Shown here one piece after another: positions 1-64,000 of a stretch of DNA of 64,000 bases. The notes below the pieces were generated by a model that was not told the DNA's origin, searched no databases, and saw only the letters and a program-made list of their open reading frames with translations. Position 1 is the first letter of the stretch. Each line of letters opens with the position of its first letter. This DNA comes from Candidatus Chloroploca mongolica. Lineage in GTDB: Bacteria; Chloroflexota; Chloroflexia; Chloroflexales; Chloroflexaceae. The DNA is taken from positions 1 to 64,000 of the forward strand of contig NZ_SIJK02000012.1 in the NCBI RefSeq assembly GCF_004762035.2, written 5' to 3'. Made by a program: the position numbers and the translations under genes.

Positions 1-1
1 G

Positions 2-247
2 CAAGGCATCGAGAAGGGGCTTGAGCAAGGCATCGAGAAGGGGCTTGAGCAAGGCCGCCACCAGACCCTGCAAACCGTGGTACTGCGCCAACTGACTCGA
101 CGTTGCGGGCCACTATCTGAGCAGGTGCAGCATCAACTCGTCACCCTGAGCCCTGAACACCTCCTGGACTTGAGTGAGAGCCTGCTCGATTTTACGAGTC
201 TGAATGATCTCCAGAACTGGTTGGCCCGCATGTGCCCATCGGAATAA
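2..247 (+). CDS. C-terminal end of a DUF4351-containing protein (5' truncated)
   Basis: The reading frame is open from the left edge and ends in TAA; 81 residues are visible and the start lies outside the window. It begins with two copies of an 8-residue QGIEKGLE unit, encoded by a 24-bp tandem repeat at 2-49. This is the Gln/Gly/Glu-rich linker usual before DUF4351. It then continues with the DUF4351 pattern: a basic helix (LRQLTRRCGPLSE), a run of Leu/Glu-rich helices (LLDLSESLLDFTSLNDLQ) and a final NWLA. In known proteins this domain ends PD-(D/E)XK nuclease-like Rpn/transposase-associated proteins. The catalytic part is not visible, so no activity can be assigned. A 21-bp tandem repeat follows 53 bp downstream. 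Confidence 0.7.
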   Translation, partial: QGIEKGLEQGIEKGLEQGRHQTLQTVVLRQLTRRCGPLSEQVQHQLVTLSPEHLLDLSESLLDFTSLNDLQNWLARMCPSE

Positions 248-299
248 GCCGGCCTTGACACCTCCTGCAGGCAAAGCAACGTACGGGCACGGCGTCACC

Positions 300-369
300 G
301 TGCCCCCACCCCCGGTGGCCGTGCCCCCACCCCCGGTGGCTGTGCCCCCACCCCCGGTGGCCGTGCCCC
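300..369. repeat. 21-bp GC-rich tandem repeat, 3.3 copies
   Basis: Three 21-bp units (300-320, 321-341, 342-362) and a 7-bp partial unit (363-369) begin with GTGCCCCCACCCCCGGTGG. One base at the unit end differs (C or T). The array lies between the end of the DUF4351 gene and the 3' end of the convergent histidine kinase gene. The GTGCCCC core is shared with the 17-bp array at 20952-21036. Confidence 0.9.
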
Positions 370-391
370 TGTGCGTGCGTACCGCCAGGTA

Positions 392-3349
392 TTACTCATT
401 GGTGGCAAATGGCAGACAAATGCGAAAGCGACTCCCCTGCGTAGGCTCGCTCTCCACGATTAACGCCCCGTGGTGTGTCTGGACGATGCCCTGCACCGCA
501 GCCAGGCCAAGCCCTCTGCCAGTGAACTTGGTGCTGAAAAAGGGATCAAAAATACGACGAAGCGTCGCTGGGTCAATGCCACACCCGGTGTCGTGAACCT
601 CCAGGTATGCATAGCGGCCTGGCTCAGCGGCACTGATGCTTGCCTTCGCCAGAATGACTTTCGTTACTTCCCACTGGCCTGTGGTAACCGTAATCACTCC
701 ATGCTCGATTGCCTCGATCGCTTCAATCGCGTTGGTCAGCAGACTCCGCAGCATCTGGCGTAGCTGGGTTTCATCGCCGTGGATCTGGGGTAGATCAGGT
801 TCGAGGCGGTAGTGAATCTCAATTGTATGTGGGAGCGTGAGGCTGATCAGTTCGCTCTGTTCGCGCACAATGAGGTTGAGGTCAACCGGGACAAGCTGAA
901 ATGCCCCGCGCCCTGCATACGCAAGCATCTGTGCGGTCAGTTCGGCGGCACGGCGTGCCCCCAGCATAATTGCATTCAGACTATCGTGAACCTCACTCCC
1001 CGGCGGTGTGTCGAGACGGGCGAGCTCGGCGTAGCCCAGGATGGTCGAGAGGATATTGTTAAAATCGTGGGCAACGCCGCCCGCCAGGATGGCGAGACTC
1101 TCGAGTCGCTGTGCTTCCAGCAGTTTGCGTTGGATAAGTTCGCGTTGGGCTTCACTCTCTTTGCGTTCGGTGATGTCGAGGGTGACAATCGCCGCCCCCA
1201 TTCCAGCAACGGGCAGTGGTGCGGCGCTGATGCTTGCCCAACGCTGTTTGCCATCCGGTCGGATGATGCCAATTTCGACGTCACGCATGACCTCACCGTT
1301 GGCCGCACGGATCGTTGGGAAAGCGTCGAAGGGAATCGGAGCGCCATCGGGGTAAATATACTGAATCTGCCGGTAGCCCCCGGCCAGTATTTCGCTCACT
1401 TCCATCCCCAGAATCTGTCCAACGGCACGATTGAGCTCGATGGGCAGTCGTTTGGGGTCAACAATCGAGACGCCAACGGGCAAGATATCAAAGATCGTCC
1501 GTAATAGGCTTTCGCGTTCGCGAAGTTCATCTTCGTTCTTCCAGCGTCGCAAGGTGCTGCCGATCAGCCCGGTTGCCAATTGCAACAAGATGTAATCCTG
1601 TTCCTGCCAGCGCTGGGCTGTCATGCAATGGTAGAAGCCAAGGGCACTGGCAAGCTCTTCCCCGGTCTGCATCGTCAAAAAGAGAAATGAGGTGATGCCA
1701 AGCGGCTCCATCAACATCGCTAACTCTGGAGCCTGGGTGCGCAGGCTCTCGATCGTGCCACTGACCGCTCTGCCCTGACGAGGATTAATCCGGAACTGCG
1801 CCGGGATTTTGTTCCAGGGCAGGCGCGGCAACGGTTGATGCGGGGGCAGCAAAAAGGCAGGGCGTGCTATCGTTATCGTTTGATCAAGGCACAGACCCAA
1901 CTCGGGATCGCGTACGCCTCGTAGCAAGACGATGCGATCAACATCAATCCCGTCAAGCAAGCATCCCAGAGCTTCACGCAGCACCTGCTCGCGCGCTGCC
2001 GGCGTGTTGACTGGTCGAATCAAGATCTGCGAGCACGCAAAGAGCGCGGCTTGATAGCGCCGATCCTGTTCGACCTTGACCTGCGCTTGTTTCTGGCTGG
2101 TAATATCCATCTCGATGCCGTCCCACAGCACATGGTGTGCATCAAGCCGTCGCGGTCGTTGACGGATCCGACTCCAGCGCTCGCCCCACGGGGTCATTTT
2201 CCGCACCTCGATGTCCACCGGGGCAAAGGCGGCGCGGGCCTGCTGCTCGGCCTCATACAGCCGCTCACGATCGTCGGGAACCAGTAACTCGTATAAAAGT
2301 TCTGGCTTCTTGAGGGCCTGCGCTGGCGTAAAGCCCGACAGTTGCTCTGCACCAGCACTGACATAGGTGAAATGTCCAGAGCCATTGTCTACGACAAGTT
2401 CTTGATAGAGCATAACGCCCGGCAGGTTGTCGCCAATCGCCCCAAGCTGCGCTTCGCGTTCCTCCAAGTCATCGGTACGCTCGCTCACGAGGTATTCCAG
2501 GTCGCGATTCAGCGCCTCGAGCCGCTTTTCGGCCTGTGTTCGTTTCTGATCGGCCCGTTCAAAGGCGTGCGCCACCTGGTAAAAGAGGATCAGGTTGCCC
2601 ATGATTACCATGATCAAGCCCAGCGTTGCCCCGGAAAAGCCTGTCCGCCAGGTGATCCATGCGACAATCCATGCAATCATCAAGAGCACAAAGCTGCTCG
2701 CGACAAGCCGCCGCAGGATCTGTCCGCCCTGACTTGCACTGAAACTCAAGGCCATAAACCCACGGTCAGGGTTCATTGTCAGCCCGGCAAGCGCCAGCAA
2801 GAAGACAGCCACTGAACCATGCAACGATGTGCCACGCGCAATTGGCCGCAAACTCATACTGACTGGCAAAAAGCTCATGATGGCAATCAGCCCATACGCG
2901 ACCAGGCCCAGGGCACAGAGTTGCGCCAGCCGAAGGTTGCGCTCGGTTGGGTTTTCCCGTAAGAACAGAGCTAACCCGACGAGCAGGATCGTAAAGATGA
3001 CCATCGGGACAAAGGCAAGCGCCGAACCAGCCGATCCCACCTCAAACACTGGCTCCAGGCCATCCCAAAAGAAAGTGCTGAGATAGAGCACGCCAAGTAC
3101 GATGGCACCGCCAAGCATCAAGCCTGCCAGGATGCGCGTCAGGCGTCCTGGCACAAACAGCATCAATGTTGCGCTCAACAACATCCCAGCATTCAACGGT
3201 CTCAGTGGGGGTAAAGTCGGGTGCAATTGCGCCAGGAGAGGGAGATCGGCAATCCAGCCTACCAGTGCGAGTAGGCTGATGCTGATCGCAAAAGTAACCG
3301 CGCCGATCTGTAGGTACCGAAGATACGGAAGGATGGAAGACATCATCAT
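392..3349 (-). CDS. Membrane sensor histidine kinase, PAS-GAF-PAS-HisKA(HDFNN)-HATPase
   Basis: The 985-residue protein starts with about eight hydrophobic segments (residues ~13-261), a membrane sensor region I cannot assign to a named MASE family. A coiled coil (~265-295), a PAS domain (~300-420), a GAF-like domain (~430-600) and a second PAS (~615-735) follow. The phosphoacceptor helix carries HDFNNILSTILGYAELA near residue 760. The ATPase domain shows the N-box (SLLTNAIEAIE), the DTGCGIDP box, FDPFFSTK and GLGLAAVQGIV. HDFNN-type kinases often pass phosphate to a receiver, but none is fused here or adjacent, so the partner is unknown. The protein opens with three Met codons and no clear ribosome-binding site, so the exact start among them is uncertain. 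It lies 90 bp downstream of carB in the same direction. Confidence 0.9.
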   Translation of the reverse strand: MMMSSILPYLRYLQIGAVTFAISISLLALVGWIADLPLLAQLHPTLPPLRPLNAGMLLSATLMLFVPGRLTRILAGLMLGGAIVLGVLYLSTFFWDGLEPVFEVGSAGSALAFVPMVIFTILLVGLALFLRENPTERNLRLAQLCALGLVAYGLIAIMSFLPVSMSLRPIARGTSLHGSVAVFLLALAGLTMNPDRGFMALSFSASQGGQILRRLVASSFVLLMIAWIVAWITWRTGFSGATLGLIMVIMGNLILFYQVAHAFERADQKRTQAEKRLEALNRDLEYLVSERTDDLEEREAQLGAIGDNLPGVMLYQELVVDNGSGHFTYVSAGAEQLSGFTPAQALKKPELLYELLVPDDRERLYEAEQQARAAFAPVDIEVRKMTPWGERWSRIRQRPRRLDAHHVLWDGIEMDITSQKQAQVKVEQDRRYQAALFACSQILIRPVNTPAAREQVLREALGCLLDGIDVDRIVLLRGVRDPELGLCLDQTITIARPAFLLPPHQPLPRLPWNKIPAQFRINPRQGRAVSGTIESLRTQAPELAMLMEPLGITSFLFLTMQTGEELASALGFYHCMTAQRWQEQDYILLQLATGLIGSTLRRWKNEDELRERESLLRTIFDILPVGVSIVDPKRLPIELNRAVGQILGMEVSEILAGGYRQIQYIYPDGAPIPFDAFPTIRAANGEVMRDVEIGIIRPDGKQRWASISAAPLPVAGMGAAIVTLDITERKESEAQRELIQRKLLEAQRLESLAILAGGVAHDFNNILSTILGYAELARLDTPPGSEVHDSLNAIMLGARRAAELTAQMLAYAGRGAFQLVPVDLNLIVREQSELISLTLPHTIEIHYRLEPDLPQIHGDETQLRQMLRSLLTNAIEAIEAIEHGVITVTTGQWEVTKVILAKASISAAEPGRYAYLEVHDTGCGIDPATLRRIFDPFFSTKFTGRGLGLAAVQGIVQTHHGALIVESEPTQGSRFRICLPFATNE

Positions 3350-3370
3350 CGGGCTTATCTATAAGGGTAG

Positions 3371-3411
3371 TCTGCGCAATGCCTTGGATCGCATCGCACG
3401 CATTGCGCAGA
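3371..3411. terminator. 12-bp inverted repeat between carB and the histidine kinase gene
   Basis: A perfect inverted repeat, TCTGCGCAATGC at 3371-3382 and its complement at 3400-3411, with a 17-nt loop. It lies 28 bp downstream of the carB stop and 21 bp upstream of the histidine kinase start. No T-run follows, so it could be a terminator, a processing hairpin or an operator for the kinase gene. Confidence 0.45.
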
Positions 3412-3439
3412 GATCTAGTAATAGTCAGACATAGCAAAC

Positions 3440-6721
<3,282 letters not shown>

Positions 6722-6782
6722 TCTCTGGTCTCGCTCCTCTCACTGATCGTAGGCACACTCGAGTATGCCCCTGTCGAGGCCG

Positions 6783-6788
6783 ATTATA
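6783..6788 (-). promoter_or_regulatory. Extended -10 promoter of carB
   Basis: On the minus strand the sequence reads TGGTATAAT, an extended -10 element with a consensus TATAAT. The transcript would start near 6776, giving a 5' leader of about 55 nt. No good -35 hexamer is visible at 16-18 bp, as expected for extended -10 promoters. Confidence 0.55.
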
Positions 6789-6811
6789 CCATTGCGTCTG
6801 CATCGCTTGTC

Positions 6812-6849
6812 GCAAGCAAGGCCAGGGGTAGACCGCTGGCCTTGCTTGC
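6812..6849. terminator. 14-bp perfect hairpin between convergent-spaced transcripts
   Basis: GCAAGCAAGGCCAG (6812-6825) pairs perfectly with 6836-6849 around a 10-nt loop. It lies between the carB promoter and the 3' end of the Gmad2 lipoprotein gene, downstream of the A/T-flanked hairpin at 6866-6894. It probably insulates carB from read-through. Confidence 0.6.
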
Positions 6850-6865
6850 AAACTCTCCTCATTAC

Positions 6866-6894
6866 AAAAAATGCCAGCAAAGCTGGCATTTTTT
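6866..6894. terminator. Rho-independent terminator of the Gmad2 lipoprotein gene
   Basis: A 13-bp perfect stem (AAAAAATGCCAGC and its complement) with a 3-nt loop has A6 on one side and T6 on the other, so it can work in both directions. It lies 12 bp past the lipoprotein stop codon. Confidence 0.9.
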
Positions 6895-6905
6895 GCAACC
6901 ATCAA

Positions 6906-9137
6906 TTACGGCGTTCGCGGCTGTGGTGGCGGGGCCACCACTAACCTGATGCTCGTTTCAGCAAACGGCACTAGCAACCGGTCATTTTGGTCAGCCAGCC
7001 GTACGGTAATCTCGCCTCCCGCTGGTGGCAACGTAAAGAGCACCGGCCCACTAAAGACAAATCCGATCCCCGGTACCTCGCGGACACTCAACTCGCCTTT
7101 GCCAAGCTCGTTCCCTGCCGCATCAGTCACAGTGTAGACCAGGCGACTCTGGAAGGGCGCGAGCGCTGTGGTGCCATCAAAGATCGCCGGGCTACCAATA
7201 ACTGTATCGGTTACCGGTGAGGTGACATTGATGACCTGTTGATCCCCCGCTGGCCCGATACTCGTTGGCGTCGGCGGTTGCGCTCGTGGGTTGACCTGCA
7301 ACTGCACGATGGCACTCGCGATGATCTGTCCGGCCCCATCGCGATCATAGATCTCGACCGCGATCGCCCCGCCCTGTACCGGCTCGGTAAAGTTCAATGA
7401 GGCTGCAAAGGGAACATTGAACTGCCCCGCCTGCCCCGCGACCGGGAAACTCCCCTGCCCAAGCGTCTCGCGGGTCAGGGTGCGTACCACATAGTAGAGC
7501 TCACGGAACTGCGGATAGAGCGCCGCCCGCCCTGTAATGACGACTGGACTGCCAACAGTTGTCCCGGTCGGCGGGGTCTCGATCGTGATCGCCTGTCGTG
7601 TCGGCGGTGGAACGGGTGTCGCTGTGGGGGCTGGTGTCGCTGTGGGGGCTGGTGTCGCTGTGGGGGCTGGCGTCGCCGTTGGTGTCGGCGGGCCGGCCAC
7701 ATTCAGCGGCAACGTCACACTCGTCATCACCTGGCCGGTGTTGGGGTCAAGCTCAAGCACTTCGAGGTTGATCGACCCACCGCCCGGAGGCAGGTTGAAG
7801 AAGATCTGGCTATTGAAACGACCACCACCCTCTTGCGAGCCGCTGACGCCAAACTGCCCGGTACCAAGTTGCTGTCCATTGACGTCACGTACCCGGAAGG
7901 TCAACTGACTGTTCGGTGGCAACTGCACCGTGCGTCCAGCAATCGTCATTGGGCTGCCCACCGTCGTTCCCGCAGGCGGTGACTCGATAATGATCGCCTG
8001 CGCTTGCGGTGCGACATTCAGGTCGAGCCGTGCCGAAGCAATAATCTCGTTGGTGCTTGCATTCTGATCGGCAATTTCAATCGTAATTCGTCCGCCAGTC
8101 ACTGGCAAATTAAACGTGACCGACGCATTGAAAATCGCTGGCCCACCCTCGGCCCCGAGCACCGGGAAGAAGCCATTGCCTAGATCACGGCCAGCCGCAT
8201 CAAAAACCCGGTAAAGCAGGTTGCCCTGGAAGGGGAACCGCGCCGTGCGCCCAGTCAGGGTCACCGGGCTGCCCACGGTCGTCCCAGGGGGCGGTGACTC
8301 GATCACGATCGCCTGAGGCGGTGCAACCACCATCACCAGTTGGGTACTTGCTACGGCTGGGGCCCCCGGCGCGCCTGGCTCAACCACTTCGAGCGTCACC
8401 GCACCACCCTCCAGGGGAGGATTGAAGCCAATTGAAGCCGTAAAATTGCCCTGTCCCTCGGGCGTAATGCTCACCGGAAAGACCCCGTTTCCAATGATCG
8501 TCCCGGCTGTATTGCGCATCACAAAGGTCAGACTATTGCCCGCCGGTGGCACGGTCGTGCGTCCGGCAATTGTTACCGGGCTGCCAACAGTTGTCCCTGG
8601 TGGCGGTGAGTCAATCGTAATCGCCTGGGCCTGTGGCTCAGGGGTCGGTTCCCCTTCCCCCGTCGCGCCATTTGACGGACTCAGATTCACCGAAACCGAT
8701 GCAATCGCCATGGTCGAACCATCGGCCATACTAAGTTCAAGCACCTCGATCCGCCCCGGCCCACCCGCTTCAAGGGTGTACGGAATTTCACCAGCAAAGA
8801 CCCCTGGGCCCCCCAGTTCTTCCCCAAGCGCCTCGGCCGTAAAGAAGCCCTCGGCAAGCAAACCTCCGCCTGGCCCAAAGAGGCGGTAGTTCAGATTGGC
8901 CTCAAAGGGCATGATCGTCGCATCACCAGTGACCACAATTGGACTGGTCACCGTAGCATCTGTTGTCGGGCTCAGAATCGTGATCGTTCGTCGTGGCGGC
9001 GCGGGCGTGGGCTGTTCGGGGGTTGGTGTCGGAGTGCTTCCCCCAAACCCACAACCACTCAGCAGCAACACAAGCCCTAGCATCACCATCGTCCATCGTC
9101 GTGGCCACCAGTTTGAGCATCTGTTCACCTGGCACAT
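6906..9137 (-). CDS. Secreted lipoprotein with six Gmad2-like Ig domains
   Basis: The 743-residue protein has a lipoprotein signal: a basic, Trp-rich start (PRRWT), a hydrophobic stretch (MVMLGLVLLLSG) and a lipobox Cys at residue 29. It should therefore be membrane-anchored outside the cell. Six similar ~100-residue units begin with variants of ITIESPPPGTTVGSPVTI, ending in GR or GT. This is the signature of Gmad2, an immunoglobulin-like domain found in spore-germination and other surface proteins; every unit also has a yrvfDaaGrdLGnG-type strand. A proline/threonine linker (PTATPA repeats near residues 480-510) separates units 4 and 5. No catalytic motif is visible, so a binding or structural role is inferred. 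The ATG start has GAGGT 8 nt upstream. Confidence 0.8.
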   Translation of the reverse strand: MCQVNRCSNWWPRRWTMVMLGLVLLLSGCGFGGSTPTPTPEQPTPAPPRRTITILSPTTDATVTSPIVVTGDATIMPFEANLNYRLFGPGGGLLAEGFFTAEALGEELGGPGVFAGEIPYTLEAGGPGRIEVLELSMADGSTMAIASVSVNLSPSNGATGEGEPTPEPQAQAITIDSPPPGTTVGSPVTIAGRTTVPPAGNSLTFVMRNTAGTIIGNGVFPVSITPEGQGNFTASIGFNPPLEGGAVTLEVVEPGAPGAPAVASTQLVMVVAPPQAIVIESPPPGTTVGSPVTLTGRTARFPFQGNLLYRVFDAAGRDLGNGFFPVLGAEGGPAIFNASVTFNLPVTGGRITIEIADQNASTNEIIASARLDLNVAPQAQAIIIESPPAGTTVGSPMTIAGRTVQLPPNSQLTFRVRDVNGQQLGTGQFGVSGSQEGGGRFNSQIFFNLPPGGGSINLEVLELDPNTGQVMTSVTLPLNVAGPPTPTATPAPTATPAPTATPAPTATPVPPPTRQAITIETPPTGTTVGSPVVITGRAALYPQFRELYYVVRTLTRETLGQGSFPVAGQAGQFNVPFAASLNFTEPVQGGAIAVEIYDRDGAGQIIASAIVQLQVNPRAQPPTPTSIGPAGDQQVINVTSPVTDTVIGSPAIFDGTTALAPFQSRLVYTVTDAAGNELGKGELSVREVPGIGFVFSGPVLFTLPPAGGEITVRLADQNDRLLVPFAETSIRLVVAPPPQPRTP
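7621..7674. repeat. 18-bp in-frame tandem repeat encoding PTATPA linker
   Basis: Three 18-bp units (7621-7638, 7639-7656, 7657-7674) begin with GCTGTGGGGGCTGG. On the minus strand they encode repeated Ala/Pro/Thr codons in the inter-domain linker of the Gmad2 lipoprotein. Copy number could vary between strains without a frameshift. Confidence 0.9.
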
Positions 9138-9221
9138 CGTGGTACCTCACAGTGGACAGGTCAACTGCGATACGTCGTTCGCAGCTAATCTGCCCTTCAA
9201 AAGAATATGTCACCTCTAGCG

Positions 9222-9268
9222 TGCGAACAACGTGTTGCCGTACTGAGTACGGCAACACGTTGTTCGCA
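9222..9268. terminator. 23-bp perfect palindromic hairpin after the S9 peptidase gene
   Basis: A 23-nt arm (9222-9244) is followed after one base by its exact complement (9246-9268). The physical loop would be about 3 nt. It lies 19 bp past the S9 peptidase stop, between it and the start of the next minus-strand gene. There is no T-run, so termination is probable but it could instead protect the 3' end or mark a mobile palindrome. Confidence 0.6.
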
Positions 9269-9287
9269 TCCCATCCACTACGATCAT

Positions 9288-11633
9288 CTAACGCAAGTAT
9301 TGCCGGAACCAGCTTACCTGCTCCTGGGCTGCATAGAGCTGATTCTCGCCATCAAAGAGGCCATGACCCTCACCAAAGAACTTGACCATCCGTGCCGGTA
9401 CCCTGCGGTTGACCAGTTGCAGATGCAAATTCTCGTTCTGCACAATCGGCAGGAAATCCCCCGTACCGTGGAAGGTCAGGACAGGTGTGCGAATACGGTT
9501 GACATTGTACGACGGCGAGTCGTTCTGATACTCTTGCGGGATATTAAAGGGTGGCAACCCCATCAGATGCGGCATCAACGAGGCATAACCACGGTTCCAC
9601 TCGGTGATCGTATCAACCAGCGCACACTGCGGATTGGCCGCACTGTAGAGCGTCGGGTGGCGCACAATGCTCTGCAAGGTAAAGTAGCCCCCATACGAAC
9701 AACCCGTAATGCCCACCTTGCCCTGGCTCGTCCACCCCCGCCGGATCATCTCGCGCACAATCGCAGCCTGTTCGTCAATATCTGTCGCGCCAAAGTTGCT
9801 CCCATCAACGAGACTATTAAAGACGGCTGGCGTATACCCAGGACGCCCCGCCACTGGTGTCACCAGCAAGGCCAAGCCCATACTCGGCAGCAACGCATAC
9901 GGATTTTCCACATTCGTCAACCAGCGATTGACCATCGCTGACCCAGGGCCACCCTGTTGCCACACGATAATCGGCACATTGCGTGGCGGAAAGGCTGCGC
10001 CAGCCGGCTGAATCAGTACCCCGACCCGTGTCTGCCCATTCGGAAGCCGGAAACTGACCGGATCCTGGCGCAGATTCGCAAATTCGCGCAACTCTTCGCC
10101 CACCCAGGTTAGACGGGCCAGGCCGCGTCCATCCCAGCCCATCCGATAGATGTCGGGTGGCTCAGTAAACGAGGTGTGCGTAAAGACGATCTGGCGGCTA
10201 CGGTTCGTGGTAAAGACATTGTAATAGGCCCCTGCACGATTCGACAGGTTGCGCACTTCGCCACTGCGTCGGTTGTAGTAGTAGACATGGCGATCTGTCC
10301 CGCGTACCGCCCGGAAGATAAGCTCATCCTGCGAAACCATTTCACCGACTGCACCCGCAAAGGCCGCGCTGCTAAAGAGGTTATTCTCGAACCGCCCCAC
10401 TTCACGGAGTTGGCGATCATAGAAACGGTACGAAAGCCGCTCGCTGAACTGCAAGGCATAGATCGGGTGCGTCCGCCCACGAATCCGTGCCGGGTGCCAT
10501 GCCTCGACCAGCAGCACTTGACCATCAGGTGACCAGCCGCTCGCAAAGAGCACCGGCGGCGCGGCAGCCCCTTTGTCGGGCTGCAAAAGCTGCACGGCAC
10601 CACTCATCGTATCCATCACATACGTGGTGTTATTCTGCAACACCGGATTGATCGACGGGGGCAGGTTGCCGGTCACGTCGCGGTAGACTTCTTCCGAGAG
10701 CAGGGCACCATCAAAGATAAAACGCTGATCCTCAAAATCGGCCAATCCGTAAATCGAAAAGGCCAATTGGTTGCCATCTGGCGTCCAGACGGCACTCGCC
10801 AGCGCCGACGCAATATCAATGGTCGTCACATACCGCGAACCCTCATCAACGGTGTAGAGCAACAGATCAAGCGATGTTGGTGTGACCGCCACCGTCTCGG
10901 TCTCATCACCTTCTTGCATCATCCACATCCGCTGCAATGCGACCGCATGCTGGCGCTGCGCCTGAGCAATGCGCCCCTGCATTGCCGCAGGTGCAATCGG
11001 ACGATCCGTCACCATCGTACTTGCGGGTCGCGGGTGTCCAATGCGCACTCGCACTGGCTTGGAAAAATCCTCATCCCCGGCTTCATCTTCAGGGAAAAGC
11101 ACGAGCAAAAACCGGTTCAGGTCTGGTGAAATCGAGACAAGCCCCGTGTCAACAGGCAAACGCAGGGGCATCACGCTCAACTCAAGGGTTGTCCGATTGA
11201 TCCCCAGTTTCACAAACGCATCTTCAGGCTCAAAAGCTCGCACATCGAGTGCGACTGAACCCAGAGTCTCGTTGTCAAGCCACGCAAAATTAGAAAAACC
11301 AAGCAAGGGGAGTGGAATAAATGGTCCGAAGATCTCCGGATCAATGACAACGGTCGATCCATCCTGAATGTTCAAAAAGCCGATCGTCTCATTCGATGTA
11401 AAGAGAATAGTCTGATCATCAGGGCTGACTGGACTTGACGGTACGGTGTAGACGGTCTCACCCTGGAGTCGTGCGATGCGTTCAACCTCTTCTTCACTCA
11501 AGAGATCCGGCGGCCGTTTTTCGTCGAAACGGACTGATACGACATTGTTGGGGCCTGTGTTGGCCTGGGCGGGTGTCACACTGGCAACGAGTGCCACCAT
11601 TAGCAGCACAAATACCCATGTGTGAAGACGCAT
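9288..11633 (-). CDS. Secreted S9-family prolyl oligopeptidase
   Basis: This 781-residue serine peptidase has an N-terminal signal peptide (hydrophobic residues ~5-20, then AQA before ~26), so it should act outside the cytoplasmic membrane. The first ~500 residues have beta-propeller-like repeats of the DPP-IV/acylaminoacyl-peptidase type. The C-terminal alpha/beta-hydrolase domain holds the nucleophile in GITGCSYGGYFT, the Asp in TFHGTGDFLP and the His in GEGHGLFDGE; this triad and length fit family S9C. It probably cleaves short peptides. A strong ribosome site (AAGGAG) precedes the ATG by 6 nt. It diverges from the LCP gene and ends in a long palindromic hairpin. Confidence 0.9.
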   Translation of the reverse strand: MRLHTWVFVLLMVALVASVTPAQANTGPNNVVSVRFDEKRPPDLLSEEEVERIARLQGETVYTVPSSPVSPDDQTILFTSNETIGFLNIQDGSTVVIDPEIFGPFIPLPLLGFSNFAWLDNETLGSVALDVRAFEPEDAFVKLGINRTTLELSVMPLRLPVDTGLVSISPDLNRFLLVLFPEDEAGDEDFSKPVRVRIGHPRPASTMVTDRPIAPAAMQGRIAQAQRQHAVALQRMWMMQEGDETETVAVTPTSLDLLLYTVDEGSRYVTTIDIASALASAVWTPDGNQLAFSIYGLADFEDQRFIFDGALLSEEVYRDVTGNLPPSINPVLQNNTTYVMDTMSGAVQLLQPDKGAAAPPVLFASGWSPDGQVLLVEAWHPARIRGRTHPIYALQFSERLSYRFYDRQLREVGRFENNLFSSAAFAGAVGEMVSQDELIFRAVRGTDRHVYYYNRRSGEVRNLSNRAGAYYNVFTTNRSRQIVFTHTSFTEPPDIYRMGWDGRGLARLTWVGEELREFANLRQDPVSFRLPNGQTRVGVLIQPAGAAFPPRNVPIIVWQQGGPGSAMVNRWLTNVENPYALLPSMGLALLVTPVAGRPGYTPAVFNSLVDGSNFGATDIDEQAAIVREMIRRGWTSQGKVGITGCSYGGYFTLQSIVRHPTLYSAANPQCALVDTITEWNRGYASLMPHLMGLPPFNIPQEYQNDSPSYNVNRIRTPVLTFHGTGDFLPIVQNENLHLQLVNRRVPARMVKFFGEGHGLFDGENQLYAAQEQVSWFRQYLR

Positions 11634-11676
11634 ATGCTACTCCTTCTTGCACATCAGTCAGCTTTGAAATGTGGCT

Positions 11677-11682
11677 ATCATA
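11677..11682 (-). promoter_or_regulatory. Putative extended -10 promoter of the S9 peptidase gene
   Basis: The minus strand reads TGGTATGAT, a near-consensus extended -10 element, 44 bp upstream of the start codon. No convincing -35 box accompanies it. It lies in the 142-bp divergent space shared with the LCP gene. Confidence 0.4.
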
Positions 11683-11775
11683 CCAGATTTTGTCGGAAAA
11701 TGATATACTGAACAGACTCTAAGGTACCTTGCAACCTTGTCTAAACCCATCCACAAGCAGCAGGATTGATCAGTT

Positions 11776-13563
11776 ATGGAGTGTCGTGAGGCGCAGAGCT
11801 TGATCGATGCAGGTGTTCGACCTGGATCCACGAATCAACAGCGAAAACAACTTGGTTTTCATATCGCCCAGTGTGCTGAGTGTCGTGCCTACCTTGCACG
11901 TATCACGCCCCTAGCCCGCTCACGGGTTCTGATCCCGCCCGCGCCCACCACCCTGGGCACATCAGTGGCTCAGCGCGAAGCGCCGACAGCCCGCCCGCTC
12001 GAAAAGCCGGTGCCAGCCGCATCACCCCTCAGCCCCGACGGGTCGACAACCTATGCGGACGGACCTGCCCCTCACTCGGGCGCGCCGACGACCCGCCCGC
12101 TCGAAAATCCCGTGCTGGCACCTGAAGTGAACCCAAACGAGCACGACGCATCCGATCTCCTCACTTCGCTTCTCATGGATAGCCCTGAACCACCGCCACC
12201 GCTCAGGCGACGGAGGGGCGTGTTGCCGCCAAACCGGCGCCCGCCACCCTGGCTTACCTATGTCGTCATAAGCCTTCTTGGTGCCCTGGCCTTGAGCCTG
12301 GGCTTCACGGCCGGACGAGTGGCCCGTGCCGCGTATACGATTCGTGAGAATGTGACGGCGATGCAAGTGGCACCTGCGGCACCTCGTGCAGTCACACCTG
12401 CACTCGTTGTCCCCCCCGAGTCTTCGGGCTTCTCAGGCCCAACGTCACTTGCCACAACAGACGCGGTTGCCACCGAACCGTTTCTCCCTTCACCAACACC
12501 AACTCCTGCGGTTGACTTTGCGGCAACCGAAATCGCTATTGCGACGGCCCTGGCGCTTATGACCCCTTCGAGCCTCCCCATCGAAGCGACCGCCGTTCCC
12601 TATCTTGTGCCTTCGCTGGAACCTGATGCCGGGATTGTGATCGTGCCTTCACCAACCACTGAACCGGCACCGCCAGACCTGAGTCCGACCCCCATCAGGC
12701 TTCCAACCATTGATGGCACGGTGCCACTGCCGACCCTGATTCCAACGATCAATGTGGTGCCGGCAAGCACGCAACCACAACATATTTTGCTGCTTGGCAG
12801 CGACCGACGGCCCGGTGAGGGGTGGCAGAATCGGTCTGATGCGATTATGATCGTACGGGTTGAGCCTGATACCCAACGGATCGCCCTGCTCTCGCTCCCT
12901 CGCGATCTTATTGTGGAAATCCCGGGCTATGGCTGGGCACGTATCAATGCGATGACGGCCTACAGCAACCTTGATCCTGGGGCTGGTTCGGGGATCGAGC
13001 TTGCCCGCCGAACGGTCAGTAACCTCCTCGATCTCCCCATCGACTATGTCGTGCGCGCCGATTTCCAGGCTTTTATGACCGCGATTGATGCAATTGGCGG
13101 CATTGAGATCAATGTCGAAACTGAACTCTACGATCCAATGTATCCAACCATTGATTATGGTTATATGGTTGCCCATTTTTTGCCGGGTCCACAAAGTATG
13201 GACGGGTACTCGGCACTGATCTATAGCCGTATTCGGCATCCCGACAGCGACTATGCGCGCTCACGCCGTCAGCAAGAAGTTATTCAGGCGATTATGAGCC
13301 GGGTGCGCGACCAGAATATCATTGTCCAGGCCCAGATGCTTTCTGATTTGAGTACCGCGTTACGTGATCATCTTGTGACTGATTTTTCCCTTGAAGAGAT
13401 GATCGGTCTGGCCTGGGCTTTTCGAAACTTTTCACCTGAAGATGTTGAGCGCTATACCCTCGACGAAAATCTGACCACCGTCGGGCTTCCCGGCGATCAG
13501 TATGCTATCACCACCTCATCCTGGGCGCTGCAACTTGTCCGTAGCCAACTCGTTGGGCAGTGA
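11776..13563 (+). CDS. LCP (LytR-CpsA-Psr) protein with N-terminal zinc-finger (zf-HC2-like) domain
   Basis: The 595-residue protein begins with a cytosolic anti-sigma-like zinc-finger motif, MECREAQ followed by HIAQCAECRAYL (H-x3-C-x2-C, residues ~37-46). A Pro-rich linker follows, then one transmembrane helix (~158-182) and an extracellular Thr/Pro-rich stalk. The LCP domain starts at HILLLGSDRRPGEGW (~335). Its phosphate-binding residues are visible in NRSDAIMIV, SLPRDLIVEIPG and YSRIRHPDSDYARSRRQQ. LCP enzymes transfer undecaprenyl-linked glycopolymers onto the cell wall or proteins. The zinc finger suggests that surface polymer transfer is linked to a cytosolic partner such as a sigma factor; that link is inferred. 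The following NAGPA-like and CapA-like genes are also envelope proteins. Confidence 0.88.
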   Translation: MECREAQSLIDAGVRPGSTNQQRKQLGFHIAQCAECRAYLARITPLARSRVLIPPAPTTLGTSVAQREAPTARPLEKPVPAASPLSPDGSTTYADGPAPHSGAPTTRPLENPVLAPEVNPNEHDASDLLTSLLMDSPEPPPPLRRRRGVLPPNRRPPPWLTYVVISLLGALALSLGFTAGRVARAAYTIRENVTAMQVAPAAPRAVTPALVVPPESSGFSGPTSLATTDAVATEPFLPSPTPTPAVDFAATEIAIATALALMTPSSLPIEATAVPYLVPSLEPDAGIVIVPSPTTEPAPPDLSPTPIRLPTIDGTVPLPTLIPTINVVPASTQPQHILLLGSDRRPGEGWQNRSDAIMIVRVEPDTQRIALLSLPRDLIVEIPGYGWARINAMTAYSNLDPGAGSGIELARRTVSNLLDLPIDYVVRADFQAFMTAIDAIGGIEINVETELYDPMYPTIDYGYMVAHFLPGPQSMDGYSALIYSRIRHPDSDYARSRRQQEVIQAIMSRVRDQNIIVQAQMLSDLSTALRDHLVTDFSLEEMIGLAWAFRNFSPEDVERYTLDENLTTVGLPGDQYAITTSSWALQLVRSQLVGQ

Positions 13564-13598
13564 TGTATCAAAACTTCACGCCTTTGCGTCAACACGGG

Positions 13599-14636
13599 TC
13601 AACGCACATACACCCCGATCGCATCAGGGACGGCTCGCGGTGAACCGGGCCAGATCGGTTGCCCGCGCCAGGTCGCCTGCGTTGAGGTGTCGTCGTCACC
13701 GCCAAGCGCATCACGGCATCCCATCGCCCGCAGTGCCTGCGCCAACTCGACCCCGGTGATCCCCCGGCTATTCGCCAGCACGACAAACGAGTGCCCGTTG
13801 GGAAGATCACCTACACAGACAGCCGTTTTCGGATAGGTGCCCTGATAAATCATGATCCGCCAGTCGAGTTGCACAAAATCTTCGTTCAACGGGTTAAACG
13901 GAAGCTCGCCGTCACCAGGTTCAATGCGCTCAGGATTGGCAATCTTGCCCTCCCAGAGCATCACCGGCCCCCCACCGACAGCCTGCCAACACGCGGCAAG
14001 TGCAGTCGCATCAAAGAGACCAATCAGCGCTCGCTGGTCATAGGTGAGGCAGAGCACCCCTCGCCCGGCGTTGACCCGGTGGATCACCCCGTTGATCACA
14101 ACACTTCCTTCATTAGACGTGCGAACAGCCCCGTGAAAGCCAAAGGCCATCGCGGCGAGCAGTTCCAGACCTTCACGCTGTGCATACGGGGCATTGGCCA
14201 TTGTCGCCACCGTGGCAAGGTGGCGTTGCCGATCCAACCAGATGGTGTCACCATGCTCATCACTGCCAGGAAGCGCACCATCGGCAGTAATCAGTTCGAG
14301 ATGCACCATCTCATCAAGCCGCACAACAATGTAGGCCAGTTCGCCCCCGCCCACTGGTCGCCGGTACCATTCCACCCGTCCCTCAGCGACCCGCTCTTGC
14401 AGGCTGCTGTCACGGTTGAAGGCTTCAAGTTGCTCGTTCGCCGCCGGTTGCATCATTCCGACCACCGCGTTGGCGCGTCCCACCAGCGCGTCTGCCCCTC
14501 GCGAACCCTGTTCGGTTGACGCAAACCCCCACCGTGAGAGGGTCGCTCGGCTGCCTGAAAAAGCCTGCACAACTATGACCAGTACGGCAAGTGGGACAAG
14601 CAATAACGCAAGGTACTGTACACGACGAAGACTCAT
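13599..14636 (-). CDS. Membrane-anchored NAGPA-like (phosphodiester glycosidase) protein
   Basis: The 345-residue protein starts with a single signal anchor (VQYLALLLVPLAVLVIVVQAF). The C-terminal half resembles the NAGPA/DUF2233 fold: a VCVGDLPNGHSFVVLANSRG strand-turn, then ELAQALRAMGCRDALGGDDD, which matches the family pattern of a helix, a small residue and a Gly/Asp-rich active-site loop. Family members remove GlcNAc-1-phosphodiester caps or act on exopolysaccharide. Here the loop is GGDDDTSTQ rather than the common DGGGSS, so activity is uncertain. I chose the ATG at 14636 because the upstream frame is crossed by a -10 box. It is convergent with the LCP gene (35 bp) and divergent from the CapA-like gene. 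Confidence 0.6.
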   Translation of the reverse strand: MSLRRVQYLALLLVPLAVLVIVVQAFSGSRATLSRWGFASTEQGSRGADALVGRANAVVGMMQPAANEQLEAFNRDSSLQERVAEGRVEWYRRPVGGGELAYIVVRLDEMVHLELITADGALPGSDEHGDTIWLDRQRHLATVATMANAPYAQREGLELLAAMAFGFHGAVRTSNEGSVVINGVIHRVNAGRGVLCLTYDQRALIGLFDATALAACWQAVGGGPVMLWEGKIANPERIEPGDGELPFNPLNEDFVQLDWRIMIYQGTYPKTAVCVGDLPNGHSFVVLANSRGITGVELAQALRAMGCRDALGGDDDTSTQATWRGQPIWPGSPRAVPDAIGVYVR

Positions 14637-14642
14637 GGGTGT

Positions 14643-14648
14643 ATTATA
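14643..14648 (-). promoter_or_regulatory. -10 box of the NAGPA-like gene, probably leaderless transcript
   Basis: On the minus strand a perfect TATAAT ends 6 nt before the ATG at 14636. Transcription starting 6-8 nt past the -10 would begin at or next to the start codon, so the mRNA would have no leader. No ribosome-binding site is visible. Confidence 0.5.
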
Positions 14649-14689
14649 GAACAGACGCGAATAATCGGCCTTCCAGTTGAGCCTTGTGG

Positions 14690-14695
14690 TATTAT
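14690..14695 (+). promoter_or_regulatory. -10 box of the CapA-like gene, probably leaderless transcript
   Basis: TATTAT ends 7 nt before the ATG at 14703, again placing the expected transcription start at the start codon. The same GTATTATAG string occurs at 14641 and 14689, giving two matching divergent -10 regions 48 bp apart. Confidence 0.45.
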
Positions 14696-14702
14696 AGCAT
14701 GT

Positions 14703-16946
14703 ATGTGCAATAAACACCCTCTCACCAGTCAAAGCCTTATCTTACTCGTCCTTCTGCTGCTGCTCGGGCCGCATCCTGTGGCGGCCCAGCGCAGCGACGG
14801 GCTGGATCTGCCTCTCACCATGGCCAATCAGTGTGGCACTGGTGACGAGATCCATTTCACCCTCGCCGCCACCGGTGATACTTTCCCCCACGAGAATATT
14901 CAGGCCGTCGGTGAACTGCTGGGCTATGATGTGCTCTTTGATGCAGTGCGCCCCTTTTTGCAGGCTGCCGATCTCGCCTATACCAATTTTGATGGCGCTA
15001 TGCTGGCCGGGGCAGGCTATACCGGCTATCCTGCTTTTAACTATAATCCGGCCCTCGCAACGGCCCTCCGCAATGCCGGGATCGATCTCGTCTCGACAGC
15101 CAATAATCATATCCTCGACCGCGGACCCGAAGGTCTCGATGCAACCCTTGATGTCCTCGATGCCAATGGTCTGGCCCATCACGGGGCGGTACGGAGTACG
15201 GCGACGGAACGCCCGCCCTATCTACCGCTAACCTTGACCCATGATGGGGTGAGCATAACCATTGGCTTTATCTCGGCAACCTGGGGCACCAATGGCATTC
15301 CCGATCCGTTTCAACAGGTCAATCTGCTCTATCAGAGCAATGCGTATGGTGAGCAAGGCGGCGTGCGCCAGAGCGTCCTTGATGCGATCGCTCAGGCGGC
15401 CCGTGAAACAGATCTGGTAATCGTCGCCCCCCACTGGGGCTTCGAGTATCAGTTCTATCCCCACGCGAGCCAGATCGAAGCCGCCCAGAGCCTCGCCGCA
15501 GCTGGGGCCGATGTGATCCTCGGGGCTCAACCCCATACGTTGCAACCAGTCGATCTGCTGGTCAATGGCGACCGTACGACCCTGGTGATCTATTCGCTCG
15601 CCAATTTCCTGGCCTCACAGGGGGCCTTTCAGGCGGAGTCGTTTGCCGCAACGTCGGTCATCTTCTATGTCGGCCTGGCCCGCGCCAGCGATGGATCCGT
15701 CCGCATCACAGGGTATCGGTATCTGCCAACGATCCATATCGAGGCCGATACGCGGCCCGCTCCTCTGCGCCCCGGCGAGGACGAGCGGGTGATGAACCAT
15801 GTGCGCACCATTATGCGCGATCCCGCCGGCGCACGCCAGGTTCCTGCATCTCCACCTGAACCTGGAACACGTATCGAGGTTTGCCCAGAGGTGCGGCTGG
15901 CCGAGGTTCCAATGCATCCCATCCCCGGCGATTTCGCGCAGCATTATCAGACCCTTGGGGGCCTCGCACCCCGCCCTCTGACCGATGCCATTGCCGTCCT
16001 TGGCTTGCCTCTTGGTGACGTTACGCTTGAGCCAGGAGGTGATTGCGCCACGACTGTGCCCGTGTTCTACACCGAGCGTCAGCGTCTCGAATGGCACGCC
16101 CAACAGCCCTGGCCCTATCGTGTCGTCGGTACTCAGCTCGGTACCGCGACCTTCCAGCGGCGCTATCCTGGTCTGCCGGTCGAGCGTCGCACTGATCTTG
16201 AGGCCCGTGATGCGTTTGCTGATCCCCGTTTTCGTGCTTTTTATCTGGAGAATGGCGGATTGAATATCTTTGGCTATCCAATTAGTGGTTCGCTCAATGA
16301 AGACCATCCGACGACCGGAATTCCGACAACGGTACAGTATTTTGAACGTGCGCGCTTTGAACTGGCAACCGGTGTGTCTCCCGATGCCCCGCTCTCTGAT
16401 CAGGTGCGCGCAGGGTTGCTTGGGGCCGAACTTCGTGCCCTCGGTGGCGCTGCCATGCTCTGCCCAAATCTCGGTGAACTGCCTACCCCAGGAGCGTTGC
16501 GTCAACCTGCCGCCCCTGCTTCACCGTTACCAGAGACTGCTGCTGTTCAACCAGGCTCTGATGGGCTTGTTGAAACCCTCGTCCAGGCAACCGCAGGTTC
16601 ACCCGGCTGGTTTGCGTTTGTGGTGATTGCAGGACTCGTCATTGCGCTCATCGCCTTGATCGTCATGGCTATCAACGATTGGCAGAACTACCGCCGCCGT
16701 CTGAGTCGGCAGGGCTATCGCCATCGCCGCACGGCCCACGAACGGTTTGCGGCTTCAACAGCACCTCCTGATCCAGCGCAACCTCTTGCTGAGGATGGCT
16801 TGCCCACCGTTGAGACTGGTACGACGCGCCGTGTTCCCGTGCGCCCATCCTCCCCGAAAGGCTCGACGCCACCCGCGCCTCCTCCTCACCCCAGGTCGGA
16901 TGATGATGATGATGATCTCTTGAAGGAGTTGCTTGGACGGCAGTAG
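14703..16946 (+). CDS. CapA-family (PGA_cap) metallophosphatase with C-terminal membrane anchor
   Basis: The 747-residue protein has a signal peptide (ILLVLLLLLGPHPVAAQ) and then the CapA/PGA_cap metallophosphatase fold: LAATGDTF, NFDGAML, STANNHILDRG, VAPHWGFEY and GAQPHTLQPV supply the usual Asp, Asn and His metal ligands. CapA proteins take part in poly-gamma-glutamate or capsule synthesis and export; the substrate here is not known. The middle (residues ~400-590) holds repeats of the type DPRFRAFYLENGGLNIFGYPIS, a motif I associate with Chloroflexota secreted proteins. A transmembrane helix (~640-662) and a basic then Asp-rich tail in the cytosol end it. This is longer than single-domain CapA proteins (~350-400). 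Confidence 0.82.
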   Translation: MCNKHPLTSQSLILLVLLLLLGPHPVAAQRSDGLDLPLTMANQCGTGDEIHFTLAATGDTFPHENIQAVGELLGYDVLFDAVRPFLQAADLAYTNFDGAMLAGAGYTGYPAFNYNPALATALRNAGIDLVSTANNHILDRGPEGLDATLDVLDANGLAHHGAVRSTATERPPYLPLTLTHDGVSITIGFISATWGTNGIPDPFQQVNLLYQSNAYGEQGGVRQSVLDAIAQAARETDLVIVAPHWGFEYQFYPHASQIEAAQSLAAAGADVILGAQPHTLQPVDLLVNGDRTTLVIYSLANFLASQGAFQAESFAATSVIFYVGLARASDGSVRITGYRYLPTIHIEADTRPAPLRPGEDERVMNHVRTIMRDPAGARQVPASPPEPGTRIEVCPEVRLAEVPMHPIPGDFAQHYQTLGGLAPRPLTDAIAVLGLPLGDVTLEPGGDCATTVPVFYTERQRLEWHAQQPWPYRVVGTQLGTATFQRRYPGLPVERRTDLEARDAFADPRFRAFYLENGGLNIFGYPISGSLNEDHPTTGIPTTVQYFERARFELATGVSPDAPLSDQVRAGLLGAELRALGGAAMLCPNLGELPTPGALRQPAAPASPLPETAAVQPGSDGLVETLVQATAGSPGWFAFVVIAGLVIALIALIVMAINDWQNYRRRLSRQGYRHRRTAHERFAASTAPPDPAQPLAEDGLPTVETGTTRRVPVRPSSPKGSTPPAPPPHPRSDDDDDDLLKELLGRQ

Positions 16947-17063
16947 TTTCTGGTAACATGATCAGCGTCTTTTGTAACACGATCTGGTATGCTAACATTG
17001 GCCTGGCGTTGTGGCCTTGCCGTAGCGCCGGGGTAGTCGCATTGAATGCAACGGTCTAATCCT

Positions 17064-18842
17064 ATGTTTGACACAGTACTGATTGCGAACCGCGGTGAAA
17101 TTGCCATTCGTGTCATGCGTGCCTGCCGTGAACTTGGCATGCGTGCTGTTGCCGTCTATTCCGAGGCCGACCGTGATGCACCCCACGTGGCCTATGCCGA
17201 TGCTGCCTATTTGCTCGGGCCCGCTCCTTCCTCTGAAAGCTATTTGAACATTCCACGCCTGATCGAGGTTGCGCGCGAAGCCGGGGCCGGGGCCATCCAT
17301 CCTGGTTATGGTTTTCTCGCCGAGAATCCTGATTTCGCCCGCGCTGTCGCCGAGGCGGGTATGGTTTTTGTTGGCCCACCCCCCGAGGCGATGGAACGCA
17401 TGGGCGGCAAGACGGCCGCCCGCAGTGAGGCGACCGCAGCCGGGGTGCCCGTGGTGCCCGGCACTCTTGAACCCCTCGATGACCTCGCCGAGATTAGCCG
17501 CCTCGCCGATGGGTTTGGCTATCCCATCGCGATCAAGGCGGTCGGCGGCGGTGGTGGCCGTGGCCTCCGCGTTGTCCGCGCTGCGAGCGAGATTAGCGAT
17601 GCGTTCGCGAGCGCTCGCCGCGAGGCTGAAACGTCGTTCAAGAATAGCGCCCTCTATGTCGAAAAATATTTGCCTTCGCCTCGCCATATCGAAATTCAGA
17701 TCCTCGCTGATACCCACGGCAATGTGGTTCATCTCGGCGAACGTGATTGCTCGATCCAGCGCCGCCATCAAAAACTGATCGAAGAGTCGCCCTCGCCTGC
17801 CCTTACTCCCGAATTGCGCCTCGAGATGGGCCAGGCCGCTGTGCGCCTCGCCAAAGCCGTCAACTATTTCAGCGCTGGTACGCTCGAGTTTCTCTTCCAG
17901 GATGGCGAGTACTATTTCCTGGAAATGAATACCCGCATCCAGGTCGAACATACTGTCACCGAGATGGTCTATGGCGTTGACCTCGTCAAGGCGCAGTTGC
18001 GCATCGCACGCGGCGAGCCACTCTGGATGCGCCAGGAAGATCTGACGCCCCGTGGGCACGCGATCGAGTGCCGGATCAATGCCGAAGATCCCCTCCATAA
18101 TTTCCGCCCTGCCCTCGGTACCGTCACGACGTATCACGAACCTTCAGGCCTCGGTGTGCGTGTGGATAGTGGCGTCCGTTCTAACTATACAATCCCTGAG
18201 TACTACGACTCGCTCCTGGCGAAGCTCGTTGTCTGGGCTGAAACCCGCCCCGAGGCAATTAGCCGTGGTCTGCGCGCCCTCGCTGAGTATGAGCTTGGTG
18301 GCGTGGCGACAACCATTCCGTTCCATCGCGCGGCACTCGGACATCCTGTGTTTGCCAGCGGCACCGATATCAGTGTCAATTTCATTGCCCAACATCCTGA
18401 ACTTGTTGAGACTGCCCGCACCCTCAGTGCCTCGCTTGAACCCGTTGAAGCCGAAGCTACGGCCGAGCCACGTACCTTTACTGTTGAGGTCAATCATCGC
18501 CGCTTCGGGGTCAAGGTCTTTGGGGTCGGCGCCCTCGCCGCTGCCCCTGCACCCGGTGCAGCGCCGACTCGCGCTGGCAAACCCGTCGGCAAAGCCAAGA
18601 AAGCTACCGGAGGGCCAAAGGTTGATGGCGTGATCAGCCCGATCCAGGGCCGTGTCGCCGCTGTGCGCGCCGAACCCGGCCAGCAGGTCGAGGCCGGTCA
18701 GGTGCTCTTCATTATTGAAGCCATGAAGATGGAAAATGAGATCACGGCCCCCCACGCCGGGACAATCGCAGAAGTACGGGTGCAGGTCGGTGCGACGATT
18801 GAAACCAGTGGGGTGCTCGCAACCTACGGTGCCCACGCATAA
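17064..18842 (+). CDS. Acyl-CoA carboxylase subunit: biotin carboxylase fused to biotin carrier protein
   Basis: This 592-residue protein carboxylates its own biotin with ATP and bicarbonate for transfer to acetyl-, propionyl- or another acyl-CoA by a separate carboxyltransferase. The biotin carboxylase start MFDTVLIANRGEIAIRVMRA fits the family exactly, so I place the start at 17064 rather than an in-frame Met six codons upstream. ATP-grasp residues are in KAVGGGGGRGLRVV and EMNTRIQVEHTVTEMVYGVD. A linker rich in Ala/Pro/Lys leads to the biotinyl domain with EAMKMENEI near the end; the Lys is the biotin site. No carboxyltransferase gene is adjacent. In Chloroflexota with CO2 fixation by the 3-hydroxypropionate bicycle such enzymes are central; I cannot tell which acyl-CoA this one serves. 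Confidence 0.9.
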   Translation: MFDTVLIANRGEIAIRVMRACRELGMRAVAVYSEADRDAPHVAYADAAYLLGPAPSSESYLNIPRLIEVAREAGAGAIHPGYGFLAENPDFARAVAEAGMVFVGPPPEAMERMGGKTAARSEATAAGVPVVPGTLEPLDDLAEISRLADGFGYPIAIKAVGGGGGRGLRVVRAASEISDAFASARREAETSFKNSALYVEKYLPSPRHIEIQILADTHGNVVHLGERDCSIQRRHQKLIEESPSPALTPELRLEMGQAAVRLAKAVNYFSAGTLEFLFQDGEYYFLEMNTRIQVEHTVTEMVYGVDLVKAQLRIARGEPLWMRQEDLTPRGHAIECRINAEDPLHNFRPALGTVTTYHEPSGLGVRVDSGVRSNYTIPEYYDSLLAKLVVWAETRPEAISRGLRALAEYELGGVATTIPFHRAALGHPVFASGTDISVNFIAQHPELVETARTLSASLEPVEAEATAEPRTFTVEVNHRRFGVKVFGVGALAAAPAPGAAPTRAGKPVGKAKKATGGPKVDGVISPIQGRVAAVRAEPGQQVEAGQVLFIIEAMKMENEITAPHAGTIAEVRVQVGATIETSGVLATYGAHA

Positions 18843-18862
18843 TCTGGTAGGTTCCTGAACGT

Positions 18863-19495
18863 ATGTTTCACGAGGCTGTAACGCTTCAGGTTGCGACCAT
18901 TGACGATCTTCAGCCTCTGGCCGAACTGGTCGCCCAACTTCATCAGCATGAACTTCCCGGGTATCTGCACAGCCCTCTGGCTGTGCAGGTGCCGTTGTTT
19001 CGTTATCTGCTCGCCCACGAGTTTCAAGATGGGACGCGGGGGCGTTTTCTCTTTCGTGATGAACACGGTACCCCGGTGAGCACGGCCAGTATTCGGCTCC
19101 CTGACGATCCGATCTTTGCGCCGCTGCCCTCCAAGCTCTTTTCGACGGCCCTGCATACGTTGGGCGTCGCCGATACACTGCGCTTCTTCTGGACAATGGT
19201 GCGTGGTTCGCTCTTTGCTGATCCACCCTTGCAGCAGGGTGAGAGCTTTATGTATAGTGTGGTGGTTAGCCAGACGATGCGCAACCGTGGCATTGGTGCC
19301 GCAATGATGCACCAGATGGAAGCCTATGCCCGCGCTGAAGGCGCAACGTCAACGATGCTCCGTGTTATTATTGGCAATACGCAGGCGCGCCATTTTTACC
19401 TCAGGCTTGGCTATGAGGTCGTGAGCCGTACACCCGCCTGGGCCGACCATGTGATCTTGCCAAGTGAGTTGCTGCGCAAAGACGTAGCCAGTTGA
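18863..19495 (+). CDS. GNAT-family N-acetyltransferase
   Basis: The 210-residue protein has the GNAT core: the acceptor-side N-terminus (VATIDDLQPLAELVAQLHQHE), then the acetyl-CoA pyrophosphate loop MRNRGIGAAMM (Q/R-x-x-G-x-G/A form) around residue 138 and the beta-bulge helix NTQARHFYLRLGYEVVSRT at ~172-190. The acetyl acceptor cannot be told from sequence. It starts 20 bp after the biotin carboxylase gene and ends 14 bp before the proS start, so the three may share a transcript. Confidence 0.85.
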   Translation: MFHEAVTLQVATIDDLQPLAELVAQLHQHELPGYLHSPLAVQVPLFRYLLAHEFQDGTRGRFLFRDEHGTPVSTASIRLPDDPIFAPLPSKLFSTALHTLGVADTLRFFWTMVRGSLFADPPLQQGESFMYSVVVSQTMRNRGIGAAMMHQMEAYARAEGATSTMLRVIIGNTQARHFYLRLGYEVVSRTPAWADHVILPSELLRKDVAS

Positions 19496-19509
19496 AGGAA
19501 CCCAAACCT

Positions 19510-20952
19510 ATGCCCAAAGAGACGATTACAACCCGTGCCCATGATTATAACCAGTGGTACCTTGATATTGTCCGTGAAGCCGATCTCGCTGAGGTGGCTG
19601 AAGTCGTGCGTGGCTGCATCGTCTTTAAGGCGACGGGGTACGCGATCTGGGAAATGATGCAACGTGAACTCGATAACCGGATCAAGACCACCGGTCACGA
19701 AAATATCTATTTTCCACTGCTAATTCCCAAGAGTTTTATTATGAAGGAGGCCGAGCACGTTGATGGCTTTGCCCCCGAGGTCGCTGAAGTGACCCGCGCC
19801 GGTGGTGAAGAATTGGCCGAACCATATGTGATTCGTCCAACCAGCGAGACGATCATTGGCTATTTCTATAGCAAATGGGTGCGCTCGTACCGCGATTTGC
19901 CCCTCCTCTACAATCAGTGGTGCAATGTGATGCGCTGGGAAATGCGCACCCGTCCCTTTTTGCGTACCGCCGAGTTCCTCTGGCAAGAAGGCCATACCGC
20001 CCACGTTGATGAGGCCGAAGCCGAGGCCGAGACGCTCCGTATTCTCTTCGATGTCTATGCCGATTTCGCCGAGCAGGTGATGGCAATGCCCGTCATCCGT
20101 GGCCTCAAAACCGAAAAAGAGAAGTTCCCCGGTGCCCTGCGTTCGTATTGCATCGAGGCCATGATGCAGGATGGCCGCGCCCTGCAGTCCGGTACCTCCC
20201 ATAACCTTGGTCAGAACTTTGCACGGGCCTTTGATATTACCTTCACTGATCAGCATAATACGATCCAGCATTGTTGGACAACAAGCTGGGGCGTTTCGAC
20301 CCGCCTCATCGGGGCCCTCATTATGACTCACTCCGATGACGAGGGTCTGGTCTTGCCACCTCGCCTCGCCCCAATCCAGGTGGTGCTGGTGCCAATCTAT
20401 AAGAATGAGGACGAACGTGCCAGGGTGATGGAGGCTGTTGAGCGCCTGACCGCCGACTGGCAGGGCCGCCTTCGCTTTAAGGTTGACGACCGCGATAATT
20501 TCACCCCTGGCTATAAGTTTAATGAGTGGGAACTCAAGGGCGTGCCGATCCGGGTTGAAGTAGGCCCGAAAGATGTCGAAAAGGGGAGTGTCGCGGTCGC
20601 ACGCCGCGATATGCCCGGCAAAGCCGGCAAGCAGTTTGTGCCCCAGGCTGGCCTGACCGACTATCTGCTCACGCTGCTCGAAGCAATCCAGGTGGCCCTC
20701 TTCGAGCGAGCCCTTGCCTTCCGCAGTGACCGTACCGCAACGGTTACAACCTATGACGAGCTCAAAGCCCAGATTGAACGTGGGTTTGCCCTCGCCTATT
20801 GGGATGGCACCACCGAAGAAGAGAAGCGGATCCAGGACGAAACCCGGGCAACGATTCGCTGCATCCCCCTCGACCAGCCTGAAGCCCCAGGGATCTGTGT
20901 CTACACCGGGCGACCAACGTCACGTCAAGTCATCTTTGCCCGCGCATATTAA
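19510..20952 (+). CDS. proS: Prolyl-tRNA synthetase, archaeal/eukaryotic-type short form
   Basis: The 480-residue class II synthetase charges tRNA-Pro. Class II motif 2/3 signatures are visible: NVMRWEMRTRPFLRTAEF and RWE-type ATP contacts, and the anticodon-binding domain from about residue 290 (QVVLVPIYKN). The protein lacks the editing INS domain of the ~570-residue bacterial form and ends RQVIFARAY. The final Tyr and the C-terminal zinc-like region (TIRCIPLDQPEAPGICVYTG) are typical of the archaeal type. The ATG at 19510 is preferred over an in-frame TTG at 19492, since GAAGGA lies about 10 nt upstream and the ATG protein begins MPKETITT as in the family. Confidence 0.95.
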   Translation: MPKETITTRAHDYNQWYLDIVREADLAEVAEVVRGCIVFKATGYAIWEMMQRELDNRIKTTGHENIYFPLLIPKSFIMKEAEHVDGFAPEVAEVTRAGGEELAEPYVIRPTSETIIGYFYSKWVRSYRDLPLLYNQWCNVMRWEMRTRPFLRTAEFLWQEGHTAHVDEAEAEAETLRILFDVYADFAEQVMAMPVIRGLKTEKEKFPGALRSYCIEAMMQDGRALQSGTSHNLGQNFARAFDITFTDQHNTIQHCWTTSWGVSTRLIGALIMTHSDDEGLVLPPRLAPIQVVLVPIYKNEDERARVMEAVERLTADWQGRLRFKVDDRDNFTPGYKFNEWELKGVPIRVEVGPKDVEKGSVAVARRDMPGKAGKQFVPQAGLTDYLLTLLEAIQVALFERALAFRSDRTATVTTYDELKAQIERGFALAYWDGTTEEEKRIQDETRATIRCIPLDQPEAPGICVYTGRPTSRQVIFARAY

Positions 20953-21036
20953 CCGGTCGGGGCACGGCACCGGTCGGGGCACGGCACCGGTCGGGGCACG
21001 GCACCGGTCGGGGCACGGCACCGGTCGGGGCACGGC
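20952..21036. repeat. 17-bp tandem repeat, five exact copies, after proS
   Basis: Five identical 17-bp units ACCGGTCGGGGCACGGC (20952-20968, 20969-20985, 20986-21002, 21003-21019, 21020-21036) start at the last base of the proS stop codon. They fill most of the space between proS and the convergent methyltransferase gene. Confidence 0.95.
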
Positions 21037-21049
21037 GGCGCCGTGCCCC
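21027..21049. terminator. 10-bp GC hairpin at the end of the 17-bp array
   Basis: GGGGCACGGC (21027-21036) and GCCGTGCCCC (21040-21049) form a perfect stem with a GGC loop. A second GCCGTGCCCC copy follows at 21056-21065. It lies between convergent gene ends, so it may stop or protect both transcripts. Confidence 0.6.
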
Positions 21050-21064
21050 TACGCCGCCGTGCCC

Positions 21065-22240
21065 CTATGATCCCGCCAAAACTCGATACCCTTCGCACGC
21101 TGCCGCAACCGTTACCGTGTCAAAATGCGCCTGCATCACGCGCTCGTAGGGTAAAAACCGATTGGCAACAATCAACAATGTACCGCCTGGAACCAGCACG
21201 CTCCGTGCCTCGCGCAGAAAGGCCTCGGCCATCGCGGTGTCAATCGTTTTGCCCGTGTGAAAGGGCGGATTGCTGAGAACCAGATCGTATGCGTTCCCCA
21301 GTACCGCTTCAAGCCCATCACCTGGTCGCACCTCTACCTGCCTCAAACCGAGGCGTGCCACATTCTCACGGGCTGCCGCAAGCGCAAGCAGATTCACGTC
21401 AACGAGATCGACCTGTTTCGCCCCAAGTTGGGCCGCTGCAATGCCGATCACTCCGTAGCCGCACCCCAGATCAAGCACGCGCTTGCCATTACACCGTTGC
21501 CCGAGTTGGCTCAACAAAAAGGCCGTCCCAGCATCGAGATGCTCGGCACTGAAGACCCCCGGTAAGCTGACCAGTTCGCGGGCCCCCCCTGGGAGATCGA
21601 CCATGAGCGGAAGCCAACTCCCCGGCATAATCCCTGGCAACGTCGTCCAGGCAGGTGGCGCGGCAAAAGGCTGCATACAACGTGTCTCAGCGACACGACA
21701 CCCTTTCCCATAGCCCAGGATGTGCATATTCCCGGTCAAGGCCTGCGCATCGGCGATTAGCGAGCGCACCCCGCTTGCCTGTGCTCCGACAATATTCAGC
21801 CTGCCCTCGGGTCGCAGGTAGGCTTGCGCTTCGAGCAGCCAGCGCCGCCCCAGGGCGCGACTCTTCGGGCTGAACAGAATGGCGCGGTCAAAGGCCTCAG
21901 TCTCACCGGGAAGTGCATTGTTCGCACCCCGTAGCTCGCCCCCGCTGATCTGATTAGCTGCGAATGTCAGCTGCGCCATCCGTAGCGCGATCAGATCGCT
22001 CTCGATGAGTACCAGGTGCCCTCGGGTGAGGTGACGGGCCAGCACAACACCAAGCGCACCATGACCTGCCCCCATCAGCAAGATCCGTTCCATCGGGGCT
22101 GGACGAATCAGGCTCGCCGCAAGGTCCGAGGCCTCAAGCAGCAAATGGGCCGCCGCCAGCCCTGGCTTGCTTACCACCTCGACCGTGAGACCTGCCAGAT
22201 CCGCCTGGAAGGAAAAAGTGGCATGGTAGTTATCCGACAT
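21065..22240 (-). CDS. RsmC/RlmG-like two-domain rRNA guanine-N2 methyltransferase
   Basis: The 391-residue protein is a class I SAM-dependent methyltransferase. The N-terminal half has a degenerate Rossmann fold (LLMGAGHGALGVVLARHL) and the C-terminal half is intact: VLDLGCGYGVIGIAAAQLGA for SAM binding and VLSNPPFHTGKTIDTAMA, the NPPF motif of N2-guanine methyltransferases. This duplicated layout and length match RsmC (16S G1207) and RlmG (23S G1835); which base is modified cannot be decided. I start it at MSDNYHATF (22240), which overlaps the upstream kinase gene by 11 bp. It is the last gene of a three-gene unit. Confidence 0.82.
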   Translation of the reverse strand: MSDNYHATFSFQADLAGLTVEVVSKPGLAAAHLLLEASDLAASLIRPAPMERILLMGAGHGALGVVLARHLTRGHLVLIESDLIALRMAQLTFAANQISGGELRGANNALPGETEAFDRAILFSPKSRALGRRWLLEAQAYLRPEGRLNIVGAQASGVRSLIADAQALTGNMHILGYGKGCRVAETRCMQPFAAPPAWTTLPGIMPGSWLPLMVDLPGGARELVSLPGVFSAEHLDAGTAFLLSQLGQRCNGKRVLDLGCGYGVIGIAAAQLGAKQVDLVDVNLLALAAARENVARLGLRQVEVRPGDGLEAVLGNAYDLVLSNPPFHTGKTIDTAMAEAFLREARSVLVPGGTLLIVANRFLPYERVMQAHFDTVTVAAACEGYRVLAGS

Positions 22241-23102
22241 AACGGCATACAATCTGATCAACCTGAGCCGCATACCCCAACCCAAAGAGGTTCAAGTGGT
22301 TGAGCAAATGATAGAGATTGTAGAGATCCCGGCGTTCGGCGTAGCCTGGTTCGAGCGGCCACGCAGCCTGATACGCCGCATAAAAGCGCGGCCCAAAACC
22401 ACCAAATAACTCGGTATACGCCAGTTCCGCTTCACGGTGACTAAACGAAACCGCAGGATCGATCAAAATCGGGGTGCCGTCAGCCATGCCCACAAGGTTG
22501 CCACTCCAGAGATCACCGTGGATCAGCGCTGGTTCGCCGGGGATCGCAAGCCATTCTTCCAGGCGGTCGACGAGGCGGTCGAGGGCAGCATGACGCGAAG
22601 TGGTCAAGAAACCGTTGGCTACCGCCAGTTTAATCTGGGGTAACAGACGGCACTCGCGAAAAAAAGTCGTCCACGAAAGCATTAAGCTATTTGCCTGCGG
22701 CGTACCTCCAAGAAAATTGTCCTGTTCCAACCCAAATGTAGCCTGGGTCGTACGGTGCAGTTGGGCCAGGTTGGTACCAAGCAAGGCCTGATCCGGTTCC
22801 ATACCGTTGCTCGTGATCCAGTCACTCAACACAAAGGCAATGCCGCACGTGCCATCATCATCGGCAACAACCCGCGGCACACGGACAGAACCTGCGTCCG
22901 CGAGGCGACGCAACCCATACGCCTCGGCAACAACCATTGCCCTCGCAGGCCCACGGATCGCCCACTTCAATGCATAACTCATATCCCGCGTACGCACTCG
23001 TGTGAGCTGTGCACCAAAACTTCCGCCCATTGGTGTCACGGTTATCAGCGGTGTCCCGAGCCGTTGCTCGATCTCCGCCTGAAGGCGATCAGGTATATGC
23101 AT
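22230..23102 (-). CDS. Fructosamine/ribulosamine kinase family protein
   Basis: The 290-residue protein belongs to the fructosamine-3-kinase family, which phosphorylates sugar adducts on protein amines so that they fall off. The kinase-like fold shows the Lys region (SYALKWAIRG), the catalytic loop ALIHGDLWSGNLVG and the metal-binding PILIDPAVSFSHREAELAYT, plus the family's C-terminal YNLYHLLNHLNLFG. The ATG at 23102 has a GAGGGTG site 4 nt upstream; TTG and GTG starts further up are possible. It begins 9 bp after the phosphatase stop and overlaps the methyltransferase start, so the three genes are co-transcribed. Bacterial family members often act on ribulosamines rather than fructosamines. 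Confidence 0.88.
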   Translation of the reverse strand: MHIPDRLQAEIEQRLGTPLITVTPMGGSFGAQLTRVRTRDMSYALKWAIRGPARAMVVAEAYGLRRLADAGSVRVPRVVADDDGTCGIAFVLSDWITSNGMEPDQALLGTNLAQLHRTTQATFGLEQDNFLGGTPQANSLMLSWTTFFRECRLLPQIKLAVANGFLTTSRHAALDRLVDRLEEWLAIPGEPALIHGDLWSGNLVGMADGTPILIDPAVSFSHREAELAYTELFGGFGPRFYAAYQAAWPLEPGYAERRDLYNLYHLLNHLNLFGLGYAAQVDQIVCRYVG

Positions 23103-23110
23103 AGACACCC

Positions 23111-23602
23111 TCAAAACCCTCGTTCAGCACGAATATGGGCGAGAAGGGCACGACAGCCTTTTTCAACAAGTTCATAAACGTGCTCAAAAGCACCGCTATA
23201 GTATGGATCGGGAACCTCACCCCCAGAAATATCAGGACTATCGGTAACATAGTCGAGCAATAGACGGGTGCGTGAGCGCGCTGCAGGGTGATTTTGTGTG
23301 ATCGTGGCGATATTTTCACGATCCATCGCAACAATATAATCAAAGGTCGTGCTATCTTCGTTCTTCAGACGACGTGCGCGCTGATCGCCAACGTTAATGC
23401 CGTGCCGCTTCAATACCGCACTCGTTGCATAATGCGGTGCCTCACCAGCATGCCATCCACCTGTTCCCGCCGAGTCAACCACAAAAGCATCCTCCAACCC
23501 TGCTTCAACAACAAGGTGGCGAAAGAGAGCTTCGGCCATTGGCGAACGACAAATATTGCCCATACAAACAAATAAAACACGCACAGGCTGCCCTGAACTC
23601 AT
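23111..23602 (-). CDS. Low-molecular-weight protein tyrosine phosphatase
   Basis: The 163-residue protein carries the complete LMW-PTP active site: VLFVCMGNICRSPMAEALF (C-x5-R-S, residues ~11-22) and the DP loop VPDPYYSGAF with the general-acid Asp. The ATG at 23602 is chosen over one nine codons upstream because CAGGAG lies 7 nt before it. It heads the unit with the fructosamine-kinase family gene. In some bacteria LMW-PTP homologues dephosphorylate ribulosamine-5-phosphate adducts, so a role in deglycation is plausible as well as phosphotyrosine removal; which applies is not visible. Confidence 0.92.
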   Translation of the reverse strand: MSSGQPVRVLFVCMGNICRSPMAEALFRHLVVEAGLEDAFVVDSAGTGGWHAGEAPHYATSAVLKRHGINVGDQRARRLKNEDSTTFDYIVAMDRENIATITQNHPAARSRTRLLLDYVTDSPDISGGEVPDPYYSGAFEHVYELVEKGCRALLAHIRAERGF

Positions 23603-23703
23603 CGTTGACTCCTGCAAGATATTTGACAACCGGGAATATCTCCCCTATAATTGTCCGTATTGTAAAACATAGTTGTGACATCCGCTCTGGTTTGACCCTC
23701 CAG

Positions 23704-23709
23704 TATAAT
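23704..23709 (+). promoter_or_regulatory. -10 box upstream of rpsA
   Basis: A consensus TATAAT with no good -35 box at 17 bp. A start near 23716 would give rpsA a 5' leader of about 223 nt. Confidence 0.5.
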
Positions 23710-23715
23710 ACATCA

Positions 23716-23938
23716 TCTTTCTACATGATGAGGACGGAGAGCCAGCCACCTGGTGAAGCCTGCATAAAGGCACTGGCGTGGAGAGCGCGAAGCTGTTGCT
23801 AACAGCTTCCTAGCGTATCCATGCTCATCTCACGCGATATACATTTCGCGCCTGCCTACATCAGGATGGCGTTTTTTTTTGGTCATGGCGTGCGGAATGC
23901 ACACAGCTGTGTAAATCTCTTCGAGGAGGCTTTGAAGC
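23716..23938 (+). promoter_or_regulatory. Long structured 5' leader of rpsA
   Basis: The 336-bp gap between the phosphatase gene and rpsA holds no credible gene. From the TATAAT on it can fold into several hairpins: CATCAT/ATGATG right at the 5' end (23710-23730), a perfect 9-bp stem GAAGCTGTT/AACAGCTTC (23789-23797 and 23801-23809, 3-nt loop) and a hairpin ending in a 9-nt T-run. The AGGAGG ribosome site is 8 nt before the rpsA start. This arrangement suggests feedback or attenuation of S1 synthesis. I do not recognise a named RNA family. Confidence 0.5.
23848..23880 (+). terminator. Hairpin plus T9 run inside the rpsA leader (attenuator candidate)
   Basis: A short stem in CGCCTGCCTACATCAGGATGGCG (outer CGCC/GGCG with inner TG/CA) is directly followed by nine Ts at 23872-23880, 58 bp before the rpsA start. 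It has the form of an intrinsic terminator, but the stem is short. Confidence 0.45.
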
Positions 23939-25171
23939 ATGTCGGTGCAATCGGATCAGATCACATTAGAGGATCAGGAGGATCTTGACTGGACGTTGTT
24001 ATTAGATGAGTATGATTATGCCCGTCCGCAGCGTGGTGAGTTGCGTGAGGGCATGGTGATGCAAATTGAAGATAACGGCGTGCTTGTTTCGATCGGGACG
24101 AAACGTGAAGGTGTTATTCCTTCGCAAGACCTGCGCCAGATGGGCGATGAATTCCTGAGTACGCTTCAGGTTGGCGAAACAATTCAGGTCTATGTCCAGG
24201 AACCTGAAAACCGAGATGGTGATCTTATCCTCTCCCTGACGATGGTTCAGGTGGCAAAAGACTGGGAATATGCCGAGCAACTCTTTAAGGATGGCGGCAT
24301 TACCCGTTGCAAGGTAATCGGGTTCAATAAGGGTGGCCTTCTGGTGCAGTTCAACCGCATCCGTGGTTTTGTGCCTGCATCGCAGGTTGCACAGTTGCAC
24401 GGGCGTACGGCTGCCGAGGAACGCCAGCAGGCGCTGCAGAAGATGGTCAATCAAGAGATTCCGCTCAAGGTGATTGAGGTTGACCGCGAGCGCAATCGTC
24501 TCGTGCTCTCCGAGCGTAGCGCAACTCAGGAGTGGCGCAAGGCGCAGAAGATCCGGCTCTTGACCGAGCTCCAGCCCGGTGATGTGTTGAGCGGGCGCGT
24601 CAATCAGTTGACGAACTTCGGGGCCTTTATTGACCTCGGGGGTGCCGATGGGCTGGCTCATATTTCTGAGTTGAGCTGGCAGCGCGTCAACCATCCCCGC
24701 GAGGTGCTCCAACCCGGTCAGGAAGTCAAGGTGGTTGTGGTCGAAATTGACCGTGACCGCGAGCGCATCGGGCTCTCGATCCGTCAACTCCAGGCCAATC
24801 CCTGGGATACGATTGATCAGCGCTATACCCTCGGTCAACTGGTCACCGGCCCTGTCACCAATGTCACCCCCTTCGGTGCGTTTGTGCAGGTCGAAGAGGC
24901 CGTCGAGGGGCTTATTCACGCCAGTGAACTCGATGTTGACCCCCAGACCCAGCCGCGTGATGTGTTGCAGCCCGGCCAGGAGGTGACGGCAAAGGTGATT
25001 AGCCTTGATCGTCAGCGCCAGCGGATGGGTCTGTCACTCCGCCGCATCGCTGAAAATGATAAAGAAGGCGAAGAAGCCGCTGAGCCTGCGCCAGTTGAAG
25101 CCCAGCCTGAGTCAGATACCGAGGCTCCGACTGAGGTCAATGCGACCGCCGAAGCGGCTGCAACTGAATAG
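23939..25171 (+). CDS. rpsA: 30S ribosomal protein S1 (four S1 domains)
   Basis: The 410-residue protein has four S1 RNA-binding domains: ~35-105 (LREGMVMQIEDNGVLVSIG), ~120-190 (ITRCKVIGFNKGGLLVQFN), ~205-275 (LSGRVNQLTNFGAFIDLGG) and ~290-362 (VTGPVTNVTPFGAFVQVEE). A Glu/Ala-rich acidic tail ends it. S1 binds mRNA leaders at the small ribosomal subunit; four-domain forms are usual outside Proteobacteria, where six are found. The start follows AGGAGG by 8 nt. It has a long leader and its own strong terminator, so it appears to be transcribed alone. Confidence 0.95.
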   Translation: MSVQSDQITLEDQEDLDWTLLLDEYDYARPQRGELREGMVMQIEDNGVLVSIGTKREGVIPSQDLRQMGDEFLSTLQVGETIQVYVQEPENRDGDLILSLTMVQVAKDWEYAEQLFKDGGITRCKVIGFNKGGLLVQFNRIRGFVPASQVAQLHGRTAAEERQQALQKMVNQEIPLKVIEVDRERNRLVLSERSATQEWRKAQKIRLLTELQPGDVLSGRVNQLTNFGAFIDLGGADGLAHISELSWQRVNHPREVLQPGQEVKVVVVEIDRDRERIGLSIRQLQANPWDTIDQRYTLGQLVTGPVTNVTPFGAFVQVEEAVEGLIHASELDVDPQTQPRDVLQPGQEVTAKVISLDRQRQRMGLSLRRIAENDKEGEEAAEPAPVEAQPESDTEAPTEVNATAEAAATE

Positions 25172-25186
25172 CTCTATGCGAGCCAG

Positions 25187-25238
25187 AACAGAAACGGGTG
25201 AGAAGCGATGTATCTATCGCTCCTCACCCGTTTCTGTT
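25187..25238 (+). terminator. Strong hairpin terminator of rpsA
   Basis: A 23-bp stem with a single mismatch (25187-25209 and 25216-25238) and a 6-nt loop lies 15 bp after the rpsA stop. The arms begin AACAGAAACGGGTGAG. A short T/G-rich stretch follows (TGTTGTATCAT). Confidence 0.85.
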
Positions 25239-25280
25239 GTATCATAGAGTGCGGTTGTCTTGTTGAGCAAAGGTACTACG

Positions 25281-26273
25281 ATGCGGATCCTTTCTGCTGC
25301 TGATGTTCAGGCCGCTGTCTCGATGCCCGAGGCGATCAATGCCGTCGAGTCAGCTTTTGTGCGGCTTTCAGCTGGACACGCCGAGGTGCCCATCCGTACC
25401 CATGTTGATACGCCTGCATATGAGGCAACGAGTCTCTTTATGCCCGCTCGACTTGACCATGCCACACACGCTGCCCTGGGCATGAAAGTGGTCTCGATCT
25501 TCCCCCAGAATGCAACCCGTGGTGCGCCGACGATTTATGCGCTGGTAACCTTGCTTGATCCCGCTACCGGGCGTCCGGTGGCCCTGCTTGATGGTACGTA
25601 TCTCACGGCCCTGCGCACTGGGGCGGCGTCAGGCGTTGCGACCCGGCATCTGGCGCGTTCTGACGCGCATGTGCTCGCCCTCTTCGGGGCCGGTGCGCAG
25701 GCCCTGCCCCAGGCACTCGCCGTCTGGAATGAACGCCCACTGGAGCGAATCTGGCTTGTGAATCGCTCCCGTCAACGCGCCGAAGGGCTCGCACAACGGA
25801 TGCGTGAGGCTGGCATTACCTGTGAACTCAGGTTTGCCTTAACTGCTGATGAAGCCCTCGCCGAGGCTGAGATTGTGTGTACCGCGACCTCGGCGACCGA
25901 TCCACTCTTTGCTGATACGGCCCTACGCAAAGGCGTGCATATCAATGCCATCGGGGCCTATCGCCCGACTATGGCCGAAATCCCCCTCGCTACTGTGGCC
26001 CGCGCCCGGGTTGTGGTTGATCAGCATCAGGCCGCATGGGCCGAGGCCGGTGAACTGGTGCGTGCCCGTGATGCGGGTCTGATCACGCCTGAACATATTG
26101 TTGGTGAACTCGGCGCCGTGGCTGCCGGGATCGTTGTTGGACGTATGACTGACGAGGATGTGACGCTCTTTAAGTCGGTTGGCAATGCCGTTCAGGATCT
26201 TGCGGTTGCTCATCTTGCTTGGCAGCGTGCCTGTGAATTGAACCTTGGAGTTGAAGTTGCGTTGATGGAATAA
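25281..26273 (+). CDS. Ornithine cyclodeaminase / mu-crystallin family dehydrogenase
   Basis: The 330-residue NAD(P)-binding protein has the family signatures: the substrate-side N-terminus ([20 protein letters not shown]), the Lys-bearing strand [30 protein letters not shown] and the dinucleotide fold [28 protein letters not shown] follows the [12 protein letters not shown] switch region. Members include ornithine cyclodeaminase, alanine dehydrogenase, ketimine reductase and lysine cyclodeaminase; the substrate cannot be settled here. I start at the ATG at 25281; an in-frame TTG lies seven codons upstream. It stands 12 bp before the UDP-glucose dehydrogenase gene, so the two are probably co-transcribed. 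Confidence 0.85.
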
Positions 26274-26284
26274 GGAGGAGTCTC

Positions 26285-27631
26285 TTGAGCAATATCTGTG
26301 TGGTAGGCACGGGCTATGTCGGGTTGACCACTGGGGTCTGTTTCGCTGACCTCGGCAATACCGTGAACTGTATCGAGATCGATCCCGCCAAGCTGGAAAT
26401 GTTGCGGAGCGGGAAGTCGCCGATTTATGAGCCGGGCCTTGAAGAATTGCAAGAACGCAATATGCGTGCCGGACGGCTCCGCTTTACCGATAATTATGCG
26501 CTTGGTCTCGCTGATGCCCGGTTGATCTTTATTACGGTTGGGACACCAATGGGGGACGATGGCGCGGCTGATCTCTCCTATGTCAAAGCGGCAGCACTGG
26601 GCATTGGACAGCATCTGACCCGCGATGCCATTATCATTGATAAGAGTACGGTGCCCGTTGGTACCGGTGATATGGTCTTTTCGATTATCGCTGAACATGC
26701 CGCCCCGGGCATCCACTTCTCGGTTGTCTCGAATCCTGAGTTTCTGCGCGAGGGCAGCGCACTGACCGATTTCTTCAAGCCCGACCGGATTGTCCTTGGC
26801 TCAACGAATCAGAAGGCCGCCGAAGAGGTCGCCGAGTTGCATGCACCCCTTGGCGCACCGATCATTATTACTGACCTCCGTACCGCCGAGATGATTAAGT
26901 ATGCCTCGAATGCGTTCCTCGCAACCCGTATCTCATTTATCAATGAGATCGCCCAGATCTGTGAGCGCCTCGGGGCCGATGTCCGCGAGGTGGCCCGTGG
27001 CATGGGGGCCGATAAACGCATTGGGCCCCATTTCCTCGATGCGGGTATTGGCTATGGGGGCTCCTGTTTCCCCAAAGATGTCCTCGCGCTTCACCATATG
27101 GCGGCTTCCGCTGGCTGCCATCCGCAGTTACTTCAGGCCGTGATGGAGATTAATCAGTCGGCGCGTGAACGGTTTGTCCAGAAGGTCGAGACGTTGCTTG
27201 GTGATCTGGACGGCAAGTATATCGGGGTGCTCGGCCTGTCGTTCAAGCCGAATACCGATGATATCCGTGAAGCTCCGAGCATTGATATCATTCGGGCTCT
27301 CCAGGCGAAGGGTGCCCGCGTCAAGGCCTATGATCCGGTTGCTATGGAAAATGCTGGCGAGGTCATGCCCGAAGTGACCTTCTGCGCCACGGCCTATGAT
27401 GTCGCCAAAGAGGCCGACGCACTCCTGCTTGTGACCGAGTGGAATGAGTTCAAGCAGATCAACTGGGATAAGATCCGTAGTTTTATGCGCCAACCTATTG
27501 TCGTGGATGGACGCAATCTCTATGATCCTCAGGAGATGGCAAGCCGTGGCTTTACCTACTGGGGCGTCGGTCGCGGCAGTCGTGATGATTTAGATCTGAA
27601 TCCGAAAGATCACGGCCTGCTCACAACATAA
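26285..27631 (+). CDS. UDP-glucose 6-dehydrogenase
   Basis: The 448-residue enzyme oxidises UDP-glucose to UDP-glucuronate with two NAD+, supplying precursor for exopolysaccharide. The N-terminal NAD fold opens with [20 protein letters not shown]. The catalytic Cys lies in [17 protein letters not shown] and the C-terminal UDP-binding domain includes [19 protein letters not shown]. The start codon is TTG at 26285; AGGAGG 6 nt upstream supports it. Length is normal for the family (~430-460). A modular repeat element lies between it and nadC. The nearby envelope genes fit a role in surface polymer synthesis, but the link is inferred. Confidence 0.93.
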
Positions 27632-27641
27632 ACGCCCGTCG

Positions 27642-27762
27642 CTTGGGGGTGTGAGGGCGCAACCCCCAAGTATCACGCTTGTGCTGGCGCAAACAGCCAG
27701 CACAAGCATAGGTTTTGAGGGCGCTAGCCCGAAAGTTCATGCGCATGGGGCACAGTCCCCAG
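27642..27762. repeat. Modular hairpin repeat element, copy 1
   Basis: A first hairpin (CTTGGGGGT 27642-27650, complement 27662-27670, loop GTGAGGGCGCA) is followed by a 12-bp perfect hairpin (27677-27688 and 27696-27707), then a GGTTTTGAGGGCGCTAGCCC module (from 27711) with AAAGTTCATGC. A GGGG/CCCC mini-hairpin ends it (27747-27760). The two flanking modules resemble each other. Related copies lie at 37882-38033 and, in the other orientation, 45466-45592. The element sits in the space before nadC and would otherwise be read as a false N-terminal extension of it. Confidence 0.75.
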
Positions 27763-27785
27763 TCATCTCGCTTGTGGAGCTCTCT

Positions 27786-28634
27786 ATGGAACTGCCCACC
27801 ACCCTGGTACGCGAATTGCTTACGCGTGCGCTGGCCGAGGATCTTGGGAGTGGTGATCTGACAACGCAGGCCGTGATTCCTGCGACGGCACACGTGGAAG
27901 CAGCCTTTGTCTTCCGCGAGGCCGGCCTTGTCTGTGGCCTCGACGTCGTTGCCGCCACCTTTACGCTCGTTGATCCCACACTCGTTGTGACGCCCCTGGT
28001 GCAAGAAGGCGCCCAGGTTGCCCCCGGTACCGTGGTGGCAACCGTGAGCGGCTCAGCCCGTGGGGTGCTGACCGGAGAGCGCGTCGCGCTCAATCTTTTT
28101 CAACGCATGAGTGGCATTGCAACCCTCGCAGCACGCTATGTCGCTGCAGTCGCTGGAACGAAAGCTCGGATCCTGGATACACGCAAAACAACACCCGGTC
28201 TGCGCCTCCTCGAAAAGTACGCCGTACGGCTTGGTGGCGCGACAAATCACCGCTTCGGACTGTATGATGGCGTGATGCTCAAAGATAATCACCTCGCCAT
28301 CCTCGCCGCTCAGGGCATTGGTCTGGGGGCAGCAGTACAACAAGCACGTGCAGCGGTTGGGCCAATGGTGCGCGTCGAGGTCGAAGTTGAAACTGTGGCT
28401 CAGGCTGGCGAAGCCGCCGAGGCGGGGGCAGATCTCATCATGCTTGATAATATGACCCCTGAGACGATGCGTGCTGCGGTGAGCCTCGTGCAAGGGCGCA
28501 CCTTGCTTGAAGCCAGTGGAGGTGTTACTCTGGAACGAGTACGGGCAATTGCCGAGAGCGGGGTGGATTATATTAGTGTCGGGGCTCTGACCCACGCAGC
28601 GCGCGCCCTCGATATTGGGCTTGATATTGCTTGA
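27786..28634 (+). CDS. nadC: Nicotinate-nucleotide pyrophosphorylase (carboxylating)
   Basis: The 282-residue enzyme makes nicotinate mononucleotide from quinolinate and PRPP in NAD synthesis. Signatures: AEDLGSGDLTTQAVIP at the N-terminus, the Arg/Lys active-site stretch RILDTRKTTPGLRLLEKYAV, HRFGLYDGVMLKDNHL and the PRPP-side VEVEVETVAQAGEAAEAGAD. The C-terminal DYISVGALTH is typical of the barrel. The ATG at 27786 is chosen because sequence before it belongs to the repeat element and does not resemble NadC. A strong promoter for the next transcript follows 15 bp after the stop. Confidence 0.95.
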   Translation: MELPTTLVRELLTRALAEDLGSGDLTTQAVIPATAHVEAAFVFREAGLVCGLDVVAATFTLVDPTLVVTPLVQEGAQVAPGTVVATVSGSARGVLTGERVALNLFQRMSGIATLAARYVAAVAGTKARILDTRKTTPGLRLLEKYAVRLGGATNHRFGLYDGVMLKDNHLAILAAQGIGLGAAVQQARAAVGPMVRVEVEVETVAQAGEAAEAGADLIMLDNMTPETMRAAVSLVQGRTLLEASGGVTLERVRAIAESGVDYISVGALTHAARALDIGLDIA

Positions 28635-28649
28635 TTTTGCTTGATACGT

Positions 28650-28678
28650 TTGACACACAGAGAGCGCTCTTGTAGAAT
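28650..28678 (+). promoter_or_regulatory. Strong sigma70-type promoter after nadC
   Basis: TTGACA (28650-28655), a 17-bp spacer and TAGAAT (28673-28678) form the best promoter in the window. Transcription should begin near 28685, 590 nt before the next gene's start codon. Confidence 0.75.
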
Positions 28679-28684
28679 AGCAGT

Positions 28685-29274
28685 ATTACATAGACCTGAA
28701 AGTGATCCTGATCATAACTTGAAAGATACGCTGAGAAATTTGCTCAGCGTAAGATTATTCCACAGTTTGTTCAGAGGCATGAGCGCTAATTGCATCATGA
28801 TCTTGCATCAAAGCTGTGCCCGAGCAAAGTGCCTTCGGTGCGGTAGCACATGGCCCGCAAGATAGTGACGTTCGCGTTGTTGCATAGCCAGGCTGAACTG
28901 TACGGGTACAAAAGCCTGCACCGTCAGGCGTCTGCCAACCTTGCCTGATGCACAACCCGATAGTAACGCTCTATGAACAGGCTAGGCATGGATCATAGGG
29001 GGGCTGATGTCTCAAGATGCGGTACATCAGTGGACACATCGCGGCTCCGCACTTTTCCCCAATGGTGATGTTCAACGCTGGTTTGCTCTATGTCACTTGC
29101 TGCATCATCGATTGATGCACAGATTCACGCAACCACGAGGGCCACCCTGATGGTCTGTTTGATCGGAAACAACTGGTGAAGCCGATAGATTGGGTAGCTC
29201 GTCAGGCCTCTGGTGGTTGTTCTATTGTTGACACTACCAACGCCTCGTTTTCGCTGCAGGAGGAAGGAATTTTC
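28685..29274 (+). ncRNA. Candidate structured RNA or long leader (unassigned family)
   Basis: This is the longest gene-free stretch (~590 nt). It begins at a near-consensus promoter and holds no convincing reading frame. Visible hairpins: a 9-bp stem at 28727-28735 and 28743-28751; a 10-bp stem with a 3-nt bulge (TGCA and TCAGGC at 28917-28929, partners at 28943-28952); CTGATGT/ACATCAG (29004-29010 and 29024-29030); GCGG/CCGC (29041-29050); TGCATCA/TGATGCA (29101-29107 and 29113-29119). The RNA could be a separate small transcript or the leader of the 29275 gene. I checked by eye for RNase P, tmRNA, SRP RNA and c-di-GMP, TPP and cobalamin riboswitch signatures and found none. Confidence 0.4.
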
Positions 29275-30063
29275 ATGGATCGTAACAACAACACAGGAAC
29301 AGCCGTACACGGAAGTTCGACTAACCGCTTGGCCCTGCTAGGTTTTGCGCTGGTTAGCGCCGTGGCCGCGCTGCTCTTCTGGATTCTGGTCACAACAGCC
29401 AGCGCCCAGAGTCTCGCGAATGTCACGTTGAACTGGGTCTCGCCAGGCGCAAGTGCCACGGTGAGCACGCCAGTGTCGTTTGAGGTCGGTGCGACCGGCC
29501 TTGCCGATGGTACATTTACGTACGCGTGGACGATTGACGGGACAACGACCTTTACGGATAGCGCGACAGCAGCGACTGGCGCGGCAACGTTTAACCAGAC
29601 CTACACGTTCGGCGAGATTGGTCGGTTTGGCATTGCATCGCAACTGACCGATGGGGCGGCCACGCTGGCCGCTGACTTCCGGCAGGTGCTGGTGACCGGC
29701 ACGCTCGCCATCTCCCCAACAAATGTTTCGACTGCCGAAGAGACCACGTTTGTCGTGACGATGCCTGAACTGCGCACCGCTGGTGCCAGCGAGGGTGCCG
29801 TCTACAATCTCGTGATTGCGTATGGCGACGCCATCGATAGCTTCGAGCGGCTTACGGTCGCCCCAGGCACCACCACCGTGACCACAACCCATAAGTACCT
29901 GATCGGTGGAACCTTCGCGGTCACCGCACGGGTTGAGTTGATCGACACCTACAACAACTATGTGTACGACGATGCCGATGTGCTGGCGACAGGGAGTGCC
30001 ACAACCGTTGTGACGCAGAAGATCTACCTGCCGATCATTGGCAAGTTTGAGGAAGTGCAATAA
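29275..30063 (+). CDS. Secreted beta-sandwich (PKD-like) surface protein
   Basis: The 262-residue protein has a signal peptide or anchor (LALLGFALVSAVAALLFWILV, ending TASAQ), then two beta-rich Ig/PKD-like regions: TVSTPVSFEVGATGLADGTF with YAWTIDGTTTF and the second with TSAEETTFVVT-like strands around residues 150-240. No catalytic motif is visible. The tail is KIYLPIIGKFEEVQ; many Chloroflexota secreted proteins, as I recall, end in a similar YLP(I/L)(I/V) string of unknown function. GAGGAAGG 8 nt upstream supports the ATG. It is preceded by the long RNA-like leader and followed by two hairpins, so it is a single-gene transcript. Confidence 0.6.
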   Translation: MDRNNNTGTAVHGSSTNRLALLGFALVSAVAALLFWILVTTASAQSLANVTLNWVSPGASATVSTPVSFEVGATGLADGTFTYAWTIDGTTTFTDSATAATGAATFNQTYTFGEIGRFGIASQLTDGAATLAADFRQVLVTGTLAISPTNVSTAEETTFVVTMPELRTAGASEGAVYNLVIAYGDAIDSFERLTVAPGTTTVTTTHKYLIGGTFAVTARVELIDTYNNYVYDDADVLATGSATTVVTQKIYLPIIGKFEEVQ

Positions 30064-30080
30064 GCAAACGATGCATCCCG

Positions 30081-30098
30081 TAGCCTGGTAACAGGCTA
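30081..30098 (+). other. 7-bp hairpin past the secreted protein gene
   Basis: TAGCCTG (30081-30087) pairs with CAGGCTA (30092-30098) around a 4-nt loop. It lies 18 bp past the stop codon and precedes two further stems (30111-30119 with 30127-30135, and the terminator at 30146). Confidence 0.5.
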
Positions 30099-30145
30099 TG
30101 CGCGTCACGCTGATTGGTTCACAGGAAACCGATCAGATCCGTTTT

Positions 30146-30197
30146 GAGTGAGCCGGGCGCATGGCGCCAGCCATGTGCCCGACTCATTACGTTGTTT
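30146..30197 (+). terminator. Hairpin terminator before glgE
   Basis: CGGGCGCATGGC (30154-30165) pairs with 30170-30181 (one G-U wobble), extended by GAGT/ACTC, and is followed within 5 nt by a T-rich stretch (TTGTTTT). It separates the secreted-protein gene from the glucan cluster. Confidence 0.6.
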
Positions 30198-30242
30198 TCG
30201 CCCCTACCAATGCTGGTAGCGGTGCAATGAGGGGAGCTGGAG

Positions 30243-32276
30243 ATGCCAGCGAAGCTGAAAACGCCCACGAAGGGCTCAACGGTGGCAGAGGCCGCCACAT
30301 CGAATGGGCTCACCGTCTTTGGTGAGGGACGACGGCGCGTCTTGATCGAACACGTTATCCCCCAGGTTGATGCAGGGCATTATCCGATCAAACGAGTTGT
30401 CGGTGATCTCGTGACGGTCGAAGCCGATATCTTTGCCGATGGGCACGATGTGCTCGCCGCTGTGTTGCGCGTGCGCGACCCCGCTGATCAGTCCTGGCAC
30501 GAGATGCCGATGACGCTTCTCGGCAATGACCACTGGCGCGGTGTCTTTAGTGTCGCGACGATGGGCACCTATACCTATACCCTGGTCGCCTGGATTGATC
30601 GTTTTGCAACCTGGGAACATCAGTTGCATAAACGCGTTGAGGCGGGGCAGGAAGTCCAGGTCGATCTCTTGATTGGCGCTGCCCTGGTCGATGAGGCAGC
30701 AGCAGATGCGCCTGATTCAGTTGCCGCAACGCTGCACGGTTTCGCCGCAGCCTTGCGTGCGGGTGACGCCGAGGCTGCCTTTACCCCCGAACTGGCCCGC
30801 CTGATGAGCGCACACCTGCCGCGCCAGTTTGCGACAACCTTTGAGCGCGAATTGCATGTCACGGTTGATCGCCCTCTGGCGCGCTTTTCGGCATGGTATG
30901 AACTCTTTCCCCGTTCGGCTGCGCTTGAGCCAGGGAAGCATGGGACATTTATGGATGTGATTGCTCGCTTGCCCTATGTGGCCGAGTTGGGCTTTGATAT
31001 CCTCTATCTGCCCCCGATTCACCCGATTGGCCGCCAGTTCCGTAAGGGCAAAAATAATAGTGTCACGGCGCTCCCTGATGAACCCGGTAGCCCCTGGGCG
31101 ATCGGCGGCCCTGAAGGCGGCCATAAGGCGATCCATGCTGAACTGGGTACCCTTGAGGATTTTCACGAACTTGTCGCTGCAGCGCGAAGCTATGGCATCG
31201 AGCTTGCCCTCGATATTGCCTTTCAGTGCTCGCCTGACCATCCCTATGTGCGTGAACATCCCGAGTGGTTCCGCGCTCGCCCCGATGGAACCATCCAGTA
31301 TGCTGAGAATCCACCGAAAAAGTATCAGGATATCTATCCCTTCGACTTTGAAACCAGTGATTGGCAGGGTCTCTGGTATGAGCTCAAGAGTGTCTTTGAG
31401 TACTGGATTGCACAGGGCGTAACGGTCTTTCGCGTCGACAACCCCCACACCAAGAGTTTTCGCTTCTGGGAGTGGTGCATTGGTAGTCTGAAGCGTGACC
31501 ATCCTGAGTTGATTTTTCTCTCTGAGGCGTTTACCCGCCCCAGGGTGACGTATAATCTTGCCAAGCTTGGTTTTACGCAGAGCTACACCTATTTTACGTG
31601 GCGCACCCAGCGTTGGGAGCTTGCCGAGTATCTGCTTGAGTTGACCCAGACCGAAATCAAAGACTATTTTGGCCCCAATTTCTGGCCCAATACGCCTGAT
31701 ATCCTGACCCCTCAGTTCTATCCCGGGCACCGCTCGGTCTTCCTGACCCGCGCTGCCATGGCAGCGACGATGATGGCAAGCTGGGGCATGTATGGCCCCG
31801 TCTATGAGTTGATGCAACACGTGCCTGCACAGGGCCGGGAAGAGTATCTCAACAACGAGAAGTATGAGATCCACCACTGGGATCTAGACGACCCGAACAG
31901 TTTGCGTACTTTCATTGCGCGCCTGAACCAGATCCGTAAAACGAATCCGCCGCTTCAGCGCAATACAAACGTGCGCGTGCATCGGGTTGATCGCAACTTT
32001 GCGCTGAACGAGCAGCTCTTTGCGTATAGCAAAACAACCGATAATGCCACGCATATCATTCTCGTTGTGGTCAATCTTGACCCCGAGCAGGTACAGAGTG
32101 GGTGGGTGCAGGTTCCTGTCGATGAGTGGCACCTCGGGGCAACCTATCTTGCTCACGATCTGTTGAGCAACGAGCGGTATGTGTGGCAGGGTGAATATAA
32201 TTATGTCTCACTTGATCCTGCGACGATGCCCGTCCATATCTTGCGACTGGAACGCCAGGAGGAGTTGCCTGGCTAG
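30243..32276 (+). CDS. glgE: Alpha-1,4-glucan:maltose-1-phosphate maltosyltransferase
   Basis: The 677-residue GH13 enzyme extends alpha-1,4-glucan with maltosyl units from maltose-1-phosphate. The catalytic nucleophile is in FRVDNPHTKSF and the acid in LIFLSEAFTRP; both are at the positions seen in GlgE. The N-terminal beta domains (~20-190), DILYLPPIHPIGRQFRKGKN and the C-terminal sandwich fit a full GlgE, which is normally 660-700 residues. GGGGAG lies 7 nt before the ATG. It is the first of five glucan/trehalose genes; the next starts 34 bp after. Its substrate is made by the maltokinase fused in the next gene. Confidence 0.95.
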   Translation: MPAKLKTPTKGSTVAEAATSNGLTVFGEGRRRVLIEHVIPQVDAGHYPIKRVVGDLVTVEADIFADGHDVLAAVLRVRDPADQSWHEMPMTLLGNDHWRGVFSVATMGTYTYTLVAWIDRFATWEHQLHKRVEAGQEVQVDLLIGAALVDEAAADAPDSVAATLHGFAAALRAGDAEAAFTPELARLMSAHLPRQFATTFERELHVTVDRPLARFSAWYELFPRSAALEPGKHGTFMDVIARLPYVAELGFDILYLPPIHPIGRQFRKGKNNSVTALPDEPGSPWAIGGPEGGHKAIHAELGTLEDFHELVAAARSYGIELALDIAFQCSPDHPYVREHPEWFRARPDGTIQYAENPPKKYQDIYPFDFETSDWQGLWYELKSVFEYWIAQGVTVFRVDNPHTKSFRFWEWCIGSLKRDHPELIFLSEAFTRPRVTYNLAKLGFTQSYTYFTWRTQRWELAEYLLELTQTEIKDYFGPNFWPNTPDILTPQFYPGHRSVFLTRAAMAATMMASWGMYGPVYELMQHVPAQGREEYLNNEKYEIHHWDLDDPNSLRTFIARLNQIRKTNPPLQRNTNVRVHRVDRNFALNEQLFAYSKTTDNATHIILVVVNLDPEQVQSGWVQVPVDEWHLGATYLAHDLLSNERYVWQGEYNYVSLDPATMPVHILRLERQEELPG

Positions 32277-32310
32277 CATGTTGACCGTTTTTGATGCCCT
32301 TTAGGAGAAC

Positions 32311-35300
32311 ATGGCGATAGTAAAGCAGACCCGACCGAGCCGGACGCCGCAGGTTTTTGCGCATGATCCGCTCTGGTATAAAGATGCGATTATTTATGAG
32401 GTGCATGTTCGGGCCTTCGCTGATAGTGATGGCGACGGGATTGGTGATTTCAAGGGACTGACGAGCAAGCTCGATTATCTGCAGGAACTTGGGGTGACCG
32501 CTATCTGGTTATTACCCTTTTATCCTTCGCCCCTCAAAGATGATGGCTATGACATCGCCGATTACACCGATGTTCACCCGTCGTATGGCGATATCGCTGA
32601 TGTGCGCCTCTTTATTCGTGAGGCGCATCGGCGTGGGTTGCGGGTCATCACCGAACTGGTGTGCAATCACACCTCTGATCAACATCCCTGGTTCCAGCGT
32701 GCGCGTCGTGCCCGTCCCGGCACTTCCCAGCGCGATTTCTATGTCTGGAGTGATAATCCCCAGAAGTATCGCGATGCGCGCATTATTTTCAAAGATTTCG
32801 AGACCTCAAACTGGACCTGGGATCCGGTTGCCGGGGCCTACTATTGGCATCGCTTCTACAGCCACCAGCCTGACCTGAACTTCGAGCATCCTGCCGTGCA
32901 TCGGGCGATCTTTAAGGCGATGGAGTTCTGGCTTGATATGGGGGTGGACGGTCTTCGCCTTGATGCCATTCCGTATCTCTATGAAGAAGAGGGGACAAAT
33001 TGCGAGAATCTGCCCCAGACGCATGTCTTTCTGAAGAAGTTGCGCCAGCAACTTGACGCCAAATATCCGGGACGCATGTTCCTCGCCGAGGCGAACCAGT
33101 GGCCGGAAGATCTGATCTCGTATTTTGGGGATGGCGATGAGTGCCACATGGCGTTCCATTTCTCGGTGATGCCCCGCCTGTATATGGCGGTACATCAAGA
33201 GAATCGCTTCCCGATCATTGATATTATGCATCAGACGCCGACGATTCCTGATGCATGCCAGTGGGCGATCTTCCTCCGTAACCACGATGAGTTGACCCTC
33301 GAGATGGTAACCGATGAAGAACGCGACTATATGTATCGTTTCTATGCCAAAGATCCGCAGGCCCGGATCAACCTTGGCATTCGGCGCCGGCTTGCGCCAT
33401 TGCTCGGCAATCATCGGCGCAAGATCGAACTGATGAATGGCTTGCTCTTTTCGTTGCCCGGCACGCCGGTGCTCTATTATGGCGACGAGATTGGCATGGG
33501 TGACAATATTTACCTCGGCGATCGCAATGGGGTGCGTACCCCTATGCAGTGGGCCGGGGATCGCAACGCTGGTTTTTCACGGACGAATCCTCAACGCCTC
33601 TATCTGCCGGTGATCACTGACCCCGAGTACCACTACGAGATGGTCAATGTTGAAAATCAGCTTGGCAATCAGCATTCGTTGCTCTGGTGGACGCGGCGTC
33701 TGATTGCCTTGCGGAAACGTTATAAGGCGTTTGGCCGGGGAACCCTCGAGTTCCTTCATCCCGAAAACCGCAAGGTGCTCTGTTTTATTCGGCGCTATGA
33801 GGAAGAGACGATCCTCGTCATTGCCAATCTCTCGCGGTTTGTGCAAGGCGTCGAACTTGACCTGTCATCCTTCCGCGGGATGATGCTGGTCGAGATGTTT
33901 GGGCAAGTCGAGTTCCCACCGGTGGGCGATCATCCCTACTTCATTACCGTCGGCCCACACAGCTTCTACTGGTTTAGCCTGGTGCCCCAGCGTGCCGAGG
34001 GTGTGCGCAGCGATGGGAGCGGGCTTGTTGATAGTGCCGATGTGCCGCTACTCACCATTGAAGCCGGTGGGTGGGATGCGATCTTTTATGATGGTCGTCA
34101 GGCGCAACTAGAGCAGGTTTTGCCTCATTATTTGCGCCCACGTCGCTGGTTTGGGGCCAAAGCACGCCGGATTAAAAATGTGCAGATCGCCGATGTGGTG
34201 ATGGTTCCTCATGATGATATGCTTTCGTACCTTGTGCTGGCAACAGTTCAGTACACCGAAGGAAGCGCCGAAACCTATCTCTTGCCGATGGCCTATGCCG
34301 AAGGCGAACGGAGTCGCGATATTCTCGCCGACTCACGTCACGCCGTTATTGCTCGTCTGCGCGTCAACGATCAGCAAGAAGAACCTGGCATACTCTACGA
34401 GCCCTTGATTGACCGTGGCTTCTGTGCGATGCTGCTCGATCTCGTCGTTGGGCGACGCCGCCTGCGCAGCGAACATGGGGCCGATCTGACGGCAGCAACA
34501 ACACGGGCGCTACGGGGCCTAGTCGGTGATGGGACGGGCCTTGAAGCTTCGGTGATGCGCGGTGAGCAGAGCAATACCTCGATCAATTTTGGCGGGCGCA
34601 TGATCATGAAACTCTTCCGCAAAGTTGATGTTGGGGTCAATCCCGATCTCGAAATTGGACGCTATCTCACCGATGAGGCTGGCTATGCCCATACCCCGCC
34701 GCTGGCCGGGGCGATCGAGTATACACGCCCTGGCGAAGAAGCGATCACGCTGGCCCTGCTGCAAGGCTTTGTCCCGAATGAAGGCGACGCCTTCGATTTT
34801 GCGATTGATGTGCTCAATAGCTATTTTGATCGCGTGCTGGTTGAGCCTGACCTTGTCGCACCGACAACCGAGGTGACCATTGCTGCGCTGCTTGATGCCG
34901 ACGTTGAACCGCCAGCTCCCGGGGGTGAGTTGATCAGTGCCTATCTCGACTCGGCTCAGTTGCTGGGCAAACGTACCGCCGAATTGCATCTGGCCCTCGC
35001 ACGCGGTAAATCAACGGCGTTTGCGCCTGAACCCTTCTCACTGCTCTATCAACGCTCGCTCTACCAGTCAGTGCGCAGTTTGACCGCCGAAACCCTTCAG
35101 GGCTTGCGTAAGGTACTGCCAGGCTTGCCCGAAAACATCCGCGAGGATGCCAGTCAGTTGCTGGCCCTTGAGTCAGAGTTGATGGCCCGCTTCCGACGGG
35201 TTAGTGCGACGAAGATCGAGGCCACGCGCACCCGGATTCACGGTGATTACCATCTCGAACAGGTGCTCTATACCGGCCTTGACTTCATGATTATCGACTT

Positions 35301-35691
35301 TGAAGGCGAGCCGATCCGCCCGATTAGCGAGCGGCGCATTAAACGGTCACCGTTACGTGATATCGCCGGTATGTTGCGCTCGTATCAGTATGCAGCCTAT
35401 TCAAGCTATTTCGGGCGCCTCCAATCGACTGCGCTGTCGCCTGAAGAGACGGAGCGTCTGCGCCAGTGGGCCGATTTCTGGGCCTTCTGGGTTGGTGCCG
35501 CGTTCCTGCGCAGCTATCGTGAACATACTGAAGGGGCTTCGTTTGTGCCCGCTGCACGGGGCGATCTTGAAACCCTGCTCGAGGTCTTTTACCTCGAGAA
35601 GGCGGTCTATGAGGTTGCCTATGAGATGAATAACCGCCCCACCTGGCTGAGTATTCCACTTAGTGGAATTTTACGCCAGATTACAGGGTAA
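32311..35691 (+). CDS. treS: Trehalose synthase-maltokinase fusion
   Basis: The 1126-residue protein joins two steps of the GlgE pathway. Residues ~15-560 are the GH13 trehalose synthase, which interconverts trehalose and maltose: WYKDAIIYEVHVRAFADSDG, DGLRLDAIPYLYEEEG (nucleophile Asp), FLAEANQWPED (acid) and FLRNHDELTLE. Residues ~600-1126 are the maltokinase, which phosphorylates maltose to maltose-1-phosphate with ATP; its kinase-like loop is RIHGDYHLEQVL followed by MIIDFEGEP. Such fusions are known in several phyla and force maltose to pass between the sites. TAGGAG precedes the ATG by 4 nt. Neighbours GlgE and GlgB use and branch the product. Confidence 0.95.
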   Translation: MAIVKQTRPSRTPQVFAHDPLWYKDAIIYEVHVRAFADSDGDGIGDFKGLTSKLDYLQELGVTAIWLLPFYPSPLKDDGYDIADYTDVHPSYGDIADVRLFIREAHRRGLRVITELVCNHTSDQHPWFQRARRARPGTSQRDFYVWSDNPQKYRDARIIFKDFETSNWTWDPVAGAYYWHRFYSHQPDLNFEHPAVHRAIFKAMEFWLDMGVDGLRLDAIPYLYEEEGTNCENLPQTHVFLKKLRQQLDAKYPGRMFLAEANQWPEDLISYFGDGDECHMAFHFSVMPRLYMAVHQENRFPIIDIMHQTPTIPDACQWAIFLRNHDELTLEMVTDEERDYMYRFYAKDPQARINLGIRRRLAPLLGNHRRKIELMNGLLFSLPGTPVLYYGDEIGMGDNIYLGDRNGVRTPMQWAGDRNAGFSRTNPQRLYLPVITDPEYHYEMVNVENQLGNQHSLLWWTRRLIALRKRYKAFGRGTLEFLHPENRKVLCFIRRYEEETILVIANLSRFVQGVELDLSSFRGMMLVEMFGQVEFPPVGDHPYFITVGPHSFYWFSLVPQRAEGVRSDGSGLVDSADVPLLTIEAGGWDAIFYDGRQAQLEQVLPHYLRPRRWFGAKARRIKNVQIADVVMVPHDDMLSYLVLATVQYTEGSAETYLLPMAYAEGERSRDILADSRHAVIARLRVNDQQEEPGILYEPLIDRGFCAMLLDLVVGRRRLRSEHGADLTAATTRALRGLVGDGTGLEASVMRGEQSNTSINFGGRMIMKLFRKVDVGVNPDLEIGRYLTDEAGYAHTPPLAGAIEYTRPGEEAITLALLQGFVPNEGDAFDFAIDVLNSYFDRVLVEPDLVAPTTEVTIAALLDADVEPPAPGGELISAYLDSAQLLGKRTAELHLALARGKSTAFAPEPFSLLYQRSLYQSVRSLTAETLQGLRKVLPGLPENIREDASQLLALESELMARFRRVSATKIEATRTRIHGDYHLEQVLYTGLDFMIIDFEGEPIRPISERRIKRSPLRDIAGMLRSYQYAAYSSYFGRLQSTALSPEETERLRQWADFWAFWVGAAFLRSYREHTEGASFVPAARGDLETLLEVFYLEKAVYEVAYEMNNRPTWLSIPLSGILRQITG

Positions 35692-35732
35692 ACTTCCATG
35701 TGTGGAAGTTCTACCTATTTGATGAGGAGTAT

Positions 35733-37877
35733 ATGTCAGAAGAAGCGAAAAAACCACGTCGCAGTCGTGCAAAAAAAACGACACCATCACCCGAACCAGT
35801 GATTGAAACGACGACGGCCCCTGAAGCGGATACGCCAGTTACGCTTGCCGAACCGTCAGTTGAGGCAGCCAGTCAGGCTGACGAAGCAGTCGTTGCACCA
35901 ACTGAAGATCAGGGTGCGCCAGAGCCTGTGGCTTCAATTTCACCGTCTCTCCCGATCCCTATACATGTGGATCGCTATCCTGGATCGCCGGTTCTGACTG
36001 ATGATGACATCTACATTTTCAATGAAGGCAATCACTTCCGCCTGTACGAGAAACTGGGAGCACATGTCACAACGGTAGATGGTCAGGAAGGTACTTATTT
36101 TTCCGTCTGGGCACCGAATGCCGAGTATATTGCGGTCATTGGTGCCTGGAATAACTGGCACTCGGGTCACAACCCGCTCAAGGCTCGTGGTAACTCGGGG
36201 ATCTGGGAAGCCTTTGTGCCCGGGGTTGTCAAAGGGGCGAGTTATAAGTTCCACGTCTCGTCGCGCTTTCATGCCTACAAAGAAGATAAGACCGATCCGA
36301 TGGGTATTATGTATGAGGTTTCCCCTGGTACAGCCTCGATTGTCTGGGATCGTGAGTATACCTGGAATGATGAGGCCTGGATCGAGAGCCGCATGCAGCG
36401 TCAGAATTTGAATACGCCAATGTCGATCTATGAGGTACACCTCGGATCGTGGATGCGCGTTCCCGAAGAAGGCGGGCGCTCACTCTCGTATCGCGAGATT
36501 GCCCCTAGGCTTGCCGAACACGTCAAGCGCTGTGGCTTTACCCATATCGAGTTGCTTCCTATTACCGAACATCCCTTCTTTGGTTCGTGGGGTTATCAGA
36601 CAACAGGCTTTTTTGCCCCGACCAGTCGTTATGGGACGCCCCAGGATTTCATGTACTTTGTGGATTATCTCCATCAGCATGGGATCGGGATTATTCTCGA
36701 CTGGGTGCCTTCGCACTTCCCAACTGATGGCTTTGGCCTGAGTTACTTTGATGGTACCCATCTGTATGAACATGCCGACCCTCGCAAGGGCTTTCATCCT
36801 GATTGGGGAAGCTACATCTTCAACTATGGGCGCAATGAAGTCCGGAGTTTCCTGATCAGTTCGGCCCTGTGCTGGCTTGATACGTTTCATATAGATGGAT
36901 TGCGCGTTGATGCCGTCGCCAGTATGCTCTACCTCGACTATTCGCGGCAGCCGGGTGAGTGGATTCCCAACCAGTATGGCGGGAACGAGAATATCGACGC
37001 GATCATGTTCTTGCGCCAGTTTAATACTGAGGTCTACAAGAACTGCCCCGGGGTTCAAACCATCGCCGAAGAAAGCACGGCCTGGCCGATGGTGTCACGC
37101 CCGACGTATGTGGGCGGGCTCGGCTTTGGGTTCAAGTGGGATATGGGCTGGATGCACGATACGCTCTCGTATTTCCGGCGCGATCCGGTCTTCCGCCGGT
37201 TCCACCACAACGAACTGACCTTCCGCGGGCTCTATATGTTCACCGAGAACTATGTGCTCGCGCTGTCACACGACGAAGTGGTACATGGCAAGGGTTCGTT
37301 GCTCGACAAGATGTCGGGTGATGTCTGGCAGAAGTTTGCCAACCTGCGCCTCCTCTATAGCTATATGTATGGTCAGCCAGGCAAGAAGCTTATCTTTATG
37401 GGTAGTGAGTTTGGCCAGTGGCGCGAGTGGAAACACGACGAGAGCCTTGATTGGCATCTGATGATGTTCCCGTCGCATCGCGGTATCGCTGACACGCTCG
37501 CTGATCTCAATCGCCTCTATGTGAGTGAACCAGCCCTGGCTGAACTCGATACCGATCCCGATGGCTACGAGTGGATCGATGCGAATGATGCCGATAATAG
37601 TACCTACAGCTTCTTGCGCAAGGCACGTTCGAATGGCGATCAGATCCTGGTCGTGATGAATGCAACCCCGATCATCCGTGAAAACTACCGCGTCGGGGTG
37701 CCTCGTGGTGGCTGGTGGGAAGAACTCTTTAATAGCGATGCCAAAGAGTACTGGGGCAGTGGCGTTGGCAATGCTGGCGGCGTCATGGCGGATGACCAGC
37801 CGAGCCATAATCGTCCCTTCTCGCTTACCATCGACCTGCCCCCACTCGGTGCGCTCTTCTTCAAGAGTCGCGGTTAG
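35733..37877 (+). CDS. glgB: 1,4-alpha-glucan branching enzyme with N-terminal low-complexity extension
   Basis: The 714-residue enzyme creates alpha-1,6 branches in the glucan made by GlgE. The first ~75 residues are basic then Pro/Ala/Glu/Thr-rich and look disordered. A CBM48-like N domain follows (~115-210: GTYFSVWAPNAEYIAVIGAW). The catalytic barrel has LDWVPSHFPTDGFGL, DGLRVDAVASMLYLDYSR (nucleophile), QTIAEESTAWP (acid) and LSHDEVVHGKGSLLDKM. The ATG at 35733 follows GAGGAG by 5 nt; an in-frame ATG at 35700 lies in an 8-bp hairpin (35691-35710) and is less likely. It begins 41 bp after the treS fusion. Confidence 0.93.
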   Translation: MSEEAKKPRRSRAKKTTPSPEPVIETTTAPEADTPVTLAEPSVEAASQADEAVVAPTEDQGAPEPVASISPSLPIPIHVDRYPGSPVLTDDDIYIFNEGNHFRLYEKLGAHVTTVDGQEGTYFSVWAPNAEYIAVIGAWNNWHSGHNPLKARGNSGIWEAFVPGVVKGASYKFHVSSRFHAYKEDKTDPMGIMYEVSPGTASIVWDREYTWNDEAWIESRMQRQNLNTPMSIYEVHLGSWMRVPEEGGRSLSYREIAPRLAEHVKRCGFTHIELLPITEHPFFGSWGYQTTGFFAPTSRYGTPQDFMYFVDYLHQHGIGIILDWVPSHFPTDGFGLSYFDGTHLYEHADPRKGFHPDWGSYIFNYGRNEVRSFLISSALCWLDTFHIDGLRVDAVASMLYLDYSRQPGEWIPNQYGGNENIDAIMFLRQFNTEVYKNCPGVQTIAEESTAWPMVSRPTYVGGLGFGFKWDMGWMHDTLSYFRRDPVFRRFHHNELTFRGLYMFTENYVLALSHDEVVHGKGSLLDKMSGDVWQKFANLRLLYSYMYGQPGKKLIFMGSEFGQWREWKHDESLDWHLMMFPSHRGIADTLADLNRLYVSEPALAELDTDPDGYEWIDANDADNSTYSFLRKARSNGDQILVVMNATPIIRENYRVGVPRGGWWEELFNSDAKEYWGSGVGNAGGVMADDQPSHNRPFSLTIDLPPLGALFFKSRG

Positions 37878-37881
37878 TCGA

Positions 37882-38033
37882 GGGTTGAGGCCCGGGTGCC
37901 TGCGGCACCCGATGCCCCCCCCCAAGAATCTCTCTTCTTCTTCTGGCGCACGATGCAAGCTTTGCTTGCATCGTGCGCCAGAAGAACCGCAGGTTTTGCG
38001 GGCAACAACCCTAAATTGAATTCATATAGGGCC
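37882..38033. repeat. Modular hairpin repeat element, copy 2
   Basis: The element has a GGGTTGAGG module containing an 8-bp hairpin (37893-37900 and 37904-37911), a run of Cs with CAAGAATCTC, then a 23-bp perfect stem (37938-37960 and 37964-37986, loop TTT), then a GGTTTTGCGGGCAACAACCC module with AAA and TTCATAT (37992-38027). The order matches copy 1 at 27642, but the central stem is longer and different. It fills the 177-bp gap between glgB and the GH57 gene. Confidence 0.75.
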
Positions 38034-38054
38034 ATCGGCCTACACCAGAAGCTT

Positions 38055-40493
38055 ATGCCTGAGCGATATATCTGTATACACGGCCACTTCTACCAACCAC
38101 CACGCGAAAATCCCTGGATCGAGTCGATTGAACAGCAAGACTCGGCCTACCCCTACCACGACTGGAACGAACGCATTACTGCTGAGTGCTATGAAGAGAA
38201 TGCTGCCTCGCGGATTCTTGATGCCCAGAATCAGCTTATTCGCATTGTCAATAACTATAGCCGCATTAGCTTCAATGTTGGTCCTACGTTGCTAAACTGG
38301 CTGGCTGACAAAGCACCCCGTGTCTATCAGGCGATCCTGGATGGCGATGCCGAGAGCATTCGCTATTTCGGGCGTGGCTCGGCGATAGCTCAGTGTTACA
38401 ACCATATTATTATGCCGCTTGCCTCACGCCGCGATAAGCTTACTCAGGTGCGTTGGGGAATTGCTGATTTTGTCTATCGCTTTGGTCGCAATCCCGAGGG
38501 GATGTGGCTACCCGAAACAGCCGTCGATCTTGAAACCCTCGATATGATGGCTGAACACGGGATTGCCTTCACGATCCTTGAACCGCATCAGGTCAGCCAT
38601 TTCCGTAAGCTTGGCGATCTCGTCTGGAATGATGTGCGTGGCGGGCGCATTGATCCGACACGCCCCTATCTGGTGCAACTCCCCAGTGGTCGCTCCATCA
38701 CGATCTTCTTTTATGATGGCCCGGTCTCCCGCGCCGTTGCGTTTGAACGCCTCCTGGTCAATGGCACAACCTTCGCCGCCCGCATTGCCGGAACCTTCAG
38801 CGAGTATCGCCCCTGGCCCCAGATCGCGAATATCGCAACTGATGGCGAAACCTATGGACACCATCATCGCCACGGTGATATGGCCCTTGCCTATGCTCTG
38901 CAGTACATCGAAGAACGTGGCCTCGCACGTCTGACCAACTATGCCGCCTACCTCGCGGCATATCCGCCGACCCATGAGGTGCAGATTGTCGAGCAGACCG
39001 CCTGGAGTTGCGTGCATGGCGTTGGTCGCTGGAGCACCGATTGTGGCTGCAATAGCGGTGGCAATCCGGGTTGGCGTCAGACGTGGCGCGCACCACTGCG
39101 CACTGCGCTTGATTGGGTGCGCGATACGCTGTCCCCACGCTTCGAGGGGCTCGGTCGTCATCTGTTGCATGATCCCTGGGCCGCCCGTGATGATTATATC
39201 CAGGTCGTCCTTGAACGTACCCCCGAACGAATCGAGGCCTTCCTGCAACGCCACGCCCGCCCGTCACTCGACGAAAGCCAGCGCATCGCTGTCTTGAAAT
39301 TGATGGAACTCCAGCGCCATCTGATGTTGATGTATACCTCGTGCGGCTGGTTCTTTGATGACCTCGCGGGAATCGAGACGATCCAGGTGATCATGTATGC
39401 AGGACGGGCTATTCAGCTTGCGCATGAACTGTTTGGCGAAGATTATGAACCCAGTTTTCTTGTGCGGCTCGCCCAGGCTCAGAGCAATGATCCCGCCCAG
39501 GGTGATGGCCGCCAGATCTATGAGCGCAAGGTTCGCCCAGCAATCGTCGATTTGCGTAAGGTCGGAGCCCACTATGCGATGTCTTCACTCTTTGCCGGGT
39601 ACGAAGAGCGCGCTCAGGTCTATAGCTATCTCGTTGAATACGAAGATTATCACCTGCTCCCCTCGGGCAAGGCACGCCTCGCGATGGGCCGGATGCACAT
39701 CAGTTCGATGATCACTGGCGAGTCGGCCCGTCTGAGTTTTGGGGTGTTGCATATGGGTGACCACAATATCTCGGGGGGAGTGCGCGAGTATCAGGGCGAG
39801 ACCGCGTATCACCTGATGATCGAAGAGTTGAGCGAGCTCTTTCTGCGCGCTGATCTTCCTGGTGTGATCCGGATGATCGATCATACGTTTGGTCGCGATA
39901 CGTCGTCACTCAAGTTGCTCTTTGGTGATGAACAACGCAAGATCCTCAAGATCGTGCTTGATTCGAGCCTCGCCGATGCGACGGCTTCGTATCGGCGGAT
40001 CTATGAGCAGCACGCCCCCTTGATGCGCTTTCTGGCAAGCCTCGGTACGCCAGTGCCCCAGGAGTTTCAGATTGCCGCCGAGTTTGCGCTCAATACCGAG
40101 TTCCGCCAACTGCTCGAAGCTGACACCCTCGATCTTGACCGCATTCATACCTTGCGCCGCGAAGCCTCACGCGCCGGGGTGACGCTTGATAGCGCTGGCC
40201 TCGGTTATAGCCTCTCGCAGACGATCGAACTGATCACCGACGCATTTCAGGCGCAACCCCGCGATCTCGCCTTGCTGCAGCAACTCGACGATGCCGTCGG
40301 TCTGGCCCGCGGGCTGCCGTTTGAAGTGGATGTCTGGCAGACCCAGAATGTCTATTATCGGTTGCTTCAGAGTACCTACCTTGATGTACGGGCCGAGGCG
40401 TCCCAGGGGTATAACGAAGCACGGCAGTGGATCGTTGCTTTTACGTCGTTAGGGCAACGTCTTGGTTTTCAAATCCGCACGGGCAGTGGGTAA
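38055..40493 (+). CDS. GH57 glycoside hydrolase with DUF3536 region
   Basis: The 812-residue protein is a glycoside hydrolase family 57 member acting on alpha-glucans. GH57 regions are visible: ICIHGHFYQPPRENPW at the start, NPEGMWLPETAV with the nucleophile Glu, and IATDGETYGHHHRHGDMA with the acid Asp. The C-terminal ~500 residues match the DUF3536 type (WSCVHGVGRWSTDCGCNSGG). The family includes amylases, amylopullulanases, 4-alpha-glucanotransferases and branching enzymes; the precise activity of DUF3536 proteins is not known to me. I start at the ATG at 38055, since frame sequence upstream lies in the repeat element. Its place between glgB and treY points to glycogen trimming or turnover. 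Confidence 0.85.
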   Translation: MPERYICIHGHFYQPPRENPWIESIEQQDSAYPYHDWNERITAECYEENAASRILDAQNQLIRIVNNYSRISFNVGPTLLNWLADKAPRVYQAILDGDAESIRYFGRGSAIAQCYNHIIMPLASRRDKLTQVRWGIADFVYRFGRNPEGMWLPETAVDLETLDMMAEHGIAFTILEPHQVSHFRKLGDLVWNDVRGGRIDPTRPYLVQLPSGRSITIFFYDGPVSRAVAFERLLVNGTTFAARIAGTFSEYRPWPQIANIATDGETYGHHHRHGDMALAYALQYIEERGLARLTNYAAYLAAYPPTHEVQIVEQTAWSCVHGVGRWSTDCGCNSGGNPGWRQTWRAPLRTALDWVRDTLSPRFEGLGRHLLHDPWAARDDYIQVVLERTPERIEAFLQRHARPSLDESQRIAVLKLMELQRHLMLMYTSCGWFFDDLAGIETIQVIMYAGRAIQLAHELFGEDYEPSFLVRLAQAQSNDPAQGDGRQIYERKVRPAIVDLRKVGAHYAMSSLFAGYEERAQVYSYLVEYEDYHLLPSGKARLAMGRMHISSMITGESARLSFGVLHMGDHNISGGVREYQGETAYHLMIEELSELFLRADLPGVIRMIDHTFGRDTSSLKLLFGDEQRKILKIVLDSSLADATASYRRIYEQHAPLMRFLASLGTPVPQEFQIAAEFALNTEFRQLLEADTLDLDRIHTLRREASRAGVTLDSAGLGYSLSQTIELITDAFQAQPRDLALLQQLDDAVGLARGLPFEVDVWQTQNVYYRLLQSTYLDVRAEASQGYNEARQWIVAFTSLGQRLGFQIRTGSG

Positions 40494-40556
40494 CAGCGCT
40501 GTTTGCGTTGCGCGACTGCACGGTCTTTGGATCGCTTTGTAGAGTGAAAGAAATCC

Positions 40557-43500
40557 ATGAAAACATCACTTCGCCCCCAGGATAAAGAAGGCATCGAGCA
40601 ACTGTTGCATCAGTTGCCACGCCACCTTCCCCGGGCAACGTACCGTCTTCAGTTTCATGCTGATTTCAACCTTGACCAGGGTGCGCAGCTTGCCGGGTAC
40701 CTGCAACGCCTTGGCATCAGTGATGTCTATGCGTCACCAATCTTGACGGCCCGTGCGGGGAGTCCCCATGGGTATGACATTACGGACCATAGCCAGATCA
40801 ATCCCGATCTGGGTGGCAACGAGGCCTTCAAACGCTTCAGTGACACCCTGTTGCGGCATCAACTTGGCCTGATCCTTGATGTGGTGCCCAACCATATGGG
40901 CATTGGTGATCTGCGCAATACATGGTGGTCGGATGTGCTCGAGAATGGACCGTCTTCAATCTATGCGCACTATTTTGATATTGATTGGGATCCTGTGCGC
41001 CCTCAGTTGCGCGCTAAAGTGTTGCTCCCCATTCTGGGGGCGCAGTATGGCGATGTGCTCGATGCCGGTGAATTGCAACTTCGCTATGCTGGCGGTGCGT
41101 TCTTCCTTGCCTACTACGAGCATCTCTTCCCGCTTGATCCATGCAGTTACGCCGATCTGCTTGGCTATAAACTTGATGCCTTGATCAGCGAGCTTGGTGG
41201 CGATCACGTCGATGTGGTCGAGTTGCAGAGTATTCTGACGGCCCTCTCGTATCTGCCTGCCCATACCGAGGTAGCCCCGGAAAAGGTACTGGAACGCAAT
41301 CGCGAAAAAGAGGTGATTAAACGACGGCTGGCCAATCTCTATGAGCAGAGCGAATCTGTTCAGGTGGCGCTGGAGGCAACCCTGGCCTTCTACAATGGCA
41401 CGCCAGGTCAACCCGAGAGTTTTGATCGTCTCGAGCAGTTGATTGCAGGTCAGCCGTATCGCCTCGCGTTCTGGCGGGTTGCCACCGAAGAGATCAATTA
41501 TCGCCGTTTTTTTGATATTAACGATCTCGCCGCGATCCGCGTCGAGTTGCCCGAGGTTTTGCAAGCAACCCATCAACTGGTGTTTCGTCTCCTTGCCGAA
41601 GGACGGGCAACCGGCCTGCGGATCGATCATCCCGATGGCCTCTGGCGCCCGCCCGCCTATTTCCACCAGTTGCAGGCAAGCTATCTTGAATACTGGGCCG
41701 CCGCAACCCTCAAAGCCGATGGTCTTGAAGCCGGTGAGGAGGCCGCCGACTCAGCCATCTTTGACCACGTTGCCGCTTGGATCACGCAGACTCTTGCGCA
41801 GAGTGAGCACGAGGGTGTTGCGTGGCCGCTCTATGTGGTCGCCGAGAAGATTCTGTCGGCTGGGGAAGATTTGCCCGCTGATTGGGCCGTGGCTGGCACA
41901 ACTGGCTACGATTTCTTGAATGAAGTCAATGGTATTTTTGTTGATCAAGCGGCACGCAAGCAACTTGATCGCCTCTATACCGATGTGGCTGGCGTGCAAC
42001 CGCGCTTTGCTAATCTCGTCAATAGCAAAAAGAAAGAGATCATGCTCGTCTCGCTGGCGAGTGAGATCAATACCCTGAGCCATATGCTCGACCGGCTCAC
42101 CGAGCGCAATCGCCACTATCGTGACTTTACGCTCAATAGCCTCACCTTCATTATCCGTGAAGTGATTGCCTGTCTGCCGGTCTACCGCACCTATATCAGC
42201 GGTCTTGACACCGTCACGCCCTGGGACGAGCGCTATGTTGAAGCCGCTGTGCGCGAGGCCAAGCGCCGTAATCCTCGTACCGCCGAGACGATCTTCAATT
42301 TTCTCTGCGATACGCTATTGCTCCGCAATCTCGACAGTTTCGCCGAAGATGCCCGCCCCGAGGTGATCCGCTTTGTGATGAAGTTCCAGCAGATCAGCGG
42401 GCCGGTGATGGCCAAGGGCGTTGAAGACACAACGTTCTATGTCTATAACCGCCTGGTCTCGCTCAATGAGGTCGGTGGGCATCCCGAGAACTATGGGCAT
42501 AGCGTTGAGTATATGCATAAGCATGCCGGTCATCGCAGTACACGCTGGCCCTCTTCGATGCTCGGCAGTTCGACCCACGATACCAAACGGGGCGAAGATG
42601 TCCGCGCCAGGATCAATGTGCTCTCAGAGATCCCTCAGGAATGGCGTCAGATCGTCAGTCGCTGGACACGCCTCAATCTGCGCAAAAAGAAGACGCGTGA
42701 TGACACGACCATGCCCTCGCGCAACGATGAGTACTTGCTCTATCAGACCCTGGTCGGGGCCTGGCCTTTTGCCAATGGCGCAACCCCTGATCCCGAGGTC
42801 TATCGCGGTGAGGCACTTGAAGGTTTCCGCGAGCGCATTGTCCAGTATATGGAAAAGGCTACCCGTGAGGCCAAGGTGCATACGAGTTGGGTCAATCCCG
42901 GTGCCGACTATGATACCGCTGTCCGCCGCTTTGTCGAGGGTGTCCTTGACCCACGGCGGAGCGGGCGCTTTCTCGATAGCCTCGCGATCTTTGCCGAGCG
43001 CGTCGCTTTCTTTGGCTTTTTCAATAGCCTGGCCCAGACCCTGATCAAACTGACGGCACCAGGGGTGCCTGATATTTACCAGGGCTGCGAGCTCTGGAAT
43101 TTGAGCCTCGTTGACCCCGATAACCGCCGTCCGGTTGATTATGCCTTGCGCGAACGCTTGCTCGATGAGATAGTCACGCGGTATGAGGCTGGTGAGCAGG
43201 CAAGTTTCGCGCAGGAGTTGTTCGAGCAGATCACCGATGGTCGCATCAAGCTCTATCTAACCTACACCGTCTTGCAACTGCGGCGTGCTAGACCAGAGCT
43301 CTTCGTCGAAGCCGGCTATCTGCCGCTTGCCGCCGCCGGTGACCGCGCCGACCACGTGGTCGCCTTTGCCCGCCAGAGCGATGCGGGCGAACTGCTCACC
43401 GTTGTCCCACGGCTGCCGTTGCGCCTCGCCAATGGCGACCGTCTGCCCCCAACTGGTGAGCGCTGGGGCGAAACGCGCCTGATCGTTCCCCACGCAGTCG

Positions 43501-43628
43501 ATGGCACCCACTACCGCGACCTGTTTACCGGGGCTACCCTGACGATCGCTACCCACGATGATCACACCGGCTTCTGGATGCGCGATGTGCTTGCCCAGTT
43601 CCCGGTAGCGTTGTTGGAACAGATCTGA
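40557..43628 (+). CDS. treY: Malto-oligosyltrehalose synthase
   Basis: The 1023-residue GH13 enzyme flips the reducing-end glucose of a maltodextrin to an alpha,alpha-1,1 bond, giving maltooligosyl trehalose. The TreY-specific sequence is clear: PRATYRLQFHADFNLDQGAQ, LDVVPNHMGIGDLRNTWW, LRIDHPDGLWRPPAYF (nucleophile Asp) and YVVAEKILSAGEDLP (acid Glu), then SSTHDTKRGEDVRARI. It is somewhat longer than many TreY (~700-950). The partner TreZ, which releases trehalose, is not in the window. It starts 63 bp after the GH57 gene. The ribosome site is weak (GAAAG). Confidence 0.94.
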   Translation: MKTSLRPQDKEGIEQLLHQLPRHLPRATYRLQFHADFNLDQGAQLAGYLQRLGISDVYASPILTARAGSPHGYDITDHSQINPDLGGNEAFKRFSDTLLRHQLGLILDVVPNHMGIGDLRNTWWSDVLENGPSSIYAHYFDIDWDPVRPQLRAKVLLPILGAQYGDVLDAGELQLRYAGGAFFLAYYEHLFPLDPCSYADLLGYKLDALISELGGDHVDVVELQSILTALSYLPAHTEVAPEKVLERNREKEVIKRRLANLYEQSESVQVALEATLAFYNGTPGQPESFDRLEQLIAGQPYRLAFWRVATEEINYRRFFDINDLAAIRVELPEVLQATHQLVFRLLAEGRATGLRIDHPDGLWRPPAYFHQLQASYLEYWAAATLKADGLEAGEEAADSAIFDHVAAWITQTLAQSEHEGVAWPLYVVAEKILSAGEDLPADWAVAGTTGYDFLNEVNGIFVDQAARKQLDRLYTDVAGVQPRFANLVNSKKKEIMLVSLASEINTLSHMLDRLTERNRHYRDFTLNSLTFIIREVIACLPVYRTYISGLDTVTPWDERYVEAAVREAKRRNPRTAETIFNFLCDTLLLRNLDSFAEDARPEVIRFVMKFQQISGPVMAKGVEDTTFYVYNRLVSLNEVGGHPENYGHSVEYMHKHAGHRSTRWPSSMLGSSTHDTKRGEDVRARINVLSEIPQEWRQIVSRWTRLNLRKKKTRDDTTMPSRNDEYLLYQTLVGAWPFANGATPDPEVYRGEALEGFRERIVQYMEKATREAKVHTSWVNPGADYDTAVRRFVEGVLDPRRSGRFLDSLAIFAERVAFFGFFNSLAQTLIKLTAPGVPDIYQGCELWNLSLVDPDNRRPVDYALRERLLDEIVTRYEAGEQASFAQELFEQITDGRIKLYLTYTVLQLRRARPELFVEAGYLPLAAAGDRADHVVAFARQSDAGELLTVVPRLPLRLANGDRLPPTGERWGETRLIVPHAVDGTHYRDLFTGATLTIATHDDHTGFWMRDVLAQFPVALLEQI

Positions 43629-43647
43629 GCGATGGAGTGTCCCCTCC

Positions 43648-44007
43648 ACGTCGTGGGAACCAACTGCGCTTGAGGCAACAGCCCGGGCCTCACCTTCGTG
43701 GGAACCAGCCGCGTAACTGTTCACATGTGGGGTAACAGGCAAGCCTGGGAGCGAGGGCGTCCCGCCCTCGGAATGCCTTCGAGGGCGGGACGCCCTCGCT
43801 CCCAGGAGAAGCGTGAACAGTTACCCAACCGCACCTTCGTTGGAACCAGCCGCGCCTGTTGCAACCGCCCAGGCCGCACCTTCGTTGGAACCAGCCGCGT
43901 CTGTTGCAACCGCCCAGACCGCACCTTCGTTGGAACCAACCGCGCCTGTTGCAACCGCCCAGACCGCACCTTCGTTGGAACCAACCGCGCTAGCGCGGCT
44001 GGTTCCA
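43648..44007. repeat. 45-bp tandem repeat array interrupted by a palindromic insert
   Basis: Three exact-length 45-bp units (43833-43877, 43878-43922, 43923-43967) share ACCTTCGTTGGAACCA and GTTGCAACCGCCCAG; a partial fourth follows at 43968. A degenerate unit (43648-43691) and a partial unit (43692-43713) lie on the other side of the palindrome at 43713-43824. The array ends in an inverted repeat of the unit (43978-44007). Because 45 is divisible by three, several frames stay open on both strands. Confidence 0.9.
43713..43824. repeat. Nested palindromic element inserted in the 45-bp array
   Basis: An inner 26-bp perfect stem (43745-43770 and 43780-43805, 9-nt loop) begins CTGGGAGCGAGGGCG. 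An outer 12-bp inverted repeat, GTAACTGTTCAC (43713-43724) and its complement (43813-43824), encloses it. The array unit breaks at the left edge and resumes within a unit past the right edge, as expected of an insertion. I believe a similar inner string is widespread between genes of Chloroflexales, but this is from memory. Confidence 0.85.
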
Positions 44008-45451
44008 ACGGAAAAACCTCTTCCACCGGAACCAGCCGTAACGACCCCGTCGGACACCTGCTAACACACGTCAGGTCGTTGTACCCATGGCACAGGTCGC
44101 ATTTGTCGGCGCGATGCGTCGGCCGCGCTGGCTCCAGCGGAATCATCGGGCTCCGCCGCAGGCGATCGCTCGCTGCCCGCAGCATTGTCACCAACGGTCC
44201 ACGCTGGGGACGCTGGTGAGGCAGCGGGACACTCGCGACGGCATCGTAGGGGCACGCTTCAATGCATTTGCCACAACCCGTGCAGGCGTCGGTGATGATC
44301 AACACACCGTTTTCGGTGCGCTCGAAGGCGTCATCAGGGCAGACTTCCACACATTCAGCACCGACACTGCATTGCCGACAGGTATCCACAACATCAAACT
44401 GATCAATCATCGCCCCATTCAGACTCAAACGGGCGCGCCCATGGCGATCGGCACATGCCTGTTCACAGATGCGACACTCTGGTGGACAGAGTTCCGGGGT
44501 GCGTACGAGAAGATGGGTGCCACGCAGCAGGCCCTTCGTGACCGCCAGTTCAACCTGGTGCTTCCGCTCTTCATCATTGCTCACCTTCTCCGAGTTGTTG
44601 ATACGGGCTTCGATGACCTGGCGCAGTTGCGCTTCAAGTTCCGGACGCTCTTCAATCAGGCGGTAAAATTCAGCCCCTGGCAGGGCAAGCACATCGGTAG
44701 GGGTTAGGGCACGCACATTCGCCCGATGAGGCTTGCTGGTCAGCAACGCCATCTCACCAAAGAAATCACCTTCGCCCAATGTAGCAATGGTCACGCCATC
44801 TTGTTCGACCATCACCTGACCATTCTCAACCAAATAGAGCGAACTCGCCGGTTCGCCCTGACGGATAATCAGGTTGCCCCGGGCAACATGCATTGGTTCC
44901 AATAACCCCGCCAAGGCCAGACGCTCCATTGGGAAGAGTTGACTCAACAGGGGGACGCGCGCCAGGGTACAGTCAACCATTCGCTGCTTGTAGACACGAC
45001 GCAAAGCCGCAGTCAGCATGGGCATACTACTCATTGCGTCGCGGAGTTCGGCAATCGGTATCTGCAAAAGGTGGCAGTCGGTTTGCGTCAGTGCACTCAT
45101 CCGCCGAAAGAAATCACCAAACAGCGGTCCTTCGCCAAAACAATCGCCACGTGACAATGCTCCCATCAACACATCGCGGCTATCTTTGTCACGCAACCGC
45201 AAAAACAGGCTCCCCTGTAACATAATGAAGAGGAACCGATCCTGTTTCTGTTGTCCTAGCAGCGTCGCCCCCGCAGGGAAAGCGCGAAACGTGCTCATCG
45301 CCAGCAGACGGCTCAATTCACCGGGCGGCACATCTTGGAAGCAATCAAGGCACGCCAGCACCGCCAGCGCTTCTTTACGCCGCATACTCTCACGCTCAAC
45401 TCGCGCCTGCGCGACAGGCGAACGGGCTGGTGAAGGTTTTTTTGCAGCCAT
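43721..45451 (-). CDS. Dual cNMP-binding domain / multi-[4Fe-4S] ferredoxin protein
   Basis: The 576-residue protein has two CAP_ED-like cyclic-nucleotide domains (~30-150 and ~165-290; the second has VENGQVMVEQDGVTIATLG and LGEGDFFGEMAL). The ferredoxin region (~310-490) follows with four Cys groups: TPELCPPECRICEQAC, DTCRQCSVGAECVEVCP, DACTGCGKCIEACPYDAV and DKCDLCHGYNDLTCVSRCP. This resembles CooF/HycB-type electron carriers. Domain order suggests that electron transfer is gated by a ligand. The final ~85 residues (LVPTKVRSGRLQQ repeats, then SWERGRPALEGIPRAGRPRS) are encoded by the 45-bp array and palindrome, not by conserved sequence. It diverges from the aldehyde oxidoreductase gene, a likely redox partner. 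AAGGT precedes the ATG. Confidence 0.85.
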   Translation of the reverse strand: MAAKKPSPARSPVAQARVERESMRRKEALAVLACLDCFQDVPPGELSRLLAMSTFRAFPAGATLLGQQKQDRFLFIMLQGSLFLRLRDKDSRDVLMGALSRGDCFGEGPLFGDFFRRMSALTQTDCHLLQIPIAELRDAMSSMPMLTAALRRVYKQRMVDCTLARVPLLSQLFPMERLALAGLLEPMHVARGNLIIRQGEPASSLYLVENGQVMVEQDGVTIATLGEGDFFGEMALLTSKPHRANVRALTPTDVLALPGAEFYRLIEERPELEAQLRQVIEARINNSEKVSNDEERKHQVELAVTKGLLRGTHLLVRTPELCPPECRICEQACADRHGRARLSLNGAMIDQFDVVDTCRQCSVGAECVEVCPDDAFERTENGVLIITDACTGCGKCIEACPYDAVASVPLPHQRPQRGPLVTMLRAASDRLRRSPMIPLEPARPTHRADKCDLCHGYNDLTCVSRCPTGSLRLVPVEEVFPLEPAALARLVPTKVRSGRLQQARLVPTKVRSGRLQQTRLVPTKVRPGRLQQARLVPTKVRLGNCSRFSWERGRPALEGIPRAGRPRSQACLLPHM

Positions 45452-45465
45452 TACTAACTACCTTA

Positions 45466-45592
45466 GGTCTCATATGCATGAACTTTAGGGCGCTAGCCCT
45501 AAGAACCCATATGTATGCTGGTGAGAACGGCCAGCGGCGCTGGCCGTTCTCACCAGCATACGTATGACGAACTACTCACAAGCCTGAACCCT
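45466..45592. repeat. Modular hairpin repeat element, copy 3 (inverted)
   Basis: Read on the minus strand it has a degraded GGGTTCAGG module, a central stem of 22 perfect pairs (45514-45535 and 45539-45560, loop GGC) that extends to ~28 with one mismatch (45508-45566), then a TTAGGGCTAGCGCCC module with AAAGTTCATGC. This is the same order as copies 1 and 2. It fills most of the divergent space between the ferredoxin and aldehyde oxidoreductase genes. Confidence 0.75.
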
Positions 45593-45622
45593 ACTATAAC
45601 ATACCAGATTGCGCGAGCAAGG

Positions 45623-45628
45623 TATAAT
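45623..45628 (+). promoter_or_regulatory. -10 box of the aldehyde oxidoreductase operon
   Basis: A consensus TATAAT, 32 bp upstream of the first ATG. A start near 45635 gives a leader of about 25 nt. No clear -35 hexamer is seen. Confidence 0.5.
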
Positions 45629-45659
45629 AGGAAAAGAAGATGATGTAGCATTGTGAGCA

Positions 45660-47477
45660 ATGTACCTTATGGCTCTCCGTACTCTGACCATTGACCTGGC
45701 ACGCGGTCACGCTCGCCAGTTTTTGCCGGCTACGGTCGAACGCGATTATCTTGGTGGTCGTGGCGCAATCGCATGGCTGCTCTGGCATCACCTGCCACCC
45801 GCTACGGCCCCGATGGCCCCCGAAAATGTGCTGGTCTTTGCCGCAGGCCCCCTCGCTGGCACCTCTGCGTTTGCCTCGGGCGGCTTTGTGGTTGGAACCC
45901 GCTCGCCCCTGACTGGCGCAATTGCCTATAGCTGGGCCCAGGGTCACTGGGGGGCACAGTTGCGCCGAGTTGGCTACGATGTGCTCGTGATCCGTGGCCA
46001 GGCTCCCGCTTGGGTCTATCTTGCGATCGAGGGCAATCAGGTGCATCTACACTCCGCAACGCATCTGCTCGGTGCTGATACGGTTGCAACCGCCGCGATG
46101 CTTCAGACGCAGCACGGCGATGATGCCACTGTGCTCGCGCTTGGCCCCGCCGGTGAGGCCGAGGTTGCCTATGCCAGCATTGTTGCCGAGGGTCGCTACC
46201 CCGCTGAACCCGCCGGCACTGGCGTTGTGATGGGTTCGAAACGCCTTAAGGCGATCGTTGTCCGCGGTGGCCCACCCTTGACAGCCCACGATCCGCAGCG
46301 TATGCAGGCCGCCCTTGATGTCATCCGCCGCCGCGTTGAAAGCAGCCTCTTTGCCGCCGGCCTCAGTGAGGTTGGCAGTAGCCATCTCCTCGGACGCGCT
46401 GTCGAGTCGGGCGCACTCACTGAACGCAATGGACAACGCGGACACGTCAGTGACCATATGCTCACCATCAGGGCCCGCCTCACTGCACATCCCCGTGAAT
46501 CGCGTGGCTGCCAGGGTTGCCCGATGCCCTGTTATTTCGATCTCTTCCAGAGTCCCGAGGTGCGGCGGCCCGTGCCCGAACTTGAATGTGTCGCCGGGTT
46601 TGGGGCCTGGTGTGGCATCACTGACGTTGATTGCCTCACCCTCCTCGCTGACCGCTGCCTCCGTCTCGGGCTTGATCCTGTTGCCACCAGCGCTGCCGTC
46701 AGTTTTCTGATGGAGTGCCAGGAGCAGGGGCTGACCCAACAGAAGTCGCTCGCCTGGGGCGATGGCGAGGCAGTACTCAGTGCCGTCGAGAATCTCGGTC
46801 GCAAGCACGAGAAACGTGATCTGCTCTCGCTTGGTGTTGGTGAGATGCAAGGCGTCTTCTGGGGTAGTGAAGCGTTTGCGCCTCAGGTCAAGGGCCAGGC
46901 GATGCCCGCCCTCGATGTGCGTGCTTCCTATCTGCTGGCCCTTGCGACCGCGACCGCCCCCATTGGCGGCGATTATCGCTATGCGATGGCCTACGAACCC
47001 TTCCATCCCGCGCCGCCTCCGTGGATTCCTGAACAGTCCGGGATGCCCCACGACTCGCATGGCAAGGTTGCCCGCCTCATCTGGCACGAGCGCTTCGCGG
47101 CTGTCCTCGATGCCGCCGGGATCTGCCGACGCCTTGGGTTGCTGGGCTATCAGGTTTCACCCGGTGAACTCCTTGCGCTGATCGCTGGGGCAACCGGGGT
47201 TGTCTTGACCGGCGCCGATATGTCCCGCCTCGGTGAACGTATTCTGACGGTCGAACGCCTCTTTGCCCGTCGTTATGCCGATAATGACGGCGTTGATACG
47301 CTCCCCCTCCGCTGGCTGCGTGAGCCGCTTGAAGATGGCCCCGCCGCCGATCAACTTCCGCCCCTTGCGTCGATGCTCGCCGCATATTATCAGCGCCACG
47401 GATGGTCGCCTGCGGGCGATCCGACTCCCGAACGCTTGGATGAGCTTGGCATTAAACGTCCAACGAGTAGTGCTTAG
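45660..47477 (+). CDS. Aldehyde:ferredoxin oxidoreductase family protein (tungstopterin)
   Basis: The 605-residue protein oxidises aldehydes to acids (or a related reaction) with a tungsten-bispterin centre and a [4Fe-4S] cluster, passing electrons to ferredoxin. It shows the family N-terminus (LTIDLARG with ERDYLGGRGAIAWLLW), the pterin region VGTRSPLTGAIAYSWAQGHWG and the cluster motif GCQGCPMPCYF (C-x2-C-x3-C, residues ~283-291). Length is normal (~600). The substrate is unknown. The divergent cNMP/ferredoxin protein is a natural electron partner. ATGs at 45660 and 45669 are both possible. One base separates its stop from proB. Confidence 0.88.
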   Translation: MYLMALRTLTIDLARGHARQFLPATVERDYLGGRGAIAWLLWHHLPPATAPMAPENVLVFAAGPLAGTSAFASGGFVVGTRSPLTGAIAYSWAQGHWGAQLRRVGYDVLVIRGQAPAWVYLAIEGNQVHLHSATHLLGADTVATAAMLQTQHGDDATVLALGPAGEAEVAYASIVAEGRYPAEPAGTGVVMGSKRLKAIVVRGGPPLTAHDPQRMQAALDVIRRRVESSLFAAGLSEVGSSHLLGRAVESGALTERNGQRGHVSDHMLTIRARLTAHPRESRGCQGCPMPCYFDLFQSPEVRRPVPELECVAGFGAWCGITDVDCLTLLADRCLRLGLDPVATSAAVSFLMECQEQGLTQQKSLAWGDGEAVLSAVENLGRKHEKRDLLSLGVGEMQGVFWGSEAFAPQVKGQAMPALDVRASYLLALATATAPIGGDYRYAMAYEPFHPAPPPWIPEQSGMPHDSHGKVARLIWHERFAAVLDAAGICRRLGLLGYQVSPGELLALIAGATGVVLTGADMSRLGERILTVERLFARRYADNDGVDTLPLRWLREPLEDGPAADQLPPLASMLAAYYQRHGWSPAGDPTPERLDELGIKRPTSSA

Positions 47478-47478
47478 T

Positions 47479-48600
47479 ATGACAAACCTTCCTTCACGCC
47501 TTGTGATCAAGCTTGGTACCAGTGTCCTTACCGCTGGTACCGATCGCCTCAATCGCCCGTACCTCGTTAGCCTCGCTCGCCAGGTCGCCGACCTGCGCGC
47601 TCAGGGTGTCCAGGTGCTCCTTGTCTCGTCCGGGGCCGTCGCCGCTGGCCGCGAACGCCTCAATGATGCGCCCGATCACCGCTCTCGCGCCAATGTGCCC
47701 CTCAAACAGGTCTATGCTGCCGTTGGGCAGAGCCGCCTGATGCACCTCTATGAGCAACTCTTTGAGTTGTATGGCCTCCAGGTCGCTCAGGCCCTCTTGA
47801 CCCGCGATGACCTCCGCGACCGTCGACGTTACCTCAATGCCCGCAATACGCTCTTGCTCTGCATCGAGCGCGGCATTGTGCCGATTATCAATGAGAATGA
47901 TGCTGTGGTCACCGCCGAGATTCGTGTCGGTGATAACGATAATCTTTCGGCTATGGTCGCTGGCCTCGTTGACGCCGATCTTTTGCTGATCCTCACTGAT
48001 ATCACCGGTCTCTATACCGCCGACCCACGCAATGATCCCAGCGCTGAATTGATCAGTGAAGTCGAGGTGATCGATGAGCGGATCTGGAGCATTGCCGGTG
48101 CCGCCGGAACCCATCGTGGTACCGGTGGCATGCAGACCAAGATCCAGGCCGCTGAATTGGCGACCCGCGCCGGGACCACCGTCGTGATTACCTCGGGTAT
48201 GCAGCCCGATGTGGTGCTCCGCGTTGCCCACGGTGAACGCCTCGGTACCCGCTTCCCGGCGGCGGCGAGCCACCTCGACTCGCGTAAGCGCTGGATCATC
48301 GCCGAAACAGCCCGCCAGAGTCGCCTCGTTGTTGATGCAGGTGCTGTCCAGGCCCTCCGCTATCAAGGTCGTAGCCTCTTGCCCGCTGGCATTGTGGCCG
48401 TCGAGGGTGAATTCGACCGCGGCCAGACGATCCGTATCTTTGACCAGGAAGGCCACGAGATCGCCCGCGGTCTGACCCAGTATCGCGCTGCCGATGTGCG
48501 TACGATCAAGGGCCTCCGTTCCGCCCAGATCGCCGAGACCCTTGGGTATGAGTATGGCCCTGCCGTCGTGCATCGTGATGACATGGTGCTGATGTCATGA
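47479..48600 (+). CDS. proB: Glutamate 5-kinase
   Basis: The 373-residue enzyme phosphorylates glutamate as the first step of proline synthesis. The amino-acid kinase domain shows LVIKLGTSVLTAGTDRL, VLLVSSGAVAAGRERL, IPIINENDAVVTAE and GTGGMQTKIQAAELATRAG. A C-terminal PUA domain (~275-368, from RWIIAETARQ and including LLPAGIVAVEGEFDRG) completes the usual ProB form. The ATG at 47479 is right; longer frames upstream run through the oxidoreductase gene. The stop overlaps the uvrA start by four bases (ATGA). proA is not adjacent. Confidence 0.95.
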   Translation: MTNLPSRLVIKLGTSVLTAGTDRLNRPYLVSLARQVADLRAQGVQVLLVSSGAVAAGRERLNDAPDHRSRANVPLKQVYAAVGQSRLMHLYEQLFELYGLQVAQALLTRDDLRDRRRYLNARNTLLLCIERGIVPIINENDAVVTAEIRVGDNDNLSAMVAGLVDADLLLILTDITGLYTADPRNDPSAELISEVEVIDERIWSIAGAAGTHRGTGGMQTKIQAAELATRAGTTVVITSGMQPDVVLRVAHGERLGTRFPAAASHLDSRKRWIIAETARQSRLVVDAGAVQALRYQGRSLLPAGIVAVEGEFDRGQTIRIFDQEGHEIARGLTQYRAADVRTIKGLRSAQIAETLGYEYGPAVVHRDDMVLMS

Positions 48601-51338
48601 ACTGGATTATTGTCCGTGGTGCCCGCGAGCACAATCTTAAAAATATTGATGTGCGCTTGCCCCGTAATCAGTTGGTGGTTATCACCGGTCTCTCGGGTTC
48701 GGGCAAGAGTACGCTGGCGTTCGATACGATCTTTGCCGAAGGCCAGCGGCGTTATGTCGAAAGTCTTTCGGTGGCCGCTCGTCAGTTTCTTGGCCAACTT
48801 GCCAAACCAGATGTTGATGCCATCGAGGGCCTTTCGCCAGCGATTGCCATTGATCAGCACAGCGGTAGCCGTCATCCACGTTCAACGGTCGGAACCGTCA
48901 CCGAAATCTACGATTTTTTGCGCCTCCTCTTTGCCCGTGCCGGTCAACCCCACTGCCCGCAGTGCGGCCTGCCTCTCATCCGCCACTCGGTGCAAGAGAT
49001 GGTTGATGCGATCCTTGCCCTCCCCGAGGACAGTCGCCTGCTCTTGCTCGCGCCACTGATTGCCCAGCGTACCGGCGATCACGTGCTTGTCTTTGAGGAA
49101 ATGCGCCGCCGTGGCTTTGTCCGCGTGCGCGTCAATGGCGATGTCCGTGACCTTGATGAGGTCATTACCCTCGATCCTCTACACAGCCATACGATCGAGG
49201 TGGTGGTCGATCGCTTGATTGTCCGCCATCCCCCCATTAACGTGGCTCGCCCCCGCGCTGATCAACTCGCTGAACATCCTGATCGCGTGCGGATCACCGA
49301 CTCGGTCGAGACTGCCCTCAAGCTTACCGCAGGACGTTTGCTGGTGCATACGCTCAATGGCGCAACCCTGAGCTTTTCACAGGCCTATGCCTGCCCCGAT
49401 CACGGGTCGATCAACCTCTTCAGCCTCGAACCGCGCCATTTTTCGTTCAATAGCCCGCACGGTGCCTGCCCAACCTGTGATGGTCTGGGCCATGTCGCTG
49501 AACGCGATCGCGGCGCGTACCGTGACCGCGAGTTGCTTGCGTCTGCGTTATCTGATGACGCCCCCGCTGATGAAGAAGAGACCGACGAAGCCGCGCTGTT
49601 CGATGGGGCGTTCCAGATCTGCCCTGCGTGCCACGGCGATCGACTGCGGGCTGAAGTTCGGGCCGTCACCTTTGCCGACCAGACTCTGCCCAACATCAAT
49701 CGAATGCCGATTACCGAGGCGTTGGCATGGACCCAAAGGATCTTGATGCTGGTGGAGGAAAAACCGCCCACGCTACCAGCAGACCATCCTCCAACCGACG
49801 CTCGCCCCGCCTCCACAGAAGCGGGCACGGCACCCACAACCCTCACCACACGCCAACGCTTGATCGCCGCCCCGCTGCTCAAAGACGTCGTCGAACGCCT
49901 CGCCTTCCTTGTCGATGTTGGCCTCGGCTACCTCACCCTCGACCGGGCGGCCACGACCCTCAGCGGTGGCGAGAGTCAGCGCATCCGTCTGGCAACCCAG
50001 GTTGGCGCAGGTCTCGCGGGGGTGATCTATGTGCTTGACGAACCAAGCACCGGGCTCCACCCCCGCGACCACGAGCGCCTGTTGCGAACGCTCATCCGCC
50101 TGCGCGACCTCGGCAATAGTGTGCTGGTCGTTGAACACGATGAGGCGACGATCCGTGCCGCCGATTGGATTGTTGATATTGGCCCCGGCGCTGGCCTACA
50201 TGGCGGCGAATTGATCGTCAGTGGCACCCTCGAAACCGTGCTCGCCGAGCCGCGCTCACTCACTGGGCAGTACCTCAGTGGCAAGCGACGAGTCCCGCGC
50301 CCAACGCAGCGACGCCCCGGCAATGGCCGTTTCCTAACCCTTCGCGGTTGCCGTGAGAACAATCTCCACAATCTCGACGTGACGTTTCCGCTCGGATGCC
50401 TCGTGGTCGTCACCGGTGTTTCAGGGAGTGGCAAAAGCAGCCTCGTCATGGATACGCTCTATCCTCGCCTCGCCCAGGAATTGCATGGTGCCCAGGGGCG
50501 CGTTGGACTCCACACGAGCCTCGAAGGACTCGCCGCCATTGACAAAGTTGTCGCGATTGATCAGCACCCCATCGGGCGCACCCCACGCTCAAATCCAGCC
50601 ACCTACAGTCGCGTCTTTGACCCAATTCGCAACCTCTTTGCCGCCACCACCGAGGCCCGCGCCCGCGGGTACGATGCCTCACGCTTTAGCTTCAATGCCC
50701 GGGGTGGCCGCTGTGAAGCCTGTCGTGGCGAGGGCCTGATCCGCGTCGAAATGCAGTTCCTCCCCGATCTCTTTGTGCCCTGCGACCGCTGTGGTGGGAC
50801 CCGCTACAACCGTGAAACCCTCGATATACGCTATCGCGACCAGACCATTGCCGATGTGCTCGCCATGACCGTCGCCGAAGGTGCCGAGTTTTTTGCCCGT
50901 GTTCCTGCGATTGCCGAACGGCTGCAAACTCTGCTCGATGTTGGCGTCGGTTATATTCGCCTCGGCCAGCCGGCCAATACCCTCTCGGGGGGTGAAGCGC
51001 AACGCATCAAACTGGCAACCGAACTGGCCCGTCGCGCCACTGGACGCACCCTCTATATCCTTGACGAGCCAACCAGCGGCCTGCACATTGCCGATATCGA
51101 ACGCCTCTTGAGCATCCTGCATCGCCTCGTTGATGCAGGCAATACCGTTATGGTGATCGAGCACAACCTCGATGTCATCCTGCACGCCGACTGGGTGCTT
51201 GACCTGGGGCCCGAGGGTGGCAGCGGCGGCGGGCATCTCGTCGCCGCTGGCCCCCCTGAAACGGTGATGCAAGTCGCCGCCTCACCCACGGGGACATACC
51301 TTGCCAGACATCATGCTTCACTGGCTACTCAAGGTTAA
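48597..51338 (+). CDS. uvrA: Excinuclease ABC subunit A
   Basis: The 913-residue damage sensor of nucleotide excision repair has both ABC units: [20 protein letters not shown] with [19 protein letters not shown] and [13 protein letters not shown], and [19 protein letters not shown] with [15 protein letters not shown] and [13 protein letters not shown]. Zinc-binding Cys are in [18 protein letters not shown] and, for the C-terminal finger, RCEACRGEG with [10 protein letters not shown]. Between ~380 and 415 a Pro/Thr-rich insert (about 30 residues) lies just before the signature of the first ABC unit; the homologues I recall have none. It overlaps proB by 4 bp. Confidence 0.96.
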
Positions 51339-51347
51339 CATAATCTG

Positions 51348-51377
51348 TTGACGATAGGGCAAGCCATCGTGTACAAT
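51348..51377 (+). promoter_or_regulatory. Sigma70-type promoter of the beta-helix/regulator operon
   Basis: TTGACG (51348-51353), an 18-bp spacer and TACAAT (51372-51377). The start would be near 51384, leaving a 163-nt leader that can fold a hairpin around CATCC/GGATG at ~51465-51490. Confidence 0.6.
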
Positions 51378-51546
51378 ACCAATACTCACCCCTACTGCGA
51401 AACCACGCATGGTTCTCGTAATGCGACTGTAACCTCGCCTACTTGTGATCCCGGTCGCTACATCCTATAGTACTTCGTAGGGGATGTATGCCGTCAAGGT
51501 GGGTAGTTACTATCTCTCATGTTGTCGTGCAAGAAAGGGGATCTCG

Positions 51547-53187
51547 ATGGAGCGCATCATCATCCGCGATCATGAACCGATCGCTCCGTTTGCTGAACCC
51601 GCACGCGAATTACGCATTCTGAATAAGCCCCTTTGGTTACTCCAACGCGATCTACTCAAACAGCATTGCAAAGGTAGTCTTGAAATAAATTCAATTCAAG
51701 ATCTTTTTACTGAACAAAATAGCAGCACCGATGAATTATTAGTGTATCGCGATAATCTCTATTTTAATGCCAATCTGATCGATGCGTTCATCAGTGCCGC
51801 ACGCGCTTCGGGGCGTGCCTGCCAGATCGCGTTTCGTGCCAGCAATCCTGCCACCGGCGTGCGGGGTGACCCCACTATCGAACGCCATGCCTTGCAGTTG
51901 ACCCGTGGTTTTGTCGCACGCACCGCGCAACCCTGCCTCGATGAAGGTCGCGAAGCGTACGCCGATGTCTATCTTGCCGAACTCTACTATTTCCCTCACG
52001 GCCCCGTTCAAGACCCCACCCCGCTTATTATCGAAACCCAGAGCCACGAGATGGGCTATTATCATATCCCAAGCTATATGGCGCATAAGGGCGATCTCAC
52101 CTATCAGATCCCGCTGCGCGCTTTTCTTTCCCTTGAAAGCTGGGTGCATGTCTTCATCGCCAATATCTTGATGGGTGTCTTCACCTATGCGGCAGCGCAA
52201 GATGTCAAAATGAGCCGCGCTCGCCTCAAAGATATGCTGCACTGGAAACGCGAAGACTGGCGCATCTTTGTTGATAAGGCCGGCTTCTCTGCGGCGGCGA
52301 TCTGGCAACGCCTCAATCCCTTTGAAGAGATGTGGCGCAACCATTTCCTCGCCTCCCACGCCCTCGTCAAAGTGGGCAAAAATTGCTCGATTGATCCTTC
52401 GGCAACCATCCACGGGCCAACCGTGATCGGGGATAATGTCTATATCGGCCCAGGCGTTGTGATTGCCAATAGCATCATCGGTAATAATGTCAATGTGATG
52501 CAGGGAAGCCAGGTGATGCTCAGTGTGGTCAGTGATCGCTGTTTCCTCCCCTTCAATGCGGGTCTCTTTATGACCACCTTGATGGAAAATAGTATGGTCG
52601 CCCAGAATTCCACCCTGCAGTTGACCGTTGTTGGCCGCAATACGTTTATCGGGGCCAATAATTGTTTTACCGATTTCAATCTGCAAAATGAACCAATCAA
52701 AGTGATGCATCGCGGCGAAGCCGTTGAAGTGCATCTCCCCGTCCTGGGGTCAGCCGTTGGCCATAATGTAAAAATCGGCAGTGGCTTTGTCGTCTACCCT
52801 GGACGAATGATCGAGTCGAATACCGTTATAATCTTTGATCATGATCAGGGCTTGATTAGCAAGACGGTCAGGGGGCACGATGTCGACGACGTCAACGTTG
52901 GTACCGGTGAACCACGCCGAATTATCTATCACTGGCCCAATGTCTACCACGATCCAGCTCAACCAGACCATCCTGAACCACCCAAGGCCTCCCTTGATCA
53001 GATCCAACCAGCCTATCCCAACGGAAGCTACCATTCCAATGGCGATCACCTCGATGCGTCTGCTTTGCACGAGCATCAGTCGTTGCCAGCCCCTGCTCGA
53101 TCAATCAGTCAACCGACTGGCTCTGTCAGCCAGCAGCACCAGCGCGTCGGTGTTTCTCCCACCAGTGCGAGGAGGTCAATCCGGTGA
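51547..53187 (+). CDS. Left-handed beta-helix (hexapeptide repeat) protein, unassigned
   Basis: The 546-residue protein is not assigned to a named enzyme. Residues ~285-430 carry hexapeptide-repeat coils of the type IDPSATIHGPTVIGDNVYIG, GPGVVIANSIIGNNVNV and VGRNTFIGANNCFTDFNL, which fold as the LbH prism of acyl- and sugar-nucleotide transferases. The first ~270 residues look like the N-terminal domain of a related nucleotidyltransferase-like protein but show no motif I can name. WVHVFIANILMGVFTYAAA (~198-216) may lie in or on a membrane. The last ~85 residues are His/Pro/Gln-rich and unordered. The stop overlaps the response regulator start (GTGA). The ribosome site is AAAGGGG. Confidence 0.65.
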   Translation: MERIIIRDHEPIAPFAEPARELRILNKPLWLLQRDLLKQHCKGSLEINSIQDLFTEQNSSTDELLVYRDNLYFNANLIDAFISAARASGRACQIAFRASNPATGVRGDPTIERHALQLTRGFVARTAQPCLDEGREAYADVYLAELYYFPHGPVQDPTPLIIETQSHEMGYYHIPSYMAHKGDLTYQIPLRAFLSLESWVHVFIANILMGVFTYAAAQDVKMSRARLKDMLHWKREDWRIFVDKAGFSAAAIWQRLNPFEEMWRNHFLASHALVKVGKNCSIDPSATIHGPTVIGDNVYIGPGVVIANSIIGNNVNVMQGSQVMLSVVSDRCFLPFNAGLFMTTLMENSMVAQNSTLQLTVVGRNTFIGANNCFTDFNLQNEPIKVMHRGEAVEVHLPVLGSAVGHNVKIGSGFVVYPGRMIESNTVIIFDHDQGLISKTVRGHDVDDVNVGTGEPRRIIYHWPNVYHDPAQPDHPEPPKASLDQIQPAYPNGSYHSNGDHLDASALHEHQSLPAPARSISQPTGSVSQQHQRVGVSPTSARRSIR

Positions 53188-54140
53188 GCAAAGAACGTAT
53201 TCTAGTCGTTGAAGACCAGCCTGATATTTCCAACCTGCTCAAGATCTATTTCACATCGCGTGGTTACGAGGTCTTCACCGCGATGCGGGGTTCCCATGCA
53301 CTGGAGATCTGTAGCAAAACACCACCCAATCTCGCCCTCCTCGATGTCAATCTTCCCGATATGGAAGGCTATGAAATCGGGCGGGTGTTACGGGCCAACC
53401 CCCGTACACGCCATATTCCGATCATCTTTTTGACGGCACGCGGTGAACGCCGTGACCGTCTGATCGGCCTCGGTGAAGTGCAGGCTCAGTACTATATCGT
53501 CAAACCCTTTGATATCGAGGAAGTTCATACGATTGTCAAGAACCAGCTCGATGAGGCCCGGCGCAAAAATCAATTGCACCCCGTCACCAATCTCCCTACC
53601 GCCGAGTTGATCAATGAGCAACTCCGTAATCTCTTGACGACCCAGGGCTGGGCGATGGCCCAGATCCATATCAATGGCTTCGAGACCTTTACCCAGAGTT
53701 ATGGCTCGGTTGTGGGTGAGGATGTGCTCAAGTTTACCTCGTTGCTCCTCAATGAGGGGGTCACCGAAGTTGGCGTAGGTAACGCTGATGAGTTTGTCGG
53801 CCAGATGGTGGTCGGACCTGATTTTGTCGTGACCTCAACCCCTGAACGGATCAAGCTGATCTGTGAACATCTGGTAAATCGTTTTGACGAAGAAATCGGG
53901 TTACACTACAATTTTCGTCATCGTAAACAGGGCTTCCTGGAGATCACTGATGAAAATGGAACGATGCGCCAGGTGCCGTTGATGTCGCTCGCTATCGGTG
54001 TCCTGAGCAGTCAGGACGGTCCGTTTTACGATATCCGTGAACTCAGCGAGACGGCTGCCGAAACACGTCAGCGCGCCACTCATCAGGCTCGTGAGCAGGG
54101 CCGTAAGAGTTGGATTGCCTATGGTCGGGGACATGCCTAA
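53184..54140 (+). CDS. Response regulator, receiver plus degenerate GGDEF domain
   Basis: The 318-residue protein has a normal receiver (ILVVEDQPDISNLL, phosphoacceptor Asp in LALLDVNLPDMEGYE, Thr in FLTARGE and Lys in YIVKPFD). Residues ~135-300 look like a GGDEF fold: NLPTAELINEQL in place of the DxLTGLPN box, INGFETFTQSYGSVVGEDVL and, at the active site, VGNADEFVG instead of GG(D/E)EF. The missing Gly suggests no cyclase activity, so it probably serves as a c-di-GMP- or partner-binding output. The start is GTG at 53184, supported by AGGAGG 8 nt upstream. The adjacent giant kinase is its likely phosphodonor. Confidence 0.8.
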   Translation: MSKERILVVEDQPDISNLLKIYFTSRGYEVFTAMRGSHALEICSKTPPNLALLDVNLPDMEGYEIGRVLRANPRTRHIPIIFLTARGERRDRLIGLGEVQAQYYIVKPFDIEEVHTIVKNQLDEARRKNQLHPVTNLPTAELINEQLRNLLTTQGWAMAQIHINGFETFTQSYGSVVGEDVLKFTSLLLNEGVTEVGVGNADEFVGQMVVGPDFVVTSTPERIKLICEHLVNRFDEEIGLHYNFRHRKQGFLEITDENGTMRQVPLMSLAIGVLSSQDGPFYDIRELSETAAETRQRATHQAREQGRKSWIAYGRGHA

Positions 54141-54232
54141 ACAGAAGTTGTCCGTTCAGGCTCTTCAGAAAGCTGCTTCATCTCCGTTTATATGAGCAGA
54201 ACGTCGCTGTGTAGGAGCACCACGACTGAACT

Positions 54233-57200
54233 ATGGATACCACACTTGCCCTGACCTCTGCAACAGGCTGGGAGTTGCTCACACAGCTTGCCCAGAGCAC
54301 GCAACTTCAAACACCAGTACCTTCAGCCGACTATGCTGGTCGGCTTGTTGCGTTGCTGGCTCGCTATCTTCCTTGCTCGGCAGGTCGCCTTGAACTCTGT
54401 GAGCAAGGACGGGTCGTCGCTACCGCAGCCTGGGGTGCCGAGTTTGCGCCGTCTGAAGCCTCGACTCTCCTCGAGTGTGGTGCCGATGCTGAGTTGGTCG
54501 GGCAGTTGTTCCTCCATGAACACTACGGCGTTCTCCTCGAACCTGCGTTTCGTACCGCCCTCGCGGCGCAACTTGCCTTCTTGATCGCCTCCCAGCAACG
54601 CTTGCTTGCCTCAACTCAGATCGAGCAGATCTATGAAATCGCCGCCGCCAGGCTCAAACTGGTCGGTGATCGCGATCTCGTGACCCTGCTTCAGACATTT
54701 CTGGCCAGTGTTGCCTCCCTTCTACAGGTTGAGGCGGGCGCGATCTATACCGTTGACCCCGATGAAGGCCGCCTCAATTTGCTCGCCCTCGGGGCACGTG
54801 ATCTGCGCCTCACCACGAGTTTGCCTCTGTCTAGTGAAAACCTGATTGTTCAGGCCCTCCAGGGCATCCAAATTGGCACACTGACGCTTGACCTGTGTCG
54901 CACGACCCAGGCTCCTCCACAAGACCTTGCCCGGCCCGCGCTGGCCGTGCCGCTCAAGCATCAGGACGAACCTGTCGGTACCCTCGTCTTCCTCTTGAAG
55001 CATGCTCACGTTCCTTCCCGGCTCTTGCAGGCCGCCGACGTATGTGCCTCCCAGGTGATGCTGCTGGTGCGCAATGCCCGCCTCTTGAGCCATCAACAAC
55101 AGCGTGCCCGTGAGCTCTTCGTCCTCTATGAAAATAGTCAACAGATTACTGGCACTGGTCAACTTGACGGTATGCTCGCCCGCGCAACCGAGAATATTGC
55201 CCTTACCCTCAAAGCCGATATCTGTGCCGTGCATCTGGTCGAACAATCACCGCCCGATACCCTGCATACCATCAGTGTCTACAGTGACGACTCGACCCAC
55301 CACGCCGAGCGCAATGGGCGCTTTCCTACGACCCTGAAAGGGGCCAGGTTTATCCTCGCTCAAGTCGGTCGCGACGAGACGATGCTGATCGAAGATACGC
55401 AGGCAATCGCCGGGCATAATGATTTCGCCGCGATCCTCAGTGCCGCAGGCTGCCAGAGTGCGCTCGTCTTGACGCTGCGCGGTCAGGATCAGATCCTCGG
55501 GTTGATGACGCTTGGCTTCAACCGCCCCCGCCACCCTGTCTCGCCAACCGACCGCAATCTCGCACAGGTGCTCGCCGCTCAAGTTGCAACGGCTATTCTC
55601 AATCGCCGCCTCTATCTCGCTGCCCAGCAACGCGCCACCGAGCTTGAGTTGCTGCAGAGCATTAGTCAAAAGCTGACGGCAGAACTCTCGCTTGAAGAAA
55701 CGATCGAGGCGATCCTCGCCGGGGCCAAGGAACTTGCTCGTTTTAACGGTGCCCGGATTACGCTTGTCGATCAACGGGCGCAAGCGTTGCGCATCGGTGC
55801 GCAGTGGGGCCTCGACGAGGCACTCGCTGCGGCTGAGTTGACCACCTGGCTTTCACGTCATCAGCGTACCCTGCGCATTAGTGACCTCTCGCTCCTTCCT
55901 CCTCAACTCCGCGATCTGCATCTTTCAGGTGCTGTCAAACTCACTGACCAGGGGCCTGCACGATCGTATCTGGGGGTTCCGTTGCGCCTCCGCGAAGAAC
56001 TGCTTGGAACCTGTGAGTTGTTTGCGGTGCAACCTGGCGCTTTTACCGAAGATGATGCCCGCTTGCTCACGATTGTCGCTGGCTATGCCGCTCAGGCCAT
56101 CGCCAATGCCAGTCGCTATGAACAGGCTGATACCAGTCTCCAGGTTCGTATTGAACAGTTACGCGCACTCCAACGCGTCTCGAGTCAGCTTGCCTCCACG
56201 CTCGACCAGAAAGAAATCCTGCAGTATGTGCTCGATCAGGCCCTCAAGGTGACTAGGGCGAGCCATGGCTTGATCGCGCTCCGTAACACCGCTGATGATG
56301 ATGAGACGGCTGAACACTCATTGCTGCTCGATACGCTCGGGTTGGGTGACCAGCAAACCCCCGCCATCTATCGCGATGCCCTCGATACCACCGTACCACA
56401 GGTTCGGTCGGTCTATTTTATTGCTGAGGCGGTTGGGTTTGAAACGGCACGCCATGATCAATTAATCGGCACTCCTTTGCCTTTCACCGCAACCACGGCC
56501 TGGCGCGCCCTCGAACGACGTGAGCCCGAGTTCAACGATCGGTTGTCGGCTGATGAGTGGGTTCCTGAACACCTTGCCGACAAGCAGTCAGCCCTCGCAG
56601 CCCCTATTTTTTATCAGGCTGGGGTCTACGGGGTCTTGATCCTTTTTGCCCCCCGTTTGCGTGCGTTTGATTATGATGCCGTTGAGTTTTTACGTGCCCT
56701 GACCCACCAGGCCGCTGTTGGCATTGGCAATGCCCAGCGTTACGCCGAGTTGGAGCATCTCTACCGTACCCAAGAGACAAAAGCCGAGATCCTGAATAAT
56801 GTGCTCGAAATCGGTCAGGCCCTGCGCGGTGATCGTTCGCTTGAGAATCTGCTCGAACAGGTCGCGTATAGTGCCGTTGAGTCGGCCAATTATCGTAAGG
56901 CGCTCTTCTGTCTGACCAATCCCCAGCAACCTCGTCTGCTCACGCCGTTCGCCGCTGCGGGTATTCCACGCGATGTGCTTGCCTCAATGAAACAACTGGC
57001 GCTTGATGATCGCCTCGTGACCCGTTACCTCGAACCCCGTTTTCGTCTCGGACGCTGCTATTTCATTCCCGCTCAAGAAGCTCATGCAATCGAGCGTGAG
57101 TTTGAGACCAATATTTTCGCCTATCTGCAAGGTGATGACGAGCCCTTGCCCTCCGAGTGGCAAATGAGCGACCGCCTCTGCGTGCCCCTCTATGCAACTG

Positions 57201-60200
57201 ACGGCGATCTGCTCGGGGTCATGCTGGTGGCCGATCCGCTCGATCATCGCCGCCCAACCGAACGTACCGTTGAACCACTGGCAATCTTTGCTGACCAGGC
57301 CGCTATCGCGATCGAGAATGCCTGGCTTTTGCGTGATGCCGATGCCCGCGCCGACGAGATGACCGCCCTCTTTCAGGTTGGTACGGCCGCAACCTCAACC
57401 ACTGATCTCGATACCCTGCTCAATCGTGTCTATGCCGAGCTTACCTCTTTCCTTGGGGTGCCAAGTTTCTTCTTTGTGGCAAGCTATCACCACGAGACCG
57501 ACGACGTCTATTTCAATCTGTTTATGCAAGGCAACGAATTGGCCTATGCCATGCATAAGACCGTGGTGCCAAGATCGGGCCTGATTGAACTGGTGCTCCG
57601 CAATGGTGAACCACTGCTGATCGCGGATCTCTGGGCTGAACCAGCCTATCAGGCTCAGGCCGTGCATTATGCCGATGAAGCAGCGTCCATTCGTTCCTGG
57701 CTGGGGGTGCCGCTCGTTAGTCAGGGCCGCGCCATCGGTCTGCTCTGTCTGCAAGATGTGCAACCCCATGCCTTTGCCCAACCTGAGGTTCAGTTCCTTT
57801 CAACGGTCGCCAGCCAGCTTGCCATTGCGATCGAACGGGCAAGTCTCTTCGATGAACGCGAACGCCGCCTCGCCGAGCTTGATGTGATCAATCAGATTGG
57901 CCACGTTACCAGTTCAACCCTCGATCTCCAGATGATGCTTGAACAGGTCTATGATCACCTGAAGAGTTTCCTGTCACTCGATTCCTTCTTTGTCTTTATC
58001 TACTATGAAGAAGAGAATCGTATCACCCTCTCGATTGAAGTTGATGATGAGATCTTGACGTTCGATGATCATTGGCGTACCCCCAGTCCAACGAGTTTGA
58101 CCGCACGGATTATTCAGACCCGTAGCCCCCTGCTCTTCCACGATCTCCGTCAGGAAGAGATGGACGAGAACTTCAACCCGGTTACCTTTGGTACCGAACG
58201 CGTCTCGGCCTCATGGCTGGGGGTGCCGTTGCTCGTTGGCGAGAGCAGTGTTGTCGGTGTCATTGCCGTCATGAGTTATAGCCCCGGGTTGTATGGCCCG
58301 CGTGAACGCTCCTTCTTGACGACGGTAGCTAATCAACTCGCCCTCGGTGTCCAGAATGTACGCTTGCTCGAACAGGCCGAGGCCCAGGTTGACCAGTTGC
58401 AACTCGTCAATCAGGTGTCGTTCCTGGCTAGTGCCGAAACCCAGGTCCAGGCGATCTATCAACTCGTGGTCGATGCAATGGCTCAGGCTACCCGGGTCGA
58501 TCAGGCCCGACTGGTGATCTATGACCGCGAGGCTGGGGTTGCCTATGCTGTCGCTGAACATCGAGCCAGTGGCGTTCTTGATCAGATCCGCATTCCACTG
58601 CGCGATAGCCCTTCCGTTGATTGGCTCGATCAACACCGCGAGCCGCTGGTTGCCCTTGATGCGCAGCATGATCCACTCTTTGTCCTTTCTCATGCTACCT
58701 TCCGTGAGCTTGATATTCGCTCGATTGCCCTCGTACCGCTTGTTGTCGCGGAAGAGGTAATCGGTGCCGTGGGCCTCGATTTTGTTGGCCGAGTCGGTGA
58801 GTTCAGTACCCAGCGCGTCAAGCTGTGCCATACGATCGCGAATCAGACCTCAACTGCGATTAGCCGCGCACAGGCGTTTGCCGCCGCAAGTGCGAGTGCC
58901 GAGGCCCTTGAACAAAAGGTGAAAGACCTCTCGACGGTGCTTGATGCCGCCGGGATCCTCTCCTCACTCTTGCGCGCCGATGAGGTGCTGAATAAACTGA
59001 TGGATCTGGTGAGCCGAAGCCTCGGTGTGGCTACGGTGGCACTCTGGATTATCAATGGTGAGGATGTCCTGGTACCAATCGCCATTGCGGGCATTCCCAT
59101 TGACCAACGCCAGAGTATGCGCGTTCCCGTCGGTGAAGGTATGACCGGACGCGTCGCCTCCACTCGCAAACCGCTCATTATTGATAATGTGGAACTCTCT
59201 GGCACGTCACTCTATCCAACCTACCAGCGCGAAAATCACCTCGTCTCCTATATGGGTGTGCCCGTCATCTATCAGGGCGAAACGATCGGTGTCCTCAGTG
59301 TGATGACGAACGCCGAACGTCATTTTAGTCAGGACGAACAGGCGCTTCTCTCAGGTCTCGCTGACCAGGCTGCAACGGCCCTGCAAACCGCCCGCCTCTT
59401 TCAGGAACGCGAACAGAACATTCACGAGCTCTCGACCATCAATACGATTAGCGCTGATGTCAATGCCACCCTCCAACTTGATGACCTCATTTCCCATCTC
59501 CACGAGGGTATTGGCAAGGTGCTTGATGTCCGTACTTCAATGGTGACTCTCTATGATGTCCCCACCAATACCTTTACCTGCCCCCTCGCCTATCATCAGG
59601 GCCTTCGTGTGCAGCCTACCGCCCAGATGCTCCGTGATGCGGTGAATGCCAGGGTTGTCCAGGCTCATCAGTCCCTCCTGTTTACGAGCCGCGATGACAT
59701 CCTGGCCGCTGGCTTGCTCCCGGAACCATTTGATCCCGCTCTGGTCGAGTATCCGGTCGAGTCGCTGCTGGTTGTGCCCATCCTCTTTGGCAATCAACCC
59801 CTCGGTGTGATCAATGTGCAGAGCTATGAACCACGTGCGTTTACCGAGGGCGACGAGCGTTTCTTGATGACAGTGGCGAATCAGGCCGCAGCCGCCATCA
59901 ATAATGCCCGCCTCTTTAGCGAAATGACGCGCAATGCCGAAGAGATGCAGACGCTCCTCGATGTGACCCGTAGCCTCGCAGGTTCCCTTGATCTCGATGA
60001 GACCCAGCGCCTCATTGCGTTCGGTGCGCTCGGGTTGCTCAATGCCGAGTTGTGCGCCGTGCTGCGCCTCGATGCCCACGGAACCATCGAACAGCAGGTC
60101 CTTGTTGATGCCTCTGGCCTCCGTGACGATCTCCATATCGACTTCCGCTTCCACGGTATGACGCATGCGCTGCTCGAACGGAATGCACCGCTCGCCATCG

Positions 60201-62167
60201 CCGATCTCCAGGCATTCGAAGATTCAAATCCCGATGCGCTTCGTCTCGGTATTCATAGTGTCGTCGGTACAGCGATTGGTCTGCACGATGAACGCCTCGG
60301 TGTGATCTGGATCGGGTTGTATCAACCTCACGAATGGTCGGCACAGCAAATTTCCCTGCTTGGCATCCTCGCGAATCAGGCCGGTCAGGCGCTCAAGAGT
60401 GCCCGCCTCTTTGAAGAGATCTCGAATCTCGCCGCCGATCTTGAGCATCGCGTGAAAGAACGTACCGCTGAGGTCGAACTCGCGAATCAGCAACTCTCTG
60501 AGGAAAAAGAACGCCTCGAGGCTGTCCATACCATTACGCTTGAATTGACAACCCAGCTTGATACGTCGATCATTCTGCGCGAATCCCTCGAGTCGATCTC
60601 GCTGAATCTTGGCGTCACACGCGGGTCGATTATGCTCCGCGATCCCGAAAACCAGGTGCTGATCTGCCGTGCTGTGCTCTTTGGCCTTGGTGATGCCCGT
60701 ACCGCGAATATCCCCCTCAGCCTTGGCGGCGGTGAGGGTCTCGCCGGCTGGGTGATGCAATACCACGAGTCGGTCAATATCCCTGATGTCCTCCAGGATC
60801 CGCGCTGGCAACAAGAACCCGGACGTGCTGATGATGTCCGCTCAGCCGCTGCTGTGCCTTTGCAAACCAGCGATCAGGCCCTTGGGGTGCTCGTGCTCTC
60901 GAGTACCCAGGTGAACTATTTTACCGACTCGCAGATGAATCTCCTTGGCACGATTGCGAGTGTTGTCGCAGCTGCCGTCTCGAATGCCCAGCTCTATAGC
61001 TATATTAATGATCTCGCAAATAGCAATGGCTTGCTTCTCGAAACCCAACGCGAAGAGAGCTCCAAACGCGCCGCTGTCTTTAGCTCGGTCAGTGAGGGCA
61101 TTATCGTGCTCGATCCCGACCAGTGCATTACCCTCTTCAATCCCGCAGCTGAACAGGTCGTCGAGGTTGCTTCGGACATGGTGCTTGGTCATCCGCTGAG
61201 TATCCTCGAACACCTCAACACCGATGATATGGCCGTGCAACGGCGTGCACGGGCGATCTTCCAGGCGCTCGCCAATGGCCTCAAACAGGTGGAGTTGCAT
61301 CAGCAGATCTACTCAACTTCGATTGATCTCACCGATCCGACCCAGTTTATTGCGGCTAATCTGGCCCCCGTCATTGGTCCTAGTGGCGACCATTATGGCA
61401 ATGTCGCTGTGTTACGTGATGTGACCGGTGAAATCGAGGCCGATCAGGCGAAACGCCAGTTTATCTCGGATGTGAGCCACGAACTGCGGACGCCCCTCAC
61501 GGCAGTCAAAGGCTATGTGGATGTTCTGCTGTTGACCGCTGCGGATAGCTTGAATGAGGACCAGATTGGGTTTCTCCAGATTATCAAAAATAATACGAAT
61601 CGCCTCCGCGCGCTGATTGACGATATTCTGGAATTCTCGCGCCCCGACTCCAAGCGTAAACTCCAAATTAGTGATATTGATATTCCATCATTGATTAAAG
61701 AGGCTGTGCAGTCGTTGCTGCTCGAGGCCGAACATAAGCAGATGCAGGTCTCGCTTGATGTGCCCGACGATCTGCCGCTCGTGATGGGCGATCAACGCCG
61801 CATTAGCCAGGTCTTCTTCAATCTCTTCTCGAATGCCGTCAAGTACACCTTTGAAGGCGGGCGCATCCACGTCCGGGCCTTCCTTAATCCAGGTGGCATG
61901 CTCCAGATCGAAGTCGAAGATACTGGCGTCGGCATGACCCCCGCCCAGCTCAAGAAACTCTTCCGTCCCTTCTACCGTGCGGATAATCCCCTCCGTGATA
62001 TCACCGGAGGCACCGGTCTCGGTCTGGCGATTGCCAAACAGATTGTGGAACAACACGGGGGCGAAATGTGGGTACCTTATAGCGAACCGGGACGCGGCAG
62101 TGTCTTTAGTTTTATTCTGCCCCTTGAACAGCCTGAAGCTGAGCAGACTGACGAGGACGCCACGTGA
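54233..62167 (+). CDS. Giant multi-GAF sensor histidine kinase (about 13 GAF-like modules)
   Basis: The 2644-residue cytosolic protein has about 13 GAF-like modules in series (residues ~1-2260). Each opens with a Leu-rich helix such as LEELLERVYDEL-like LNRVYAELTSFLGV and closes with a helix such as FLTTVANQLALGVQNVRLL. A coiled coil (NLAADLEHRVKERTAEVELA) precedes the last module. A PAS domain (~2280-2390), HisKA (SHELRTPLTAVKGYVDVLLL, His near 2414) and HATPase (FFNLFSNAVKYT, VEDTGVGM, GGTGLGLAIAKQIV) follow. The many GAFs would sense small ligands or cooperate in signal transfer; no bilin Cys or haem ligand can be assigned. No transmembrane segments are seen. Most known GAF kinases have 1-4 modules. 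TAGGAG lies ~16 nt before the ATG. Confidence 0.9.
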   Translation: MDTTLALTSATGWELLTQLAQSTQLQTPVPSADYAGRLVALLARYLPCSAGRLELCEQGRVVATAAWGAEFAPSEASTLLECGADAELVGQLFLHEHYGVLLEPAFRTALAAQLAFLIASQQRLLASTQIEQIYEIAAARLKLVGDRDLVTLLQTFLASVASLLQVEAGAIYTVDPDEGRLNLLALGARDLRLTTSLPLSSENLIVQALQGIQIGTLTLDLCRTTQAPPQDLARPALAVPLKHQDEPVGTLVFLLKHAHVPSRLLQAADVCASQVMLLVRNARLLSHQQQRARELFVLYENSQQITGTGQLDGMLARATENIALTLKADICAVHLVEQSPPDTLHTISVYSDDSTHHAERNGRFPTTLKGARFILAQVGRDETMLIEDTQAIAGHNDFAAILSAAGCQSALVLTLRGQDQILGLMTLGFNRPRHPVSPTDRNLAQVLAAQVATAILNRRLYLAAQQRATELELLQSISQKLTAELSLEETIEAILAGAKELARFNGARITLVDQRAQALRIGAQWGLDEALAAAELTTWLSRHQRTLRISDLSLLPPQLRDLHLSGAVKLTDQGPARSYLGVPLRLREELLGTCELFAVQPGAFTEDDARLLTIVAGYAAQAIANASRYEQADTSLQVRIEQLRALQRVSSQLASTLDQKEILQYVLDQALKVTRASHGLIALRNTADDDETAEHSLLLDTLGLGDQQTPAIYRDALDTTVPQVRSVYFIAEAVGFETARHDQLIGTPLPFTATTAWRALERREPEFNDRLSADEWVPEHLADKQSALAAPIFYQAGVYGVLILFAPRLRAFDYDAVEFLRALTHQAAVGIGNAQRYAELEHLYRTQETKAEILNNVLEIGQALRGDRSLENLLEQVAYSAVESANYRKALFCLTNPQQPRLLTPFAAAGIPRDVLASMKQLALDDRLVTRYLEPRFRLGRCYFIPAQEAHAIEREFETNIFAYLQGDDEPLPSEWQMSDRLCVPLYATDGDLLGVMLVADPLDHRRPTERTVEPLAIFADQAAIAIENAWLLRDADARADEMTALFQVGTAATSTTDLDTLLNRVYAELTSFLGVPSFFFVASYHHETDDVYFNLFMQGNELAYAMHKTVVPRSGLIELVLRNGEPLLIADLWAEPAYQAQAVHYADEAASIRSWLGVPLVSQGRAIGLLCLQDVQPHAFAQPEVQFLSTVASQLAIAIERASLFDERERRLAELDVINQIGHVTSSTLDLQMMLEQVYDHLKSFLSLDSFFVFIYYEEENRITLSIEVDDEILTFDDHWRTPSPTSLTARIIQTRSPLLFHDLRQEEMDENFNPVTFGTERVSASWLGVPLLVGESSVVGVIAVMSYSPGLYGPRERSFLTTVANQLALGVQNVRLLEQAEAQVDQLQLVNQVSFLASAETQVQAIYQLVVDAMAQATRVDQARLVIYDREAGVAYAVAEHRASGVLDQIRIPLRDSPSVDWLDQHREPLVALDAQHDPLFVLSHATFRELDIRSIALVPLVVAEEVIGAVGLDFVGRVGEFSTQRVKLCHTIANQTSTAISRAQAFAAASASAEALEQKVKDLSTVLDAAGILSSLLRADEVLNKLMDLVSRSLGVATVALWIINGEDVLVPIAIAGIPIDQRQSMRVPVGEGMTGRVASTRKPLIIDNVELSGTSLYPTYQRENHLVSYMGVPVIYQGETIGVLSVMTNAERHFSQDEQALLSGLADQAATALQTARLFQEREQNIHELSTINTISADVNATLQLDDLISHLHEGIGKVLDVRTSMVTLYDVPTNTFTCPLAYHQGLRVQPTAQMLRDAVNARVVQAHQSLLFTSRDDILAAGLLPEPFDPALVEYPVESLLVVPILFGNQPLGVINVQSYEPRAFTEGDERFLMTVANQAAAAINNARLFSEMTRNAEEMQTLLDVTRSLAGSLDLDETQRLIAFGALGLLNAELCAVLRLDAHGTIEQQVLVDASGLRDDLHIDFRFHGMTHALLERNAPLAIADLQAFEDSNPDALRLGIHSVVGTAIGLHDERLGVIWIGLYQPHEWSAQQISLLGILANQAGQALKSARLFEEISNLAADLEHRVKERTAEVELANQQLSEEKERLEAVHTITLELTTQLDTSIILRESLESISLNLGVTRGSIMLRDPENQVLICRAVLFGLGDARTANIPLSLGGGEGLAGWVMQYHESVNIPDVLQDPRWQQEPGRADDVRSAAAVPLQTSDQALGVLVLSSTQVNYFTDSQMNLLGTIASVVAAAVSNAQLYSYINDLANSNGLLLETQREESSKRAAVFSSVSEGIIVLDPDQCITLFNPAAEQVVEVASDMVLGHPLSILEHLNTDDMAVQRRARAIFQALANGLKQVELHQQIYSTSIDLTDPTQFIAANLAPVIGPSGDHYGNVAVLRDVTGEIEADQAKRQFISDVSHELRTPLTAVKGYVDVLLLTAADSLNEDQIGFLQIIKNNTNRLRALIDDILEFSRPDSKRKLQISDIDIPSLIKEAVQSLLLEAEHKQMQVSLDVPDDLPLVMGDQRRISQVFFNLFSNAVKYTFEGGRIHVRAFLNPGGMLQIEVEDTGVGMTPAQLKKLFRPFYRADNPLRDITGGTGLGLAIAKQIVEQHGGEMWVPYSEPGRGSVFSFILPLEQPEAEQTDEDAT

Positions 62168-63000
62168 GTGCCATTCATCTTGACAATCGTCTGGTTCACT
62201 ACGAGGTCGTAGGACGTGGCCAGCCAATTATTTTCCTCCATAGCTGGCTCGGCTCGTGGCGTTACTGGGTCTCAACGATGGATCTTGTCTCCGAGCGCTA
62301 CCGTGCCTATGCCCTCGATTTCTGGGGCTTCGGTGAGAGCGATCGGCACGGCAGTCATTTCACGATTACCGATTATGTGCATATGCTCGGCCAGTTTATG
62401 GATCAGATGGGGATTGCCAAAGCCAATCTGGTCGGTCACGGACTCGGTGGCATGGTGGCGATTCGTGCTGCACGCGAGCAACCAGACCGCTTTTTACGCC
62501 TGATGACGGTCTCGACCCCGATGCAAGGCCATACCCTCGCCGATCTGGTCAAGCCAGGTACTTTTTCGCGCCTCCTCGGCAAGTCGAATCCGAGCAATGT
62601 CTGGTCGAAGTTGCTCCGCAGCATCCCTATCACTGATCCTGAAGTGCAACACGAACTGCTCGAAGATACCGAGGGCCTCAGTGAAACAGTGCTCGCCAGT
62701 GTGCAAGAATCACTCTTTGATACCGATCTCCGCTCAACCGTCAATGTGCTTGAGTGCCCCCTCTTGGCGGTCTATGGCGCCCAAGATAAGATTATTAATC
62801 TTGACCATATCATGTTTCTCAATCAACTCCATGATCGCCCGGTGCAGTTGCTGATTCTGCCCAGAGCTAACCACTTCCCCTTCCTTGAGCAAACGACAAC
62901 CTTTTCACGCCTGCTGCTCGATTTTCTCATCGCTGAACAGCAACCGGTGGAGATCAAGGAGGAATGGAAACGACGGGTCAATCAGCGCGAGTATCTCTAA
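62164..63000 (+). CDS. Alpha/beta-hydrolase fold protein lacking the nucleophile serine
   Basis: The 278-residue protein has the full fold: the oxyanion strand IIFLHSWLGSWRYW, ALDFWGFGESDRH, the elbow NLVGHGLGGMVAIRAA, a late Asp in VYGAQDKI and a His in PRANHFPFLEQ. The elbow reads G-H-G-L-G instead of G-x-S-x-G, so the nucleophile is missing, while Asp/His-like positions remain. Hydrolysis by the usual mechanism is therefore unlikely; it may bind a ligand or partner. It starts at a GTG that overlaps the giant kinase stop by four bases, so it is translationally coupled to it. Compared with ~270-300 in the family its length is normal. Confidence 0.85.
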   Translation: MSAIHLDNRLVHYEVVGRGQPIIFLHSWLGSWRYWVSTMDLVSERYRAYALDFWGFGESDRHGSHFTITDYVHMLGQFMDQMGIAKANLVGHGLGGMVAIRAAREQPDRFLRLMTVSTPMQGHTLADLVKPGTFSRLLGKSNPSNVWSKLLRSIPITDPEVQHELLEDTEGLSETVLASVQESLFDTDLRSTVNVLECPLLAVYGAQDKIINLDHIMFLNQLHDRPVQLLILPRANHFPFLEQTTTFSRLLLDFLIAEQQPVEIKEEWKRRVNQREYL

Positions 63001-63001
63001 T

Positions 63002-64000
63002 CTATGCCTGTACCGCGCTCCGCCGCATCGCATAGAGCATCATGCTCAGGACAATCAGGCCGAGACACAGCAGTGCCACCAGTTTTGCACTCGCTGGGAT
63101 GGCAAGCAAGGCGATAGCTCCAAAAACGGTGCTGAGGGTGTAGTAAATCAAGACGACCTGACGCTGTGACAGGCCCAGATCAAGTAGGCGATGGTGCAGG
63201 TGATCGCGTCCCGCATGGGCAGCCGAGTCGCCCCGCACCGTACGGCTCAGAATCAGCCAGGTCATGTCAATCAAGGGCAACCCCATCACGAGTAACGCGG
63301 TGGCTAGTTTGGCCCCACCAATGATGGCACTGACCCCCAGAATGTACCCCAGTGACATCGCGCCCACATCGCCCATAAACGTGCGTGCCGGGTGCATGTT
63401 AAAGGGTAAAAAGCCCGCACATGCCCCCGCCAGAGCAAGCGGCAGAAACGCAACCGTGTATTGTGGCGGCTCGAGACTTAGGGTGTGCAAGGCAAGAATA
63501 ACCCCGGCAATGAGCGTGATTCCCCCCGCCAACCCATCTAATCCATCCGTCCAGTTGACCATATTCTGCATCCCGACAATCCAGAAGACCGTGGCCCCAA
63601 TCGCAAGCCACGGACTCAGGTTATGCAGATGGATCTGTTGGAGAAAGGGGAAATTAAAGGCCGTCAGAATAATGCCCCGCGCCTCGGTGGCTTGCCCCAT
63701 CGCATCAGGATAGAGCGTCTGATCCCAGAGGTAGGGGCCAACCGCGATCAAAGCTGCCACGATATGCAGCACGAGACGGCGTCCGGCGGGCAGATTGCGC
63801 AGGTCGTCAATAAGGCTGACGACCGCCACGACGCTCAACCCCGCAAGCAAGAGCCCTAGCCGCATGCGTTCGGCTGAGGTGCGTTGCAACACAGGATCAA
63901 GCTGCTCAAAGGCAAAACTGGCGAGCAAGGCGATCGCAAAACCAGCAATCATCGCTAGGCCACCGACGGTTGGCGTCGCAATCCGATGCACATGGCGCGG
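63002..64000 (-). CDS. WecA/MraY-family undecaprenyl-phosphate glycosyl-1-phosphate transferase (5' truncated)
   Basis: About 332 residues of a polytopic enzyme are visible; the start lies beyond the right edge. It transfers GlcNAc-1-phosphate or MurNAc-pentapeptide-1-phosphate to a lipid phosphate at the membrane. The family start is seen as HRIATPTVGGLAM. Catalytic regions are MVNWTDGLDGLAGG (the N-x3-D-G-x-D-G-L motif) and MGDVGAMSLGYILG, with HLHHRLLDLGLSQRQVVLIYY near the end. The sequence has about ten hydrophobic helices. The Asp- and His-box spacing fits WecA-like GlcNAc-transferases rather than MraY, but this is not decisive. It is convergent with the hydrolase gene, 1 bp apart. Confidence 0.85.
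   Translation of the reverse strand, partial: PRHVHRIATPTVGGLAMIAGFAIALLASFAFEQLDPVLQRTSAERMRLGLLLAGLSVVAVVSLIDDLRNLPAGRRLVLHIVAALIAVGPYLWDQTLYPDAMGQATEARGIILTAFNFPFLQQIHLHNLSPWLAIGATVFWIVGMQNMVNWTDGLDGLAGGITLIAGVILALHTLSLEPPQYTVAFLPLALAGACAGFLPFNMHPARTFMGDVGAMSLGYILGVSAIIGGAKLATALLVMGLPLIDMTWLILSRTVRGDSAAHAGRDHLHHRLLDLGLSQRQVVLIYYTLSTVFGAIALLAIPASAKLVALLCLGLIVLSMMLYAMRRSAVQA

Follow-up and report, generated by a model that had tools for sequence, protein, structure and literature searches.

A conserved, probably folded candidate mRNA leader in a cassette behind the ancestral glgE promoter of Candidatus Chloroploca mongolica

In the genome of Candidatus Chloroploca mongolica, a sigma-70-type promoter is separated from the next gene by about 590 nt devoid of any credible reading frame. 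A first-pass annotation read this stretch as a large unassigned RNA or a regulatory leader, which raises the question of what it is and how it came to lie there. The locus was examined here in a 64,000-nt stretch of contig NZ_SIJK02000012.1 (the window), together with related genomes of the genus, family and order.

The locus, its promoter and its cassette

The genes follow each other in the order nadC (27786-28634), a 262-aa surface-protein gene (29275-30063) and glgE (30243-32276). The features of the locus are as follows:

28650-28678, + strand: predicted sigma-70-type promoter (TTGACA-17-TAGAAT), ancestral to glgE, its boxes recurring before glgE in relatives
28685-29274, + strand: presumed 5' untranslated leader, its start placed from the -10 box, with 28711-29274 lying within the cassette
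about 28711-30141, + strand: cassette (leader, surface-protein gene and terminator), delimited by junction alignment against the empty nadC-glgE site of a third Chloroploca species (G001)
29275-30063, + strand: gene for the 262-aa protein, with an N-terminal membrane or signal helix; Shine-Dalgarno sequence GGAGGAAGG at 29259-29267
30110-30136, + strand: terminator-like hairpin 3' of the surface-protein gene; the Khr17 sequence differs and still pairs, with G-U
30146-30188, + strand: strong hairpin in the glgE leader (30140-30195, z -7.04), found in G001, which has no cassette, as well as in the window genome and Khr17, which carry it
30243-32276, + strand: glgE (maltosyltransferase), with Pfam GlgE domains, now cut off from its old promoter

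The -35 box (TTGACA, 28650-28655) and the -10 box (TAGAAT, 28673-28678) are separated by a 17-nt spacer and match the consensus at 11 of 12 positions, making up the sole promoter-like site in a scan of the 1.8 kb from 28500 to 30300. With shuffles of this region yielding a mean of 0.8 matches, the motif match is by itself non-significant; the promoter is credible because both boxes, at the same spacing, are kept upstream of glgE in the nadC-glgE gaps of five relatives, one from the same genus as the window genome, G000 (G001), and four from the same family (G003, G026, G027 and G037). Since these relatives have the boxes without the leader, sequence comparison identifies the predicted promoter as the ancestral glgE promoter, inherited by the window genome, and this position bears out the TTGACA-17-TAGAAT promoter of the first-pass annotation as real.

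The 1.43-kb cassette lies between this old promoter and glgE, and is carried by the window genome and by Candidatus Chloroploca sp. Khr17 (G002). G001, the third Chloroploca species, lacks it, as do four outgroups with a readable nadC-glgE gap; in G001 this gap spans less than 180 nt, occupied by just the promoter and the hairpin of the glgE leader. The three Chloroploca species are nearly equidistant (93.4, 93.0 and 92.8% identity over about 62 kb), so that a gain in two species and a loss in G001 look the same from these three alone, and it is the outgroups that favour an insertion. The motif GATCC occurs at both junctions (28704-28708 and 30136-30140), beside short TGATC ends, and is not retained in Khr17; these repeats could have been left by an insertion or by a short-repeat deletion. 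No long frame within the cassette resembles a transposase. DNA searches across the genus, family and order returned a full-length leader match in Khr17 only, G001 matching in the promoter part only, and covariance models of 28966-29121 and 28712-28880 matched only their two source genomes among 158 genomes of the class. No homologue of the leader was detected in phages or plasmids, in viral contigs by one exact 28-mer, or as a second copy within its own genome. Further upstream, the ugd-nadC gap (27632-27785) measures 154 nt here and in G001 and 440 nt in Khr17, where part of it is apparently duplicated.

The small secreted protein gene expected after the stretch is present, its 262-aa product being membrane-anchored or secreted to judge from the N-terminal helix. 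This product has no Pfam or NCBIfam family, and its AlphaFold model (pLDDT 40) was unusable. The gene was also considered as a link to the leader elsewhere and discarded, as its G001 homologue lies at a different place, on another contig and behind a PP2C-type gene, where the leader is absent. At its C-terminus, this homologue (L021:1435-2649) is extended by a segment that scores below threshold against the PPC domain (PF04151, E 1.8e-4), and neither of the other two genomes shows the PP2C-type context. On the downstream side, no consensus promoter of glgE's own was found in the new gap left by the cassette, and the hairpin at 30146-30188 is a possible control element of glgE.

Conservation and coding potential of the leader

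All leader comparisons rest on two sequences, those of the window and Khr17. The gap at 28635-29274 (640 nt) is 93.3% identical between them, with 43 mismatches and 3 gap columns, and the leader itself (about 590 nt) has one internal 1-nt indel. Divergence at four-fold sites is 20-22% for nadC, ugd and the surface-protein gene and 13% for glgE, dS in the neighbouring genes, surface-protein gene included, being 0.20-0.27; the divergence of the leader is thus about one third of the four-fold-site level in nadC and the surface-protein gene. When pooled, the other intergenic gaps of the window are 87.5% identical, the alignment comprising 1946 compared bases and 302 gap columns (Fisher p 3e-5). 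Individual gaps of 63-309 nt reach 95-97%, so that conservation by itself is unexceptional. Measured against silent sites, and by its scarcity of indels, the leader is under constraint; it is one of several conserved gaps. It contains several runs of 56-57 bases identical in Khr17, including 28990-29045 and 29210-29266, the latter extending the identity to the Shine-Dalgarno region.

By codon phase, the 42 substitutions in the leader are distributed 16/10/16, with no three-base rhythm, and synonymous and non-synonymous counts per frame are near neutral. Among 12 gap-free frames tested, none open in both species had a convincing synonymous excess; the top one, a minus-strand, 38-codon, stop-to-stop frame at 29087-28974, has 5 synonymous changes and 1 non-synonymous change, which is weak after 12 frames. 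Pfam gave no match to six-frame segments of the leader, a search for tRNA and tmRNA detected neither, and Rfam release 15 gave no match at gathering, with E values up to 10 admitting only chance eukaryotic families (E > 1). To judge from its flat substitution phases and near-neutral frame counts, the stretch is gene-free, as first described, and the Rfam search suggested at that time is consistent with an unassigned RNA.

Predicted fold of the leader

Taken as a whole, the leader folds marginally better than shuffled sequence (z -1.28, 9 of 100 shuffles being equally good). Locally, more stems were found than the "at least five" initially noticed, several having a z of -2.5 to -3.4, for parts that were picked after the fold was seen:

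28721-28760, + strand: hairpin 28727-28751 (arms 28727-28735/28743-28751) with an outer extension, in which pair 28726/28755 changes from A-U to G-C; 28708-28778, z -3.39
28795-28868, + strand: helix 28795-28806/28857-28868 around a hairpin, in which pair 28833/28852 changes from C-G to U-A; z -0.64, ordinary
28876-28956, + strand: repeated CAGGC/GCCTG segments with competing pairings, containing the bulged helix 28917-28952; z -1.48
28966-29031, + strand: two adjoining hairpins (arms 28967-28976/28993-29002 and 29003-29012/29021-29031), the four substitutions of the first lying within its loop region; 28963-29035, z -2.61
29098-29122, + strand: hairpin TGCATCA/TGATGCA, substitutions confined to the loop; z -3.10
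29211-29239, + strand: hairpin 5' of the ribosome-binding site, identical in Khr17; 29208-29241, z -2.51

The 10-bp bulged helix singled out at 28917-28952 can indeed be drawn as proposed, TGCA-ccg-TCAGGC (28917-28929) forming ten pairs with GCCTGATGCA (28943-28952) around a 3-nt bulge. In Khr17, changes of C to T at 28921 and T to C at 28924 move the bulge and retain the ten pairs, a suggestive pattern in a helix picked by eye. However, windows around the helix, at z -0.4 to -1.5, fold no more stably than shuffles, and the consensus fold differs, pairing 28943-28950 with 29200-29207 and not with 28917-28929.

The two-sequence consensus fold comprises 174 pairs, none of them broken; three pairs have both partners changed and three have one. 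Because this fold was chosen to suit both sequences, it was compared with folds obtained for random and for shifted substitutions. Its energy of -179.0 compares with -164.9 (sd 5.3) for randomly placed substitutions, none of 200 being as low. When the real substitution pattern was moved along the sequence with its clustering kept, z was -2.15 (0.7% as low), and 21 coding control segments ranged from -0.97 to +1.85, none falling below -1. In the same shift test, the antisense strand scored at least as well (z -3.33). Against a null mean of 1.2, the three double changes are reached by 11.5% of nulls, and by 65 of 500 shuffles in a separate test; single-sequence folds lose 9-16 pairs in the other species on the plus strand. 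Comparative folding, which had been suggested as a check, gave a divided answer: substitutions tend to spare the shared fold, but the double changes are no more than shuffles provide and the antisense strand scores too. The plus strand is favoured by the promoter, by the direction of the gene and by the one-sided changes, which leave G-U pairs on that strand, an argument rather than proof. The leader is conserved and non-coding, and probably folds.

Regulatory leader, separate RNA or spacer

The stretch sits between a predicted promoter and a gene on the same strand. The explanation that we consider best, with about an even chance of being right, is that the surface-protein mRNA begins with a long structured 5' untranslated leader, which acts in cis and lies in a cassette behind the old glgE promoter. 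According to this model, the cassette with its surface-protein gene would have come to lie downstream of the old glgE promoter and upstream of glgE itself. Transcripts starting at that promoter would open with about 590 nt of untranslated RNA, conserved and folded, continue into the surface-protein gene and end mainly at the hairpin 30110-30136. The leader may then set how well the surface-protein mRNA is translated or how stable it is and, through read-through past the hairpin, how much glgE message is supplied. In favour of this reading, the stretch from 28678 to the gene has no other promoter-like site and the leader no strong terminator; the G001 homologue, which lacks such a leader, counts against it. 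More generally, a reading as leader or RNA is retained because the stretch is conserved beyond four-fold sites, non-coding, without an Rfam family and substituted in a manner that respects the fold.

The stretch might also be an ordinary spacer or decayed sequence, brought with the surface-protein gene and drifting slowly without function. This is unlikely, although its ordinary overall fold energy, its confinement to two species and the 95-97% identity of some other gaps would all suit a spacer; the reduced divergence relative to four-fold sites, the single internal indel set against the many gap columns of the other gaps, and the fold-respecting substitutions speak against it. More doubtful is a separate non-coding RNA made from the same promoter, processed or terminated before 29275 and trans-acting or structural. 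Its length, hairpin content and long identical runs would fit, as would a weak terminator-like site at 29199-29216, but this site has a poor stem and tail, shuffles yield 1.6 such sites, conservation continues through 29210-29266 to the Shine-Dalgarno region, and the genome holds no other copy.

That the region acts as DNA, through putative binding sites such as the 7-mer TGCATCA/TGATGCA, appears improbable. Five copies occur within 581 nt, versus 25 in the rest of the window, and the total stays at five in Khr17, where one copy is relocated; however, two copies are the arms of the single hairpin 29098-29122, correction for how many 7-mers were tested removes most of the significance, and conservation extends beyond these sites. 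Most improbable of all is a hidden small protein, encoded either by a 47-aa frame at 29007-29150 behind AGGGGGG or by the minus-strand frame described above. Both frames are open in both species and the latter has mostly synonymous changes, but the former has 5 non-synonymous versus 3 synonymous changes, close to neutrality, and these frames were among the 12 tested, with no Pfam match.

As in structured cis-regulatory leaders, a promoter, a long non-coding and putatively folded stretch, a ribosome-binding site and a gene follow each other on one strand; unlike them, the Chloroploca leader has no known aptamer, no Rfam family and no clear expression platform, and occurs in two species only. 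Another comparison is provided by Chloroflexi-1 (RF01698), a lineage-specific candidate RNA from comparative genomics listed for Chloroflexus aggregans (PMC2864571). Both are candidate structured RNAs restricted to one small Chloroflexota group, but the leader is unmatched by the Rfam library. Large structured non-coding RNA classes recur in several lineages as homologues of conserved architecture, whereas this leader was found in the window genome and Khr17 only.

The initial reading as a large unassigned RNA or regulatory leader is still the best one, qualified by a promoter inherited from glgE, an occurrence in two species, thin covariation and a fold test in which the antisense strand also scores. 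As a regulatory leader the stretch is plausible; it is a modest candidate from two species, not an established RNA class. It is very doubtful that it represents a new large structured RNA (about 560-590 nt) of part of the genus Chloroploca, one that came with the surface-protein gene, took the glgE promoter and couples surface-protein expression with glucan metabolism. A limited literature search turned up no published transcripts from this group. Should it be transcribed and fold as proposed, the stretch would represent an untranslated leader of unusual length in a group of phototrophs with few described RNAs, and the locus would illustrate how an inserted gene captured an existing promoter and severed a metabolic gene from it.
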